Assembly: GCA_022828145.1 (NCBI GenBank)
Contig: JAJEJA010000073.1
Span: forward strand, 62,001 to 126,000
Direction: 5' to 3'
Origin: Candidatus Poribacteria bacterium
Lineage (GTDB): Bacteria; Poribacteria; WGA-4E; WGA-3G
Length of the DNA stretch: 64,000 nt
Part shown: piece after piece, positions 1-64,000 of the stretch
Layout of the letters: each line of letters begins with the position of its first letter
Numbering within the stretch: the first letter of the stretch is position 1
Position numbers and translations under genes: made by a program
The notes under the pieces: generated by a model
What the model saw: only the letters and a program-made list of their open reading frames with translations
Databases searched by the model: none
Told to the model about the DNA's origin: nothing

Positions 1-2057
1 GACTCACCGCCATCGGTTGATCGTCGAATACCGTAAGATCCACAGCGGAAGAAAGTCTGATCATCTAACATGACAGCGGCTGTGTTAACTTCCATAGTTT
101 CATTCAGTGCTGTCCATGTCTCACCAGCGTTATTTGAATAGAAGTTTTGAGATGACTGCATCACGAGTATTCTGTTTTCATTTGCAGCAATTCTTACTGT
201 TTTATCCATTTCGTTGATCCAGATGTATCCATCTTTAATTGCTGCTGCTTTAGCATCTGCAAAAGTTCTACCCTCTTCTTGTTGCTTTATACGATTTTTC
301 TTTGGAGAAATAAACGCATAAGAATTACCTTTGTTATATAGGCGAAATAGTGAGAGTTTACCAGACGACCAATAATCAGCGTTTGCATTTGATACTTCTA
401 TCCAGTCTGGTTCACTTAGAAGATCTACTTCAACCCTATAGTCAGATGTGTCAGCATTTGTGGTCATAAGGTTTTTCTCACCGGTTAATACATATAGATT
501 CTCTCCAGCTGTAACCAATGCATAGATGCTATCCTTCTTTCTCCGATGTGTATTTGGTCGGTGTATTGTCTGAATTTCCCAATCATCTTCATTCAGACGA
601 AACAGTCCTTCATCAGTACCTGCAAAAACCGTATTGTCAATTGCTGCAATTGCCGTAATTTTTCTATCAATTAAACCTTTAGGCAGTTTTTCCCAAGTTT
701 CACCGGTATCAACTGACCGGAATATACCGTCCGTATAGGCAAGGAATATGGTCATGCTGCTTGTTGCTTGCGGTATTCCACCTGTTAAGACCATACCTAT
801 AAGCGTACCTTCTCTACACTTGCATAGACTATCCCAAGTCTTTCCTCTGTCAGTTGAAGTGATAATTTCTGTATCCGTTGCTATAAAGAGTTTGTCGTTT
901 CGTTCAGCGATGTGCCACCACTCCTGCGTTCCTTCTTTTTTGATGAGATTGGGTGCATGAATTTGTTTCATGAATTGCCATGTTGTTCCACTGTCTGTCA
1001 ACCTATAGAATCCCTGTAGTGTTCCAGCAAAGACATCGCCACGAGTTGATTTGAAGAGTTTTGACACTGTTCCACCTTCTGGACCTTTAGTTTGTATCCA
1101 TTGATGTTTTTGCTTGTTTATCTCGCCTTCATCCGCATGTGCCACACCAAAAAGTGATGCGTTAGATTTCTGACCTGCACCCTTGTTCTTACCTATTTGT
1201 TGCGTATTATTCGGTTTCTTTAAAAGTGTTGGTTTTTCTGGTGTTTCTATGACTATTGGCACATCAACGACCTCAATCGTCTGTTCGGATTGTGCGTTTA
1301 GGTTGTACGGTTGTTGAAATCTTGGGAGATGCTGTACTCCCGCGCCTATCAACAGTACTGCCACTATAGCAGACACAGTAGATATTGCTAAAGGTATCAT
1401 AGGTTTCGTTACAGAAGGTGTTATCGGACTGCTGTCTGAAATTCTTTGCATGATGTTCTCCGTAAATTGGGTTGGGAGTGTGAAACTATTCAGGTTTTCT
1501 TTTATCACAGATTCGTCTTCCCTTAGTTTTTTTCTTGCTCTGTGTAACCTTGTTCGAACAGCGTTTGGTGATATACCTAAGAACTTAGCTATTTCTTCAC
1601 AGGTCATTTCTGCTATGTAAAAGAGATTCATGACTGTCCGTTCGCTTTCTTGAAGTTTGCTAAGTAGTTTTTGGACTAATGCTCGTCTTTTTCTATCTGC
1701 TGCTTCTTCGCGTTGATGTGTCATATATTCTGAGTAATACACCTCCTCTAATTCTATCGGATCCATATCTTCCAGTGATTTTAAGGTTAATTTGTTCTTT
1801 CTGTGCCAGTTTTTGCATTTACGGTCTGCAATTACATAGAGCCAGCCGGAAAAACTGTTGTAGTGTTTTAGGGATGCCAGTCTCTGATGAGCAGTTAGGA
1901 ACGTATCCTGAGTAATCTCTTGTGCAGTGTGGAAATCACCGATTTTCTGCCATGCCAAAGCATGTATCTGTTTCTGATACTTTTCCACAAGTTTAGAGAA
2001 TGCCTGTTCATCACCATCTAAGGTTTGTTGAATTAGGTCTGCGTCTTCACATTTCAT
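1..2057 (-). CDS. ECF RNA polymerase sigma factor fused to TM helix and BNR/Ycf48-like beta-propeller (3' end of gene lies outside the window)
   Basis: Absent from the ORF track because it runs off the window. My reverse-strand translation from the ATG at 2057 begins MKCEDADLIQQTLDGDEQAFSKLVEKYQKQIHALAWQKIGDFHTAQEITQDTFL..., collinear with the ORFs at 3260-6259 and 6597-9587; sigma2/sigma4 regions, then TM (KPMIPLAISTVSAIVAVLLIGAG), then propeller. Confidence 0.88.
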   Translation of the reverse strand, partial: MKCEDADLIQQTLDGDEQAFSKLVEKYQKQIHALAWQKIGDFHTAQEITQDTFLTAHQRLASLKHYNSFSGWLYVIADRKCKNWHRKNKLTLKSLEDMDPIELEEVYYSEYMTHQREEAADRKRRALVQKLLSKLQESERTVMNLFYIAEMTCEEIAKFLGISPNAVRTRLHRARKKLREDESVIKENLNSFTLPTQFTENIMQRISDSSPITPSVTKPMIPLAISTVSAIVAVLLIGAGVQHLPRFQQPYNLNAQSEQTIEVVDVPIVIETPEKPTLLKKPNNTQQIGKNKGAGQKSNASLFGVAHADEGEINKQKHQWIQTKGPEGGTVSKLFKSTRGDVFAGTLQGFYRLTDSGTTWQFMKQIHAPNLIKKEGTQEWWHIAERNDKLFIATDTEIITSTDRGKTWDSLCKCREGTLIGMVLTGGIPQATSSMTIFLAYTDGIFRSVDTGETWEKLPKGLIDRKITAIAAIDNTVFAGTDEGLFRLNEDDWEIQTIHRPNTHRRKKDSIYALVTAGENLYVLTGEKNLMTTNADTSDYRVEVDLLSEPDWIEVSNANADYWSSGKLSLFRLYNKGNSYAFISPKKNRIKQQEEGRTFADAKAAAIKDGYIWINEMDKTVRIAANENRILVMQSSQNFYSNNAGETWTALNETMEVNTAAVMLDDQTFFRCGSYGIRRSTDGGE

Positions 2058-2248
2058 TGGATACCTCTATATACTATGTGCTTTTTAAAATATATAGACA
2101 CATTTTTGCGACTGATTGTTACATGTTTTGAGAAAAATTGCAATTTTTTCTGGATGGAAAGAGAGTTTATCTGCCTGAACCCAAACACTTCATACCCTAA
2201 TCTTGAAAATCATTTGATATTAATCATCTGTCCGTTGTATAATATTGT

Positions 2249-3174
2249 ATGAACAATTCTAACCAAAGTCAATCTTCATTAGGGAGAATTTTATTACCTT
2301 ACCAAAAATTTGATATAGTTACTAAAGATGTTTTTTATACATTCACTGAAGATGTTCTACGTTTCATTTTAAACAGAACGGATATCCAATTCTTGGAACA
2401 TCTGGAAAGTGAATTCGTTACCGTTGAAAAACGTGAAATGGATAGTTTGGTAAAGATTTTACTTAATGATAAACCTGTACTGGTACATTGCGAATTTCAA
2501 ACAGGAGACAGTAGCGATGTAGATATGACACGACGCAACATCGGATATATGGGTAGATGTTATGAAAAATATGGTTTACCCATTCTTTCACACGTCATCT
2601 ATCTTAAACCAAATTCGGGAAAAACGATCCGGGCGGCTATAAACAGGACATTCAAGGATATAATTTCATTGTTGAGTATAAAGTTATTCGACTCATAGAT
2701 ATAGATGGACAATCTGTTCTTGAATCTCGCCAACCAGGATTGATGGCATTTGCGCCATTAATGAAACCGCCAATTGATATGGACCCACTACAGTGGATTT
2801 ATCAATGTGTAGAAACAACAAAGTCTTTACAGATTGACTCGTCAACCCGTGCAAACCTATTAGTAGACCTATGGGTGATGAGTGGACTGACCCATGAACG
2901 GGAATCATTAATTCATCTTTTATCGGAGGAAATCATGCAAGATTCGTCTGTTTATCAATACATTATAGAAAAAGGTGAACGGAATAATACTGTTGAAAGT
3001 ATTTTGGAACTCCTCTCTATTCGTTTCCAAATTGACACAATAGAAGCAATAAAGTCTGATATTGAGAGCATTGACAGTCTACAACGTCTTAAGCAATTGT
3101 TTCGTGCTGCAGCCCAGGTGCAAAACCTTGATGCTTTCATGCACATACTACAGAATGGTGCCGAATCTGTCTAA
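2249..3174 (+). pseudogene. Rpn-like / PD-(D/E)XK nuclease-transposase family protein, interrupted by a -1 frameshift at 2617-2623 (pseudogene or programmed frameshift)
   Basis: ORF 2249-2698 (LVHCEFQTGDSSDVDMTRRNIGYMGRCYEKYGLPILSHVIYLKPNSGK) continues in the -1 frame as KNDPGGYKQDIQGYNFIVEYKVIRLIDIDGQSVLESRQPGLMAFAPLMKPP..., joining ORF 2740-3174; the combined ~308 aa suits the family. Confidence 0.75.
2617..2623 (+). promoter_or_regulatory. Canonical -1 slippery heptamer G_GGA_AAA at the frame junction
   Basis: Sequence ggg aaaa a c; frame-0 codons are GGA (2618-2620) and AAA (2621-2623); slipping to GGG/AAA then AAC gives the downstream frame exactly. Confidence 0.45.
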
Positions 3175-3259
3175 TTCTGATCCTTTCATGCAAAAAGCAA
3201 CAGAAAAGACAAGTTATTCACATCCCATCTGAAAAATATTAAGTCCGTTCAATGCAAAA

Positions 3260-6259
3260 CTATTCATCAAGTTTGTAAAGCAGCAATCCACTCCCATAAG
3301 TACCAACATAGAGTTTGCTACCATCAGTATCGAAACATGCAACGGGATATGCAATTTTTGGTGTAACTGGCATCCATTTCTCGTTCTCAATGTTTATGCT
3401 ATATATAATCTGTCCGGATTCTCCGTAAACTGTTGTATCAGCGACTGTCAATCTATTCATAACAAGTGGAATGCCATTTTCATCTGTTAGCGTCTCCCAG
3501 TCTTTACCATCTGTAGAGCGAATTACACCTTTGTCAGTTGCGACATAAAGACTTTCACCTGCAAAGACTACGGATTTGAAAGATTCGACTGTAAATGGTA
3601 GATTAGAGGTGACATCTGTCCACGTTTCACCTTCATCAAGTGATTGCATCAGGTGTCCGTTCTTCTTGCCAACATAGAGTTTTTTCGCTAAAGCAGCGAT
3701 TTTCAATCCTGAATCGTTATTTTGCGTTTCATTGTTAATTTCTTCTGCTAATCTGGTGTCATGCCAACCTAATGTACCAGATTTCCATTTATATAGATTG
3801 TTGTTGGATTCTGCGTAGAACGTAGAGTCAGTCACTGTGAAGTTGCCTGGAAGTGTTTCAAAATTCGGTAATGTTTTCGGTATATATGTGGGTGTTACTC
3901 TTGTTAGAGATTTTCCACTGTTTCGGGGTTGTATTCGTAGTATGTTCATATTCCCAACCTTTTCATCTATAACCATTGCATTTAATTCTATTTCCTCATC
4001 AATTTCATTAGCATCTGCTATGATGTTTAGCATTCTATCAGTTCTTGCATAAACGTGTTGACCAGATTTCTTTAAAGAAAAGGTCACATCCCCCGCGTCA
4101 AAAAATACGTTCTTCCATGAATTGCCCCCATCAGTTGAACCAATTATCCCACTCGGCGTGTATGCATAAAGATAATCGTCAACTATAAATATTTCCCAAA
4201 TAGTTCTGCCATAAATTCCAGGATTAAATCGCACCCAATTTTTCCCTCCATCCATGGAACGGAGTATACCAAATCTATGACTCCTATAGATGACATATGG
4301 GTTTAAGAACACGGGTGTAGCATCTGCTTTATCTATATTGAATAACATATTGGGAGTATCGTCTAAGACCCAATTTCCATCATGATTTAGGGAGTATGAT
4401 TGGTATTTGGTATCAAGTACTACGATTCTTCCTTTTGTTGCACTTATCTTCACATTGAAATTTGGAAGCATTACTGTATTGGGAAATTGGTGTTTTCTTG
4501 GACCAAAAGTCTGTAATGAAAAATACATCCTATTTGGTTCAGTAATATGTTCTTTGTTTGCTATTAATTTCCATGTATTTCCTTTATCATAAGAATGATA
4601 AAGCACCCATCCAAAATCAGGTATTGATTTTGTAACACCTTGTGCAACACTGACTTGACGTCGTGTAGTATTATCAGTATCTGATACAATAATCGCGACA
4701 AAGAGATCGTCACCTGAAACGGCAATATCTAAAACTTGCTGTTCTTTGTCATTTATTATACCATCTCCAACGGGCATTCGTACGAAATTTTCATCAACCA
4801 AACGATATAACCCTTCGTCTGTTCCAACAAAGACAGTGTCTTTGATGGATTCAATTGCGTGAATTTTGATGTTAGTTTTTTTACCAGTATCCTCTATACT
4901 CCAAAGTTTCAGCGTAGTTTTGTCTACACTCTTATCATCTGTATAAAAAATTCTATCATTGAATCCGATGTAAAAACCGTCCTTGGTTTTTACAAGACCT
5001 GTGGGTAAACCTCCAGGATGTGTTCCGACTGTCAACCATGTCTTTCCCCTATCAGAAGACGAGATAATCTCAGTATCAGTAGCAATGTAGAGGGAATTAT
5101 TCTTTTCTGCCAATGCTCCCCAACCTATCTCACTGTTTTCTTCATTGAGTGGAGGTGCGTTCCGTATTCTTATAAGTTGCCATTTATCTCCATCATCCGA
5201 AAGTCTATAGAGGTTGCTGATTGTTCCTGCAAATAGGTCTCCGCGAGTTGTTGCGAATAGGGTTGGAACTGGTCCGCCTTCCATGCTGGCTGTTTGAAGC
5301 CATTTACCTTCTACATCTGAGATTTCATCTGTATCTGAAACCGCTTCAGTAGAAAGAGATGAATCTGAGTTTTGACTAATTCCATTGATCTGACTTGGAA
5401 TTTCTATCCTACCAGTTTGTAAACGGATCTTTGGATTTATTTCTGTATCACGAACAATGTGCGCTTCTGTGATTTCAACACTACTATCTGAATCGGCATC
5501 TAAATTAAAAGGTTGTTGGTAACGATAGATGTTTTGTGCACCAACTCCTATCAACAGAACTGCTATAATTGCTGTTGCAGCAGATATTGCTAATGGTATT
5601 AGCGGTTTCGTTACTGAAGGTGTTATGGGTTTGCTGTTCATAATGTTTTCCATGATTTTCTCCGTAAATTGTGTTGGTAGTTGGAAACTACTCAGGTTTT
5701 CTTTAAGCATTGATTCCTCTTTCTTTAATCTTTCCCGTGCTCTGTATAGTCGGCTGCGAACTGTATTCGGAGATACACCGATAAATTTTCCGATGTCTTC
5801 ACAGTTCATTTCTGCGATGTAATACAGATTTACAACTGTTCGTTCACTTTCTTCTAACTTACTGATCAATTTATGCACCAAAGACCGTTTCTTTTCCTTT
5901 GCTGCTTTTTCTCGTTGATCTGACAGATATTCTGCATAATATACCTTGTCTAATTCAACTGGATCCATATTTTCTAATGACTCTAAAGAGATCTTTTTCT
6001 TTCTGTGCCAGTTTTTGCATTTATTGTCAGCGATGACATATAACCATCCTGCAAATCGATTCCGATAGTTTAGACTTGCCAAGTTATTATATGCAGTGAT
6101 GAAAACATCCTGTGCGATTTCTTGTGCTATGTGGAAATCACCGATTTTTTGCCATACTAATGCATGTATCTGTTTTTGGTATTTGTCAACAAGTTTTGCA
6201 AAAGCTTGCTCATCACCATCTAAGGTTCTTTGAATTAGAGCCTTATCTTCCCGCATCAT
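3260..6259 (-). CDS. ECF sigma factor - TM - BNR/Ycf48-like beta-propeller fusion (paralogue 2)
   Basis: N-terminal sigma-70 regions 2 and 4 (GDFHIAQEIAQDVFITAY; SERTVVNLYYIAEMNCEDIGKFIGVSPNTVRSRLYRARERLKKEE), TM PLIPLAISAATAIIAVLLIGVGA, then repeated S.D.G.TW motifs. Confidence 0.92.
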   Translation of the reverse strand: MMREDKALIQRTLDGDEQAFAKLVDKYQKQIHALVWQKIGDFHIAQEIAQDVFITAYNNLASLNYRNRFAGWLYVIADNKCKNWHRKKKISLESLENMDPVELDKVYYAEYLSDQREKAAKEKKRSLVHKLISKLEESERTVVNLYYIAEMNCEDIGKFIGVSPNTVRSRLYRARERLKKEESMLKENLSSFQLPTQFTEKIMENIMNSKPITPSVTKPLIPLAISAATAIIAVLLIGVGAQNIYRYQQPFNLDADSDSSVEITEAHIVRDTEINPKIRLQTGRIEIPSQINGISQNSDSSLSTEAVSDTDEISDVEGKWLQTASMEGGPVPTLFATTRGDLFAGTISNLYRLSDDGDKWQLIRIRNAPPLNEENSEIGWGALAEKNNSLYIATDTEIISSSDRGKTWLTVGTHPGGLPTGLVKTKDGFYIGFNDRIFYTDDKSVDKTTLKLWSIEDTGKKTNIKIHAIESIKDTVFVGTDEGLYRLVDENFVRMPVGDGIINDKEQQVLDIAVSGDDLFVAIIVSDTDNTTRRQVSVAQGVTKSIPDFGWVLYHSYDKGNTWKLIANKEHITEPNRMYFSLQTFGPRKHQFPNTVMLPNFNVKISATKGRIVVLDTKYQSYSLNHDGNWVLDDTPNMLFNIDKADATPVFLNPYVIYRSHRFGILRSMDGGKNWVRFNPGIYGRTIWEIFIVDDYLYAYTPSGIIGSTDGGNSWKNVFFDAGDVTFSLKKSGQHVYARTDRMLNIIADANEIDEEIELNAMVIDEKVGNMNILRIQPRNSGKSLTRVTPTYIPKTLPNFETLPGNFTVTDSTFYAESNNNLYKWKSGTLGWHDTRLAEEINNETQNNDSGLKIAALAKKLYVGKKNGHLMQSLDEGETWTDVTSNLPFTVESFKSVVFAGESLYVATDKGVIRSTDGKDWETLTDENGIPLVMNRLTVADTTVYGESGQIIYSINIENEKWMPVTPKIAYPVACFDTDGSKLYVGTYGSGLLLYKLDE

Positions 6260-6530
6260 CTGTCACCTCAAATAAAAATTGATCCTTAACTATATAGACA
6301 CATTAATTGTATTGATAATTGCATATTTTGAAGAAAATTGTGATTTTTTAGATAAAGAGTTTTAATAATAATCTCCATAGTAGTGTACGAATCCTTGTGT
6401 GATATGGGTTTACACCAATTAAATTAAAACCAAGTTAAAACAAGTGCGGCGTGCAGAAAACAATAATGTGTTTTATTATATCACAGGGATAGCAATCATA
6501 AAAATGTTAAGATAACAACTAATTCTAAAC

Positions 6531-6561
6531 AAAAAAGACTGGACATGAACACCCAGTCTTT
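6531..6561 (-). terminator. Intrinsic terminator for the 6597-9587 gene
   Basis: AAAGACTGG ... CCAGTCTTT stem (6534-6542 / 6553-6561); on the minus strand followed by a T run. Confidence 0.7.
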
Positions 6562-6596
6562 AGGATTATGAACTCTATTGGTTGTACTATTTGAAA

Positions 6597-9587
6597 CTAT
6601 TCATCAAGAATGAAACGAAGCAGACCGCTGCCGAAGGTCCCAACATACAGTGTTTTACCATCGGTATCTATGCAGGAGACTGTATTTTCGATCTTTGGTG
6701 TAACTTGTTTCCATTTGTCGTTGTTCCAGTTTACGCTATAGATAACCTGTTCGGATTCACCGTAAACTGTGGTATCAGCGACTGCCAATCTATTCATAAC
6801 AAGTGGTACGCCATTTTCATCTGTTAACGTCTTCCAGTCTTTACCATCTGTTGAGCGAATTACACCCTTGTCTGTTGCGACATAAAGACTTTCACCTGCA
6901 AAAACTACTGTTTTGAAAGATTCGACTGTAAATGGTAGGTTTGAGGTTACGTCTGTCCACGTTTCACCTTCATCAAGTGATTGCATCAGGTGTCCATTCA
7001 TCATGCCGACGTAAACAGTTTTCTCTAAAACAGAAATCTTAAATTTATCCAATTCACGAAGATCACTGACGTCTTTTGAAGCATCTGTTGCATTTTCATC
7101 AATAAGACCGGTGTTGTGCCACTCATTTTCACCTTGTTTCCATCTTAGGATTTGATTCTTAAATTCCATATAGAAGGTTGTATCATGAACAGCAAAACTA
7201 CCGATTAAATATGATAAAGATTGATTCATGCTTTCTGAAATGAACTTATTATAGCTTTCATTGAATTGCTCTGAGTTGAATTGTTCAGGGTTGAACTTTT
7301 TCACTTGTTGCAAACTATCTATTGCTTCCTCTTCTAAGTTGCTTAAAAGTGCCTTACCGATTTTATCACTCAATTGTTCATTAAAATCCGGTACTTCTAA
7401 CTTTGGTATTCCCGGAACTGGTAAAACCCTATTGCTTTCATTTGACACGAGATACAGTTGAGGTGCTAAACCTCTTGAACTCTTGATATAAACATCTCCA
7501 TTAGATTCAACCATACTCTTGACAACTGATATTTCTCCAGCTAAGGGGTGCCAAGTATCTCCTCCATCCTTAGAGATAACCAGGGCATTTTCAATATATG
7601 CATATAATATATCATTAGAAATCATTAAATCCATAATACTCTTATTTAATATGCCAGTATTTACTTCTTTCCATCTATTACCAGCATCAGTTGAGCGAAA
7701 TACACCATCATTAGTACCGATATATATAGTATTCTCATTTAGTATAGCAGTGACAGGAGGTGTATCCATATTTGTAAAACTTCTATCCAAGATAGACCAA
7801 TTGTCTCCACCGTCATTTGAGAAGTAGCTATCTGACACGACATGCATTATCAAACAGTTGTGGTAAGTCACCAATTTTATTGATGGTAACGGCGAAATGC
7901 CAGAGCCACTTGAAAATGTGAATGTCGTCGTACTTGGATTCTTCATAGGTTCCTTAGGTGGTGTTATGTTTGTCCAAGAATCCCCCAGATTAGTTGAACG
8001 ATATAATGAAATGTTTCTTTTCGCCGTACTAAACATCTTCATGACATCAGAAATGATTTGGTTTCTATTATTCTTTCCAGCAGCAACATAGAGTTTCTGA
8101 TCAGCATAAGCTAATGCCTGTATATTTTCAATATTCTTGTCTACTGTTACCTGTTCCCATTTATTCGAACTTAGACGAAAGAGACCAGAATCAGTACCAA
8201 CAAAAAGGTGATTGTCAACTGCCATTAGTGTCTTTATTTCCTTTTCTTCTAATCCTTCGTTCAATGGGATCCATGTTGATCCACTGTTTTTTGAGTGAAA
8301 AACACCAGTAGATAATGCAAGATAAAATCCATCATCCGCTATTGAAAAAGTAATCAATTCTCCGTCGGGTTTCACACATAGTGCATTCCATGTCTTACCC
8401 TTGTCAGTGGAAGTAAATACCTGCTTATCAGAAACCGTATAGAGTGTATCATTATATTCAATCAATTTCCAGTACCCACCAAACGGCACATTAGAACTTA
8501 TGAGATTCCATCTGTTTGAATCTTCTGATAATCTATATAGATCATGTATTGTACCAGCATATACCTCTTGTTGTGATGATGAAAATATGTCAACGATCTT
8601 TCCACCATAAGGACCTCTTGTTCTGATCCATTTTCCCTTTGATGGTACAATAGTACTTTCGTCACTTTGAGATTCTGAAACAAGCAAATTGTCAAAACGG
8701 TGTCCAATACCGTCAGGTTTGTCAGCTACAATTGAATTTCCATTCTGTTGGCTTAATGTCGGTTTTATAGGTGTATCTATAACAAGTTTTGCATCCATTA
8801 TTTCAATAGTTGCTTCTGAGTCTCTATCTATGCTATAAGGTTGTTGGTAACGAAACATTTTTTGTGCACCGACTCCTATCAACAGAACTGCTATAATTGC
8901 TGTAGCAGCAGATATTGCTAATGGTATTAGCGGTTTCGTTACTGCCGGTGTTATGGGTTTGCTGTTCATAATGTTTTCCATGATTTTCTCCGTAAATTGT
9001 GTTGGTAGTTGGAAACTACTCAGGTTTTCTTTAAGCATTGATTCCTCTTTCTTTAGACGGTTCCGAGCACGACTGAGTCTACTCTTGATTGTATTCTGTG
9101 ATACACCGAGAAACTCGCCTATGGATTCACAACTCATCTCTCCAAGATAGTGCAGCGACATGACTGTGCGTTCACTTTCTGGCAGCTTCTTTAAAAGGTT
9201 TCCAATAAGTTCACGTCGAGACTCGTTAGCATCTTCTTCAGTCTGTTCCTCAATGTAGTTTGTATAAGACACTTGATCCACCTCTTTGGTATCAACAGTT
9301 TCCAGAGATTGTATCGGTAGACGTTTCTTTCGGAGCCAGTCATTACAAAGGTTTGTAGCAATAACATAGAGCCATCCACAGAACAACTTTCGGTTTTTCA
9401 ATGTACCAAGTTGCTGATATGCTTTTAAAAAGGTGTCCTGCGTTATTTCTTGTGCGATGTGAAAATCACCAGTTTTCTGCCACGCGAGTGTATGTATACC
9501 TTTCTGGTATTTTTCAACAATAGCAGTGAACGCTTTTTCGTCACCATCTAATATCCGCTGGATTAGCTGAATATCTTGCTTTTTCAT
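6597..9587 (-). CDS. ECF sigma factor - TM - BNR/Ycf48-like beta-propeller fusion (paralogue 3)
   Basis: Same architecture as 3260-6259; TM segment and C-terminal propeller blades nearly identical to paralogue 2. Confidence 0.92.
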   Translation of the reverse strand: MKKQDIQLIQRILDGDEKAFTAIVEKYQKGIHTLAWQKTGDFHIAQEITQDTFLKAYQQLGTLKNRKLFCGWLYVIATNLCNDWLRKKRLPIQSLETVDTKEVDQVSYTNYIEEQTEEDANESRRELIGNLLKKLPESERTVMSLHYLGEMSCESIGEFLGVSQNTIKSRLSRARNRLKKEESMLKENLSSFQLPTQFTEKIMENIMNSKPITPAVTKPLIPLAISAATAIIAVLLIGVGAQKMFRYQQPYSIDRDSEATIEIMDAKLVIDTPIKPTLSQQNGNSIVADKPDGIGHRFDNLLVSESQSDESTIVPSKGKWIRTRGPYGGKIVDIFSSSQQEVYAGTIHDLYRLSEDSNRWNLISSNVPFGGYWKLIEYNDTLYTVSDKQVFTSTDKGKTWNALCVKPDGELITFSIADDGFYLALSTGVFHSKNSGSTWIPLNEGLEEKEIKTLMAVDNHLFVGTDSGLFRLSSNKWEQVTVDKNIENIQALAYADQKLYVAAGKNNRNQIISDVMKMFSTAKRNISLYRSTNLGDSWTNITPPKEPMKNPSTTTFTFSSGSGISPLPSIKLVTYHNCLIMHVVSDSYFSNDGGDNWSILDRSFTNMDTPPVTAILNENTIYIGTNDGVFRSTDAGNRWKEVNTGILNKSIMDLMISNDILYAYIENALVISKDGGDTWHPLAGEISVVKSMVESNGDVYIKSSRGLAPQLYLVSNESNRVLPVPGIPKLEVPDFNEQLSDKIGKALLSNLEEEAIDSLQQVKKFNPEQFNSEQFNESYNKFISESMNQSLSYLIGSFAVHDTTFYMEFKNQILRWKQGENEWHNTGLIDENATDASKDVSDLRELDKFKISVLEKTVYVGMMNGHLMQSLDEGETWTDVTSNLPFTVESFKTVVFAGESLYVATDKGVIRSTDGKDWKTLTDENGVPLVMNRLAVADTTVYGESEQVIYSVNWNNDKWKQVTPKIENTVSCIDTDGKTLYVGTFGSGLLRFILDE

Positions 9588-9761
9588 AGTTTTCCTCCGA
9601 AATATTTACTACCCCTCACTTAATTAGACGGGATCGGGATGACACGAGGTTGCATTTTTTCGTCACAATTATTTTCAATTTACGGTCAATTGTGTTATAC
9701 TTTAATTAAGAGTACTATACTATAACATAAGTACAGAGGAATCCAAACATTTGAGTTTTGC

Positions 9762-10574
9762 TTGGAGGAATGTATGGAACAACATATAACAGATGCACAA
9801 TGGGAACATTTTGATGAATACGGTTTTGTCCGGATTGGACAAGTCGCTACTGATGACGAATTTGCACAGTTACAGCAACGCATGGATGATATTATGCTGG
9901 GTAAGACTGAGCTTGACTACGACAAGATCATGATGCAACTGGATCGTGCACCTGGAACAGATAGACCCGGCCCTCAGTCTGCTGGACATAAGGGGGCAAC
10001 GTTGTTGTATCGCAAAATTCAGAACCTTGAATTTGACCCTTACTTTTTAGCTTATCTTCAGAATCCAACGTTTGAGAAAGTCTGTGCAAGAATCTACGGT
10101 GAAGGGGTGCCTATACTATGCTTCCGAGCCATGTTTATGAATAAACCCGCAGGTGAAGGAACATACCTTGTCTGGCATCAAGACAGATGGACAGATCTGA
10201 ATCGTGACCCACAGATTACAATTTATACTGCATTGGATCCAGCAACGATAGAAAACGGATGTGTGCATATTATCCCCGGTTCACATAGCAGTCTAATTAA
10301 TCCTTCCCACGGTTCAGGTTTCTTAAATCAAGAACAGATTGATGACATTGTGGAAAATTCAACACCGCTTCCACTGGAATTGGAAGCAGGGGAAGTGGTA
10401 CTGTTACACAACTGGATGTTGCATAGTTCTGGAACAAACCAGACTGATATTCCTCGACGTGCATTTAGTGTGTGTTATATGCATGGGGACACACAATCAC
10501 GTGGAGGAGCAAAGTTTAGACGGGTGTTTGGTGAAGGTGCTTTGAGCTTGGAAGACTTAGCGAAGACTGCATAA
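9762..10574 (+). CDS. Phytanoyl-CoA dioxygenase (PhyH) family protein
   Basis: HxD motif in VWHQDRW, GCVHIIPGSH, C-terminal LHNWMLHSSGTN. Confidence 0.88.
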   Translation: MEECMEQHITDAQWEHFDEYGFVRIGQVATDDEFAQLQQRMDDIMLGKTELDYDKIMMQLDRAPGTDRPGPQSAGHKGATLLYRKIQNLEFDPYFLAYLQNPTFEKVCARIYGEGVPILCFRAMFMNKPAGEGTYLVWHQDRWTDLNRDPQITIYTALDPATIENGCVHIIPGSHSSLINPSHGSGFLNQEQIDDIVENSTPLPLELEAGEVVLLHNWMLHSSGTNQTDIPRRAFSVCYMHGDTQSRGGAKFRRVFGEGALSLEDLAKTA

Positions 10575-10590
10575 AAACAATGATCTTAAA

Positions 10591-10617
10591 GGTAGTAGGC
10601 ACACTCCGTGTGCCGTT
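10591..10617. repeat. Short palindromic repeat (GTAGTAGGCACAC...GTGTGCCG family)
   Basis: gtagtaggcacactccgtgtgccgttc; related to 42026-42099 and 27329-27410. Confidence 0.6.
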
Positions 10618-10672
10618 CACACCACTCACATAAGATAGGACAATAATAAAACTTGGAATTAAGGAGAACACG

Positions 10673-11674
10673 ATGTCAAAAATTCGGCTTGCCATGATTG
10701 GCTGTGGCGGGAACTCAGGGGGTCATGCGCGACGCATGAATGGTAATACTGACGTTCAAATCGTTGGAACTTGTGATATAAATACCGATATTGCTAATCG
10801 TTATATTGATAGAAACCTACCTGACCTTTCACCACGTCCGAAAGCTTACGATGACATAGCAAAAATGTTGGATGAAGTAAAACCGGATGCAGTCGTAATT
10901 TCTACGCCACATACACTACATTTCGAACAAGGTATGCAAGCACTTGAAGCAGGTTGTCATGTCTTGATGGAAAAACCGATGGTTACCTCTTCAGAGGATG
11001 CCTATACATTGGCAAAGAAAGTTGAGGAGACAGGTCTAATCCTAACAATTGGATACAACACACCATGTTCAGCAAATTTTCACTATATCAGAGAGAGCAT
11101 CCGTAGTGGAGAATTCGGTAAATTAGAACTGGTAATCGGTTACATTACACAGAATTGGAAGAGAGCAACGGTTGGTGCGTGGCGTCAGAATCCGATACTT
11201 TCCGGTGGAGGACAGGCTTACGACAGCGGTGCACACCTTCTGAATAGTCTCTGTTGGACTGTAGAATCCAAAGTAGAAGAGGTCTACGCTTATACAGACA
11301 ATCAAGAGACAGAAGTTGATATCAATTCATCTATCAACATCAAATTTGAGAATGGTGTGCTTGCATCTATGGTAATCAGTGGAAACTGTCCAAGTCCAGG
11401 TGGGACACACATGGCACTTATCTTTGATAACGGCAGAATTGAAGTTGACGGTTGGGGTGGTGGTTGGATACGCGTTTGGAAAGGTGGAGAAGCGTTAGAT
11501 CCGCCGATTACACCAGAGATGTCTGCGGGGAACCCAGATGATAACTTCATTGACGCCATACTGGGTAGAGCAGAACCCCGCACTGATCCGATGAACGGGA
11601 TAATCCAATCTGAATTGATGGATCTGATTTACGAGTCTGCTGAAACGAAAATTCCAGCGCGTCCAAAACGTTAG
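10673..11674 (+). CDS. Gfo/Idh/MocA family oxidoreductase
   Basis: N-terminal Rossmann motif IRLAMIGCGGNSGGHARR, and EAGCHVLMEKPM. Confidence 0.9.
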   Translation: MSKIRLAMIGCGGNSGGHARRMNGNTDVQIVGTCDINTDIANRYIDRNLPDLSPRPKAYDDIAKMLDEVKPDAVVISTPHTLHFEQGMQALEAGCHVLMEKPMVTSSEDAYTLAKKVEETGLILTIGYNTPCSANFHYIRESIRSGEFGKLELVIGYITQNWKRATVGAWRQNPILSGGGQAYDSGAHLLNSLCWTVESKVEEVYAYTDNQETEVDINSSINIKFENGVLASMVISGNCPSPGGTHMALIFDNGRIEVDGWGGGWIRVWKGGEALDPPITPEMSAGNPDDNFIDAILGRAEPRTDPMNGIIQSELMDLIYESAETKIPARPKR

Positions 11675-11748
11675 GAATATGAAGCTACAGCAAACAGACT
11701 CTAAATCACATTCAGGATTAATGTCTTATTGTCTATAGGGAAGGATCT

Positions 11749-12033
11749 ATGTTTGAATTCATCGGTTTTTATTTCTCCAACATACATATGGTTCTGATAA
11801 TTTTTTTCTTTATTGTTTTCTTTGTCTTTTTCTTAATTGCAGTATATAGTATTTTTAACTATACTGAGACAGACAAACATGGGCGAAAATACAGAAGACC
11901 TTTGTTTTATCCTGGACGAATTTGCCCTGGGTGTGGACAGAAGATAATTACAAGAATTCCTACTTGTCCTTCGTGTGATCGTGATTTTTCTCAGGATCGT
12001 GATAACTCAAATATACAGCATAGCGACTCATAG
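11749..12033 (+). CDS. Small membrane protein with C-terminal zinc ribbon
   Basis: Hydrophobic N-terminal half, then CPGCGQKIITRIPTCPSCDRDF. Confidence 0.6.
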   Translation: MFEFIGFYFSNIHMVLIIFFFIVFFVFFLIAVYSIFNYTETDKHGRKYRRPLFYPGRICPGCGQKIITRIPTCPSCDRDFSQDRDNSNIQHSDS

Positions 12034-12079
12034 TTTTATGCAATTAACTAAGAATCATAGTTATCAATTTTGACTGGTT

Positions 12080-13048
12080 TTGGATAAATTTATGTCAGAA
12101 ACCAACATGCATCAAGACACCATTGTTTCAGAAGATCAAGTCTTCATGTCAGGATTTGTCAGCATTATCGGTGCACCGAACGTTGGTAAATCCACGCTTC
12201 TCAATGCTTTCTTAGGACAAAAATTAGCGATTGTCACCCCAAAACCGCAGACGACACGCAATCAGATCCGCGGGATTGTCACGACTGATACACATCAGAT
12301 AGTGTTTGTAGATACGCCTGGTTTGATGGAACCGAAGTATCGGCTGCAGTCTGAGATGGTCAGAACTGCTTATGGTGCTTTGCGCGATGCTGATATAGTG
12401 CTTTTCATTGTAGATGGTGCGAATAGGAATGTTCCTATTGAGAATCAGATTTTAAACAGACTTCAGAAGACGCAATCCTCCAAAAAGATTCTTGTCATTA
12501 ACAAAGTTGACCTTGTTGACAAACCGACAATGTTACCTATTTTTGACGAGTTTAGCCGGCAGTTAGACTTTGATGAAATGATACCTATCTCAGCAAAAAC
12601 CCGTGATGGCGTGGATTTGTTACTCGGTCAGGTGAAGTCTTTACTATCCCCAGGACCGCAGTTTTTTCCTGAAGATCAACTCAGCGATTTACCTGAACGT
12701 TTTTTCATCTCTGAAACTGTCAGAGAGAAGATCATGCTTATCACCAAACGCGAAGTTCCCTATTCAACCGCCGTTGTGGTTGAGGAATTTGAACAGAGAC
12801 AGAAACGCAACGGAGAAGAGATTCTATATATCAGAGCGATTGTGTATACTGAAAAACAGACACAAAAGCAGATCATCATTGGAAAAGCCGGGAAGTTGAT
12901 TAAACGGATCGGAGAATTAGCACGGTCTGATATAGAAAGGTTCTTGGATAAAAAGGTCTTTTTAGAATTGTATGTAACTGTAAAATCGGATTGGCGTAGG
13001 GATGTGCGAAAACTTAAAGATATAGGTGGTTTATTCGAAATTGATTAA
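12080..13048 (+). CDS. era: GTPase Era (start may be the ATG at 12092)
   Basis: GAPNVGKSTLLN, DTPGL, NKVD motifs and C-terminal KH-like region IIGKAGKLIKRIGELARSDIERFL. Confidence 0.95.
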   Translation: MDKFMSETNMHQDTIVSEDQVFMSGFVSIIGAPNVGKSTLLNAFLGQKLAIVTPKPQTTRNQIRGIVTTDTHQIVFVDTPGLMEPKYRLQSEMVRTAYGALRDADIVLFIVDGANRNVPIENQILNRLQKTQSSKKILVINKVDLVDKPTMLPIFDEFSRQLDFDEMIPISAKTRDGVDLLLGQVKSLLSPGPQFFPEDQLSDLPERFFISETVREKIMLITKREVPYSTAVVVEEFEQRQKRNGEEILYIRAIVYTEKQTQKQIIIGKAGKLIKRIGELARSDIERFLDKKVFLELYVTVKSDWRRDVRKLKDIGGLFEID

Positions 13049-13065
13049 AAAAGATTGTTCATGCT

Positions 13066-16000
13066 ATGAACGCCAAGAGAGGATATGTTACGATGACAGA
13101 TGCGTCAATAGATATTCACGGCGCGAGAGAACATAATCTAAAGAATATAGACATCCAATTACCGAAAGATAAACTGATTGTTTTCACAGGTGTAAGTGGT
13201 TCAGGTAAATCTTCACTTGCGATTGATACCCTATATGCAGAAGGTCAAAGACGTTATATCGAGTCCCTATCCGCTTATGCAAGGCAATTCTTGGGGCAGC
13301 TTGGCAAGGCAGAAGTAGATAAGATTGTCGGTTTGTCTCCCTCCATCGCGATTGACCAAGGTTCCACTGGTCATAATCCTCGTTCAACAGTTGCTACCGT
13401 AACAGAAATTTACGACTATCTTCGTGTTCTATTTGCGCGTGCTGGACAGTTTAATTGTCTTGAATGTGGTGCAGCTGTCGGTTCACAGACAGTAGCAGAC
13501 ATAGTGTCTCATATCCTTAGTTTTCCTGAACGAACGCGGCTTATGATATTAGCCCCTATCGTAAGAGGTAGACGTGGTGAATACCGAAGAGAATTGTCAA
13601 ATGCGCGTAAGCTGGGTTTTGTACGTGCAAGAATTGATGGTGAAGTCCACGAAATAAGTTCAAACATATCCCTAAATCCCAATCAAAGACATAATATAGA
13701 TATCGTTATAGATAGAATCATCATAAAGGATGGAATTGAAAGTCGCGTCACGGATGCTGTGGAAACTGCGCTCCGCATGGGGGACGATAGTCTAATTGTC
13801 AATACGCTGTCAACAGATAATAGGACAGGAAACGCAAAGTCAGTAGGTGAGGATTTACTTTTTAGTCGTCAATATGCGTGTGCGAAATGTCAGATTAGTT
13901 ATGATGTTCCTGAGCCTCGGCACTTCTCTTATAATAGTCCTTACGGAATGTGTCAGCAGTGTCGCGGTTTGGGTGTAGAAATGGCAATATCACCAAGATT
14001 AATTGTCAAAGATGAAAATCTTCCATTGCTTGAAGGAGCATTACTGTTGTGGGAGAATCCTGGACCTGAAGAGAGGATGGTTGCACGTACGTTGTCGTCG
14101 CATCTTGGATTCAGTTTGGAAACGCCTTGGAAAGATCTGAAACCTGAACAACAGCAGGAGATATTGTATGGTACAGGTGATAAGATTTTATCATTTAATC
14201 CTACATCAGGGGATAGTAGACGTCGGAGGAGAAGGGTTAAGGGTACTTTTCAAGGATTGATTCCTGCCCACGAGTCCCATTTCATTAGTGTTGGTGTTGA
14301 TGAGAGTGATAATTCGCATCTGCCAGATTATTTTACCAAAGTGCCGTGTCGGACATGTAATGGTACGCGCCTAAACGAATTAGTTACAGCAGTTACGATT
14401 GATGGTTTAAATATATCTGAAGTACTTGATAAGTCCATTGAAGATGCTGCAGTCTTCTTTAACACCGTTGAACTACCGGATCGTGAAGCATTCATTGCAA
14501 CAGAGCTGCTCAAAGAGATACGTTCACGGTTAGGTTTTTTGATGGATGTTGGCTTAGGTTATCTGACGCTATCGCGTTCTGCACCAACGTTATCAGGAGG
14601 TGAGGCACAGCGGATACGACTTGCCAGTCAGGTAGGGGCAGGTCTACGGGATGTGACTTATGTTCTGGATGAACCGAGTATTGGATTACATCCACGTGAC
14701 CATGCAGGTTTACTAAAAACACTTCTGAATCTACGTAATCAAGGAAATACTGTTATAGTCGTGGAACATGATGAATCGACAATGTTAGTTGCTGATTGGT
14801 TAGTAGATTTTGGTCCTGGGGCAGGTATAAAGGGTGGAGAGATAACCGGTATGGGAACGCCAGATCATTTCTTAAAGGAAAACAATTCGTTGACAGCACA
14901 ATATCTACGCGGAGAAAAGGAGATAGTCCATCCTGCAAGTCGACGTTCCACCGGAGAAAAGTGGATAGAAATTTGTAATGCACGACAGAATAATCTTAAA
15001 GAGGTTAGTCCAAGAATTCCAGTCGGTACATTATGTTGTGTTACCGGTGTTAGTGGGTCTGGTAAGAGTTCTCTTATCCACGACATACTCTACTGTGCGT
15101 TGGCAAGAGACTTAATGAAAGCTAAGATTGTTCCTGGGGATTACGACAAGATTCAGGGGATCATTGATGATAAGGTCGTTCCAGTGACGGATGTCATTGA
15201 TAAGATTATCAACATTGACATGGCACCCATCGGACGAACCCCGCGTTCCAATCCTGCTACATATACGAAGGTATTTGATGCTATTCGGAATTTTTTCACG
15301 AGTTTGCCAGATTCAAAACTTCGCGGTTATAAACCGGGGAGATTTAGTTTCAATGTGCCAAGTGGTAGATGTGAAGCTTGTAGTGGTAACGGTGCAAAAA
15401 AAGTCGACATGGGTTTGTTGGCTGATGTATGGATTGAATGTGAAGTCTGTAATGGTAAACGTTATAACAATGAAACATTGACAATCAAATACAAGGATAA
15501 GAATATATCAGATGTTCTTGAAATGGATATAGAAACTGCGCTTTCACATTTCGCTGATATACCGAAAATATCAAGAGGCTTACAATTGCTCCATGATGTA
15601 GGTCTTGAATACATCAAACTTGGACAACCAGCGCCAACGTTATCGGGTGGAGAAGCGCAACGCATTAAACTATCAAGAGAACTATCAAAGAGAAGCACTG
15701 GCAAAACGCTCTACATTCTGGATGAACCGACGACAGGTCTACATTTTGACGATGTAAACAAACTATTGACGATTCTTCACAGATTGGTGAATGAAGGGAA
15801 TACAGTAGTCGTTGTTGAACACAATCTTGAAGTGATTAATTCTGCTGACTATCTGATTGATTTAGGTCCAGAAGGGGGATTAGCAGGTGGAGAAATTGTT
15901 GCTGAAGGCACACCAGAAGAGGTAAGAAAAGTACCGAAATCGTATACGGGACAAGCACTTGAGGGTGAATTTGATTTGTGGAAACATCTTGATAAGAATG

Positions 16001-18816
16001 AAGACATAGCAGAGAACGGGAGATTACTGCATTCAACTTTAACCGAATCAGATTCAAATGGTCGTAAATCCATAGTTGTTCAAGGAGCGCAAGAAAACAA
16101 TCTGAAGCGGATTGACCTTGAGATTCCACATCAACAAATGACGGCTTTTACAGGTGTTAGCGGTTCTGGTAAGACTTCTCTTGCCCTTGATACTATTTAT
16201 GCAGAAGGCCAACGTCGTTATATAGAAACCCTCAGCACTTATGCCCGTCAATTTATTGGAACGATGGAGAAACCGAAGGTCTCTAAGATTGAAGGGTTGT
16301 CCCCTGCTATTGCCATTACACATTCAAGTCCAAGTCAGAATCCCCGTTCTACTGTAGCGACGATCACCGAGATTCACGATGGTCTACGGACACTCTATGC
16401 AAGATGGGGAAAGCCCCACTGTCCGAAATGTGACGTTGCGGTGCAACCGCAAACTGCTCAGCAGATCGTTGATCGTGTATATGACCTGTTAGAAACCGAA
16501 AGGGTAGACGTTCTTGCACCGCTGACAAACTTCAAAATCAATACAAATGAAGCAGAGGTTGTCATTTCTGCTGAGAAGCCCCCCGGTTTGAAAGGGAATG
16601 AGGACTATGCCGATGCTTTTCGTAGATTGCAAAAGGTCGGATATGCTCGCGTACAGATAGATGGAAAAGTGTTCCGCCTTGACGAAACTCCTGCCATATA
16701 CAAAAGACGTCGTCATGAAGTTTTCCTTGTAATTGATAGAGTCCAACTTATTGATGAAGAAAAGAGCCGATTCACTGAGACAATTGAATTAGCTCTGATT
16801 GAGAGTGAAGGGTTTGTTATTATTGAAGATAAGAGTAGAAGTGAGTATCCAGTCAGACATTTCTTCAGCGAACATGCGATGTGTTTGCGTTGTGGTCAAA
16901 ATTTTCCGCAACTTACACCGAGACATTTTTCGTTTAACAACAGATTAGGGGCATGTAGCATTTGTGATGGAATCGGTAGGTCACCGACCAATGAAATGAA
17001 AATATGCGAATCTTGCGATGGTACTCGGTTAGCTGAGTTTCCACGGAACGTAAAGTTCTGTGATACGACCATTGCAGATCTGATGGCGAAGCCGATTTCT
17101 GAGATCATCACATTCATTGATGATCGTGTGCAAGAAATTGAATCTTATCTCACAACGAACATCGGTACAAAAGAAGTTGAAGCCGCAAGAAATCAGATTA
17201 AAGATGTGTCTACCTCAAGGGCAACGTTGACAACGCTTCAATCACATACATCCCCAGAGTTTGAAGCGCAACTGTTAAGGCAGCTCCAGTTCCGTTTAAA
17301 GTTTTTATCAGAAATCGGTCTCGGTTATCTTGGATTGGACCGTACCGCGCCAACACTCTCAGGGGGAGAAATTCGACGGATACGCCTTGCAAGTCAACTG
17401 GGAACAGGATTGACAGGGGTAACGTATATTCTTGATGAACCGAGTATTGGGTTACATTCGCGCGATCAAGAACGTCTTATTTTGGCGATGAAGGATTTGA
17501 GGGATATTGGGAATAGCGTCCTTGTTGTAGAACATGATAGAGATACGATACTATCAGCAGACCATATCATAGATTTCGGTCCAAAAGCGGGTAAACTGGG
17601 TGGAAAAATCGTTGCTACAGGTACCCCTTCCGAATTCACATGCAAAAAACCTATCTACTTTACACATGCTGTTGATAAGGATCCCTCTGATGATGATACT
17701 GATTCTGTGCCAGGTGTGCATGATAGAGGATTGACACAAGCCTACTTATCTGACGAGATGCAAATACCTGTTCCAGCAGTCCGTAGGAAGGGTTCAGGAA
17801 ATTGGTTGAAATTATTTGGGGCAAGTACCAATAACCTCAAAGGAATAGACATTAGTATCCCCTTCGGTACATTCACATGTGTAACGGGTGTCTCTGGCTG
17901 CGGCAAGAGTTCACTTATAGAAGGCACATTACGTCCGGCACTTGAGGGTCGGAAGTCCATCAGAAGTGGAAATATGCGTAAAGATAATTCCACTGTAGAG
18001 GCAGTCTATGATCGCGTTCAAGGGGTATCCAACATAGAGAGAGTTATCCATATTGATCAGAAACCTATCGGTGAAACACCCCGTTCAAATCCTGCGACTT
18101 ACACAGATCTGTTCACGAAGATAAGAGAGTTGTTTGCTGAATTACCGGATGCGAAAGTGCGTGGTTTCAATCGAGGCAGATTCAGTTTCAATTTATCTTA
18201 CGGACAGTGTGAAGTATGTGATGGTCACAGATATAACCGTGTCGAGATGCATTTCCTTCCTGATGTCTGGATCCCATGTGAAAATTGTAATAATACTGGC
18301 TATAACGCTGAAACACTTGAGGTGCAATATAAGGGAAAGAACATCGCTGAAGTATTGCAGATGACCGTGCGTGAAGCACTTGAGCTTTTTAGTAACATCA
18401 GTCGTATCAAACGACCCCTGCAGATGTTGTCGGATGTTGGTTTGGATTACATTCAGTTAGGTCAAGCAGCGACAACGTTATCAGGTGGAGAGGCGCAACG
18501 TGTAAAGCTTGCGAAGGAGCTCGCGCGTAGACAGACCGGTACGACCCTCTATATAATGGATGAACCGACGACAGGATTACATTTTGATGATGTACAGAAA
18601 CTGCTTCAAGTGCTGAATAAACTGGTTGATGCGGGTAATACGATCGTAACCATAGAGCATAATCTTGATGTCATAAAATCTGCAGATTGGGTGATTGATT
18701 TGGGACCTGAAGGGAGCGATGCTGGCGGGTATCTGGTAGCGATGGGGACACCTGAAGAGGTCGCTGAAGTTAAGGAATCACATACTGCAAGGTTTTTACG
18801 TGAAGTTTTGGCGTGA
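13066..18816 (+). CDS. uvrA: Tandem-fused (double-length) excinuclease ABC subunit UvrA, 1916 aa
   Basis: Four Walker A (GVSGSGKSSLA, GVSGSGKSSLI, GVSGSGKTSLA, GVSGCGKSSLI), four LSGGE signatures, and two C-terminal UvrA zinc fingers (CEACSGNGAKKVDMGLLADVWIECEVCNG; CEVCDGHRYNRVEMHFLPDVWIPCENCNN). Confidence 0.96.
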   Translation: MNAKRGYVTMTDASIDIHGAREHNLKNIDIQLPKDKLIVFTGVSGSGKSSLAIDTLYAEGQRRYIESLSAYARQFLGQLGKAEVDKIVGLSPSIAIDQGSTGHNPRSTVATVTEIYDYLRVLFARAGQFNCLECGAAVGSQTVADIVSHILSFPERTRLMILAPIVRGRRGEYRRELSNARKLGFVRARIDGEVHEISSNISLNPNQRHNIDIVIDRIIIKDGIESRVTDAVETALRMGDDSLIVNTLSTDNRTGNAKSVGEDLLFSRQYACAKCQISYDVPEPRHFSYNSPYGMCQQCRGLGVEMAISPRLIVKDENLPLLEGALLLWENPGPEERMVARTLSSHLGFSLETPWKDLKPEQQQEILYGTGDKILSFNPTSGDSRRRRRRVKGTFQGLIPAHESHFISVGVDESDNSHLPDYFTKVPCRTCNGTRLNELVTAVTIDGLNISEVLDKSIEDAAVFFNTVELPDREAFIATELLKEIRSRLGFLMDVGLGYLTLSRSAPTLSGGEAQRIRLASQVGAGLRDVTYVLDEPSIGLHPRDHAGLLKTLLNLRNQGNTVIVVEHDESTMLVADWLVDFGPGAGIKGGEITGMGTPDHFLKENNSLTAQYLRGEKEIVHPASRRSTGEKWIEICNARQNNLKEVSPRIPVGTLCCVTGVSGSGKSSLIHDILYCALARDLMKAKIVPGDYDKIQGIIDDKVVPVTDVIDKIINIDMAPIGRTPRSNPATYTKVFDAIRNFFTSLPDSKLRGYKPGRFSFNVPSGRCEACSGNGAKKVDMGLLADVWIECEVCNGKRYNNETLTIKYKDKNISDVLEMDIETALSHFADIPKISRGLQLLHDVGLEYIKLGQPAPTLSGGEAQRIKLSRELSKRSTGKTLYILDEPTTGLHFDDVNKLLTILHRLVNEGNTVVVVEHNLEVINSADYLIDLGPEGGLAGGEIVAEGTPEEVRKVPKSYTGQALEGEFDLWKHLDKNEDIAENGRLLHSTLTESDSNGRKSIVVQGAQENNLKRIDLEIPHQQMTAFTGVSGSGKTSLALDTIYAEGQRRYIETLSTYARQFIGTMEKPKVSKIEGLSPAIAITHSSPSQNPRSTVATITEIHDGLRTLYARWGKPHCPKCDVAVQPQTAQQIVDRVYDLLETERVDVLAPLTNFKINTNEAEVVISAEKPPGLKGNEDYADAFRRLQKVGYARVQIDGKVFRLDETPAIYKRRRHEVFLVIDRVQLIDEEKSRFTETIELALIESEGFVIIEDKSRSEYPVRHFFSEHAMCLRCGQNFPQLTPRHFSFNNRLGACSICDGIGRSPTNEMKICESCDGTRLAEFPRNVKFCDTTIADLMAKPISEIITFIDDRVQEIESYLTTNIGTKEVEAARNQIKDVSTSRATLTTLQSHTSPEFEAQLLRQLQFRLKFLSEIGLGYLGLDRTAPTLSGGEIRRIRLASQLGTGLTGVTYILDEPSIGLHSRDQERLILAMKDLRDIGNSVLVVEHDRDTILSADHIIDFGPKAGKLGGKIVATGTPSEFTCKKPIYFTHAVDKDPSDDDTDSVPGVHDRGLTQAYLSDEMQIPVPAVRRKGSGNWLKLFGASTNNLKGIDISIPFGTFTCVTGVSGCGKSSLIEGTLRPALEGRKSIRSGNMRKDNSTVEAVYDRVQGVSNIERVIHIDQKPIGETPRSNPATYTDLFTKIRELFAELPDAKVRGFNRGRFSFNLSYGQCEVCDGHRYNRVEMHFLPDVWIPCENCNNTGYNAETLEVQYKGKNIAEVLQMTVREALELFSNISRIKRPLQMLSDVGLDYIQLGQAATTLSGGEAQRVKLAKELARRQTGTTLYIMDEPTTGLHFDDVQKLLQVLNKLVDAGNTIVTIEHNLDVIKSADWVIDLGPEGSDAGGYLVAMGTPEEVAEVKESHTARFLREVLA

Positions 18817-18874
18817 AGTGTTGCCGTAACGTAGAGACAACTGGGAATTTGCACTTAAATGCTAACCGTTCTGT

Positions 18875-19678
18875 TTAACGAAATCCGATCTCTGTCCTAT
18901 ACCAGTTTGTACCTTTGTCAGGTTCACGAAATGGTATGTTTCTTCCCAATAGCTGCTTGAGAACATCGCTTTCACCTGAAAGTTCTTCATCTGTCAATTG
19001 ACGTGGCATATCTTCCTGTGGATATATGACAGCACGATTATACATACCGAGCAATCCAACCCGTGCTGTATCTGTTGTATTCGGGAGGCATTGATGCCAG
19101 ATAGCACCGTTTGTGAATAGTATGGATCCTTTTGGTGCAATGGCAACATTCATCTCAAGTTTTTCTGCTTCTCCCAGTTCAGGACGGCGTAATGTTTTAT
19201 GTGATTCGGGAATACATGCGGTTGCCCCGTTATCAGCGGTGAAGTCATTTAACATCCAGACAGTCTGTCCTGTTAAGGAACCGGATGGGTAAGGTGTCTG
19301 CATTGCCCAATACGGATAGTCAATATGCCATCCGCCTGCTGGAGCACCAGGTCCAACGATATTTGCCGTGAATGTGGATGCGATCATATCTTCTCCGAGC
19401 ATCCTTTTCCAGACTGCCACAACTGTGGGGTGTTGTATGAGTTTTCGGAAAATTGGAGATTTGCCGACAATTGCCCATACCCGTCGAATTTTTCCATTAC
19501 CATAACTGTGGTCAAGGCCGTTTGCGATATCGTCTTCAACCAGACGCATTATGGTTTCACGTGCCTCATCAGCTTCTTCTGCTGTGATGACATTCTCAAT
19601 TATATGGAATCCGATTTCCCGTAGGTCATGTTCAACAAGATCAAGTCTTTCAGAATTTAATGCTGATTTTATTAGCAT
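18875..19678 (-). CDS. Phytanoyl-CoA dioxygenase family protein
   Basis: GGWHIDYPYWAMQTPYPSG HxD motif; GATACIPESHKTLRRPE. Confidence 0.87.
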   Translation of the reverse strand: MLIKSALNSERLDLVEHDLREIGFHIIENVITAEEADEARETIMRLVEDDIANGLDHSYGNGKIRRVWAIVGKSPIFRKLIQHPTVVAVWKRMLGEDMIASTFTANIVGPGAPAGGWHIDYPYWAMQTPYPSGSLTGQTVWMLNDFTADNGATACIPESHKTLRRPELGEAEKLEMNVAIAPKGSILFTNGAIWHQCLPNTTDTARVGLLGMYNRAVIYPQEDMPRQLTDEELSGESDVLKQLLGRNIPFREPDKGTNWYRTEIGFR

Positions 19679-19704
19679 TTAACTTCCTCTATGCTAACTA
19701 TAGT

Positions 19705-22188
19705 TCAACGAATTATCTTTACATTGATTACAGGACTATCTTGTGTAAATGCTTGACCGTTGATTATTGCTGTTGCGCGGAATCTAACCTGATATGTTTT
19801 GGCTTCAAGAGAACCCAATGCCTTCAGGTCTACCGTAACATCATTCTCATTGATAGGTATCGTTGCATCAGGAATAGTAATGCCTTCAGGTACTGTTATC
19901 GGTTTAATCGTAACAGTATCCGTAAAACTCCCGCGTCGAACTATACTCATTGTAAGTTTTGCTGATTTGGTTGTCGAATCAACTTTTTCTGTATCTACAG
20001 GATCAGTCTGTTCCGTTGGTGGTGGATTTGAGACAGCGACGGTTTCTGTTTCATCAGATGCTACCTTATCATTTTCTTCAGCTTTTGGAAAAACGATGCT
20101 GAATCGGAGCGGTTCAACTGTCACGATGAAAGGTGCTTCAACGACCGTTAGCGGTATAGCAGGAGAAGACTCCGTATAGTTCTCTCTATTTACATTTGCT
20201 GACCCGCTAACTGAGATATAGCTTGTTCCTGGTGTGGGAACAACCGAGAACTGTTCGCGGCGTTCAACAGTTCCTGCTCGGAGTGAAATCACGGTACTGT
20301 TCTGTCCTGCTGGAATTGTTGCTTTTCCACCTGAAATTCGTGCTGGCACACCTTGAACGGAGAGTCCGATAGGACCATTAAAGCCACCTTGTCGGTTAGC
20401 AATCACATGAAAGTTCGTAGTTTTGTTGTGGGTAACGCTTATCTCAACATCAGCGAACGCAAGCGTGAATGGCGGTTCGTCCAACACAGTGAGTAAGATT
20501 GCTTTCGGTGTTGTAGATGATTCTATACGATTACCCCCTATAGCACCAACACCAACGATTGTGAAAGGATGAAGACCGAGGGGTGCATCAATAGGTGCCG
20601 TGATCGTTAAAAGTGCCTGGTTCTGACCGGGATACATAATCGTTGGACTTACGATGAAACCTTTTGGCAGATCTGGCGAGTAAAATCTAAGCGCGCCGTT
20701 GAACCCATCTAAACGTGCAGCAGACACTGTGATCATGAAGGTTCCGCCACGTGCAATTCGAGGATTATCTGCATTAACATTGATACGAAAATCAGGTTTT
20801 AAGGGTCTAATCGTTAGTCTGTATGGATAGTCCTCTCCCCCCGAACTGTTTAGGTCACGGATAGATAGTCCATAGTTACCTGCCTCTGGAAATGTGAAAG
20901 TAGTCTGTGCGTCCGTTCCGCTTGCATCATCATTGACGGTCAAAACCTGTTCGGTCACACTCTCCGCAGTTTCTCCCTGTTTATGAGAGTATATTGTCAG
21001 AATTGGGTCCAGTTTAGACCGATGCTGACGCGAATTGACACTACAGACTAATCTCGCGCCCTTCTCTACTTTGATCATATAGCGATCCACATCACCCGCT
21101 TTCTGTATTTTTCCATTGACAGTTATCGGTGTTCCTATTGCGTTCTCCTGCTTGAGTGCATCATTCGGTTCATTCTCGTTAGTCTCATTGAATTCACCGA
21201 TTGTGAATGGATAGGGATTGGTTTCTAACCCGTTAGGCGTTGTGACCCGCAACTCCTGAATACCGATCTCAGCGTCAGGTGAGATGTCAAGTTGTAGTAT
21301 ACTGATTGAAGCTAAATTGGCACCTGAAACAGTGACGTTATTCACTGCCCCCCGTTTGCCACCCAGTGGAAAGACGTTATGAAGATACGGTAATTCCCCG
21401 ATACTTAACCGATATCTATAATTTCCTCCACCCTGAAAGCGAACATCACGAAGGTTTAACGTGAATTCTCCTTCCACCTGCGTTGTGTAATCAATAAATG
21501 AGTCTAATCCGTTCCCATCCCTACTTTTTGTAACTTCTTTACCATTTGGGTCATATAGTTCTAAGTATGTGTCTAATGGTGATCCCATTCGTTGCGCACT
21601 AATATCACATATCAAACGTGCGCCCTTCTTTAGTTTGAATTTAAACGAATCCAGATCATCAATTGAGGAGACTACCCCGCTCACTGTAACAGGTAATTCA
21701 AGCATGTTTGCCTGTTCAGGAACACTGTTTGGTTCTTTTTCGTTTATTTCAGGAAGATTTCCAACTAAGAAGTTCTGTGGATTGGATACGCCGTTTGATG
21801 TAATAAGACGAATCTGATGGTTACCTAAAGGCGCATCTGGTGTGATCTCAAATGATAGAAGTAAGCGGGGGTTGCTTGGAACTTGACCGGAGATACCAGA
21901 GCCGTCAAACCGAACAGTGGGGGTTGGTGTTCTCTGTTTTATTTCTGCGTTGATACCCTTTTTGTTCAACCATATTTCAGCGTTCTCATCAATGTTTTTT
22001 CCTTCTAAGACAATTTCAATTGTTTGACCCCGTTGTGCTGATGTTGGTGATATGCTTGTTAACTGCGGTGCAACTTGTGCATGGACAATACCCGTTGCAG
22101 CAAAAAGGATAACAAGTAACTGAAACAGGATTATTTTACGGAATAAGATTTGGGTTTTTGCTTGCTTGCAAAGTAATGAAGCTAACAT
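19705..22188 (-). CDS. Secreted IPT-like / pre-peptidase C-terminal (PPC) multidomain protein
   Basis: Signal peptide-like N-terminus; APQLTSISPTSAQRGQTIEIVLEGKNI; repeated NEKEPNS...DDLDSFKFKLKKGARLICDISAQ PPC modules. Confidence 0.75.
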   Translation of the reverse strand: MLASLLCKQAKTQILFRKIILFQLLVILFAATGIVHAQVAPQLTSISPTSAQRGQTIEIVLEGKNIDENAEIWLNKKGINAEIKQRTPTPTVRFDGSGISGQVPSNPRLLLSFEITPDAPLGNHQIRLITSNGVSNPQNFLVGNLPEINEKEPNSVPEQANMLELPVTVSGVVSSIDDLDSFKFKLKKGARLICDISAQRMGSPLDTYLELYDPNGKEVTKSRDGNGLDSFIDYTTQVEGEFTLNLRDVRFQGGGNYRYRLSIGELPYLHNVFPLGGKRGAVNNVTVSGANLASISILQLDISPDAEIGIQELRVTTPNGLETNPYPFTIGEFNETNENEPNDALKQENAIGTPITVNGKIQKAGDVDRYMIKVEKGARLVCSVNSRQHRSKLDPILTIYSHKQGETAESVTEQVLTVNDDASGTDAQTTFTFPEAGNYGLSIRDLNSSGGEDYPYRLTIRPLKPDFRINVNADNPRIARGGTFMITVSAARLDGFNGALRFYSPDLPKGFIVSPTIMYPGQNQALLTITAPIDAPLGLHPFTIVGVGAIGGNRIESSTTPKAILLTVLDEPPFTLAFADVEISVTHNKTTNFHVIANRQGGFNGPIGLSVQGVPARISGGKATIPAGQNSTVISLRAGTVERREQFSVVPTPGTSYISVSGSANVNRENYTESSPAIPLTVVEAPFIVTVEPLRFSIVFPKAEENDKVASDETETVAVSNPPPTEQTDPVDTEKVDSTTKSAKLTMSIVRRGSFTDTVTIKPITVPEGITIPDATIPINENDVTVDLKALGSLEAKTYQVRFRATAIINGQAFTQDSPVINVKIIR

Positions 22189-22370
22189 AATTATTACCTC
22201 TAATGCAAGGACGTAATAGATTGTTGTGCGTTTTTAATGGGACATTTTACACTGTAGGAGGGAACTCCGATTCCCGACTATCACTACGTAAAGTCGTGAT
22301 TCGGAGATCGCTCTTACAGGTACTTTGTATCGTTATTTCAATGTTCACTATAATATTATAAATGGTATTA

Positions 22371-22414
22371 GAAAACCTGCACGTAAACTCATGAACGTTC
22401 AAGTGCAGGTTTTC
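22371..22414 (-). terminator. Hairpin/intrinsic terminator downstream of the DUF1501 gene
   Basis: 12-bp stem GAAAACCTGCAC ... GTGCAGGTTTTC. Confidence 0.6.
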
Positions 22415-22429
22415 GGAACCGTAGCGAAT

Positions 22430-23878
22430 TTAGAATATACCTGTAATGACTTCACCTTTGACTAATTCTCTGGGTTGGTCTAAGTGGTTCATCACGATTG
22501 TGTGTGGGTCAATACCGAGTGTATGGTAGATGGTAGCGAGTATATCGCGCGGATGTACCGGTTTTTCAAGTGGTGTTGAACCAGTTGCATCTGACTTACC
22601 ATAGACCTGACCTCCTTTGACACCTGCGCCTGCAATTAGTCCGGTATAGCAATAGGGCCAATGATCGCGGCCATCGGGTGCGTTTCCATTACCTGATGTA
22701 CTAACACCCATTCTTGGTGAACGTCCAAATTCTCCGATTGCCAGAACAAGCGTATTCTCTAACATACCGCGTTGCCCTAAATCTTCAAGGAGTGAGGATA
22801 CAGCACTGTCTAACTTCGGACAGTGTAAGTTTTTCAATGGACCAAAGTTTGCTGCATGTGTATCCCACGCGGTATCGTTCGGATTTCCGTTTGCTACTGA
22901 GGGCCAATTCACCTGAACGAATCGTGTACCTGCTTCAACTAAACGTCTTGCAAGTAGGACACTTTGTCCGAAAGTATGTCGTCCATATTTGTCCCGCATT
23001 TCATCAGTTTCCTGGGATAGATCAAACGCATTTCGTGCCTTCTGAGATAAGATGAGATCATACGCCTTCTCATAGTATTCGTTGAGTGCGTAATCATCAG
23101 CGACTTTGTCAATCTCAGGCATATTTGCATTAATTGTCTCAAGAAGCGTTTTTCTACGTTGTAATCGCATCGGTGGAACTTCTGGACGGAGTGTCAAGTC
23201 GTCAAGTTTAATGTCTTTATTCGGGTCTTGGAAGAGGAAGTATGGGTCATAAGATCTTCCGAGGAAACCAGCATTTCCCCCTTTACCGATGATATTACTC
23301 TCCTGCATGGGTCTCGGTAGTTGTACAGCAGCTAACATCGGTTCTTCTGGGGGTCTAAACTTTGCGATATGTGCAGCTGCATTCGGATGGTCAGCAGGAG
23401 ACGGTGGATCAAGCTGTCCTGAGGGTGCAACTTTATCCGGTGTTTCACCTGTAACCATCTGATACATTGCAGCAGTGTGATTGAAAAGTCCTGCCGGTGT
23501 GTAACTGACTGAGCGTATGAGACAAGCCTTATCCATCTGCTTCGCAAGTTTCGGCATTGTTTCAGATAATTGAATTCCAGGTACATTTGTTGGAATCGGA
23601 TTGAATTCACCGCGTATATTAGAGGGTGCATTCGGTTTTGGGTCCCAGATATCAATGTGGCTTGGACCGCCTTGCAGGAACAGCAGAATGACAGAATCTG
23701 CTTTCCCCCATCCGTTGAGCGGTGCTGCAGGTGCGACAGCTGTATTTGCCTTTGCTTGAAGAGACAATACTTGTGGTAGACTAATCCCGAGCATCGCCGC
23801 GCCACCTACACGTAGGAATTCCCTGCGTGAGAATCCATCACATAGTCTTCCGGGAGCTTGTGGTAACGATATCATCAA
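22430..23878 (-). CDS. DUF1501 domain-containing protein
   Basis: CDGFSRREFLRVGGAAMLGISLPQVL Tat-like N-terminus; FLQGGPSHIDIWDPKP; IGEFGRSPRM; GRDHWPYCYTGLIAGAGVKGG. Confidence 0.92.
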   Translation of the reverse strand: MMISLPQAPGRLCDGFSRREFLRVGGAAMLGISLPQVLSLQAKANTAVAPAAPLNGWGKADSVILLFLQGGPSHIDIWDPKPNAPSNIRGEFNPIPTNVPGIQLSETMPKLAKQMDKACLIRSVSYTPAGLFNHTAAMYQMVTGETPDKVAPSGQLDPPSPADHPNAAAHIAKFRPPEEPMLAAVQLPRPMQESNIIGKGGNAGFLGRSYDPYFLFQDPNKDIKLDDLTLRPEVPPMRLQRRKTLLETINANMPEIDKVADDYALNEYYEKAYDLILSQKARNAFDLSQETDEMRDKYGRHTFGQSVLLARRLVEAGTRFVQVNWPSVANGNPNDTAWDTHAANFGPLKNLHCPKLDSAVSSLLEDLGQRGMLENTLVLAIGEFGRSPRMGVSTSGNGNAPDGRDHWPYCYTGLIAGAGVKGGQVYGKSDATGSTPLEKPVHPRDILATIYHTLGIDPHTIVMNHLDQPRELVKGEVITGIF

Positions 23879-23957
23879 TTATTTCCTCCATGTTATTTAT
23901 GTCTAACTTCTATTTTACAATTATTTTAGTAAATAGTGACACAAATCAGTATTGGAC

Positions 23958-26447
23958 TTATCGGTTAAATAAGAATGCTGGACTATTTATCAATGCCCAC
24001 ATTAAATCTTGTACGCCTTCTTCTTTAGATTCAGCATTCGCAAAATATTCAACCGCAGTAGCATATTCGTTATCTTGTGGTAACCGAGCAAGTGTTGCAA
24101 GATACAACTCTTCAACGATAAATCTATCGTCTTTTTCCTCCTTGAGTAGTTTTGCAATTCGTCCATTCGGATCAATAACTGCATTGGCAACTGTCGGACC
24201 GTTAATTAGGTTCATAGCATGTGCAAGACTAACATCAGATGTGCGTTCACATTCACAGGAACTTTCGCGCTCAGGACGACCGAATAATTTTAGGAATCCA
24301 TCATCCTTTACTTTACTGTCAGGTAATTGCACTGCGCGTAAGTTCTTTGGCACGCCTTCAAACTTGGGTTGGCTTCCCGTTGCAACACCGATCGCGTCTA
24401 ACAACTGTTCAGCAGTCAGTCGTCGAGCTATTGCATGTGAGAAGTTGATCGTATCCTCTTTGTTCCACTTGTTGGTCTTGATGCTTTGTTGATATGTCCG
24501 CGATCGTGCAATTGTCTTCATGATATGTTTCATGTCAAATCCACTTTCTACGAAATCTTTTGTCAATGCATCAAGCAGTTCCGGATTGCTTGGTGGGTTG
24601 CTTGATCGGATATCATCGACCGGTTCAATGATACCACGTCCCATAAAGTAGCTCCAAATTCTGTTTGCCCCTGCTTTTGCAAACTTTGGGTTTTCAGCAG
24701 AGGTTAACCATTCTGCTAAGGCATCTCGTTTGTCAGCTGCATCGTTTCTTGTTTCTCCGAATGGCACAGAAGCTTCAACGACAGCCAATGTTCTTGGATG
24801 TTTTACAGGTGTAGGGTTAAAACTTGCATAGACGACCTCTTCACCGGGTAATCGTCCGTTCTTTAGTCTAACATTAGAGAAAAACGCCCCAAGTTCATAG
24901 TATTGGTTTTGTGTCCATACCTCAAACGGATGATCATGACATTTATTACATGAGAATCGGACACCTAAGAATAATTGGGTGGTGTTTTCCACTGCTACAG
25001 TATATTCACGTGAAACGCGAAAATAATTCGCAGCAGGATTCGCATAAGTACTTCCTGTAGCTGTAATCAGGTCATGCACAAATTTGTCATAAGGACGGTT
25101 CTCTGCAATTGCTTCATGAATCCACTCTTTGAATAACCACATACCGCGTTCACCGAGGAATTTTCTGTTAGACTGTAACAGGTCTCCCCATTTGCGTGTC
25201 CAGTGGTCAACATATTCTGTTGAATTAACTAACACGTCAATCAACTTCTCACGTTTCACTTTAGATTCTGTTTTATCCATTAGGAAACTACGTACCTGTT
25301 CAGGCGTAGGTGGGAGTCCAGTCATATCAAAGTGAATTCGTCGCACAAACTCTTCATCCGTACATAATTCTGAAGGAAGGATTTTCAACCTTTTGAGTTT
25401 ATTGTGGACGTGCGTATCAATGTAGTTGTATCCTGGCGTTTCAACCCATTCGTAACCGCTACGGTCACCCATCACGATAATACCGTTTGTGCTATATGCC
25501 CCTTCGTAACGTGTGAGTATAGCAGTTTCACCGCGTCGTTCTGCCGTTACAACACCGTCATCTGTAACCTTAGCAACTTCATTAACACTGCTCGTGAATT
25601 TTGCTTCACGTGTTACGTCACGTGTTGTGCCATCAGGATAATGCGCGATAACGATTAATTGTTGCATCGACCCCGGCATTGACAGTTCAGCAGAATCAGG
25701 AAGAACCTCCAACCTTTCTACACGTTGTGTTTTGCCGACATCAGAAACAACACCTTCACTGATCCACTGATGTATGAGCCGATAATCACGTGAATCTGGT
25801 TTGATCACCTGTCCACCTTTGTGTGGCACTTCGGATGTAGGTTTCAGCAGCATAAGACTCTGTTCTGGAAACGCTCTATTAAAACGTCTACCTGATATAT
25901 CCTCAATCAAAAGTTCGTAATCAAACTCAGGATCATAGCCGCGTAATGAGAGTTTGAAACCGTTCTTGCCTTTTGCACCACCATGACATGTTCCATTGTT
26001 ACACCCCGCATGACTCAGAATAGGCATCACATCTCGGACAAAACTGACAGGTGGTGTGTCAATGCTCTTGACATTAATTGGTAAATCAATATCAAGATTT
26101 TTTACGGTAACTTTTAGATTTGTCGGACCAACAGTTTTAGGGAAAATGTAGCCATCATCAAGTACTTTCACACCGTCTGATGTCGGTTTGAGAACTGCCC
26201 AAGATGTTACATCAATCCAACCTCCATCTTTTGTCTGTCCTGAAACCAGTACTCGCCTGCCGTCGCGAGCATGTTCCAAAGTTAGGGACTCAGGAATAGT
26301 TTTTAGGGTTGTTATTTCAGGAATCTCTACACTTAATTCACTCTCTTCCATTTGACTCCAGACCGTAGGTTGACATATCAAACAGCAAGAGAATGCTATA
26401 AGAAGTGTAAGAACTATATTATGGCTGGGTTTCACGTTTACCTCCAA
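23958..26447 (-). CDS. DUF1549/DUF1553 (planctomycete PSD1-type) protein with N-terminal cytochrome-like CxxxCH
   Basis: DVMPILSHAGCNNGTCHGGAKGKNGFKLSLRGYDPEFDY; FSCNKCHDHPFEVW; WSYFMGRGIIEPVDD. Confidence 0.9.
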   Translation of the reverse strand: MEVNVKPSHNIVLTLLIAFSCCLICQPTVWSQMEESELSVEIPEITTLKTIPESLTLEHARDGRRVLVSGQTKDGGWIDVTSWAVLKPTSDGVKVLDDGYIFPKTVGPTNLKVTVKNLDIDLPINVKSIDTPPVSFVRDVMPILSHAGCNNGTCHGGAKGKNGFKLSLRGYDPEFDYELLIEDISGRRFNRAFPEQSLMLLKPTSEVPHKGGQVIKPDSRDYRLIHQWISEGVVSDVGKTQRVERLEVLPDSAELSMPGSMQQLIVIAHYPDGTTRDVTREAKFTSSVNEVAKVTDDGVVTAERRGETAILTRYEGAYSTNGIIVMGDRSGYEWVETPGYNYIDTHVHNKLKRLKILPSELCTDEEFVRRIHFDMTGLPPTPEQVRSFLMDKTESKVKREKLIDVLVNSTEYVDHWTRKWGDLLQSNRKFLGERGMWLFKEWIHEAIAENRPYDKFVHDLITATGSTYANPAANYFRVSREYTVAVENTTQLFLGVRFSCNKCHDHPFEVWTQNQYYELGAFFSNVRLKNGRLPGEEVVYASFNPTPVKHPRTLAVVEASVPFGETRNDAADKRDALAEWLTSAENPKFAKAGANRIWSYFMGRGIIEPVDDIRSSNPPSNPELLDALTKDFVESGFDMKHIMKTIARSRTYQQSIKTNKWNKEDTINFSHAIARRLTAEQLLDAIGVATGSQPKFEGVPKNLRAVQLPDSKVKDDGFLKLFGRPERESSCECERTSDVSLAHAMNLINGPTVANAVIDPNGRIAKLLKEEKDDRFIVEELYLATLARLPQDNEYATAVEYFANAESKEEGVQDLMWALINSPAFLFNR

Positions 26448-26498
26448 ATTTGGTATGAAACTTGACGAAACGGGACATTCCGTTTCATATACTATTCG

Positions 26499-27314
26499 CT
26501 ATTTCTTGTTTTTCAAATGACCCCATGTTACTGATAATTTACCTGTAGGTGAGACATCTGAGAACTCAGACTCACCTGCTAACCAATTAATTACGTTCTC
26601 TGTAAGTTGCTCTAACTGTTCTATACTCTCGTTGTTCTTGTGATAGTTTGGAAGACGCCAGTTCATATTGAAGACTTTACCGTTACCAACTTTCCAATAA
26701 CCGAACGCAGCGATTGCATCTGCATAGTTCGTTGTTCGTTCCCAAGCATGTGCCAGTGTGGTAAAGTTCTTCCAGATTTTGTTATAGTAGTCACCACTTA
26801 ATGGAAATCCGGTTGAATTTACCTGAACCCAATCGTCTACTTTAGGTGCATCACCATCAACATTTTCTAATCCTTCAACCAGACCCAAGTCAAGAGTTTC
26901 TTTAAGGACAATTATGCCAACGTTTGTCCCATCATTTTCGTTAGGACCAAACGCACGTGGATCTGCATCTTCAAGTCCCATTGGTGTTGCGTAACTGAAG
27001 GCTTTCCCTGTCAAGAGGACAGCCCCGCCACTTTCGGCATAGTCAATAAATGCATCCAATTCTGCATTTGACAAATCACCTGGGTCAGAATCACCGTCAT
27101 GCCACCAGACAACCCCAAATTTCTTGAACATTGCACTTTTAATATCACTTTTTGCTAATTGACTTGTCTTGAACGTTTTTTCTGCAAATTCCAATGCTGG
27201 TGCAGTAAATGCGCCACTATCACCAAGAGATAGAAAACCGACTTCAAAAGCGATTGCTGTATTTAAACCACAAATCAACAAAAGAATCAAGCAAATTGTT
27301 GTTTTTCGGGTCAT
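26499..27314 (-). CDS. Exported hypothetical protein, possibly ThuA/glutamine-amidotransferase-like
   Basis: Signal peptide MTRKTTICLILLLICGLNTAIA from an ATG at 27314 (track start 27371 lies in a repeat); VVWWHDGDSDPGDLSNAELDAFIDYAESGGAVLLTG. Confidence 0.65.
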   Translation of the reverse strand: MTRKTTICLILLLICGLNTAIAFEVGFLSLGDSGAFTAPALEFAEKTFKTSQLAKSDIKSAMFKKFGVVWWHDGDSDPGDLSNAELDAFIDYAESGGAVLLTGKAFSYATPMGLEDADPRAFGPNENDGTNVGIIVLKETLDLGLVEGLENVDGDAPKVDDWVQVNSTGFPLSGDYYNKIWKNFTTLAHAWERTTNYADAIAAFGYWKVGNGKVFNMNWRLPNYHKNNESIEQLEQLTENVINWLAGESEFSDVSPTGKLSVTWGHLKNKK

Positions 27315-27328
27315 TTTTTCTCCAATAA

Positions 27329-27410
27329 GAACGGCACAACGGAGTGTGCCTACTACTATTAAGAACGGCACAACGGACTGTGTCTAATACTTTTAAAGAA
27401 CGGCACACAA
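27329..27410. repeat. Cluster of AACGGCACAC(A)-type short repeats
   Basis: agaacggcacaacggagtgtgcctactac / aagaacggcacaacggactgtgtctaatac / aagaacggcacac; relates to 10591-10617 and 42026-42099. Confidence 0.55.
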
Positions 27411-27412
27411 AC

Positions 27413-29014
27413 TTACTCAGCAGTTGCAGTAAATCCCGCGGATTCTACGACTTTAAAAAGTTCATCAACTTTAACACTATCCTTACGTACTTTAATGACT
27501 GCTTGATTGGGTAAAGAGACTTTAGCAGAAATGACGTTTTGGTGTTTTGTAAGTGCATCCTGCACTTTAGCAACGCATACAGGTCAGGTCATACCAGAAA
27601 CAGCAAGCGTGATATCTTCACTTGCGGCAGTTTCAATAGGTACCGACATGAAAACGTTTAATAGGTCCCCGGTCTGCACATCAAATATACGTACTTTTCC
27701 ATCAAAACCACCTGCTGCAAGTTGTGTGCCTTCAGGGTGAAACGCAATAGCAAAAACGCTTACTGTATCTGCCTCTACCGTCAATAACCTTTTTCCATCA
27801 GAAACATTATAGACACGGACTTCACCAGCTGAACTACCGACGGCAAATTTGTTACCATCAGCTGAGAAAGCTACAGCATCAATAGAGCCTGCTTGTGCTT
27901 CGTAGGCACGGATTAGGTTGAAGTCTGTATTACCAACATCTCTACGTCTTTGACGGAACATTCTGTAAAGACGCGGAATTCTATCCTCCCCTACACTAAG
28001 AACCTGATCAGCATTTGGATGTCTTGCGATAGCGTTGATCTCCCCATATCCTTTGTTGCTTGAGTTAACATCGTCCACGAAAGACCCTGTATCTACCTCA
28101 ACTAACTTCAGAGCAGTGTCACGGCTGCAGCTGACAAAATGTGTTCCATCGGTAGAGAAAACTGTACCAAAAACCCAATCGCTGTGATTGTCGAATTTCA
28201 CAAGTTCCTTTTCATCATCAATAGATATAACGCGCACTGTCTTATCTGAGCTTCCAAACGCGACGCGTTTTGCATCTGGTGAGAATGAAAGTCCATAGAT
28301 TGTATCATAAGTTGACCTAATTGTCTTGATCAATTTATTTGTTGTAGCATCCCATAGTTGCACTTCACCGAACTGAGCGGGTGAACCCCCAGCGACACCT
28401 ATCGTCTTACCATCCTTCGTATAAACAATTGATTGTATCCTACGTGCTTTACCAACAAACCGTTCTTTTATCTCATAATTCTCAGTATCATACAGCAGTA
28501 TTTCTCGTACGCCTGAAACAGCGAGTGTGTTTCCATCAGGAGAAAAGGTCATTGCCGAAATAACGGGTGGAACAGTATATACCGGTACTTCTTCATCGGT
28601 TTTGTCAGCATCTGTCGGTGTATCATCCTTCGCGCCTTCAAGAATCCATCTTCTGAATAGTGCCACTTCTTCATCCGTGAGGGGTTCTTGGTTCTGTGGC
28701 ATCGCCGGTGGATCACCCGTGATGAGTTCAATGATGAGACTATCATCAGGTTTATTGGGAATAATCGCTTCTCCACCCATTCCACCCCGTTTCAGTTCAG
28801 CGTAAGATGTAACAATGAAGTCTGCATTTGGATCACCTGGATGATGACATCCTTGACAACTTCTCTTAAGAATTGGCACAATCTGCTTGTAGTAACTGAC
28901 AGGTTCCTCTTTTTCATGACCATCAGACCGGACGTCATGAACAAAAAGAGAACTACTCATTAGGAATATGAACATCACAACAATATAAACTAATCCAGAT
29001 GTTTTCATTTTCAA
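27413..29014 (-). CDS. Predicted selenoprotein: exported PSCyt1 cytochrome-like + WD40 repeats + C-terminal HMA domain with Sec (UGA) at the first Cys of CxxC
   Basis: Track ORF stops at TGA (27584-27586) after ...EDITLAVSGMT; the same frame continues U-PVCVAKVQDALTKHQNVISAKVSLPNQAVIKVRKDSVKVDELFKVVESAGFTATAE to TAA (27413-27415), completing an HMA fold (GMT[C]xxC). N-terminus RSCQGCHHPG; WD40 blades throughout the centre. Confidence 0.85.
27551..27567 (-). promoter_or_regulatory. Candidate bacterial SECIS hairpin immediately downstream of the Sec UGA
   Basis: Minus strand AAGUGCA-GGA-UGCACUU: 7-bp perfect stem; GGA apical loop begins 23 nt after the UGA, with G at loop position 1. Confidence 0.75.
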
Positions 29015-29535
29015 TCACCCTTATTTATCTTCCCGATCTACAGAATTAAACCAGAAACTACCTAAATAAAACCATTTTACCATACTTGCAGGTAATTATA
29101 TAACAAATTATGTTTATTTTCAAATAAAAACAGATAAAAGGGGTGTATATATTGTTACTCTATTTGTCTGAATCGCGGATCCTGAAGCAAGTCTTATCCT
29201 ACAAGTTGTCTGAACCAGGATTTACAGGATTATAGGATTTTCGGTAACAACATACTCTGCTGAGATTGATTCCTCACCTATTTTTTAGATTTAGAACAAA
29301 TCAAGTGTAGGATAAATCGTGTGGTTACAGGTTTTTGGAAACCAAATAATTATGCACATCCCTCAGATTGGTCAATTATAAATCAGACTGATTTTCATTG
29401 ACAACTTTTGTCATAAATGTTATTTTTGTTTTACTTGAGATTGATATAACGAGATTCAGAGGGTATTTTGCAATATTTTGCCTCAATATTTTGTTATCAC
29501 ACTCAGATGGAGATTGATGTGACGGAGGTTTAATT

Positions 29536-29751
29536 ATGAAAAAAGAAGAGATTGTTTCGCGCAATCCAAAAGTGATGAACGGTGCTTTGGTTTTCGCTGG
29601 TACTCGTGTGCCAGTTGAGATTTTGATTCAACACCTAACGGCAGGAGATTCACTTAATAAATTCCTTGACGATTTTCCGACCGTATCTCATGAGCAAGCT
29701 GTTGCGTACTTGAAAATGACTTTAGAGGTCGCCGATGCGCGTGATGCTTGA
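29536..29751 (+). CDS. DUF433 (VapB-like) antitoxin
   Basis: IVSRNPKVMNGALVFAGTRVPVEILIQHLTAGDSLNKFLDDFPTVSHEQAVAYLKM. Confidence 0.88.
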   Translation: MKKEEIVSRNPKVMNGALVFAGTRVPVEILIQHLTAGDSLNKFLDDFPTVSHEQAVAYLKMTLEVADARDA

Positions 29752-29788
29752 TGAAAATATTCCGCTGAAACCTCCAAAGAAGAATTAA
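29735..29788 (+). pseudogene. Remnant start of a DUF5615/PIN-like toxin
   Basis: ATG overlapping the antitoxin 3' end encodes MRVMLDENIPLKPPKKN*; matches the usual M+LLDENIP start of this toxin family, then stops. Confidence 0.65.
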
Positions 29789-29801
29789 AGGAAATTAGAG
29801 A

Positions 29802-30419
29802 ATGAAAACGAAAATTCTACGCAGCATGCAGCTTTCAGTTTTAGGTGTGCTATTCTTAAGTCTACTCATCTTTACATTCTCAGATAAAACAGAATCGCAG
29901 GAAACCACCGCAACTTACGAAATAGACGCAGTACACTCATCTGTGCTTTTTCGGGCAAAACATAAGGGGGTCGCATACAATTATGGACGTTTTAACGACT
30001 TCTCTGGAAAAATCACCATGAATGATACGGATGTATCTAAAAGCACAGTTGAATTCGAGGTAAAAACTGAAAGTGTTGATACAGGAAACGAAAAACGCGA
30101 TCAACACCTGAGAAGTCCAGATTTTTTCAATGCCAAACAATTCCCTGTAATTAGATTTAAAAGCACAGAGGTCAGTGAGAAAGCAGGAAAAGAGAATGTT
30201 TTAGAGATAACCGGTGATTTTAATCTACACGGAGTGAAAAAAACAATCACAATAGATGTTGAGATGACCGGTGAACTGGAAACACCACAAGGTGGGAAAA
30301 TCATAGGTTTCCATACTACATTTGACATAAAACGCACTGAATACGGATTTAATTTCGGCTTAGAAGCGGTGAATGATGATATCCAGATAACCGTGAGTGT
30401 TGAAGCAGGTAAAAAATAA
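29802..30419 (+). CDS. YceI family protein
   Basis: TYEIDAVHSSVLFRAKHKGVAYNYGRFNDFSGKI ... RDQHLRSPDFFNAKQFPVIRFKS. Confidence 0.94.
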   Translation: MKTKILRSMQLSVLGVLFLSLLIFTFSDKTESQETTATYEIDAVHSSVLFRAKHKGVAYNYGRFNDFSGKITMNDTDVSKSTVEFEVKTESVDTGNEKRDQHLRSPDFFNAKQFPVIRFKSTEVSEKAGKENVLEITGDFNLHGVKKTITIDVEMTGELETPQGGKIIGFHTTFDIKRTEYGFNFGLEAVNDDIQITVSVEAGKK

Positions 30420-30464
30420 CGACTGCCTTGATGATGAGAATCACATAATCCGGAGACTAAAGTA

Positions 30465-31337
30465 GTGCCTTCATTAAGTCAGTTAACTATCAGCTTGCTA
30501 TTACCTGCTTTAGTCTGCGGAGGTATATACGTTTATGTTGCATATCTGTGCAGACGTGATAAAAATGAAATTCTGTTAAAATGGTTAATCGCTGCAGCTC
30601 TCGGTATTGCCTACATTATCGGATACATCGGTTTAGAAGGTAAATTGACACTTAAACCGATTGAAAGTAGACATTGGATTTTCTATCTTACAGTAGTAAC
30701 AGTTGGCACAAGCGGATTATGGCACAGATATCAAGGGTTTGGTGTGATGCTTGAAGTCCTGTTGTCAATTCTTGTGCCACGTATCCTGCTTATATCATAC
30801 TATGAATATTCATGGAGCATATTTGAGGGGTTAATGTGGTGGATTGGTCTTGTCATCATCGTCTTTTTCTTTCTGAGAATAGTGCAACAGAGTTTTAAGA
30901 CCTTACCCCAAAATGCAACAATTCCATTCGTCTATCTTGGCATATCCGGCGGAACAGCACTGATTCTTGCACTCTCAGGGAGCATGTTATTAGCACTTCA
31001 CAGCGCAATTTTAGTTGCACTATTTACTGCGTTATGGATTCTTACAATCGTCTTACCAAGAGTACTAAAATCTGATTCCTCACACAACCCCGCTGCTTTA
31101 CTTATAGGAGCAGCCCCTGTCCTATCAATACTTTTCGTTAGTATCTGGCTGAACGGAAGATTTTATGCAGAAGTTCCATCATTAAGTGTCCTCCTATTGG
31201 TAATCGCCCCTCTATTTGCTGTGGTTGCAAAAAAGAAATCTCAGTTAATCCAGATAGGATTGATGGCGTTGAGTGTCGGCATTGCCATTGGCATTGCTGT
31301 GTTCCGATCAGGTCTTTTTGGTGATCTCCCTATTTAA
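30465..31337 (+). CDS. Multi-pass membrane protein, unknown function
   Basis: Continuous hydrophobic segments; GTG start. Confidence 0.6.
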   Translation: MPSLSQLTISLLLPALVCGGIYVYVAYLCRRDKNEILLKWLIAAALGIAYIIGYIGLEGKLTLKPIESRHWIFYLTVVTVGTSGLWHRYQGFGVMLEVLLSILVPRILLISYYEYSWSIFEGLMWWIGLVIIVFFFLRIVQQSFKTLPQNATIPFVYLGISGGTALILALSGSMLLALHSAILVALFTALWILTIVLPRVLKSDSSHNPAALLIGAAPVLSILFVSIWLNGRFYAEVPSLSVLLLVIAPLFAVVAKKKSQLIQIGLMALSVGIAIGIAVFRSGLFGDLPI

Positions 31338-31447
31338 TCTTCATCCAGATTGTATTATACCGCAATTTTAGGTATTGAGTATTACAATACCTTCGCCAAA
31401 ATAAACGCTTTATATTCGTCAACAAACCTTTTTGATTAATGTCCAAC

Positions 31448-31527
31448 AGCCCCAGAGGGGCGACAGGTGTATAGAAAATGGCTATCCTGCTGACTATAAG
31501 CCCCAGCGGGGCGACAGGTGAATAGAA
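31448..31527 (+). repeat. Two direct copies of AGCCCCAGMGGGGCGACAGGTGWATAGAA
   Basis: 31448-31476 and 31499-31527; one mismatch-prone pair. Confidence 0.85.
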
Positions 31528-31629
31528 GCACACAGAAATAAATTCACATCAACACAAACCTGAAGTCATTCTTAACGGATTCATGCCAAATAACAGCTGC
31601 AAATCAGCGATTCAGACAATGCAGTGAGG

Positions 31630-34600
31630 TTAGGAAACCGCACCTACCAGGTTTGGCAATGCCTCCACAATCTCAACCGTCTGCAAACTGACGGTGATAA
31701 CCCGCCCAATCAAATCCACAATATATCGAGGCTGATCCGCACGATTCGGGTCGTTCACAATGCCGCTGCGTTTGTCCACCTTGACGCGATACTGATCTAT
31801 TATCCATTCTAATGCAGAACGCGTACCGAGGCGATAGTCAAACGCTGCAGCAGGGATACTGTCTATTGTGAGAAAATCGTTGTATACCAACTGCGTTTTG
31901 TCTATAGAGAGTTTCATTTTTTCTACACGCCAATCTATCGGCATGTCTGACGTTTCAATATATTTCAGACCATCATATTTCGGTTGCGACTCGTAGTTAA
32001 CGTGGATGTCTGCTAACTGTGCGCCTGCGTTGGCAAATCCCCAGAAATCTGGTGCCAACGGAATATGTGGTAAATCACGCTTAAGGTTCGCCTGATACTT
32101 TTCGCGATACTCGGGATGGTGCAGGAGAGCGTAGGTATAGTGGAAGATGTTCCACTTGCTGAGGCTGTCATCGCTGTAGTGTTTGCGAAATTCTGCCAAT
32201 GCCCAATCGGTGATGTTTTCTTTGCGGTTTGTGCCGTCTTCGTCGTAGGTGTAAAAGGGGAAACATTGAGATGGACAACCAAAACCACCTGCCACAACAA
32301 GGTTAGGAATACAGTCAGTGAGAAGGCAAGTAAAGGGTTTCTCAGAACCTTTATCAGTCAGACAAATCACTCTATTTTCAGTATCTGGTGTTGGGAAAGT
32401 GATGGGAAACATAGACATTCGATGGTTTAGAGTTCGGTCAAAACAAAGATTCATTTTTGTAAACGGGCGAAAAAGAGACAATCGGAGTTTTGATTCCGCA
32501 GATTCAGCAAGTTCTCCTTGTTCCAGTTTAAGCTTTAATCCTGAACTCCACTTAATTTTGGTGTCATCGTATTCCACAAACTCATTAACATCTCGTTCGC
32601 TTTCTGGAATTTCCCTGAACTTGAGGACATGCATATTGTAAAAATTACTAATCTGCTTTACGTTTTGGATTAGAACGTTCTCGTTAAAATTATAGAGCCA
32701 TGCATCTCTACTTGTTTGCAGCCCAACACTATAAGTTTTGAAAATTACATTTTCTGCCGCGCTTTTTACAGCCTTTGTTGTTTTGGTTCCTATTGGGATA
32801 AAGGTATCAAAATCAGCATGGAGTCCTTCGGTAAGCCAAGTATATCGTGCATTTGGTTGAATTGTTTGCCACTCAATACCATCTATGTACTGACTTTCAT
32901 TCAAAAAATCGAATTTTTTGTTTTTGTTCCATAGGTCATCGGTTCGATAATAAAAGATACGTGCTGTTTCTGATGGATCATGCTTTGTTTTGACAAAAAA
33001 GTTGATACTCACACCCACCCGAATCCCGAAAACATTGGCATCGGATACCTTCAATCCCTTCCGTGCATTACCGCATAAATCCATAACGTAGATAAAGTCA
33101 AAATCTTGTGCAAGGTGTTTTCGCATCCCATCAAACGCTATTCCATCAATGAAACTGTTGTTTGTAACAAACGCGACAATCCCCTCATCTCCGATTCGCC
33201 TTGATGCCCACAGTATCGCTTTTATGTATGGATCCGAAAGTGCGACTCTGGTTGTTGCTTTAGAGTCTTGTGAATACGTATCTTTTAGCATCTTATCTAT
33301 AGTTTCATACTTCCGATTTTTGTTGTTATCATTTTCATTCACTTGCCTCTTATTATACGGTGGATTACCTATCACAACAAACATATCCGCTTTTTTCCGC
33401 TGTTCTACCCGTTCTGTGTTTTCCTGTGTAAAGAGTTTTATCTGGCGTTGTTCAAGTAGCTCAAACGTATCCGCAAGGGTGATGCCTTCAAACGGTAGAT
33501 AGGTCTGTGTGCGCTGAAAGAACTCCTGCTCAATGTTCAGACTGGCGATGTAATACGGCAGCAGCATCACTTCGTTGCAGTGGAGTTCGTGCCGATATTT
33601 CTCCTCTAATGCTGTGCCTTGAATGTCCTGCATCAGTCGGACGATGAAGTTGCCTGTGCCGACAAACGGGTCAATGATATGCACGCTTGTGTCCGAAAGT
33701 GAACGTCCGAACTCAGTTTCAAGGATATGTGACACGCTTTTCACCATAAAATCTACAATCGGTTGTGGCGTATAGACAATGCCGTGTGTATCTGCGACAT
33801 CTTCAGAGAATCCCTGAAAAAACTTCTCATAGAAGGTGTTGAGGAAGTGCTGTTTTTGTGAGAAATCTCTGCAGAACGTGGCTGCTTGTTCAATGGCAAC
33901 ATAGAAGCGGTCTAAAGGTTTAAGGAACTCCTCGCGACTGAAGGCGTGGCGAATGAGCTCGTCAACGACATTTTCAATCTCGCGTGCGATGATATTTCTT
34001 CGGGTAAAGGCAGAGTTGTTAAAGACTGTGCGGAAGATGCGTTCTGTGAGAATGTGCTGGATAAGCATCTCCTCAACGGCAGCACGGGAAAGGTTGGGAT
34101 TGATGGCAGTGCGGCAAATCTCGTAAAAGTCGGTAAACGCTTTTCTGAACGTTGGGTCTGTCTCGTACCGTTGCTCAATCAATTCCATGAGTTTGCTTGC
34201 GAGATCAGGGACGTGCGATCTGAAGTCGTTAACGGCAGTCTGCCAATTGTCAAGTGCGGGTGCTGTGTATGCGAATAGATATTTGAGAGACTCAATCAGA
34301 TTTGAAGGCTCAGATATGTCCAAGTCCAGCGTGGTCTGTCCGTTCTGAATCAAGATACCGCGTTCTGGTGTTTGGAACAGGATATTGTCAAGTGGATAAC
34401 CTGCTTCGCGTTTTCGTTGTACTGCTATGTCAAGGTCATCATCAATATCTTTCGCTTCCCAATAGGCGATGGGCATTCCGTATTCGTTTAAGACAGCACC
34501 GTCAATCACGATGCGGTCACCTGTTGCGGAATGCATGGCGTATTGTGGGATAAGTGTTGCGTTTACCTGCTTGGCACAAGTGTTGAGAAGCGTTTCAAAA

Positions 34601-34710
34601 GGCGCGCTGACTGCACCTTCGTGTGTCACACCGTGCTGTTCGTATTGCTGTAACGTGGCGTAGTAGTCGCGGACTGGTTTGTGAGTCGGTTTTAGGTTGA
34701 GTTGAGGCAT
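31630..34710 (-). CDS. Solitary type IIG / type ISP-like restriction-modification enzyme (N6-adenine MTase plus PD-(D/E)XK)
   Basis: Nuclease-like VIDGAVLNEYGMPIAYWEAKD; MTase motif I IIDPFVGTGNFIVRLMQ; motif IV VIGNPPYNKRQ; no helicase region seen. Confidence 0.88.
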   Translation of the reverse strand: MPQLNLKPTHKPVRDYYATLQQYEQHGVTHEGAVSAPFETLLNTCAKQVNATLIPQYAMHSATGDRIVIDGAVLNEYGMPIAYWEAKDIDDDLDIAVQRKREAGYPLDNILFQTPERGILIQNGQTTLDLDISEPSNLIESLKYLFAYTAPALDNWQTAVNDFRSHVPDLASKLMELIEQRYETDPTFRKAFTDFYEICRTAINPNLSRAAVEEMLIQHILTERIFRTVFNNSAFTRRNIIAREIENVVDELIRHAFSREEFLKPLDRFYVAIEQAATFCRDFSQKQHFLNTFYEKFFQGFSEDVADTHGIVYTPQPIVDFMVKSVSHILETEFGRSLSDTSVHIIDPFVGTGNFIVRLMQDIQGTALEEKYRHELHCNEVMLLPYYIASLNIEQEFFQRTQTYLPFEGITLADTFELLEQRQIKLFTQENTERVEQRKKADMFVVIGNPPYNKRQVNENDNNKNRKYETIDKMLKDTYSQDSKATTRVALSDPYIKAILWASRRIGDEGIVAFVTNNSFIDGIAFDGMRKHLAQDFDFIYVMDLCGNARKGLKVSDANVFGIRVGVSINFFVKTKHDPSETARIFYYRTDDLWNKNKKFDFLNESQYIDGIEWQTIQPNARYTWLTEGLHADFDTFIPIGTKTTKAVKSAAENVIFKTYSVGLQTSRDAWLYNFNENVLIQNVKQISNFYNMHVLKFREIPESERDVNEFVEYDDTKIKWSSGLKLKLEQGELAESAESKLRLSLFRPFTKMNLCFDRTLNHRMSMFPITFPTPDTENRVICLTDKGSEKPFTCLLTDCIPNLVVAGGFGCPSQCFPFYTYDEDGTNRKENITDWALAEFRKHYSDDSLSKWNIFHYTYALLHHPEYREKYQANLKRDLPHIPLAPDFWGFANAGAQLADIHVNYESQPKYDGLKYIETSDMPIDWRVEKMKLSIDKTQLVYNDFLTIDSIPAAAFDYRLGTRSALEWIIDQYRVKVDKRSGIVNDPNRADQPRYIVDLIGRVITVSLQTVEIVEALPNLVGAVS

Positions 34711-34792
34711 GAGAGTATGTTAGCAGACTTTGAGGTGGGAGTCAAAGGGAAATTCGCGGTGGGGAAAAGGTGTCCGAGACATATCAACCAGA

Positions 34793-34813
34793 CACCTGTT
34801 GCCTCGCTGGGGC
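34793..34813 (-). repeat. Inverted partial copy of the GCCCCAGCGGGGCGACAGGTG repeat
   Basis: cacctgttgcctcgctggggc; reverse complement gccccagcgaggcaacaggtg matches 31500-31520 at 19/21. Confidence 0.6.
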
Positions 34814-34914
34814 AGAGTAACAGTATCTAACAATCTGAGTGTGTAAATATTTTGTCACTCTATTTGTCTGAATTGCGCCATATATATTGCTGACGCGGAA
34901 GACACGTCCCAGTT

Positions 34915-35058
34915 AACGTGAGTTTGATAAATCAGAACAAATAACTACGTAGGTTGGGTTGAGGTACGAAACCCAACATCTTGACCCATTATAGGCACCT
35001 AAATGTTGGGTTTCGTGCCTCAACCCAACCTACGGATACATTCTTGATTTAATTATCA
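34915..35058. mobile_element. MITE-like element 1 with nested GTAGG palindrome
   Basis: TIR AACGTGAGTTTGATAA / TTATCAAACTCACGTT, flanked by direct repeat TCCCAGTTA (34907-34915 and 35058-35066). Confidence 0.75.
34949..35033. repeat. GTAGGTTGGGTTGAGG palindrome (30-nt arms)
   Basis: Arms 34949-34978 and 35004-35033 are inverted repeats at 29/30. Confidence 0.9.
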
Positions 35059-35140
35059 AACTCACGTTCCCAGTTAACATATTTGGCATAGATGGATACG
35101 GAAGGGGTTTCTGGATCATTATATGACTTTGATCAACTAC

Positions 35141-35198
35141 AAAGAAGCACAATCTAACAGAATGTGCTACAAAAGAAGCACATTCTAACAGAATGTCT
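35141..35198 (+). repeat. Two direct copies of AAAGAAGCACAWTCTAACAGAATGT, each a small hairpin
   Basis: 35141-35168 and 35172-35198; GCACAATC-TAACA-GAATGTGC. Confidence 0.7.
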
Positions 35199-35370
35199 CT
35201 TATTGGTGAAGGTATTGAATATTTAGTGCCAAAAACTTTACTCACCCGTTATTGTGTAAATCCTGTCAATTTGATTCACTTTATGGTATAATATAATTTT
35301 AAAATATGTTTGAAAGAAAGATAACCAACTTTCATTCAACGAACCCGTTGTGCCGTCGGAGGAAATCGAA

Positions 35371-38300
35371 ATGCAATTTATCTATCGTCATCAATCTGGA
35401 ATTAACTCTTATCCTTTCATAACACTCTTTTCTATTTTTGCAGTCTTGGTCCCCATGTTAGTCCTCAGCGGGTGTGTGAAAATGGAAGCAACCCGTAAAG
35501 CCGATTGGGAAACTAATTTCACTGATCTACATTTTGTAAACGCTAAAATGGGATGGCTTGTTGGGCTTGACGGCGTTATTGTTCATACAGCGGATGGTGG
35601 AAAAACTTGGACGCAGCAGGAAGTAGAAACAACAAGTAGTTTCAAAGCAGTCTACTTTGCTAACGAAAAATATGGATGGGCTGTCGGTGATGAAGGTCTC
35701 ATCGCTACTACGGACGACAGTGGCAGACATTGGACAATACAAGATAGCGGCAGTGTGGCAATGCTTCGCGACGTGTTTTTTAGAAACAGTAAAGAAGGAT
35801 GGATTGTAGGCGAGGATGCTGATGTCCTTTATACAAAAGACGGCGGTAAACAGTGGAATCGGTATACCGGTGTAAGTGAATTTCCACTCAACGGTGTCTG
35901 GTTCGTTAACAGAGACAAAGGGTGGGCAGTTGGAACTTATGATAGAATCTTCCATACCAAAACGGGTGGTGAATCCTGGCAGGAACAGAGCAATCGCTTT
36001 GAAGGTGAACGCGACAGATTAATAAATGACAACAAACATGTTTTCTTCATCAGTGATAATGAGGGGTGGATAGCAGGAAGTGACGGCTCAATTTTCCATA
36101 CAACCACCAGTGGGGCTAAATGGGATAAACAAGACAGTCGCATACCCTTAATTAATGGACACGTGCGTGATACAATTAATAGTCTACATTTCTCTGATGA
36201 AAGCTACGGCATCGCAGTTGCTGATGTCGGTTTTATCACACGGACAGAAGACGGTGGGGAAAACTGGCAATTGATGGAAAGCGGTACTGAAAACAACCTA
36301 ACGAGCGTGCAGTTCACATCTCAGAAAGAGGCATGGGCTGTTGGTTGGTCAGGCACTATTCTACATACGACCGACGCAGGGGCAACTTGGCACAAGGTCA
36401 GCGGAACGACTGCAAATGACCTGCAAAATGTACAATTCACCGATGCAAACCGTGCGATTGCTGTCGGTAAACGCGGTACAATGGTGATGACAAACGATGG
36501 CGGTAAGACATGGAATGAGATTGACTCTGATATTTGGGACGGTATCTGGAATATCTATTTCGCAACAGACAAACACGGTTGGGCAGTAGGAGAACGTGGA
36601 CTCATCATTCATACGAAAGATGGCGGCTTGAACTGGGAGAATCAACGGGCACCTGCAGCATTTACACTCCGCGCAGTACATTTTATATCGGAAAAGACGG
36701 GATGGATTGTAGGGGATATAGGAACCATTTTGCACACAATTGATGGTGGAAATACGTGGCTACAACAGATACCCATCGGAGATTTTTTATCTGTGATGCT
36801 TAAAGGTGTGTTCTTTCTTGATGAGAAGAATGGATGGGCAGTCGGATGGCCCGGAGTCTGTCTGTCTACCGAAGACGGCGGGTTAACATGGCATAAACAA
36901 CACACAGATACTTTCAATGAACTCTACGGCGTAAACTTTGTTGATGAAAACAGTGGGTGGATCGTTGGACAATTCGGGGTAATACTGCACACAAGTGATG
37001 GTGGAGCAAACTGGAGACCACAACATAGCGGAACACAAGAAAACCTTAACAAACTCTATTTCGCTGATACACAGCACGGATTGATAGTCGGAGACAATGG
37101 TGTGATGCTTACCACAATCAACGGTGGTAAAAAATGGGAACAACAGAACAGTGGGACAGAAAATGACCTGTATGGATTAGCACTTTCTCCTGAAGGTGTG
37201 GTCGCTGTGGGTAAAGGTGGAATTGCAATGCGGTATTCGGTTGAAAATACACAGTTACCCGCGAAACTTCCGCCAACTGCACCAGACGAAGAAACGATCA
37301 TCGTTCAAGAAGACACACCAGCAAAGAATATCGTCTACCATTGGGATATAATCCAACAAGCAACCTGGAGAACCAACTTTACAGATACTCATTTTGTTGA
37401 TGATAAGAACGGGTGGACAGTTGGAACGGGTGGCGCAATATCACATACGACTGATAGTGGAAATACATGGTTACCACAACACAGCGGGGTAACTGAAGAC
37501 TTAAGAGAAGTTGATTTTACCGATGCACAACACGGGCGTATCCTTGGGAACGGGGTCTTATTGGAAACTGAAAATGGTGGTAATTCTTGGAAAACTCTTC
37601 TTGATACGACTAAACAGAATTTGCCGAGAATTAATTCCATGCATTTCATCAATAAAGAAACCGGATGGCTTGCTGCAGCAATCGGACAGATAGTCCACAC
37701 GAAGGATGGGGGTAAAACATGGAAAGTGCAGAAAACGGGTACAACCAATCAGAACATTACCGACATACACTTCATCAATAGTGATGTGGGGTGGGCAATT
37801 GCACCACAACGACGAGATGGTGGCTTCGTCCTTCATACCATAGATGGCGGTAACTATTGGAAAATACAACAAAAGACAAATCAAGCTGGGATCGCTATCC
37901 ATTTTGCTGATGAAAAACAGGGATGGATAATTCTTGGAAACGGAGATTCATTGTTGACACAAGATGGCGGTGAAACCTGGAGACTTCACACCACTACGCA
38001 AAACACAAACGGTTTACGCCGAATTACGTTCCGATCCCATGATACAGCGTGGGGTATGGGTGGAGGTGGAGCCTATATCACAAGCGATCAAGGAAAAAAC
38101 TGGGAGCGCATCTCTGTGAGTACTGGTGAAGAGACGATCGCAAGGCAACAGACTGCTCCAGAGACAATTGAGGACACAGACGAAGAAAATAACGAGGATG
38201 AAGATGAAACAACAGAAGACAATACATTTGCGGAGTTATTTCAACAGCAATTTCGGCAACAGTTACAACGACCAGGACGCATAACACCGGATGGTACTGT

Positions 38301-39408
38301 TCCATCTGGTGATACACCAGAAAGTACCAACTCAGCAACACAGGAACGTCGACCGCAACCTGACCGAAGAAGACAATTTGGAGGTCGACGTGGTGGGACA
38401 GTCGCAAGTGTCTATTTTCTTGACAGGATGAATGCATGGGCAGCTGGTAGCTCTGGTAGCATCTATCACTCCTCTGATGGCGGTAAGAAGTGGCAACGTC
38501 AACTCGGTGAACAACAACGCAGCGATATCAGAGAAGTCCTGTTCTATAACGACAAAGTAGGTTGGATTGCCAGCTTAGATGGCACCCTATCTGAGACAAA
38601 TGACGGAGGACAGACCTGGGAAAAACTTAACATCAGAACGCGTCAACCCCTTATCGGTATTCACTTCACAAGTCTTGAACCAAAATGGGGGTGGACCATG
38701 CGACGTGATGGCACAGTGCATTATACAACTAATGGAACCGTTTGGAGTGCCGGAGAAACACCGGAGCAGCCCCCATTTATTGAAGGTGATCCACCAGGTA
38801 CATACTCACTAAACGATGTTGATTTTGGTAAGTTCTCAGAAGGTTGGGCAGTTGGGAGATACGGGGATATAATACATAATAGAGATGGCGGACCAACATG
38901 GTCACTCCAACGCACAACAGCAAATGACATATTGCGCAGTATTGACATGAAGTTCGCACCACTCGGATGGGCTGTCGGACAAGCCGGGACGATTCAACGC
39001 ACAGTCAACGGCGGTGAATACTGGAAAATGCATGAATCCAATACGATCTATAACCTCAATTCTGTAGATTTTGCCACAAAACGGATCGGATGGATCGTTG
39101 GGGAAGCTGGACTTGTGCTAAAAACTGTAGATGGTGGTTTCACATGGCAACCGCTTATAACAGGCACTGCACAGACACTGAATAGTATCATCGCAATCTC
39201 AGATGAGGAACTATTTGCCGTAGGCAATAGTGGAACAATAGTCCATTCAGAAGATGGTGGAGAAACTTGGCAACAGGAACACACAGATATTGACAACGAT
39301 CTTTATGTTATCAGTAAAGCAAAAAATGGAAACACACTCTGGGTCGTGGGACAATGGGGTGTGATGCTACGAAGGAAGTTAGAGACCCGTTTGCAGGCTT
39401 CTAAATGA
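35371..39408 (+). CDS. Giant Ycf48-like/BNR beta-propeller lipoprotein (~1345 aa)
   Basis: Lipobox VLSGC; more than 20 GWAVG..G.I.HT.DGG.TW units; GGAGG upstream of the ATG at 35371. Confidence 0.88.
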   Translation: MQFIYRHQSGINSYPFITLFSIFAVLVPMLVLSGCVKMEATRKADWETNFTDLHFVNAKMGWLVGLDGVIVHTADGGKTWTQQEVETTSSFKAVYFANEKYGWAVGDEGLIATTDDSGRHWTIQDSGSVAMLRDVFFRNSKEGWIVGEDADVLYTKDGGKQWNRYTGVSEFPLNGVWFVNRDKGWAVGTYDRIFHTKTGGESWQEQSNRFEGERDRLINDNKHVFFISDNEGWIAGSDGSIFHTTTSGAKWDKQDSRIPLINGHVRDTINSLHFSDESYGIAVADVGFITRTEDGGENWQLMESGTENNLTSVQFTSQKEAWAVGWSGTILHTTDAGATWHKVSGTTANDLQNVQFTDANRAIAVGKRGTMVMTNDGGKTWNEIDSDIWDGIWNIYFATDKHGWAVGERGLIIHTKDGGLNWENQRAPAAFTLRAVHFISEKTGWIVGDIGTILHTIDGGNTWLQQIPIGDFLSVMLKGVFFLDEKNGWAVGWPGVCLSTEDGGLTWHKQHTDTFNELYGVNFVDENSGWIVGQFGVILHTSDGGANWRPQHSGTQENLNKLYFADTQHGLIVGDNGVMLTTINGGKKWEQQNSGTENDLYGLALSPEGVVAVGKGGIAMRYSVENTQLPAKLPPTAPDEETIIVQEDTPAKNIVYHWDIIQQATWRTNFTDTHFVDDKNGWTVGTGGAISHTTDSGNTWLPQHSGVTEDLREVDFTDAQHGRILGNGVLLETENGGNSWKTLLDTTKQNLPRINSMHFINKETGWLAAAIGQIVHTKDGGKTWKVQKTGTTNQNITDIHFINSDVGWAIAPQRRDGGFVLHTIDGGNYWKIQQKTNQAGIAIHFADEKQGWIILGNGDSLLTQDGGETWRLHTTTQNTNGLRRITFRSHDTAWGMGGGGAYITSDQGKNWERISVSTGEETIARQQTAPETIEDTDEENNEDEDETTEDNTFAELFQQQFRQQLQRPGRITPDGTVPSGDTPESTNSATQERRPQPDRRRQFGGRRGGTVASVYFLDRMNAWAAGSSGSIYHSSDGGKKWQRQLGEQQRSDIREVLFYNDKVGWIASLDGTLSETNDGGQTWEKLNIRTRQPLIGIHFTSLEPKWGWTMRRDGTVHYTTNGTVWSAGETPEQPPFIEGDPPGTYSLNDVDFGKFSEGWAVGRYGDIIHNRDGGPTWSLQRTTANDILRSIDMKFAPLGWAVGQAGTIQRTVNGGEYWKMHESNTIYNLNSVDFATKRIGWIVGEAGLVLKTVDGGFTWQPLITGTAQTLNSIIAISDEELFAVGNSGTIVHSEDGGETWQQEHTDIDNDLYVISKAKNGNTLWVVGQWGVMLRRKLETRLQASK

Positions 39409-39534
39409 TAATTTCATTTGAAATTCGCACGTGAATTGAATAAAATTAAGTAGTAAACAACTTACGAGAATAGACGTTAAATCCATTGTAGCATTTCTGA
39501 AACCGTAAAAATGTATAAGTGAGTGTAACCAACT

Positions 39535-41322
39535 ATGTCTGAAGTTAATCCGTCACCAGAGTATTTAGAACGGCTTCGCCATTCTACTGCACATATCATG
39601 GCTTATGCCGTACAACAACTGTTCCCTAACGGAGAACACACAGTAAAATTAGCAATCGGACCGCCAATCGAAAATGAGTTCTATTACGATATGGAGGTAC
39701 CACGCCCAATTACACCAGATGACTTCCCTGAAATAGAGAAGCACATGAAAGCGATGATAAAAAGTAATGTGCCTTTTGAACAGGAAACATGGACTTTTGA
39801 TGCAGCACGAACATGGTTTGCTGAACGCAATCAGACATTCAAACTGGAACTGATTGATGGTATATCCGACAAAGATGTCAGTGCATCAGATGAGGGTGTG
39901 GCTGAAGAGGGTGTTTCTATTTACCACAACGGTGATTTCACCGATCTGTGCAAGGGACCACACATAGATAAGACAGGCGAATGCCGACACTTCAAACTAT
40001 TACGGGTCTCTGGTGCATACTGGAGAGGTGATAGTAACAGAGAACAGCTTCAAAGGATTTATGGAACAGCGTGGAGTACAAGAGAAGACCTAAGAACCTA
40101 TTTGAGACAAAGAGAGGAGGCAGCAAAGCGCGACCATAGAAAACTCGGACGCGAATTGGAACTCTTCCAGATGCATCCAGAATCACCAGGCAGTGTATTC
40201 TGGTTACCTAAAGGGGCATTCATATACAATCACTTATCCGAAAAAGTTCGAAAACTGAATCTTGATGAAGGGTATCATGAGGTGCGGACACCGCTGATTT
40301 ACGATAGCAGTCTCTGGCAGACTTCTGGACATTGGGAACACTTCAAAGAGGATATGTTCCTTATTGATAATGAAGACGGTGAACCGACATGTGCGCTCAA
40401 ACCGATGAACTGTCCAGCACACATGCTGATATACAAGAGCAAACGTCACAGCTATAGGGATTTACCGTATCGTATTCATGATCAAGGTGTGTTACATCGC
40501 AATGAAGCAACCGGAACGTTAAGCGGTCTGTCGCGTGTTCGTCAGTTATGCCAAGATGATGCACACAACTTTGTCACTGAAGACCAGATCGCTGAAGAGT
40601 ACGAACGGATTCTTGGGTTATTTGAACGTATCTATGGAACTTTTGATCTGCCATTTCGGTGTGATTTCAGCACACGCAATCCGGACAAATATATGGGTGA
40701 CATTGAAGTTTGGAACCGCGCTGAAGACATACTTGAATCTGTCTTAAAAAACAATCAGATTGATTACACAGTTGACCCGGGTGAAGCGGCATTCTACGGA
40801 CCTAAGCTCGATTTCCAAATAAGAGATTCACTCAACCGTGATGTTCAATGTGCTACAGTGCAACTCGATTTTCAACTACCAGAAAGATTTGACTTGATCT
40901 ATATCGCACCGGATGGTTCTGAAAAGAGACCTGTCGTAATCCATCGTGCAATTTGTGGTAGTTTTGAAAGATTCATAGCAATGCTGATAGAACACTATGC
41001 AGGTGCATTTCCTATGTGGTTGTCGCCTATTCAATGTGTTGTGATGACAATCAGCCAAAAATTCGTTGACTATGCTACTGAAGTCCAGAATCTTTTGCTA
41101 AAGCTGAACTGTCGTGTGGTTTTAGATAATAGTGATGATAAAATAGGTGCAAAAATACGCCAAGCGCGTCTGCAACGTGTGCCGTATATGTTAATCATCG
41201 GTGAACGTGAACGCGATAATAGAACTGTCAGCGTCAGAAGCCGTGAAGAAGGTGATATCGGTGCAATGACGCTTGATAGTTTCACTGAAAAAATAAGAGA
41301 TGAAATTGATATTGATTTTTAA
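39535..41322 (+). CDS. thrS: Threonyl-tRNA synthetase lacking the N-terminal TGS domain
   Basis: Editing motif HSTAH; DLCKGPHI; LKPMNCPAHMLIYKS; C-terminal anticodon-binding region; begins directly at the editing domain. Confidence 0.95.
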   Translation: MSEVNPSPEYLERLRHSTAHIMAYAVQQLFPNGEHTVKLAIGPPIENEFYYDMEVPRPITPDDFPEIEKHMKAMIKSNVPFEQETWTFDAARTWFAERNQTFKLELIDGISDKDVSASDEGVAEEGVSIYHNGDFTDLCKGPHIDKTGECRHFKLLRVSGAYWRGDSNREQLQRIYGTAWSTREDLRTYLRQREEAAKRDHRKLGRELELFQMHPESPGSVFWLPKGAFIYNHLSEKVRKLNLDEGYHEVRTPLIYDSSLWQTSGHWEHFKEDMFLIDNEDGEPTCALKPMNCPAHMLIYKSKRHSYRDLPYRIHDQGVLHRNEATGTLSGLSRVRQLCQDDAHNFVTEDQIAEEYERILGLFERIYGTFDLPFRCDFSTRNPDKYMGDIEVWNRAEDILESVLKNNQIDYTVDPGEAAFYGPKLDFQIRDSLNRDVQCATVQLDFQLPERFDLIYIAPDGSEKRPVVIHRAICGSFERFIAMLIEHYAGAFPMWLSPIQCVVMTISQKFVDYATEVQNLLLKLNCRVVLDNSDDKIGAKIRQARLQRVPYMLIIGERERDNRTVSVRSREEGDIGAMTLDSFTEKIRDEIDIDF

Positions 41323-41416
41323 AGTTTAGTTGTTGATATGAGTCTATCTATCAATCTCCGATGGGTGTAGATTCATGCTAATAGTATCTAAAGAAGAAAA
41401 CAAAGGAGTTAAACAA

Positions 41417-42019
41417 ATGAAAAAAGTATTGTCATGCCTTATGTTAATCGGAATTATTGTTGTCAGTGGATGCGGTCCTACGACACAGGTTACACGGCTT
41501 GATAGCGATACAACGGTTGACTTGTCCGGCAAATGGAATGATACAGATTCCCGTATGGTTGCTGATCAGATGATTGATGACTGTTTGACACATATCTGGA
41601 TTAATAATCACAATCAAGAGAAGGGTGCGAAACCTGCTGTTATTGTCGGTTTTGTTCGAAATAAGAGCAATGAACATATTGCGACTCAGACCTTCATTAG
41701 TGATATTGAAAGAGCGTTCATCAATTCTGGGAAAGTGCGTCCAGTAGAAGGCAAGGATGTACGGGATGAAATCCGGGCAGAACGCGCGGATCAGAGTGAA
41801 AACGCAGCAATTGAAACCATCAAACGCATGGGACGTGAACTCGGTGCCGATTATATGTTGTATGGTCAAATCAATACCATTGAAGATCGCGAAGGTGGAC
41901 GTCAGATTATGTTCTACCAAACTGACCTGACATTGTCGAATATTGAGAGCCTTGAAAAGGTCTGGATCGGTACAAAAAAAATCAAAAAATTCATCGGAAG
42001 AAAGAAGCTCAAACTGTAG
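41417..42019 (+). CDS. LpoB-like penicillin-binding-protein-activator family lipoprotein
   Basis: Lipobox VVSGC; TTVDLSGKWNDTDSRMVADQMIDDCL ... GADYMLYGQINTIEDREGGR. RBS AAGGAG before ATG 41417. Confidence 0.78.
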   Translation: MKKVLSCLMLIGIIVVSGCGPTTQVTRLDSDTTVDLSGKWNDTDSRMVADQMIDDCLTHIWINNHNQEKGAKPAVIVGFVRNKSNEHIATQTFISDIERAFINSGKVRPVEGKDVRDEIRAERADQSENAAIETIKRMGRELGADYMLYGQINTIEDREGGRQIMFYQTDLTLSNIESLEKVWIGTKKIKKFIGRKKLKL

Positions 42020-42025
42020 TTAAAA

Positions 42026-42099
42026 GTAGTAGGCACACGCCGTGTGCCGTAACCCAAACGATGCAAAGTAGTAGGCACACGCCGTGTGCCTACTACTTT
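42026..42099. repeat. GTAGTAGGCACACGCCGTGTGCC palindromic repeat pair
   Basis: 42065-42099 is a perfect 17-bp inverted repeat with 1-nt centre (AAAGTAGTAGGCACACG C CGTGTGCCTACTACTTT); partial copy at 42026-42050. Confidence 0.85.
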
Positions 42100-42109
42100 A
42101 TCAGATTAA

Positions 42110-43468
42110 TTGCTTATGACTAAACTTTTACCTTTTCTGCTTTTTGTGCCAATCCTGTTCGGATGTGCAGCATATAATTTTGAAAAAGTCGAAATGAACC
42201 TGAACGCGGGCAAATCACAAGAAGCATATCAATATCTAAAAAAGAATGAACCTAAAAAACCAGATATTCCACACAAGTTTGAATTGGGATTGATAGCACA
42301 CTATGCCGACCTATTCCCAGAAAGTAGTAAAGCATTTGAACAAGCAGAGATGATAGCTGAGGACCGCTTTACAAAGAGCATAACAAAAGAAGGACTCTCG
42401 CTTTTTACATCAGATAAGCTGCGACCTTATACGGGTTCAAAATATGAGAGACTCATCGCACATTACTATCACGCATTAAACTACATCTATCAGGACAAGA
42501 TTGACGATGCACTCGTAGAATGTCGTAGAGCAACAAACCTTATCAACTATTTTAAAGGTTCATCTGATGATTACGACTTCTTTGGTACAGGATTCATCGC
42601 CTATTTTTGTGCAATTTTATTTGAAACGGCAGGTGAAGTAAACGATGCATTCATCTCATATAGACAGGCTGAACAGTACTACAAGAACGCAGCAGAGAGA
42701 ACAAGTATTTCTGTACCTGAAGATATTGGACATTCACTTGTACGGATTTCACGGAGACTGAGTTTTACGGATGAATATGAACACTATAAGCGAGTATATG
42801 GTGAGCCTCCCGCACAGGAAGAAAACCATGGTGAATTGATTCTCTTCTATGAAACAGGATATGTTCCAAAGAAAAAACAACAATCCTTAACATTCCCCAT
42901 TCTCAAAACTGATAAATTTGGGGAGGATGATGATGAAGAGACAATCACGTTTGCGCGTACTTTGCGAACACGGGAAGGGATGGTCGTTGAAGAAGTTAAG
43001 CTTGAATACCTATTGCGAATTGCAGTTCCGACAATTCGTTCAAAACGACCCTATCTCCAGGGAATCCAGGTATCTGTTGGTAATAAGACTACCGATGGTG
43101 TCTTAGTTGAGGACATTGAGAGGAATGCTATAGAGACATTCAATGATAATAGACCTATAATACTACTCCGAACTTTGATACGCGGTCTGTTAAAATACTT
43201 GACATTTAAACAAGCCGATAAGAAGAACCCAATTGTTGGATCAATCGTGAATCTCGCTGGCGCGATTACAGAAAGTGCCGATACACGATCATGGCAATCT
43301 CTACCCAATCAGATCTATATGGTGCGGGTGCAACTCCCCGAAGGCACACACCGGCTAAGACTATCATTCCTGAATCCTGATGGACATATCGGTAACAACA
43401 GATCTGTCAGTGGTGTCGTTATTAAAGCAAATCAGATCACACTACTAAATTTCCGGACTTATGAATAA
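42110..43468 (+). CDS. TPR-like lipoprotein, COG3014-like
   Basis: Lipobox LFGC; helical repeat-like N-terminal half; LPEGTHRLRLSFLNPDG C-terminus. Confidence 0.6.
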   Translation: MLMTKLLPFLLFVPILFGCAAYNFEKVEMNLNAGKSQEAYQYLKKNEPKKPDIPHKFELGLIAHYADLFPESSKAFEQAEMIAEDRFTKSITKEGLSLFTSDKLRPYTGSKYERLIAHYYHALNYIYQDKIDDALVECRRATNLINYFKGSSDDYDFFGTGFIAYFCAILFETAGEVNDAFISYRQAEQYYKNAAERTSISVPEDIGHSLVRISRRLSFTDEYEHYKRVYGEPPAQEENHGELILFYETGYVPKKKQQSLTFPILKTDKFGEDDDEETITFARTLRTREGMVVEEVKLEYLLRIAVPTIRSKRPYLQGIQVSVGNKTTDGVLVEDIERNAIETFNDNRPIILLRTLIRGLLKYLTFKQADKKNPIVGSIVNLAGAITESADTRSWQSLPNQIYMVRVQLPEGTHRLRLSFLNPDGHIGNNRSVSGVVIKANQITLLNFRTYE

Positions 43469-43496
43469 AAACATAAGGGGCTGGTGAATATAAGAT

Positions 43497-44657
43497 ATGA
43501 AACGAATCTACCTTGATTACAATGCCACAACGCCTCTCAGACCGGAAGTCAGAGACGCAATGATGCCATATCTAATGGAATCTTTCGGAAATGGTTCCAG
43601 CATACACGCCTATGGACGAGAAGCACGCAACGCAATTGATACTGCAAGAGAACAGGTCGCAGAACTTATCGGAGCAAAAAGTCCAAGCGAAATTGTGTTC
43701 ACTGGAAGCGGAACTGAAGCTGATAATCATGCGATCAAAGGACTAACCGAACTTCAAAAAAGTCGGGGTGAGGGAAACCACATCATCACTTCATCCGTTG
43801 AACACCACGCAGTATTGCATACATGTCAATATCTGGAACAGCGCGGTTTCGACGTTACCTATCTACCTGTAGATAGGTACGGGCGTATCCGGACAGAGCA
43901 ACTCCGTTCTGCCATTCGGGAAACGACAATCCTCATAACTATTATGCATGTCAATAATGAAAACGGCACCATTCAACCATTAGAGGATATTTGTGAGATT
44001 GCACAGGAACAAGAGATACCTGTTCATACGGATGCTATTCAATCTGTAGGAAAACTAAATGTCAATGCTCAGGAGCTTGGTGTAAATCTGCTCTCTCTTT
44101 CTGGACATAAGATTTATGCACCAAAGGGTATCGGAGTCCTATATATACGTAGGGGATCTCGTCTGGCTAACCTTGTTCATGGCGGATCGCATGAACGAAA
44201 TAGACGTGCTGGATCCGAAAATGTTCCCGCGATAGTTGGTCTGGGTATCGCCGCTGAACTTGCTAAACAAGATCGTGAAACGTATTCACAGTATCTAACC
44301 AAATTAACAGATAGACTACGAGATGGACTAAATGCAAACATTGAAAGACTCCACTATAACGGTCATCCAGACTACTGTGCACCGGGTACATTGAATGTTT
44401 CCTTTGAATCTGTTGAAGGTGAAAGTCTAATCTTACGTTTAGATATGGAGGGTATCTGTGTCTCCACAGGTTCTGCTTGTACATCAGGATCGATGGAACC
44501 GTCCCATGTTCTTGCAGCACTTGGTCTTCCGCCACGGTTAGCACAAGGAACAGTCCGTTTCTCACTGGGAAGAAACACGACGGAAGCAGAAATAGATACA
44601 GTGATCGAAAAACTACCGAAAGTAATTAAGCAGATGCGCGCTCTGTATAGAGGATAG
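43497..44657 (+). CDS. Cysteine desulfurase (NifS/IscS type)
   Basis: YLDYNATTPLRPEVRDAM; SGHKIYAPKGIGVLYIRRG; VSTGSACTSGSMEPSHVL. Confidence 0.94.
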   Translation: MKRIYLDYNATTPLRPEVRDAMMPYLMESFGNGSSIHAYGREARNAIDTAREQVAELIGAKSPSEIVFTGSGTEADNHAIKGLTELQKSRGEGNHIITSSVEHHAVLHTCQYLEQRGFDVTYLPVDRYGRIRTEQLRSAIRETTILITIMHVNNENGTIQPLEDICEIAQEQEIPVHTDAIQSVGKLNVNAQELGVNLLSLSGHKIYAPKGIGVLYIRRGSRLANLVHGGSHERNRRAGSENVPAIVGLGIAAELAKQDRETYSQYLTKLTDRLRDGLNANIERLHYNGHPDYCAPGTLNVSFESVEGESLILRLDMEGICVSTGSACTSGSMEPSHVLAALGLPPRLAQGTVRFSLGRNTTEAEIDTVIEKLPKVIKQMRALYRG

Positions 44658-44689
44658 ATTATTCTTGCTTTCATAAAGGTGCTTTAATC

Positions 44690-45949
44690 CTAACTCCAGA
44701 GACGATCATGAGAACGTTCAGAATCCCATTCAGTCGTCGGTAAGAAATACCCCGTTTCATCCGAACGCAGATGCTCTCTGATGACTTCTTCGTTCAGTTC
44801 AATGCCTAATCCGGGTGCTTCGGGAACAGCAATGTATCCATCTTGGATAATAGGATTTGGCAATCCTGTCACCATGTCATCCCACCAAGGATTATCTACA
44901 GAATGATTCTCTAAAACCAGAAAGTTAGATGTCGCTGCTGCACAGTGAACACTCGCCATAGCGCAAACGGGTGTACCTGCCATGTGAAGTGCCATCGCAA
45001 TACCGTGTTCCTCTGCTAAATCCCCAACCTTCTTCGTCTCCAAAATACCACCTGAAGTTGCTATATCTGGATGACATATTGCTATTGCCCTATTCTCAAA
45101 CAGCGGCATGAAATCCTCTTTGCAATAGATGTCTTCACCCGTACAAATTGGTGTAGCACAAGAATTTGAAAGACGCACATACTGATCGGTATACTGCCAC
45201 GGCACCATATCCTCTAACCACGCAAGGTTGTACTTTTCCAGTGACCGAGCAAGTCGTATACAATCCTCTATGCCAATATGACCGAAGTGATCCACCGCCA
45301 AAGGAATCTCATACCCAATTATGTTTCTGACAGTTTCAACATAATCACATAATATACCTATCCCTTTTTCGGTGAGTCGGATACCTGTAAACGGATGCAT
45401 TAAATTGTGCGTATTTAGATTACCTTCAGGAGCGGAGATGGTGCCTTCTATCCCACGAAGCAATCCTACACCCACATCCATCTTGAGGAAAGTAAACCCT
45501 CTGTCTATACGTGACTGAAGTTTCTTACCCATTTCTTCTGCATCTTTGAGTGATGGGGTATCACTATAGCAACGGATCCTGTCTCTGAATTTGCCTCCAG
45601 CAAGTTGATAACCAGGCACACCGTAAGCCTTTCCTGCTAAGTCCATCAATGCCATTTCAATGCCGCTTATGCCACCACCTTGTCTCCCATGATGTCCAAA
45701 CTGCTTTATCTTACGAAACACTTTGTCAACATTACACGGGTTTTCACCGATAAGACGAGATTTGAGCATCAATGCATAAGTTGGACTACCACCATCACGT
45801 ACCTCCCCAAGTCCATAGATATCCTGATTCGTATACAGTTTGAGGATAGGACCACCAACTTGAGTCCGAACAATACGCATGTCGGTAATCTTGAGTTCTG
45901 AAGGATGAGAAGAGGCTCTCACGTATGATAAAATCTTTTCAGTTTCCAT
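44690..45949 (-). CDS. Mandelate racemase/muconate lactonizing enzyme family protein
   Basis: GGGISGIEMALMDLAGKAYGVPGYQLAGGKFRDRI; AVDHFGHIG; LEDMVPW; TGEDIY. Confidence 0.9.
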   Translation of the reverse strand: METEKILSYVRASSHPSELKITDMRIVRTQVGGPILKLYTNQDIYGLGEVRDGGSPTYALMLKSRLIGENPCNVDKVFRKIKQFGHHGRQGGGISGIEMALMDLAGKAYGVPGYQLAGGKFRDRIRCYSDTPSLKDAEEMGKKLQSRIDRGFTFLKMDVGVGLLRGIEGTISAPEGNLNTHNLMHPFTGIRLTEKGIGILCDYVETVRNIIGYEIPLAVDHFGHIGIEDCIRLARSLEKYNLAWLEDMVPWQYTDQYVRLSNSCATPICTGEDIYCKEDFMPLFENRAIAICHPDIATSGGILETKKVGDLAEEHGIAMALHMAGTPVCAMASVHCAAATSNFLVLENHSVDNPWWDDMVTGLPNPIIQDGYIAVPEAPGLGIELNEEVIREHLRSDETGYFLPTTEWDSERSHDRLWS

Positions 45950-46750
45950 TTAATGTCCCAAATATTTAATCAGTTTCAATACGTTATCTAATAGCGATAA
46001 GTGCAAATTCACACGGTTATGAATATTCCAGTTAGTTGGTGTTTCAAAGATGAACACATGGGGACTGTGGTAATACAGCAGATGAGGTGTTAACCCCTGT
46101 GTCCCCCAAGACTTCTGAACTTTGTAGAAACCTTCAGAGATCTGAATTGAATCGTCCTCCGGTTCTTCATTTGCGATAGGACCGAGGTGTTGGACAGCCT
46201 TAACGAGTTTTGGACCGAGATACTTTTCATCTCGATTTCCTTCATATAGGTAGAATCCATCTGCATCATAATCTTCATGAAAGTCTATTGCTAACGAAAA
46301 ATGCTTATGTTCTAATGCACTCTTAATAATGTTAGATTCTTGGATATTGTCATCTTCAAATGAGCGATTTATATCAATACCTTCGCGATTTTCACGAGTA
46401 TTATGAATATACCCGTAAGGGTTAATACAAGGAATCACGTCAAAACTAAATTTCTGAAGTAGCGAACTGTTGTCTCGTTCTAAGAACTGTAATGCAGCTT
46501 CTACTCCCGCCGGTTCATCTCCATGTAATCCGGCAGTGATTAAAATACTTTTATGTGAATCTGAAATTGAATTAATTCGGACTTGAAAAATAGGATAGTC
46601 GTGTACTCTTCCAATTTCGATTAATGGTAAATCGATTGCCATCAATCTCTGAATGATTTCTGAATAATTTCGCAATATGTTTCCTTTTCCAACTGACATC
46701 ATAATGATACTATCATTGAGATGTCTTCCATTTAGCAAAGTCCTTCTCAA
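45950..46750 (-). CDS. M14/succinylglutamate-desuccinylase-like carboxypeptidase
   Basis: ILITAGLHGDEPAGVEAALQFL; DINRSF; AIDFHEDYDADGFYLYE. Confidence 0.82.
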   Translation of the reverse strand: MRRTLLNGRHLNDSIIMMSVGKGNILRNYSEIIQRLMAIDLPLIEIGRVHDYPIFQVRINSISDSHKSILITAGLHGDEPAGVEAALQFLERDNSSLLQKFSFDVIPCINPYGYIHNTRENREGIDINRSFEDDNIQESNIIKSALEHKHFSLAIDFHEDYDADGFYLYEGNRDEKYLGPKLVKAVQHLGPIANEEPEDDSIQISEGFYKVQKSWGTQGLTPHLLYYHSPHVFIFETPTNWNIHNRVNLHLSLLDNVLKLIKYLGH

Positions 46751-47516
46751 TTTCCTCAGACCATTTACGATCTATTTCACCAGGTGTATATATACCTTCG
46801 CGAAGCCGTTGGTGACCGAAACTATCACGTAGTTGTACCTCTTCGCCTCTTTCAACGACTTGTTGTGCAAGGTGTGGCGGAATAAAGATCACCCCACCGC
46901 GTCTCCCTAATACAACATCACCCGGTAAAACTGTCGCTTCACCGATGCGGATAGGGATATTGATACCGGTAAGCGTAACGTTTGCTATGCCAGTTGGATC
47001 GACACCCCTAACAAAGGTAGCAAAGTCAGGTAATTCATAGATTCCATCTAAGTCCCGGATTCCACCATCAATAACCATCCCTGTTCCTGTCTTTGCGAAG
47101 ATAGCGTTTCCTAAATTATCACCAGCAAATGTACCATCTTTGACCTTTCCAAACAGGTCTACGACGATGACATCATCTTGAACAAGGGTATCAATGACCC
47201 ATGAGTTCTGACCACCGACACGACCATCTTTTTCACCTTGTGCTGATACAGAATCGTTCAGATCAGGACGGATGGGAACAAACGCACACGTTACGGATCT
47301 ACCGACCAAGACTCTGTCAGGGTGCAAGTTCATCCAATCCCCAGCAAACTGAAATTTATAGCCATTACCGTTGAGAACACCCCATGCCTGTTCAATACTA
47401 ATATTTCTCATCCGATGAAGAATATCATCTGATACGCGCGGACGTCCATCAGGAAACCGTTCACCTTCCCAGTTATGCGTAATCGCAATAATGTTCTCTT
47501 TATGAGTCAGATGCAC
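46713..47516 (-). CDS. RraA family protein
   Basis: GGVIDGGIRDLDGI-like (GTGMVIDGGIRDLDGIYELPDFATFVRGVDPTG); VLPGDVVLGRRGGVIFIP. Confidence 0.87.
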   Translation of the reverse strand: MHLTHKENIIAITHNWEGERFPDGRPRVSDDILHRMRNISIEQAWGVLNGNGYKFQFAGDWMNLHPDRVLVGRSVTCAFVPIRPDLNDSVSAQGEKDGRVGGQNSWVIDTLVQDDVIVVDLFGKVKDGTFAGDNLGNAIFAKTGTGMVIDGGIRDLDGIYELPDFATFVRGVDPTGIANVTLTGINIPIRIGEATVLPGDVVLGRRGGVIFIPPHLAQQVVERGEEVQLRDSFGHQRLREGIYTPGEIDRKWSEEIEKDFAKWKTSQ

Positions 47517-47544
47517 TTTTTACCTTTCATTTATAATAGAGGAA

Positions 47545-48399
47545 CTACAGTCCAGCATTACGCCAGACTTGGTTTAGAGATTCAGCGGTAACTTTCGCAG
47601 CTTCCGCGGGTTCCATCTCGTTGACATGCTTGCTAAACGGTTCCGGTGTCACCGGACCATCATAACCAATCTCGGAAAGTATCTGGATCAGTTCTGTCAG
47701 AGGGATGACACCGGTTTCTGCTGGGAGACAGCGGATGTTATCAATCTGTTCATAAGGATCAATACCCGCAGGCGCATCGTTGATGTGTACATAGACAACA
47801 TCATCTGCTGAGAGTTTTCTTACGTCATCTATTGCGGAGCGGCACGTATACCAATGCCACGTATCAAAAAGCAGACCGACGTTTCCAGTACCTATTGCAG
47901 CTGCAAGGCCTAACATCGCATCCATAGAATAAGCGAATAGATGTTTTGCTGACTTGCGACTCGTTGCCGGACCGATAAATTCAAGTCCGATAGAATGACC
48001 GTGCGCCTTCAAGATTTCAGCAACAGACCTGAGCCGCTTTACAGAGAAGTCCCAGTTCTCTTGAAATGTCATATCATTTGAGGCAGGACCGACAACAGTG
48101 GTAGAACGGAAACAACCGAGTGCTGCAGCCAATTCAGCTCGCGCTGGTAGTTGCGCTAAACCTGCATAATAATCTGAATCCGATCCGCGCCAGTTAACAC
48201 CAAAACCCCATCCACCCATTTTGATTCCTGCTGCATGCCAAAGGTCTTTAACATAGTCAACAGAGTGTTCCTCAGCGAGTTGGTGTGCCTCACCTATATT
48301 CAAATCAAGTCCTTCATATCCAGCATTCTTGGCTAATGCTAAACCTTCCTTCATATCTGCTCGTATACCGATTGCACCTGTACTTAGGTTCTTAAACAT
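47545..48399 (-). CDS. Sugar phosphate isomerase/epimerase
   Basis: TIM-barrel type; GYEGLDLNIGE; VGLLFDTWHWYTC; YVHINDAPAGIDP. Confidence 0.88.
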   Translation of the reverse strand: MFKNLSTGAIGIRADMKEGLALAKNAGYEGLDLNIGEAHQLAEEHSVDYVKDLWHAAGIKMGGWGFGVNWRGSDSDYYAGLAQLPARAELAAALGCFRSTTVVGPASNDMTFQENWDFSVKRLRSVAEILKAHGHSIGLEFIGPATSRKSAKHLFAYSMDAMLGLAAAIGTGNVGLLFDTWHWYTCRSAIDDVRKLSADDVVYVHINDAPAGIDPYEQIDNIRCLPAETGVIPLTELIQILSEIGYDGPVTPEPFSKHVNEMEPAEAAKVTAESLNQVWRNAGL

Positions 48400-48452
48400 A
48401 ATACCTCACTCTCTTTTTTGCGAATTTTGAAATCATTTCAATCCCACTTCAT

Positions 48453-49154
48453 TTACTTCTCACCACGTACAACTTTTGCAGCGACTGCCCAGGGATACTC
48501 GTTGTCTTCTGCTTTGGCATCACGATATGTGGGTATCCATACCCAGCGTTCCTCCCCTGAGATGTTCGGATGGCTTGCGTGCAAGGTAAGATCGTGAAAA
48601 AAGACAGCACCCCCTGCCTCCAGTTCGGCAGTTATGGCAAGGTTCTCATCAACAGCATCTGGACGCAGCCTATTACCAAACCCGTGTCCATCGCTTGCAT
48701 CACCATCGTGGACGATCGCAGATTTATGTGAACCTGGAAATAACTTCAGGCAACCGTTCTCAACAGTAGCATCATCAAGCGCAACCCAGATCGAATACTT
48801 ATGTGTACCATGCCAATAGTGCCAGTCCTGATGCCACGGACTCGCAAATGTCGTAGAATCGCTCTTGAATACAACCTTATCGCTCAAGAATTCTATATTT
48901 GGCGATAGTATCCTTTCCAATATATCAAGAATCCGTTCATCACAGACAGCATTTTGGAAGACAGGACTACGGGTTGCTAAACCGACATGTACGCCGTTTC
49001 CAGTAACATGACCCGTCTCTTTCTTCACTGCTTTCAAGATATCAATACTTTCCGTTTTAAGCTCTTGAACTTCGTTGCGCGTAAAGAGATTCGGCACAAT
49101 TGCGAATCCAGTCTGGGAAAACGTCTCCTGTAACCTTGACAAATCAATAGCCAT
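48453..49154 (-). CDS. Phytanoyl-CoA dioxygenase family protein
   Basis: SPWHQDWHYWHGTHKYSIWVALDDATVENGCLKLFPGSH. Confidence 0.9.
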   Translation of the reverse strand: MAIDLSRLQETFSQTGFAIVPNLFTRNEVQELKTESIDILKAVKKETGHVTGNGVHVGLATRSPVFQNAVCDERILDILERILSPNIEFLSDKVVFKSDSTTFASPWHQDWHYWHGTHKYSIWVALDDATVENGCLKLFPGSHKSAIVHDGDASDGHGFGNRLRPDAVDENLAITAELEAGGAVFFHDLTLHASHPNISGEERWVWIPTYRDAKAEDNEYPWAVAAKVVRGEK

Positions 49155-49156
49155 AG

Positions 49157-50221
49157 TTATCCCGCCTTTATCTCTACCTCTCTTCCTGTCTCACCACTCT
49201 TTAACAACCCTTCCATCATCTGTTGTACGATCAATCCGTGTCGAAGTGGTGCTTTACATTCAACGCCATCTAAAATACATTCAATGAAGTGATCCGCGAT
49301 AGCATCCCACGCTTCGTTATACTTGCTCTTGGGTAATTTCAGGTCAACATCTTCAAACTCACCATCTTTATCCGTTCTATATGCTTTCAACGGACTCAAC
49401 GTTGCCCCTGCTTCTGTACCAAAAAGTTCAATCTGGAATTCATCGGGTTGATGTGACGCCCAAAAACTCTCAACTTGTAATCCTACACCATTCTCAAACG
49501 TGATGAAACCGCCAGCATAATCATCAGAATCGTATTTTGTATAGGTTGACTTCGGTGGTTTTGAACGGTTCCAATAGCCAAGTCCTCGCGGTCCAAACTT
49601 TGCACCCGCTGCACCTAATACTGCTATCGGTGTCGGCATACCCATGATCCACCAAACCGCATCAAGCACATGGACACCCATATCGCGGAAAGCACCACCA
49701 CCTTTCTGGATGAAACCGAGATTCCAAGCAGGAATACCACTGCGCCGAACACTACGGGCACGAGCATAGTAGATTTCACCGAAATAATCATCTCTCGTAA
49801 GACTACCAAGGTGTTGACAGGCACGACCGAAACGCGTTGACAACGACATCATATTTACAACACCCGCATCCGATGCCGCCTCAACCAGCTGTTGTGCAGC
49901 TTGCTCAGAATCCGCTAAAGGCTTTGTTACCATGACGTGTTTACCATTCTTTACTGCTTCAAGCGCGATGGGAACATGCCATTGATTCGGTGTACCAACG
50001 AAAACTGCATCAATATTGGTCGCCTGGCACATCTCCTTGTAATCCGTATAGAGTTTTTGTGTCCCGGGGAGATCATTTGCAAAACCTTTCATACGGTCTT
50101 CATCAAGGTCACAAAGCGCGACGACTTTACCTCTTGCATTGCGTGAAAGGGCAGAACCGTTAGGTCTACCGATCCCCATTCCAACGACTGCAACACGTAC
50201 TTGCTCATTCTTTGATGACAT
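49157..50221 (-). CDS. Gfo/Idh/MocA family oxidoreductase
   Basis: VRVAVVGMGIGRPNGSALS; EAVKNGKHVMVTKPLA; FRDMGVHVLDAVWWIMG. Confidence 0.92.
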   Translation of the reverse strand: MSSKNEQVRVAVVGMGIGRPNGSALSRNARGKVVALCDLDEDRMKGFANDLPGTQKLYTDYKEMCQATNIDAVFVGTPNQWHVPIALEAVKNGKHVMVTKPLADSEQAAQQLVEAASDAGVVNMMSLSTRFGRACQHLGSLTRDDYFGEIYYARARSVRRSGIPAWNLGFIQKGGGAFRDMGVHVLDAVWWIMGMPTPIAVLGAAGAKFGPRGLGYWNRSKPPKSTYTKYDSDDYAGGFITFENGVGLQVESFWASHQPDEFQIELFGTEAGATLSPLKAYRTDKDGEFEDVDLKLPKSKYNEAWDAIADHFIECILDGVECKAPLRHGLIVQQMMEGLLKSGETGREVEIKAG

Positions 50222-50260
50222 ATTATTTTACTTTCTCCATATTTTTGATGTTCACTTCCA

Positions 50261-50836
50261 TTAAAAAGGTCTTCCAAATTGGTTCAAGACTGGGTTAACA
50301 TCATTCTTAATCGGTTTTATGGTTCTCAGATATGCCCAAATCGCCTTAAGGTCAGCATCGGTCATCTGAGCATAATGTTTTGTTGGCATAGGCGGAAATA
50401 TACTACGATTGTCTGGATTACCTTGATGTTTTGCAGTACGCATCGCGTCAATGAACATCTTCTCTGTCCATTCACCAAGACCCGTTAATTTATCAGGCGT
50501 TAAGTTTGAAGCAAAACTTGTTCCAAATGGACCTGAAAACGCACTCAACTTGGTAGAGGTAAACATAAAGATATCTTGTTCCATCAGTTGTTGCATCATA
50601 TTGACATTGTAACGCGGACCTCTTGAATCTGATGGGTGACCTGCCAGGTACATATTCGGATCATAGTCTGCACCTGCACGAGGTGTATGACAATATCCAC
50701 AGGCTGCCACAGCATCAACGAGGTATTTACCACGTTTCACCATGTCTTCCTGACTTTCAACTGAACTAATTACGAATATAACTACGATACAGACAAAAAG
50801 AAACGCTATAGTAATAAAAACATGTTTTTTACGCAT
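50261..50836 (-). CDS. Exported c-type cytochrome
   Basis: From ATG 50836: MRKKHVFITIAFLFVCIVVIFVISS signal/anchor; AACGYCHTPRAG heme motif; IFPPMPTKHYAQMTDADLKAIWAYLRTIKP. Confidence 0.88.
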   Translation of the reverse strand: MRKKHVFITIAFLFVCIVVIFVISSVESQEDMVKRGKYLVDAVAACGYCHTPRAGADYDPNMYLAGHPSDSRGPRYNVNMMQQLMEQDIFMFTSTKLSAFSGPFGTSFASNLTPDKLTGLGEWTEKMFIDAMRTAKHQGNPDNRSIFPPMPTKHYAQMTDADLKAIWAYLRTIKPIKNDVNPVLNQFGRPF

Positions 50837-50868
50837 ACTCTCTCCTTTCTTGATTAGAACGTCACAAT

Positions 50869-51009
50869 AACGTGAGTTTGATAAATCATTTCGGTTGCGT
50901 TCACTCACGCCATTTCGTATACGAGAGGTGTGAATTGTAGCACAAACTTTCAGTTTGTGGCACATCTTCGCAAACTGGAAAGTTTGCGCTACATTTATCA
51001 AACTCACGT
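50869..51009. mobile_element. MITE-like element 2, same outer TIR as element 1, different inner palindrome
   Basis: ACGTGAGTTTGATAAAT (50870-50886) / ATTTATCAAACTCACGT (50993-51009); flanking direct repeat CACAATA (50863-50869 and 51010-51016); inner GTAGCACAAACTTTCAGTTTG...CAAACTGGAAAGTTTGCGCTAC. Confidence 0.75.
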
Positions 51010-51062
51010 CACAATAGATATGACTTTAATTTAGCATTTTGTAGGAATTGATTCAATAGAAA

Positions 51063-51087
51063 AAGGCGCGAGTATTTTTCGCGCCTT
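51063..51087 (-). terminator. Intrinsic terminator-like hairpin, minus strand
   Basis: 9-bp stem AAGGCGCGA/TCGCGCCTT followed on the minus strand by a T run. Confidence 0.65.
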
Positions 51088-51115
51088 ATATATTCTCATC
51101 ATGTCAGCGGACATT

Positions 51116-51262
51116 AGTGTTCTGTCAAGTGCTATTTCGTAGGTCGGGTAGAGCGTAGCGCCATTAAAATATTAACTGGCGACATGATAGACATAATCAA
51201 TACATGTCGGGTTTCGCTACGCTCTACCCGACCTACAGAAGAACTTTATATCTTCAATTAGC
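51116..51262. mobile_element. MITE-like element 3: outer inverted repeat GTTYTGTCAAGTGCTA around a GTAGGTCGGGTAGAGCG palindrome
   Basis: Left gttctgtcaagtgcta and right tagcacttgacaaaac; inner arms 51139-51160 and 51215-51236 (22/22). Confidence 0.6.
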
Positions 51263-51275
51263 ACTTGACAAAACA

Positions 51276-54095
51276 TTAGAAACTATACGTTAACTTAGCA
51301 TAGTAAAGTCCACCGTTGAAACCGAACGGGGCTGATCTTCTTGAATAGTCAAATACACCTGGAGAATCTACGATGACAGTGCCTTCACCATCTTCTAACT
51401 TCCCTGCGCGTGCGCCATTCATGTCATCATTGTTCGGATCCGGCAACTGGTCTAAGATGTTGTTAACACCGATCGTTAAGGATAACCCTTCATTCAATCG
51501 GTAGTTCCCTTGAAGATCCGTTAACCACTTACCGCCATAAGTTTGTCGTGCGGGGTTTTCTCCGCTACCCTCTTGAACGGTATATTCACCAAAGTAACGT
51601 AGGGCACCCCCAATTGTCAGACCACCAACGATGTAATCAGCACTTAGGTTAATGCGTGTGTTCGGCTGCCATTCTTCAATCATCGATCTTTCTTGTGATG
51701 GGAAAAGCGTGTCTGCTAAATTCATAGCGTTTTCTACACCAACAAGAATCTCCGGTGCTTCCACATCACCAATGACTTCGGTGTCGGCATAAGTAAATGC
51801 AGCCTTAAGATTAAGAAGGGACTCATTCTCAAAAGCATAGAGATAACCTGCAGCAACATCAACACCTTGCGTGCGTGTCTGTGCTACATTCGTGAACACT
51901 TGAGCACTGCTGGCACCCGCTGCTGCCAATTCCGGAACGTTATCAGCACTGAAACTTCCACTCAAAACGATCCGATCATCAATCTGAATGATGAATCCAT
52001 CCACGGTAAGCCACAGACGGTCAACAGGTTTCAAGACAACACCTGCGGATACGTTGAATGCCGTTTCCTGTTTCAACTCAGGGATACCCAATGCGCGTGC
52101 TGCTTCGCTGTCATTCCGGAAAGTACCAACCTCTAACGGAATCTGTTCACCAGTAACTTCGTCCCGTTTGAACTGTGTACTGATGTTATTAAAATACTGC
52201 TGTTGTAAGGAAGGTGCACGGAAACCTGTACTGCCTGCTGCACGCACTGCAACCTGCGGCATCAGATCGTAACGAGCAGTCGCTTTACCCGTAATCGTTG
52301 AACCGAAATCACTATACTGTTCACCACGAACTGCAGCACCGACAAGGATTCCAGTTCCTGGTTCCCCACTGAGATACGATTCAAAGTCAGCATAACCGGC
52401 AATATTGGTTCTGCTTTCATCTACTTCATTCTCAGGTTTGAAACCCGGAAAAACCTGTATCCCCTTAGCAGCACCTTCCGCGCCGAGTCCTGCGTCATTC
52501 CAGGAAACCTGTTCACCAGCATGTATCCCGTAGCCTTCGCGTCTAAATTCTACACCACCAGCCAAGTTAATCAACGAAGATTGATATTCTAATGGATAGG
52601 TAACATCCAGATTAAACGCTGTCTGTGAGAGTTCAAAACCACCAGCATCTGCTTCAGTAGGACTTGCTGCCCCATAAGTTGCATTCATGGAGTTTGAAAT
52701 AAAGAAGTCAAATGTGTTTAATCCGTGATTTACACTGACATCTACATTCAGATCAGTTGCTTCGTGTGTCCAAGCAACACCTAATGCCAGGGATACATCT
52801 TCAATATCTGTATTTATCTCAGGTAGGAAACCATCTGGATATATGTCAGTTACTGTTCTGTCCGCTTGGTTTGCTCTCCGATAGAATCCCGCACTATTAT
52901 TCTGACGTGTTGAATAACCACCGAATGAATATAACTCGGTCCCAGTCATTATAGGTAAACCGAAGTTATAAAAACCGACCTTTTGTGAAGAATCTGCATC
53001 ACCGATCCGAAAGTTTTGCCGATCAAAAGTGTATTCGCGAGGGTCATACCATCTACCCTCTTCGGTAACGGTACCATCTTCATTTGTTATCTCAATTGTT
53101 TCGATCGGATCGCCAGGTGCATCAACGCCAGTTTTTGTCCAAACATCTGCACTGACAAGATCATACTGCTGATTACCTGATAATCCAGCGCGGTTAGTAC
53201 GATATCTGTCGCGCCATTCAGCAGTGAGATTAAGGTAACCTGACTCGCCAACTTTTATACCGTAATTAGCATTTCCTATCCAAGTATCACCTTCACCTTG
53301 ATAGGTTTGTCCCCAATAGAAGTTTGCATCACCCGTATCAACATCATCCTTTAGAACAATGTTCAGGACCCCTGCAATAGCATCAGAACCGTATTGTGCA
53401 GCAGCACCGTCGCGAAGCACTTCAATCCTCTTGATGGCTGAAGAAGGTATCGCGTTGAAATCTGTTCCAGCGGTACCACGTCCAACAGATGTATTTACGT
53501 GAAGTAAAGCACTCTTGTGACGACGTTTCCCATTAACAAGCACTAAAGTCTGGTCCGGACCTAACCCCCGCAAAGTTGCAGGTCGTAACGCATCTGTTCC
53601 ATCACTAATAGATGAACTGGGGAAGTTAAAGGATGGAACCAACATCTGAAGTATCCGTCCTGTTTCAGATTGACCTGTCAGACTCAACTGTCTCTGTTCA
53701 ACAACTTCAATCGGTACAGGTGCTTGTAATGCTCTCCGACCGATGCTCCGAGTACCGACGACAACTACAGATTCTATAGTTTGTAGTGGGGCAAGCGTCA
53801 CCGTTAGTTCTTCTTGTCCAGCCGTCACATTTACACGACTACTTGAGAAACCTATCGCCGTAATCTGAACAGGTTCTACACCTGATACATCATCAAACAT
53901 TGCCGCACCGTTATCATCTGTTGTCTTTTCTTCAATACCAATGACAACATTCGCTGATGGTACGGGGTTACCGTTCTGGTCTTGAACAACAACCTTAAGT
54001 GCATCTGCATAAGCAGTCAAAGGTATTAAGAATACGATACCGATGAGTAAAATGGCAAAACAGCATTGATGCCATCTGTTATTTGAAAAAAGCAT
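51276..54095 (-). CDS. TonB-dependent receptor with N-terminal carboxypeptidase-regulatory-like domain
   Basis: VPSANVVIGIEEKTTDDNGAAMFDDVSG; plug LRGLGPDQTLVLVNGKRRH, IKRIEVLRDGAAAQYGSDAIAGVLNIVLK; terminal aromatic AKLTYSF. Confidence 0.95.
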   Translation of the reverse strand: MLFSNNRWHQCCFAILLIGIVFLIPLTAYADALKVVVQDQNGNPVPSANVVIGIEEKTTDDNGAAMFDDVSGVEPVQITAIGFSSSRVNVTAGQEELTVTLAPLQTIESVVVVGTRSIGRRALQAPVPIEVVEQRQLSLTGQSETGRILQMLVPSFNFPSSSISDGTDALRPATLRGLGPDQTLVLVNGKRRHKSALLHVNTSVGRGTAGTDFNAIPSSAIKRIEVLRDGAAAQYGSDAIAGVLNIVLKDDVDTGDANFYWGQTYQGEGDTWIGNANYGIKVGESGYLNLTAEWRDRYRTNRAGLSGNQQYDLVSADVWTKTGVDAPGDPIETIEITNEDGTVTEEGRWYDPREYTFDRQNFRIGDADSSQKVGFYNFGLPIMTGTELYSFGGYSTRQNNSAGFYRRANQADRTVTDIYPDGFLPEINTDIEDVSLALGVAWTHEATDLNVDVSVNHGLNTFDFFISNSMNATYGAASPTEADAGGFELSQTAFNLDVTYPLEYQSSLINLAGGVEFRREGYGIHAGEQVSWNDAGLGAEGAAKGIQVFPGFKPENEVDESRTNIAGYADFESYLSGEPGTGILVGAAVRGEQYSDFGSTITGKATARYDLMPQVAVRAAGSTGFRAPSLQQQYFNNISTQFKRDEVTGEQIPLEVGTFRNDSEAARALGIPELKQETAFNVSAGVVLKPVDRLWLTVDGFIIQIDDRIVLSGSFSADNVPELAAAGASSAQVFTNVAQTRTQGVDVAAGYLYAFENESLLNLKAAFTYADTEVIGDVEAPEILVGVENAMNLADTLFPSQERSMIEEWQPNTRINLSADYIVGGLTIGGALRYFGEYTVQEGSGENPARQTYGGKWLTDLQGNYRLNEGLSLTIGVNNILDQLPDPNNDDMNGARAGKLEDGEGTVIVDSPGVFDYSRRSAPFGFNGGLYYAKLTYSF

Positions 54096-54547
54096 TATTT
54101 CCTCCTTAGGAATTACTTTCAGGTTGGGATATCCATTGGATATACGGACAAAATAAAGTCCACCGTTGTTTATCGTTCAATCACTCTCATACATATATAT
54201 TATGCATTGTAATAACGTTAAAATGCAAATATTTAAACCCCAACCCGAAAAACCAGAGATAATCTGTACCAGAAATAATCTGTTAATTTAGATTGAAAAT
54301 TAATTTTATAATGTGTTATTCTTAGTGAAGTCATATTGAGTAAAACCTATAAATATGGTAAAATAAAGATAGGCAAGCAAATTATTAAGAAATTCACACC
54401 TGAACAATTAAGAAAAATCTAAGAAAAAGTTGACAATTCAATTGACAATTTTGTATAATAGTCGTTGTATATAAACGAGAACGCTTTAATATCCTTAGTA
54501 TTAACTTACATTTTAAGGATATTATGTCATACTAAAGGAGACCTATC

Positions 54548-54859
54548 ATGGCTGCAAAAACATACTTAATCCACAATAAATTGTTTGATGAGACGTTTAC
54601 TGCACATATAGAAAAAAATGGTACGGCTTGGGTTGGCTTAGTGCCAGACATACCAGAACTCAAATGCCATGGTGATACTGTAGAAGCAGTTGAACAAAAA
54701 TTGCCGGGTGAAGTCAATCAAGAGTTACTAAGAGAAGAAGAAGCATGGGAACTCTTATTGGTTGAAGCTGCCACGTCCGAAACATTAGCAAAACTTGAAG
54801 CTCAAACCCAGCAAAACTACAATGAAGGCAGATACACTGAACTTGTCTCCCTAACATGA
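54548..54859 (+). CDS. HicB-like antitoxin
   Basis: AWVGLVPDIPELKCHGDTVEAVEQKLPGEV; overlaps the next ORF by 4 nt (ATGA). Confidence 0.62.
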   Translation: MAAKTYLIHNKLFDETFTAHIEKNGTAWVGLVPDIPELKCHGDTVEAVEQKLPGEVNQELLREEEAWELLLVEAATSETLAKLEAQTQQNYNEGRYTELVSLT

Positions 54860-55128
54860 ACAATCTTGAATTTCAACACGTTCAGGACGATAATTTTCGT
54901 AATTTAGTCGAGGCACTTCCAAGAAATGTGCAATCTAAAGTTTCAAAACAATTTGAATATTTAATGACAGTTGTTCTACCCCCATCATTACGATTCAAAA
55001 AGGTAGCAGGACGATGGTCTATACGCATTGACCGAAACTACAGAGCTTTAGGAAAAGAAATTAACAGCACAATTTCATGGTATTGGGTTGGTCATAAAAA
55101 CGAGGTTGATAAAATCTTAAAATCGTGA
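54856..55128 (+). CDS. RelE/ParE-like toxin
   Basis: LRFKKVAGRWSIRIDRNYRALGKEINSTISWYWVGHKNEVDKIL. Confidence 0.7.
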   Translation: MNNLEFQHVQDDNFRNLVEALPRNVQSKVSKQFEYLMTVVLPPSLRFKKVAGRWSIRIDRNYRALGKEINSTISWYWVGHKNEVDKILKS

Positions 55129-55173
55129 CAGTATAAAGAACAAAAGAAATAAAACTTTTCATATTGATTGATT

Positions 55174-55200
55174 ATAGGCGCGCTTGACAAGCGCGCCTAT
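55174..55200 (+). terminator. Strong hairpin after the TA operon
   Basis: ATAGGCGCGCTTG A CAAGCGCGCCTAT, perfect 13-bp stem. Confidence 0.6.
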
Positions 55201-55250
55201 TCTATATCGGGAATCAGCGTTCTTTCCTACCAAAAAAATGAATGGGGGAT

Positions 55251-55313
55251 GTGTAAAGTTTTTGCACAAGTTTCAATTGGGTGTGTAAAGTTTTTGCACA
55301 AGTCTCAATTCGG
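55251..55313 (+). repeat. Tandem direct repeat GTGTAAAGTTTTTGCACAAGTYTCAATTSGG x2
   Basis: 55251-55280 and 55283-55313; each contains a near-palindrome TGTGYAAA...TTTGCACA. Confidence 0.9.
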
Positions 55314-55377
55314 TAGTACTTACAATGTTAGCAGAGAAAGGGTATCCATTCCAAAGGTATTTCGTTCAACTTATAGA

Positions 55378-55794
55378 TTACGTGAAAAAGACAAACTTCA
55401 CAACACCTACAATTACAGCCGTGCCGACAACAGATAGAATTGACATTATCATATTAAGTTTTGTTTTGTTTGTGTTTACATCGATTCTTATGGCAGTTTT
55501 TACTTCAAGATCCTCTTTTAGTACTGTCTTAATATCTTCTAATTCTTTTTTGTTATGTTCAAATTGCTTGTCTATAAGTTCCAATCGATAGGTTAACTGT
55601 TCAAATTGCTTGTCTATAAGTTCAAATCGAGTGTCCATAAGTTCAAACTGTTTGTCTATATGTTCAAATCGGCTATCTATATTAGCAAGTCGACTATCAA
55701 TATGCTCAAATCGACTATCAATATGCTCAAATCGACTCTCTATATGAGCAAACTTTTCTTCAAGGTATTCTCTCAAATCAAATTCTATTTGCAT
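55378..55794 (-). CDS. Heptad-repeat coiled-coil protein with C-terminal TM helix
   Basis: FEHIDSR FEHIDSR LANIDSR FEHIDKQ FELMDTR FELIDKQ FEQLTYR LELIDKQ FEHNKKE; TM MIMSILSVVGTAVIVGVVKFVFF. Confidence 0.8.
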   Translation of the reverse strand: MQIEFDLREYLEEKFAHIESRFEHIDSRFEHIDSRLANIDSRFEHIDKQFELMDTRFELIDKQFEQLTYRLELIDKQFEHNKKELEDIKTVLKEDLEVKTAIRIDVNTNKTKLNMIMSILSVVGTAVIVGVVKFVFFT

Positions 55795-55939
55795 TGGGTT
55801 TCACTCGCTTTGTTTTAATGTAGTATACACTTCTTACGCTAATTATACACTAATTGTAAAAAATATACCATAAAAATGTTGAGATTAAAGGGAGATTGAA
55901 AAAGAAGTCGTTGATTAAAAATATCAATCTAAAGAACAG

Positions 55940-57592
55940 ATGCACAGCACGATGATGGATTTCCCTCTAACCCTATATCTAATCTTACAACATGTGCGGC
56001 GTATACACGGAGAAAAACACGTTTACACATTATTGCCTAACGGCAAGATACATACATATCAATACCGAACTTTCTGTGAACGGGTTGGAAAACTGGCAAA
56101 GGCAATCAATAAAATAGGAATAGAATCCGGTGATAGAGTAACGACTTTTGCTTCTAACACCTATCAACATCTTGAACTCTTATATGCTATTCCCATAACG
56201 GGAGGTGTGATACATCCGATAAATGTACGGCTTACATCAGAACAACAAACCGGAATTGTCCAGCAGGCAGATGACAAACTTTTCTTCGTTGACGGTGTAT
56301 ATTCGGATAAATTCTCGGTATTGCAGAAGGAAATTGAATCAGCAATGTCTATCCACTTCAACATTGACAAACCTGATACTAACATACAATCTGCGATTAA
56401 ATATGAAGCGTGTATCGCTGAAAATCACAAAGAATACAATCCAGATATTCAGGACGAGAATGCCGCATTGGCACTCTGTTACACAAGCGGAACAACTGGT
56501 GAACCGAAGGGTATACTTTACAGCCATCGCTCAGTACTTTTACATTCATTAGCAGTAAATCAGGCAGGCGTTTTCGGGATCTCAGAATCAGATGTCGTTC
56601 TGCCGCTTGTGCCTATCTATCACACATTAGCATGGGGAATACCTTATGCAGCAATGTTCGTCGGTGCTGATATTGTGCTACACGGAACAGATTTAGACGG
56701 TGTAGTAGATCTAATCTCTGAAACAGGGGTTACTATCTCTGCTGGTGTACCGACAGTTTGGCGGAAACTACTACCTGAACTATTGAAAAGAAAACAGGAT
56801 GTTGCATCATTAAAACGGATTATAGTTGGAGGAGAAGCGATGCCTTCTAAACTTATTGATGCTTTTGAAAAGGAACTCGGTGTTGAAATTCGACAGGCAT
56901 GGGGGATGACAGAGATGTCCCCAACAGGTACATTTTCAACACTTCGCAGAAAACACATGCACTTATCAGATAAGGAGAAAACCAAAATCAAATCAATGCA
57001 GGGGAGACCTATTCCAGGTGTTCAAATCCGACTTGCATCTGAAGATGAATACGATCTACCTTGGGATGGAGAAACTATTGGGGAAGTACAGGTTAGAGGT
57101 GCTTGGGTAACGGGTGCGTATTATGGGTCTGTATCTTCAGAAGAACATTTTACTAAGGATGGGTGGTTTCGAACGGGTGATCTTGCTACAATTAACCACG
57201 AAGGTTATATGCACATTGTTGACCGCGCAAAAGCAATCATTAAAAGCGGAGGCGAATCAATCTCTACCGCATCATTAGAAGCAGTTATCATACAACATCC
57301 ATTGGTAGAAGATGTAGCAGTAGTCGGAATACCTGATGAACAGTGGGGTGAACGACCAATAGCAGCTGTTGTATTGTCAGATAATGTACTGGCAGATGAT
57401 GTACTGGCAGAGGATACTAACGTAGATATACCAAAGCTATTATCAGAACATATCGCAGATGCATTTCCAAAATTCTGGATACCCGACCTTATCATCGTTA
57501 TTGATGAAATTCCAAAGAACAGTGTTGGAAAAACTGATAAAGCTGCTATAATGAAGTATATTACACCATTTCTAATTGACAAATTGTCATAA
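55940..57592 (+). CDS. Acyl-CoA synthetase (AMP-dependent synthetase/ligase)
   Basis: CYTSGTTGEPKGILYSHRS; GWFRTGDLATINHEGYMHIVDRAKAIIKSGGE; IPKNSVGKTDKAAI. Confidence 0.94.
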   Translation: MHSTMMDFPLTLYLILQHVRRIHGEKHVYTLLPNGKIHTYQYRTFCERVGKLAKAINKIGIESGDRVTTFASNTYQHLELLYAIPITGGVIHPINVRLTSEQQTGIVQQADDKLFFVDGVYSDKFSVLQKEIESAMSIHFNIDKPDTNIQSAIKYEACIAENHKEYNPDIQDENAALALCYTSGTTGEPKGILYSHRSVLLHSLAVNQAGVFGISESDVVLPLVPIYHTLAWGIPYAAMFVGADIVLHGTDLDGVVDLISETGVTISAGVPTVWRKLLPELLKRKQDVASLKRIIVGGEAMPSKLIDAFEKELGVEIRQAWGMTEMSPTGTFSTLRRKHMHLSDKEKTKIKSMQGRPIPGVQIRLASEDEYDLPWDGETIGEVQVRGAWVTGAYYGSVSSEEHFTKDGWFRTGDLATINHEGYMHIVDRAKAIIKSGGESISTASLEAVIIQHPLVEDVAVVGIPDEQWGERPIAAVVLSDNVLADDVLAEDTNVDIPKLLSEHIADAFPKFWIPDLIIVIDEIPKNSVGKTDKAAIMKYITPFLIDKLS

Positions 57593-57599
57593 ATAAACT

Positions 57600-57686
57600 G
57601 TAGGTCGGGTAGGGCGAAGCGAAACCCGACATGAAAACCCTGTTTAACCCTACGTGTCGGGTTTCGCTTCGCTCTACCCGACCTAC
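57600..57686. repeat. GTAGGTCGGGTAGRGCGAAGCGAAACCCGACA palindrome (32-nt arms)
   Basis: Arms 57600-57631 and 57655-57686, 31/32 inverted match. Confidence 0.92.
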
Positions 57687-57761
57687 GGAATAATGCTATA
57701 TAATCATTTAGAAATGGTATTACAAATTGAATTGGTTAATTTCTATCCTAAAGGAGATACT

Positions 57762-58493
57762 ATGACCGATACAAATCATAAGTTAAGTCAAGAAGAGATT
57801 GATCACTTTAGACATCAAGGATTTCTGGGTCCATACACACTCTGCAGTTCTGATGAAATGATAAAGATACAACCCGATATTGAGAAAATCCTTGAAACCG
57901 ATGCACCTGACCACAAGAATAGAGTGCACAATCGTCATCTGGATTATCCACTGATCCATGACCTTGCTACACATCCATCAATTGTCAAACGAATGGCAGC
58001 CCTATATGGACCTGACCTGCTGCTATGGCGAACCAATTTTTTTGTCAAGGAACCTGGCGCGAAGGAGATTCCGTGGCATCAAGACTTCAACTATTGGCCC
58101 CTTGAACCCCCCATCATCATTTCAGCTTGGATAGCCGTAGATTCGGCAACACTTGAGAACAGTTGCCTACAGATTGTTCCCGGTTCACACCGTAAAGTGA
58201 TACCTCATGTAAAGGCGACTTCAGATATGGCATTCGGACTGATGGGTGATCTGGAATACGTCAATACATCCAATCATGTCAATCTTGAAATGCAACCCGG
58301 TGAATTCGTACTGTTTAATGAACGCACGTTACATCACTCCGAAGCGAACCGATCAGACAAAAGACGTATCGGTTTGGCTGTGCGTGTCATAATACCTATC
58401 GTAAAGCTCTTCAATTGGGATTCACCAAATCACGAACTAATTGTCATACACGGAAAAGACACAGTGCAATATAATGAAAGGTCAATTCAATAA
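57762..58493 (+). CDS. Phytanoyl-CoA dioxygenase family protein
   Basis: From ATG 57762 after AAGGAG; IPWHQDFNYWPLEPP; ENSCLQIVPGSH. The longer track start at 57654 reads through the repeat. Confidence 0.92.
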   Translation: MTDTNHKLSQEEIDHFRHQGFLGPYTLCSSDEMIKIQPDIEKILETDAPDHKNRVHNRHLDYPLIHDLATHPSIVKRMAALYGPDLLLWRTNFFVKEPGAKEIPWHQDFNYWPLEPPIIISAWIAVDSATLENSCLQIVPGSHRKVIPHVKATSDMAFGLMGDLEYVNTSNHVNLEMQPGEFVLFNERTLHHSEANRSDKRRIGLAVRVIIPIVKLFNWDSPNHELIVIHGKDTVQYNERSIQ

Positions 58494-58504
58494 AAGGAGT
58501 TAGA

Positions 58505-59515
58505 ATGAACCGACAAATCACATTGGCAGCCCGACCCGTCGGGTATCCAAAAGAAACTGATTTCAAACTCGTTCAGACAACCATGCCTAAACCAGAAGAT
58601 GGGCATGTGCTACTAAAGACGTTATATCTTTCAGTTGACCCGTATATGAGGGGTCGCATGAACGCTTCACGTTCTTATGCAGCAAACGTTGAGCACAATG
58701 AAGTCATGGTTGGTGGGGTGATCTCTGAAGTAATTGAGTCAAAACACTCACATTTTCAGGTAGGGGATATCGTCAATGCTAATACAGGATGGCAGGAGTA
58801 TGCAGTCTCTGGTACTGATGGATTACGGAAAATCGACCCATCAATTGCCCCGATATCAACGGGGATAGGAATTTTGGGGATGCCAGGCTTGACAGCATAT
58901 TTTGGTCTGCTTGAAGTCGGCAAACTTCAAGATGGTGAAACCGTTTTTGTGTCCGGCGCAGCTGGTGCTGTTGGCTCTGCTGTAGGACAAATTGCAAAAA
59001 TCAAAGGGTGTCGTGTCGTAGGTTCTGCAGGAACAGATGAGAAAATTAATTACATTACTGATGAACTCGGTTTTGATGCAGGATTCAACTACAAGAATGT
59101 CACTGACTATCAAGCAAAGTTAGCAGAATTGTGTCCTGATGATATTGATGTCTATTTTGACAATGTCGGTGGACGGATAACCGATGCTGTCTTTCCAAAT
59201 CTAAGGGTAAAAGGACGTGTGGTTATCTGTGGACAGATTTCACAGTATAACTTAGAGAACCCAGAAACCGGACCTCGTTTCCTTTGGCATCTTATTACGC
59301 AACGCGCACGAATAGAGGGATTCCTCGTCTTTGAATTTGCAGACAGATATACTGAGGCTCTTCTACAGATGGCAGAATGGATCAAACAAGGAAAATTGAA
59401 ATACCGAGAGACTATCGCTGAAGGCGGGATTGAGAAAGCACCCGCAGCTTTTATAAGTATGCTAAAAGGTGGAAATATCGGAAAACAGTTAGTAAAAATC
59501 GCTGATCCCAGTTGA
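58505..59515 (+). CDS. NADP-dependent MDR-family oxidoreductase (2-alkenal/quinone reductase-like)
   Basis: LYLSVDPYMRGRM; MPGLTAYFGLLEVGKLQDGETVFVSGAAGAVGSAVGQIAK; DVYFDNVGG. Confidence 0.93.
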   Translation: MNRQITLAARPVGYPKETDFKLVQTTMPKPEDGHVLLKTLYLSVDPYMRGRMNASRSYAANVEHNEVMVGGVISEVIESKHSHFQVGDIVNANTGWQEYAVSGTDGLRKIDPSIAPISTGIGILGMPGLTAYFGLLEVGKLQDGETVFVSGAAGAVGSAVGQIAKIKGCRVVGSAGTDEKINYITDELGFDAGFNYKNVTDYQAKLAELCPDDIDVYFDNVGGRITDAVFPNLRVKGRVVICGQISQYNLENPETGPRFLWHLITQRARIEGFLVFEFADRYTEALLQMAEWIKQGKLKYRETIAEGGIEKAPAAFISMLKGGNIGKQLVKIADPS

Positions 59516-59612
59516 AAACAAATTAATATCAATTGACATTCTTTCAGATTAGTGATATGTTATATATATAAAACCTTACTTTTTCAAGAATACACTCAAG
59601 GAGGAAAGAACT

Positions 59613-60107
59613 ATGTCTAATAAACACTCAAATCGTTTCGTTGCTGTCTTGCTTTCGATGTTTACTATTAGTCTCTTTTTCGTCACTGTTTTCATTGTGG
59701 GTTGTGGGGACGAAGGTGATTCTCCAACGGATATGGTAGATCCGACTGATGATCATAGTACGCATGACCATGAACCTGTCATTGTCGCACCAACACCTGA
59801 TCCAGATGAACCAGAAGACCCCGCTGTTACCTTTAGAAATGATATTCTACCTATCTTAGCAGAAAGTTGTGCACTGGCAAATTGTCATTCAGGTCTACCC
59901 GCAGCTGGAGGACTTGACCTAACAGAGTATACAAGCTTCAAAGATGGCGGGGTAAACGGTGCTGCGTTTGTTCCTGGTGATGGAACAGGGAGCCTTGTTG
60001 TACAACGTATTGATGGCGGGGGAATGCCTCCTATTGGACCACCCCTAACAGCAGAGCAGATTCAGTTTTTCATTGACTGGATTGATAACGGGGCAGAAAA
60101 TAACTAA
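59613..60107 (+). CDS. Lipoprotein with planctomycete-type cytochrome C domain
   Basis: VFIVGCG lipobox; DILPILAESCALANCHSG; GGGMPPIGPPLTAEQIQFFIDWIDNGAENN. Confidence 0.8.
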   Translation: MSNKHSNRFVAVLLSMFTISLFFVTVFIVGCGDEGDSPTDMVDPTDDHSTHDHEPVIVAPTPDPDEPEDPAVTFRNDILPILAESCALANCHSGLPAAGGLDLTEYTSFKDGGVNGAAFVPGDGTGSLVVQRIDGGGMPPIGPPLTAEQIQFFIDWIDNGAENN

Positions 60108-60150
60108 TTCAGATCTAATACAACATTATTGGATAGTACAGACTAAATAA

Positions 60151-60221
60151 GTAGGTCGCGATTCGGAGATCGCTCCTACCAATACTCAGTTCTGTAGGAG
60201 GGAACTCCGATTCCCGACTCT
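60151..60221. repeat. GTAGG..CGATTCGGAGATCGCTCCTAC / TGTAGGAGGGAACTCCGATTCCCGAC repeat (also 22255-22320)
   Basis: Same two modules appear in opposite order at 22255-22320. Confidence 0.7.
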
Positions 60222-60333
60222 TACTTATACCAACAGGTATTACTTGGACTAACCACTATGCAGAGCAGATTCTCTACGACTCTGTTCTGCAGTAGGTTTA
60301 ATCCTACCATTTATCCGGGTAAGGAGTTTTTTC

Positions 60334-61605
60334 ATGAAAGTCACGAATATAGAGCGGATATTAGTAGATGTTCCATTCACACCACGACAACAAGAAATCA
60401 CTACGCAGAGCGTTTCCACCGTTTACAATTGGTCACTTCTTGAATTGTGTAAGGTGACGACAGATACGGGACACGTTGGTTGGGGAGAGACAGTTGTCCA
60501 TTATACCTACAGCCGCGTATCTGAAAATAGTGTGCAACGTGTGCTTGGGGAAAATCCAGCCGAACACATGAATGACGATTCACTCGGTGCAGGACTTCAG
60601 ATGGCACTTTTTGATGTAGTGGGTAAAATATTGGAGGTACCCGTCTATCAAATCATGGGAAGATTGTGTCGTCAGGAAGTACCCATCTCATGGTGGTCCA
60701 TCGATTCATCACCGGAGAATTGGGCTGCAGAAGCAGCTGATGCAGTTACAGATGGCTATACCAGTTTCAAAAACAAACCGCGTCCCTGGTGGGACATCAT
60801 CAAACAGGTAGAAGCTGTCGCTGATGTTGTACCTTCAAGTTTTAAACTTGATTTAGACCCAAACGATTCGCTACGGGACGCTGATACTGCTATACCGTTA
60901 TTAAAGAAACTTGCTGCGCATCCGAATGTAGCGATCTTTGAATCTCCAATTCCGCAAGCTGATATAGAGGGAAATAAAGCAATTCGTCAAGTCATAGATT
61001 GTCCTATAGCAATGCACTTTGGAAATCCGCCGTATACAACATGTATCCGTGAAGGTGTATGTGATGGATTCGTCATCGGAGGTGGCAAGTCCCGAACGAT
61101 GAATGACGGTTTTCTCAGTGCAGCAGCAGATATGCCTTTCTGGCTACAGATCGTTGGAAACGGTCTGACAACAACATGGGCGGCACATCTTGGAAGTGTT
61201 CTAACACACGCAACGTGGCCCGCGATTACCTGCCTCAATCTATACAGCCACCATCTACTCAAGGAACCTATTCAGGTACGAGAAGGTTGCCATACCGTTC
61301 CGGATTCTCCCGGTTTGGGAATTGAAGTAGATGAGGATGCGATTGAGAAATACAGAGTTCCTTCTGAGAAATTGGACGATGACGGGTACACAATTCACCC
61401 ACATCCCAGAATAATAAAAACTGTAGTATACCCGGATGGCAGTTGTATCCACATGGTCGGAGATGGACTGAGCTATTTCAATGCTGGAAACGGTGAAGCT
61501 TATGTAGAAGGTGCACGGCTTGAACTCACTTATGACGACGAGTCTAAAGCATGGAGCGACTTATACGAAAAAGCGAGCGATACTCCTGTGCATGGCACTT
61601 GGTAA
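60334..61605 (+). CDS. Mandelate racemase/muconate lactonizing enzyme family protein
   Basis: AGLQMALFDVVGKILEVPVYQIMGR; FKLDLDPNDSLRD; IFESPIPQADIEG. Confidence 0.9.
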   Translation: MKVTNIERILVDVPFTPRQQEITTQSVSTVYNWSLLELCKVTTDTGHVGWGETVVHYTYSRVSENSVQRVLGENPAEHMNDDSLGAGLQMALFDVVGKILEVPVYQIMGRLCRQEVPISWWSIDSSPENWAAEAADAVTDGYTSFKNKPRPWWDIIKQVEAVADVVPSSFKLDLDPNDSLRDADTAIPLLKKLAAHPNVAIFESPIPQADIEGNKAIRQVIDCPIAMHFGNPPYTTCIREGVCDGFVIGGGKSRTMNDGFLSAAADMPFWLQIVGNGLTTTWAAHLGSVLTHATWPAITCLNLYSHHLLKEPIQVREGCHTVPDSPGLGIEVDEDAIEKYRVPSEKLDDDGYTIHPHPRIIKTVVYPDGSCIHMVGDGLSYFNAGNGEAYVEGARLELTYDDESKAWSDLYEKASDTPVHGTW

Positions 61606-61726
61606 TCTTTGGAAGTCTATTCCTGATAATAAAAATAAACCCAGTTAAACACTTGACATGGTGCAGACAATTGCGTAATATTAGAAAAAAACTGTGTTAG
61701 TATAAAAGGATTCAACATATTCACAC

Positions 61727-62896
61727 ATGAAGAATTATCGTGTCGCAATATTAGGATGCCGTAGCAGAGGAACATCCGCAGCAAAAGCCTATCATGCACA
61801 TCCACGCACAGAAATAGTAGCACTCTGTGACCTTGTTGCGGATAGACTAACAGCTCTTGGTAAGATCGTCAATGTGTCTGCACAGTTCTCTGATGTAGAT
61901 GAAATGATTCAGCAGACGAAACCGGATATAGTTGCAATTCCGACAGCAACAGACTTGCACTACACGCTCTGTATGCAAGTGCTTGAGCACGGCGTGAACA
62001 TTGAAGTCGAAAAGCCGCTTTGTGTTGATTTAGTCCAAGCGGATACCATCCTCCAAAAGGCACAAGAGAAAAACGCTCGCGTCGTCGTACACCATCAACG
62101 CCGCGTAAGTCCAACTATCCAAGCCGTTGCAAAGGTACTTGATGCAGGAGAAATTGGTGAACTAAGATATATGTACGCATGTGGTAAAGGATACTATGCG
62201 GGGTACGGACTCATGAACATTGGAACGCATGTCGTTAACAATATGCTACGTTTCGGTGGACACTGTAGAAGTGTTGTGACACAAGCAACCGCTGGAGGAC
62301 GACAACTGACACCAGAGGATGTTATCCCTGCCCCTGCAGGAATGGGTATTGTCGCAGGTGAATATACCACATCAACGCTACAATTTGATAACAATGTCAC
62401 GGGTACATTAATTCAACAAAGATTTCAAAAGGTAACCAGTGATGCTTATGTGCTTGAACTCTACGGAAGTGAAGGGAGACTGTTCTGGTCTGAACTGAAA
62501 GGGGCATGGTGGTTACCAACCCCACATTTTCTCCCCGACGGTACGCATGACCAGTGGGAAAAACTGACACCTATCATTCCAGAACATTTCGACAAAGATA
62601 AAGATGCGGATATTGATGATTACTGTCTCGTTGACGAATATGTAAACGCACTTGATGAAGACCGAGAACATCAGTGTAGCGGTGAAGAAGGCCGTCATGT
62701 TATGGAGATCCTAATGGGCATATTTGAATCAGCAGTATATGGAGAACGTGTTGACCTGCCACAGAAAAACCGAGATCATCCGTTGCTCAGATGGAGAAAT
62801 GAAAACGGGTTAAGTACACCAGACGAAATGCCACGAGATTACGGTTCATGGTTGAATCAAGAAACTGAACGACTATACGGACAGAAGAAAGACTAA
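61727..62896 (+). CDS. Gfo/Idh/MocA family oxidoreductase
   Basis: YRVAILGCRSRGTSAAKAYHAHPR; LEHGVNIEVEKPLCVD; MNIGTHVVNNMLRF. Confidence 0.92.
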   Translation: MKNYRVAILGCRSRGTSAAKAYHAHPRTEIVALCDLVADRLTALGKIVNVSAQFSDVDEMIQQTKPDIVAIPTATDLHYTLCMQVLEHGVNIEVEKPLCVDLVQADTILQKAQEKNARVVVHHQRRVSPTIQAVAKVLDAGEIGELRYMYACGKGYYAGYGLMNIGTHVVNNMLRFGGHCRSVVTQATAGGRQLTPEDVIPAPAGMGIVAGEYTTSTLQFDNNVTGTLIQQRFQKVTSDAYVLELYGSEGRLFWSELKGAWWLPTPHFLPDGTHDQWEKLTPIIPEHFDKDKDADIDDYCLVDEYVNALDEDREHQCSGEEGRHVMEILMGIFESAVYGERVDLPQKNRDHPLLRWRNENGLSTPDEMPRDYGSWLNQETERLYGQKKD

Positions 62897-62916
62897 CAAC
62901 TTTTCTGGAGATTACT

Positions 62917-63723
62917 ATGCCAAATCCTACAACAAATGCAGACAATTTACCGCCAATCCCACTCACTGAAGAACAACGATTCTTGTTTGATACGCGAGGA
63001 TGGCTCCTATTCCCAAGTGTTCTGAGTGAAACAGAAACCGAAGAGATGCGCGAATTCTGTTATCAACTCCAACAGAACCCAGAATCAATCTCAGAACACC
63101 ATCGTTCATCAATCGGCGGTCCACTGGAAACACTTACAGACCACCCAGTTGTATTAGGTTTCATGAACGAATTTCTGACATCCGGATACGCAAACGATAA
63201 CTGCTACGGATTTAGGTTTGAAGGCACTTTTCTCACCATACGAGGAATGGGACACGATAACTTCCGACCACACGGCGGACGTGGTATGCTCAATTTCCCA
63301 GGTAATTCGCATACCTACCATTTACACCACGACAGAGCACATAGCGGACTCACACGGGTTGTCTGGGAACTCAACCCTGTAAAAGAACGCGGCGGTGGAA
63401 CGATGTTCTTAACAGGAAGTCATAAAGGCGCGTTTCCCGCTCCACAATCTACTGCAGACCGAAATTCACCCCTATGGGAAGACTACAGTTGTCCTGCAGG
63501 ATCAATGTTGGTGTTTACCGAAGCAATTACACACACCGGTGCAAAATGGACAGATGATACACATGACCGTGTCGCAGTTTTCAATTGCTATAATACCGTA
63601 GGAAACAAATGGCACAAGTGGCAACCGAATCCAAGACACCTTGAAGAAATGCCATTCAAGAGACAAACACTCTTCCGCCCCGTCTATTGTCAGGATAACA
63701 CACCCTCTTTAGATGCGGTATGA
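62917..63723 (+). CDS. Phytanoyl-CoA dioxygenase family protein
   Basis: HLHHDRAHSGLTRVVWELNPVKERGGGTMFLTGSHKGAFP. Confidence 0.85.
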   Translation: MPNPTTNADNLPPIPLTEEQRFLFDTRGWLLFPSVLSETETEEMREFCYQLQQNPESISEHHRSSIGGPLETLTDHPVVLGFMNEFLTSGYANDNCYGFRFEGTFLTIRGMGHDNFRPHGGRGMLNFPGNSHTYHLHHDRAHSGLTRVVWELNPVKERGGGTMFLTGSHKGAFPAPQSTADRNSPLWEDYSCPAGSMLVFTEAITHTGAKWTDDTHDRVAVFNCYNTVGNKWHKWQPNPRHLEEMPFKRQTLFRPVYCQDNTPSLDAV

Positions 63724-63733
63724 GGAATACATC

Positions 63734-64000
63734 ATGAAAATAACCGATGTCCAATCTTTCGTTACTTCATCAGGACATTTTTTCGTCAAAGTAGAGACTG
63801 ATACCGGTATATACGGCGTAGGTGAAGGCGGTATCAGACGTCGCGCTATCGCTTTAGCTGAAGTTGTACGGTCGTTTGATCCGATACTCATCGGGGCAAA
63901 CCCATTCCAAATCGAACATCTATGGCAAGTCATGTTCCGAGGTGGCTTCTTTCCAGGGGGTGTCGTTCAATCCGCTGCTGTCAGTGCTGTGGACATCGCA
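63734..64000 (+). CDS. Mandelate racemase/enolase superfamily protein (5' part, runs off window)
   Basis: My translation: MKITDVQSFVTSSGHFFVKVETDTGIYGVGEGGIRRRAIALAEVVRSFDPILIGANPFQIEHLWQVMFRGGFFPGGVVQSAAVSAVDIA; not in the ORF track because there is no stop before the window end. Confidence 0.88.
   Translation, partial: MKITDVQSFVTSSGHFFVKVETDTGIYGVGEGGIRRRAIALAEVVRSFDPILIGANPFQIEHLWQVMFRGGFFPGGVVQSAAVSAVDIA

Follow-up and report, generated by a model that had tools for sequence, protein, structure and literature searches.

In a poribacterial contig, an open reading frame for a WD40 protein ends at a TGA that falls within a metal-binding motif, and the same frame continues beyond it. The locus thus raises the question of whether this UGA terminates translation or is decoded as selenocysteine (Sec), and what a Sec residue would do in a protein of this kind. 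The window analyzed here is the whole stretch of 64,000 nucleotides (positions 62,001 to 126,000 of contig JAJEJA010000073.1, assembly GCA_022828145.1), and the features discussed below are collected in Table 1. We put the probability that UGA 477 is decoded as Sec at about 0.93, a reading drawn from the read-through coding frame, the Sec machinery, the SECIS-type constraint downstream of the codon, the replacement by Cys in some orthologues and the recurrence of the UGA-plus-hairpin unit.

Reading frame, domains and gene neighborhood

The initial annotation had proposed a read-through gene at 27413-29014, and this span holds; the strand, which it left unstated, is the minus strand. Translation from 29014 to 27413 with TGA read as Sec (U) yields 533 residues with a single internal TGA and a TAA at the end. 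The in-frame context of the TGA is ...EDITLAVSGMT-U-PVCVAKVQDALTKHQ..., and translation confirms that an HMA tail follows it, with 56 intact residues (PVCVAKVQDAL...TATAE), against the roughly 57 claimed, before the TAA at 27413-27415. The mechanical start of the frame is a TTG at 29014, but the ATG at 29006-29008, two codons further on and preceded by AAGGGTG, is the likelier start, which would give a product of about 531 aa.

Table 1. Features of the putative selenoprotein gene and its neighborhood (coordinates in the window).
Feature	Position	Strand	Description and basis
Sec-HMA/WD40 gene	27413..29014	-	Signal peptide-like N-terminus, PSCyt1, WD40 propeller, HMA(Sec); TGA=U translation, Pfam, orthologue alignment
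Listed ORF	27584-29014	-	476 aa, ends at TGA
PSCyt1 c-type cytochrome-like domain	28696..28858	-	CQGCH at residues 53-57, MP at 105-106; Pfam PF07635, alignment
WD40 beta-propeller	27638..28561	-	About residues 152-459; Pfam, Foldseek
HMA domain	27416..27613	-	Residues about 468-533, predicted beta-alpha-beta-beta-alpha-beta fold; Pfam PF00403, AlphaFold2, phmmer
UGA codon 477, predicted Sec	27584..27586	-	GMT-U-PVC, first Cys of HMA GMTCxxC; translation, orthologues
Predicted SECIS apical hairpin	27552..27566	-	AGUGCA-GGA-UGCACU, begins 20 nt after first UGA base
290-aa protein of unknown family	26499..27371	-	Downstream, conserved near the gene in Poribacteria; Pfam, neighborhood comparison
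PSCyt2 (DUF1549)-PSD1 (DUF1553) protein	23958..26447	-	Conserved neighbor; Pfam
DUF1501 protein	22430..23878	-	Conserved neighbor; Pfam
PPC-domain protein	19705..22188	-	827 aa, conserved neighbor; Pfam

The predicted product combines several domains. Its N-terminus is hydrophobic and signal-like, and near it lies a match to PSCyt1 (PF07635; E 1e-8, 36.1 bits against a cut-off of 22), whose CQGCH, a CxxCH heme-binding motif at which heme may be attached, is invariant among 14 aligned orthologues; the MP dipeptide is likewise called invariant. The structure predicted by AlphaFold2 (mean pLDDT 76.5) contains a propeller, for which the Foldseek matches are 7-bladed WD40 propellers (TM about 0.9, target-normalised), and a C-terminal beta-alpha-beta-beta-alpha-beta unit, in which residue 477 immediately precedes the first helix. 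When U is replaced by C, the Pfam HMA model (PF00403) spans the TGA (E 7e-11, 42.7 bits against a cut-off of 24.8), and in a phmmer search the tail sequence matched the HMA domains of copper ATPases, CopZ and MerP. The first Cys of the HMA motif GMTCxxC is the exposed ligand at which metal exchange begins. That the TGA sits on this very residue, as had been proposed, is borne out by the orthologues, since those with an HMA domain carry TGA or Cys exactly there.

The set formed by PSCyt1-WD40, PSCyt2-DUF1553, DUF1501 and PPC proteins, with the neighbors at 19705-27371 on the minus strand, is common to Poribacteria and Verrucomicrobia and is found in part in Acidobacteria and Armatimonadota. The suggestion that the gene is the first of a DUF1501/DUF1553/PPC operon therefore stands as a conserved gene neighborhood. 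On the same strand, the window also encodes a Type ISP restriction-modification enzyme at 31630-34710 (Pfam Type_ISP_C, ISP_coupler and N6_Mtase).

Decoding of UGA codon 477

The source genome assembly (5.06 Mb, 94% complete) carries selA (593 bits), selB, selC and selD (370 bits), and the gene for tRNA-Sec (75.7 bits; anticodon TCA by ARAGORN) lies immediately downstream of selB. The selD frame itself holds one TGA, read as CAGUASK. Across the phylum, selB was detected in 76 of 85 genomes and tRNA-Sec in 73 of 85, and the genomes in which selB or selC was not detected are mostly the less complete ones.

A full-length or near-full-length orthologue, 67-93% identical and with an intact tail, occurs in 58 of the 59 genomes of the family (the gene is absent from G009), and each contains exactly one internal stop, a TGA. 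Every family copy inspected codon by codon has TGA at 477 and Cys at 480. The Sec codon is also TGA in a second family (f4; G082, G083, G084), and all 64 TGA-bearing copies inspected have it at the same codon, a recurrence well past anything chance would give, while a third family (f3; G073, G077 and G080, loci L053, L054 and L055) has TGT or TGC there. In the genomes of family f7 the protein stops short of the HMA domain. Similarly, in Verrucomicrobia, Acidobacteria and Armatimonadota the homologues sampled terminate ahead of the HMA domain and contain no Sec; the HMA tail therefore looks like a poribacterial addition. Neither nonsense nor frameshift decay was seen in the HMA tail among the orthologues examined, and a tree of the propeller part resolved no order between the Cys (f3) and Sec (f1, f4) states. 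Many close relatives of this bacterium presumably derive from sponges. Two genomes were observed with a second copy of the PSCyt1-WD40-HMA(Sec) gene, which in G001 (contig C53; L126/L063) is partial and directly follows the first and in G010 lies on a different contig.

The candidate SECIS hairpin has the form AGUGCA-GGN-UGCACU in the orthologues, at exactly 20 nt from the first UGA base. Among 263 conserved amino-acid columns with synonymous alternatives in 56 orthologues, only three are free of synonymous change, V484 (GTG), Q485 (CAG) and A487 (GCA), and all three are hairpin codons; the mean top-codon frequency over the gene is 0.64 in the same orthologues. In all 148 distinct UGA-HMA modules the hairpin at +20 has a GUGC-N5-GCAC stem core and a loop that opens with G; this set is biased in that part of it was collected via the hairpin itself. 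The WD40-type gene, which contributes 61 of the 148 modules, was first collected by protein homology, not by the hairpin, and here the exact pattern occurs in 60 of 61 modules, the remaining one having a mismatch in the outer pair. The window has one match to the pattern AGTGCAGGNTGCACT, where none was expected, and the hairpin pattern was found in 64 of 85 Poribacteria genomes, against 0 of 85 for a reversed control pattern. Of the 41 matches examined, three lack a UGA at -20 and seem to be fortuitous or unrelated.

The Cys orthologues show drift in the 3' arm or the loop (AGTGCAAACTGCGCT in L053, AGTGCAGAGCGCGCT in L055 and AGTGCAGAGTGCGAT in L054); six pairs are still possible in L053, but its loop is AAC, with no G. 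The positive control, E. coli fdhF, reads GGTTGCAGGTCTGCACC after its UGA and shares with the poribacterial hairpin an apical core, GCAGG...UGC, just downstream of the codon, although the E. coli element has a loop of 4 and a bulged U, whereas the poribacterial one has a 3-nt loop and no bulge. An Rfam search gave no SECIS match. Covariation among 26 distinct modules amounted to one compensatory change, equalled in 181 of 500 shuffles, and four of the six pairs never vary; with so little variation in the stem, covariation lends the hairpin no statistical support. The case for a SECIS is built on synonymous constraint, position and recurrence. The reading of UGA as Sec put forward in the initial annotation is supported by the sequence comparisons: selA, selB, selC and selD are all present in the source genome, codon 477 is TGA or a Cys codon throughout the orthologues that have the tail, which is undecayed, and a bacterial-type hairpin with synonymously constrained codons lies at a suitable distance.

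Other explanations of the TGA fare poorly against the same observations. If it were a genuine stop, as TGA ordinarily is in the source genome, the HMA tail would be decaying or would belong to an unrelated downstream gene; yet the tail is intact in 64 TGA-bearing copies from four genera of one family plus a second family, the Cys orthologues read straight through and the hairpin is under constraint, which makes this highly improbable. Nonsense decay in particular was rejected on the intact orthologue tails and the constrained hairpin codons. An altered genetic code, in which UGA stands for one of the standard amino acids in this lineage, would also account for a frame that is open when UGA is sense. 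However, UGA terminates 5 of the 30 long ORFs in the window and even the Sec gene itself in family f4, where three Sec-bearing orthologues (L056-L058) end on it; moreover, a complete Sec machinery is present, and the UGAs in HMA modules always fall on the Cys site and come with the hairpin. We regard such a code as very unlikely, and global reassignment was rejected, UGA being seen as an ordinary terminator in the source genome. Finally, the genomes compared are nearly all metagenome-assembled, and a TGC or TGT might have become TGA by sequencing or assembly error, but the identical TGA recurs across dozens of assemblies made independently, single-contig chromosomes from other projects among them, so that the chance of such an error is negligible.

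Further predicted Sec-HMA genes in Poribacteria

The source genome contains two further Sec-HMA genes in tandem (G000:C54:1146-1994; L052:1146-1994). They encode small proteins with lipoprotein-like signal peptides and the motifs GMTUGSC and GMVUSSC, and each has a UGA with the hairpin 20 nt downstream. Similar small Sec-HMA genes occur in most genomes of the family, commonly as tandem pairs. In addition, genes for poly-HMA proteins were found in five genomes, every UGA having its own hairpin at +20. The one in G050 (contig C30; L230:3149-4576) has four UGAs and one Cys repeat, and those in G045, G021, G003 and G002 have three UGAs and one or two Cys repeats. An artefact of repeat assembly is made less likely by the low contig numbers of the G003 and G002 assemblies, 2 and 4 respectively.

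The Cys-type repeats stand at the end of the poly-HMA proteins (L230, L239, L240, L241, L242). The final Cys repeat still encodes VQDAL in G050 and G021 with the stem broken (GGTACAGGATGCACT), and in G045 the inner stem pair is lost (GGTGCAGGACGCACT). These final Cys repeats with a damaged stem are an internal control. The pairing of Sec with Cys repeats in one protein, with the hairpin intact or not, offers a natural test both of the contribution of Sec to the metal site and of the minimum size of a bacterial SECIS.

Sec-HMA domains also occur in larger proteins. In G009 (L236; contig C279, minus strand) and G013 (L191; contig C44) the domain is fused to about 400 further residues, and in G020 and G003 (L249, L253) a free-standing protein of similar size, with a common sequence block, is encoded beside Sec-HMA genes; Pfam gave no match for this free-standing protein. 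In G020 a cation-efflux (CDF) gene (L249:5100-5810) is found close to the Sec-HMA pair, which hints at a metal-related role. HMA-plus-SECIS might be a transferable poribacterial cassette, the SECIS being locked into HMA helix codons (VQ[D/A/G]AL). Its spread through several exported proteins, among them the poly-HMA ones with three or four Sec, would then have given sponge-associated and pelagic bacteria an extracellular system dedicated to handling soft metals by means of selenium. We offer this tentatively, as an idea with somewhat less than an even chance of being right.

Putative function and relation to known selenoproteins

We propose that SelB with Sec-tRNA(Sec) would recognize the hairpin just downstream of codon 477, Sec thereby being inserted at the UGA. 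The exported product would consist of a c-type cytochrome-like domain and a WD40 propeller, followed at the C-terminus by an HMA domain in which Sec-x-x-Cys replaces Cys-x-x-Cys. Outside the cytoplasm, Sec as the exposed first ligand would most likely confer higher affinity and faster exchange for soft ions such as Cu(I), Ag(I) or Hg(II), and the propeller and cytochrome part would probably cooperate with the neighboring PSCyt2/DUF1553 and DUF1501 proteins.

Metal binding, rather than another role, is the probable function of the Sec site, as suggested by the fold and by what is known of the family. The HMA(Sec) tail could instead be a redox center, in which a selenenyl-sulfide at Sec-x-x-Cys passes electrons to and from a partner or the cytochrome-like domain; redox motifs of the UxxC form are common in selenoproteins (PMC13188914), and an invariant CxxCH lies on the same chain. 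Against this stand the clear HMA fold with GMTxxxC, matching the domains of copper-transporting ATPases, CopZ and MerP, and the nature of the other UGA-plus-hairpin proteins, which are small exported HMA proteins of the MerP/CopZ type; one tandem pair has a gene for cation efflux nearby. Because the other carriers of Sec-HMA are of this kind, metal handling is favored over pure redox chemistry, which we consider rather unlikely. The UGA might additionally act as a selenium-sensitive switch, a 476-aa form without HMA, like the natural one of Verrucomicrobia, being made at low selenium and the HMA form when selenium is available. Homologues outside Poribacteria and in family f7 end naturally near this point, and the truncated product should therefore be stable; on the other hand, termination at the UGA would cost the small Sec-HMA proteins nearly their whole functional domain, so that a switch is not expected in them. 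Only in the WD40 protein could such a switch of length be imagined, and we think it unlikely.

Sec at an HMA-type metal site is of a known kind. The initial annotation had mentioned Sec-containing HMA or MerP-like proteins from selenoproteome surveys, and such entries exist: an inventory of 119 families (PMC13188914, 2026) includes a UxxC cation-transporting ATPase, a Sec mercuric transport protein (PF02411, C/SxxU) and a UxxU metal-binding family. Sec-containing MerP and a "putative mercuric transport protein" appear in the GOS survey (PMC2398784), with two GOS sequences each. The UxxC ATPase resembles the WD40 protein in its motif and metal-transport context but is a P-type ATPase, whereas the poribacterial HMA domain ends a PSCyt1-WD40 protein without an ATPase domain. 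The GOS proteins, compared by listing alone, have Sec in proteins of the mercury-transport type, not fused to PSCyt1-WD40; the Sec MerP entry is probably the nearest to the small poribacterial Sec-HMA proteins.

NCBIfam models of Sec-HMA proteins were rejected as a home for the WD40 protein, which scores far under their cut-offs. NF041115, a UxxU metal-binding (seleno)protein, similarly places Sec at the metal-binding position of an HMA-like domain, but it carries two Sec, in contrast to UxxC here; against its cut-off of 95 bits the WD40 protein scored 34.9 and two single-HMA proteins 34.8 and 52, and the 180 bits of a poly-HMA protein are a sum over five repeats and an unfair membership test for a single-domain model. 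NF045683, a MerT/CopZ fusion-like heavy metal transport selenoprotein, is likewise a larger metal-related selenoprotein with HMA, but the WD40 protein was unmatched at E 0.01 and the others fell far below the cut-off of 375, with only the CopZ part matched. Scores against the MerP model TIGR02052 (cut-off 92.55 bits) were 30.7 for the WD40 protein and 26.9 and 55.7 for the tandem pair of the source genome.

The cytochrome-propeller body itself is shared with PSCyt1-WD40 proteins of Verrucomicrobia, Acidobacteria and Armatimonadota, which are 41-48% identical to it and have many of the same neighbors (PSCyt2/DUF1553, DUF1501, PPC), but these end before the HMA domain and are without Sec, whereas the poribacterial protein has HMA(Sec). 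Searches of the open-licence literature returned no paper with both "selenoprotein" and "Poribacteria" and nothing relevant on WD40 heavy-metal selenoproteins. Standard annotation pipelines would probably record Sec-HMA genes as truncated. Judging from the sequences compared here, sponge-associated Poribacteria very probably read UGA as Sec at the first HMA metal position, both in the exported protein with the cytochrome and beta-propeller parts and in a set of small metal-binding proteins. Neither the PSCyt1-WD40-HMA(Sec) architecture nor the multi-Sec poly-HMA is in the inventory of 119 families (PMC13188914). New with respect to this inventory and to the GOS survey (PMC2398784) are that architecture, poly-HMA proteins with up to four Sec, and a rigid UGA-to-SECIS cassette common to paralogous domains. 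For multi-Sec prokaryotic families, PMC13188914 gives two to three Sec per chain (one to three being spoken of overall), a number that the HMA repeat protein with four UGAs would exceed.
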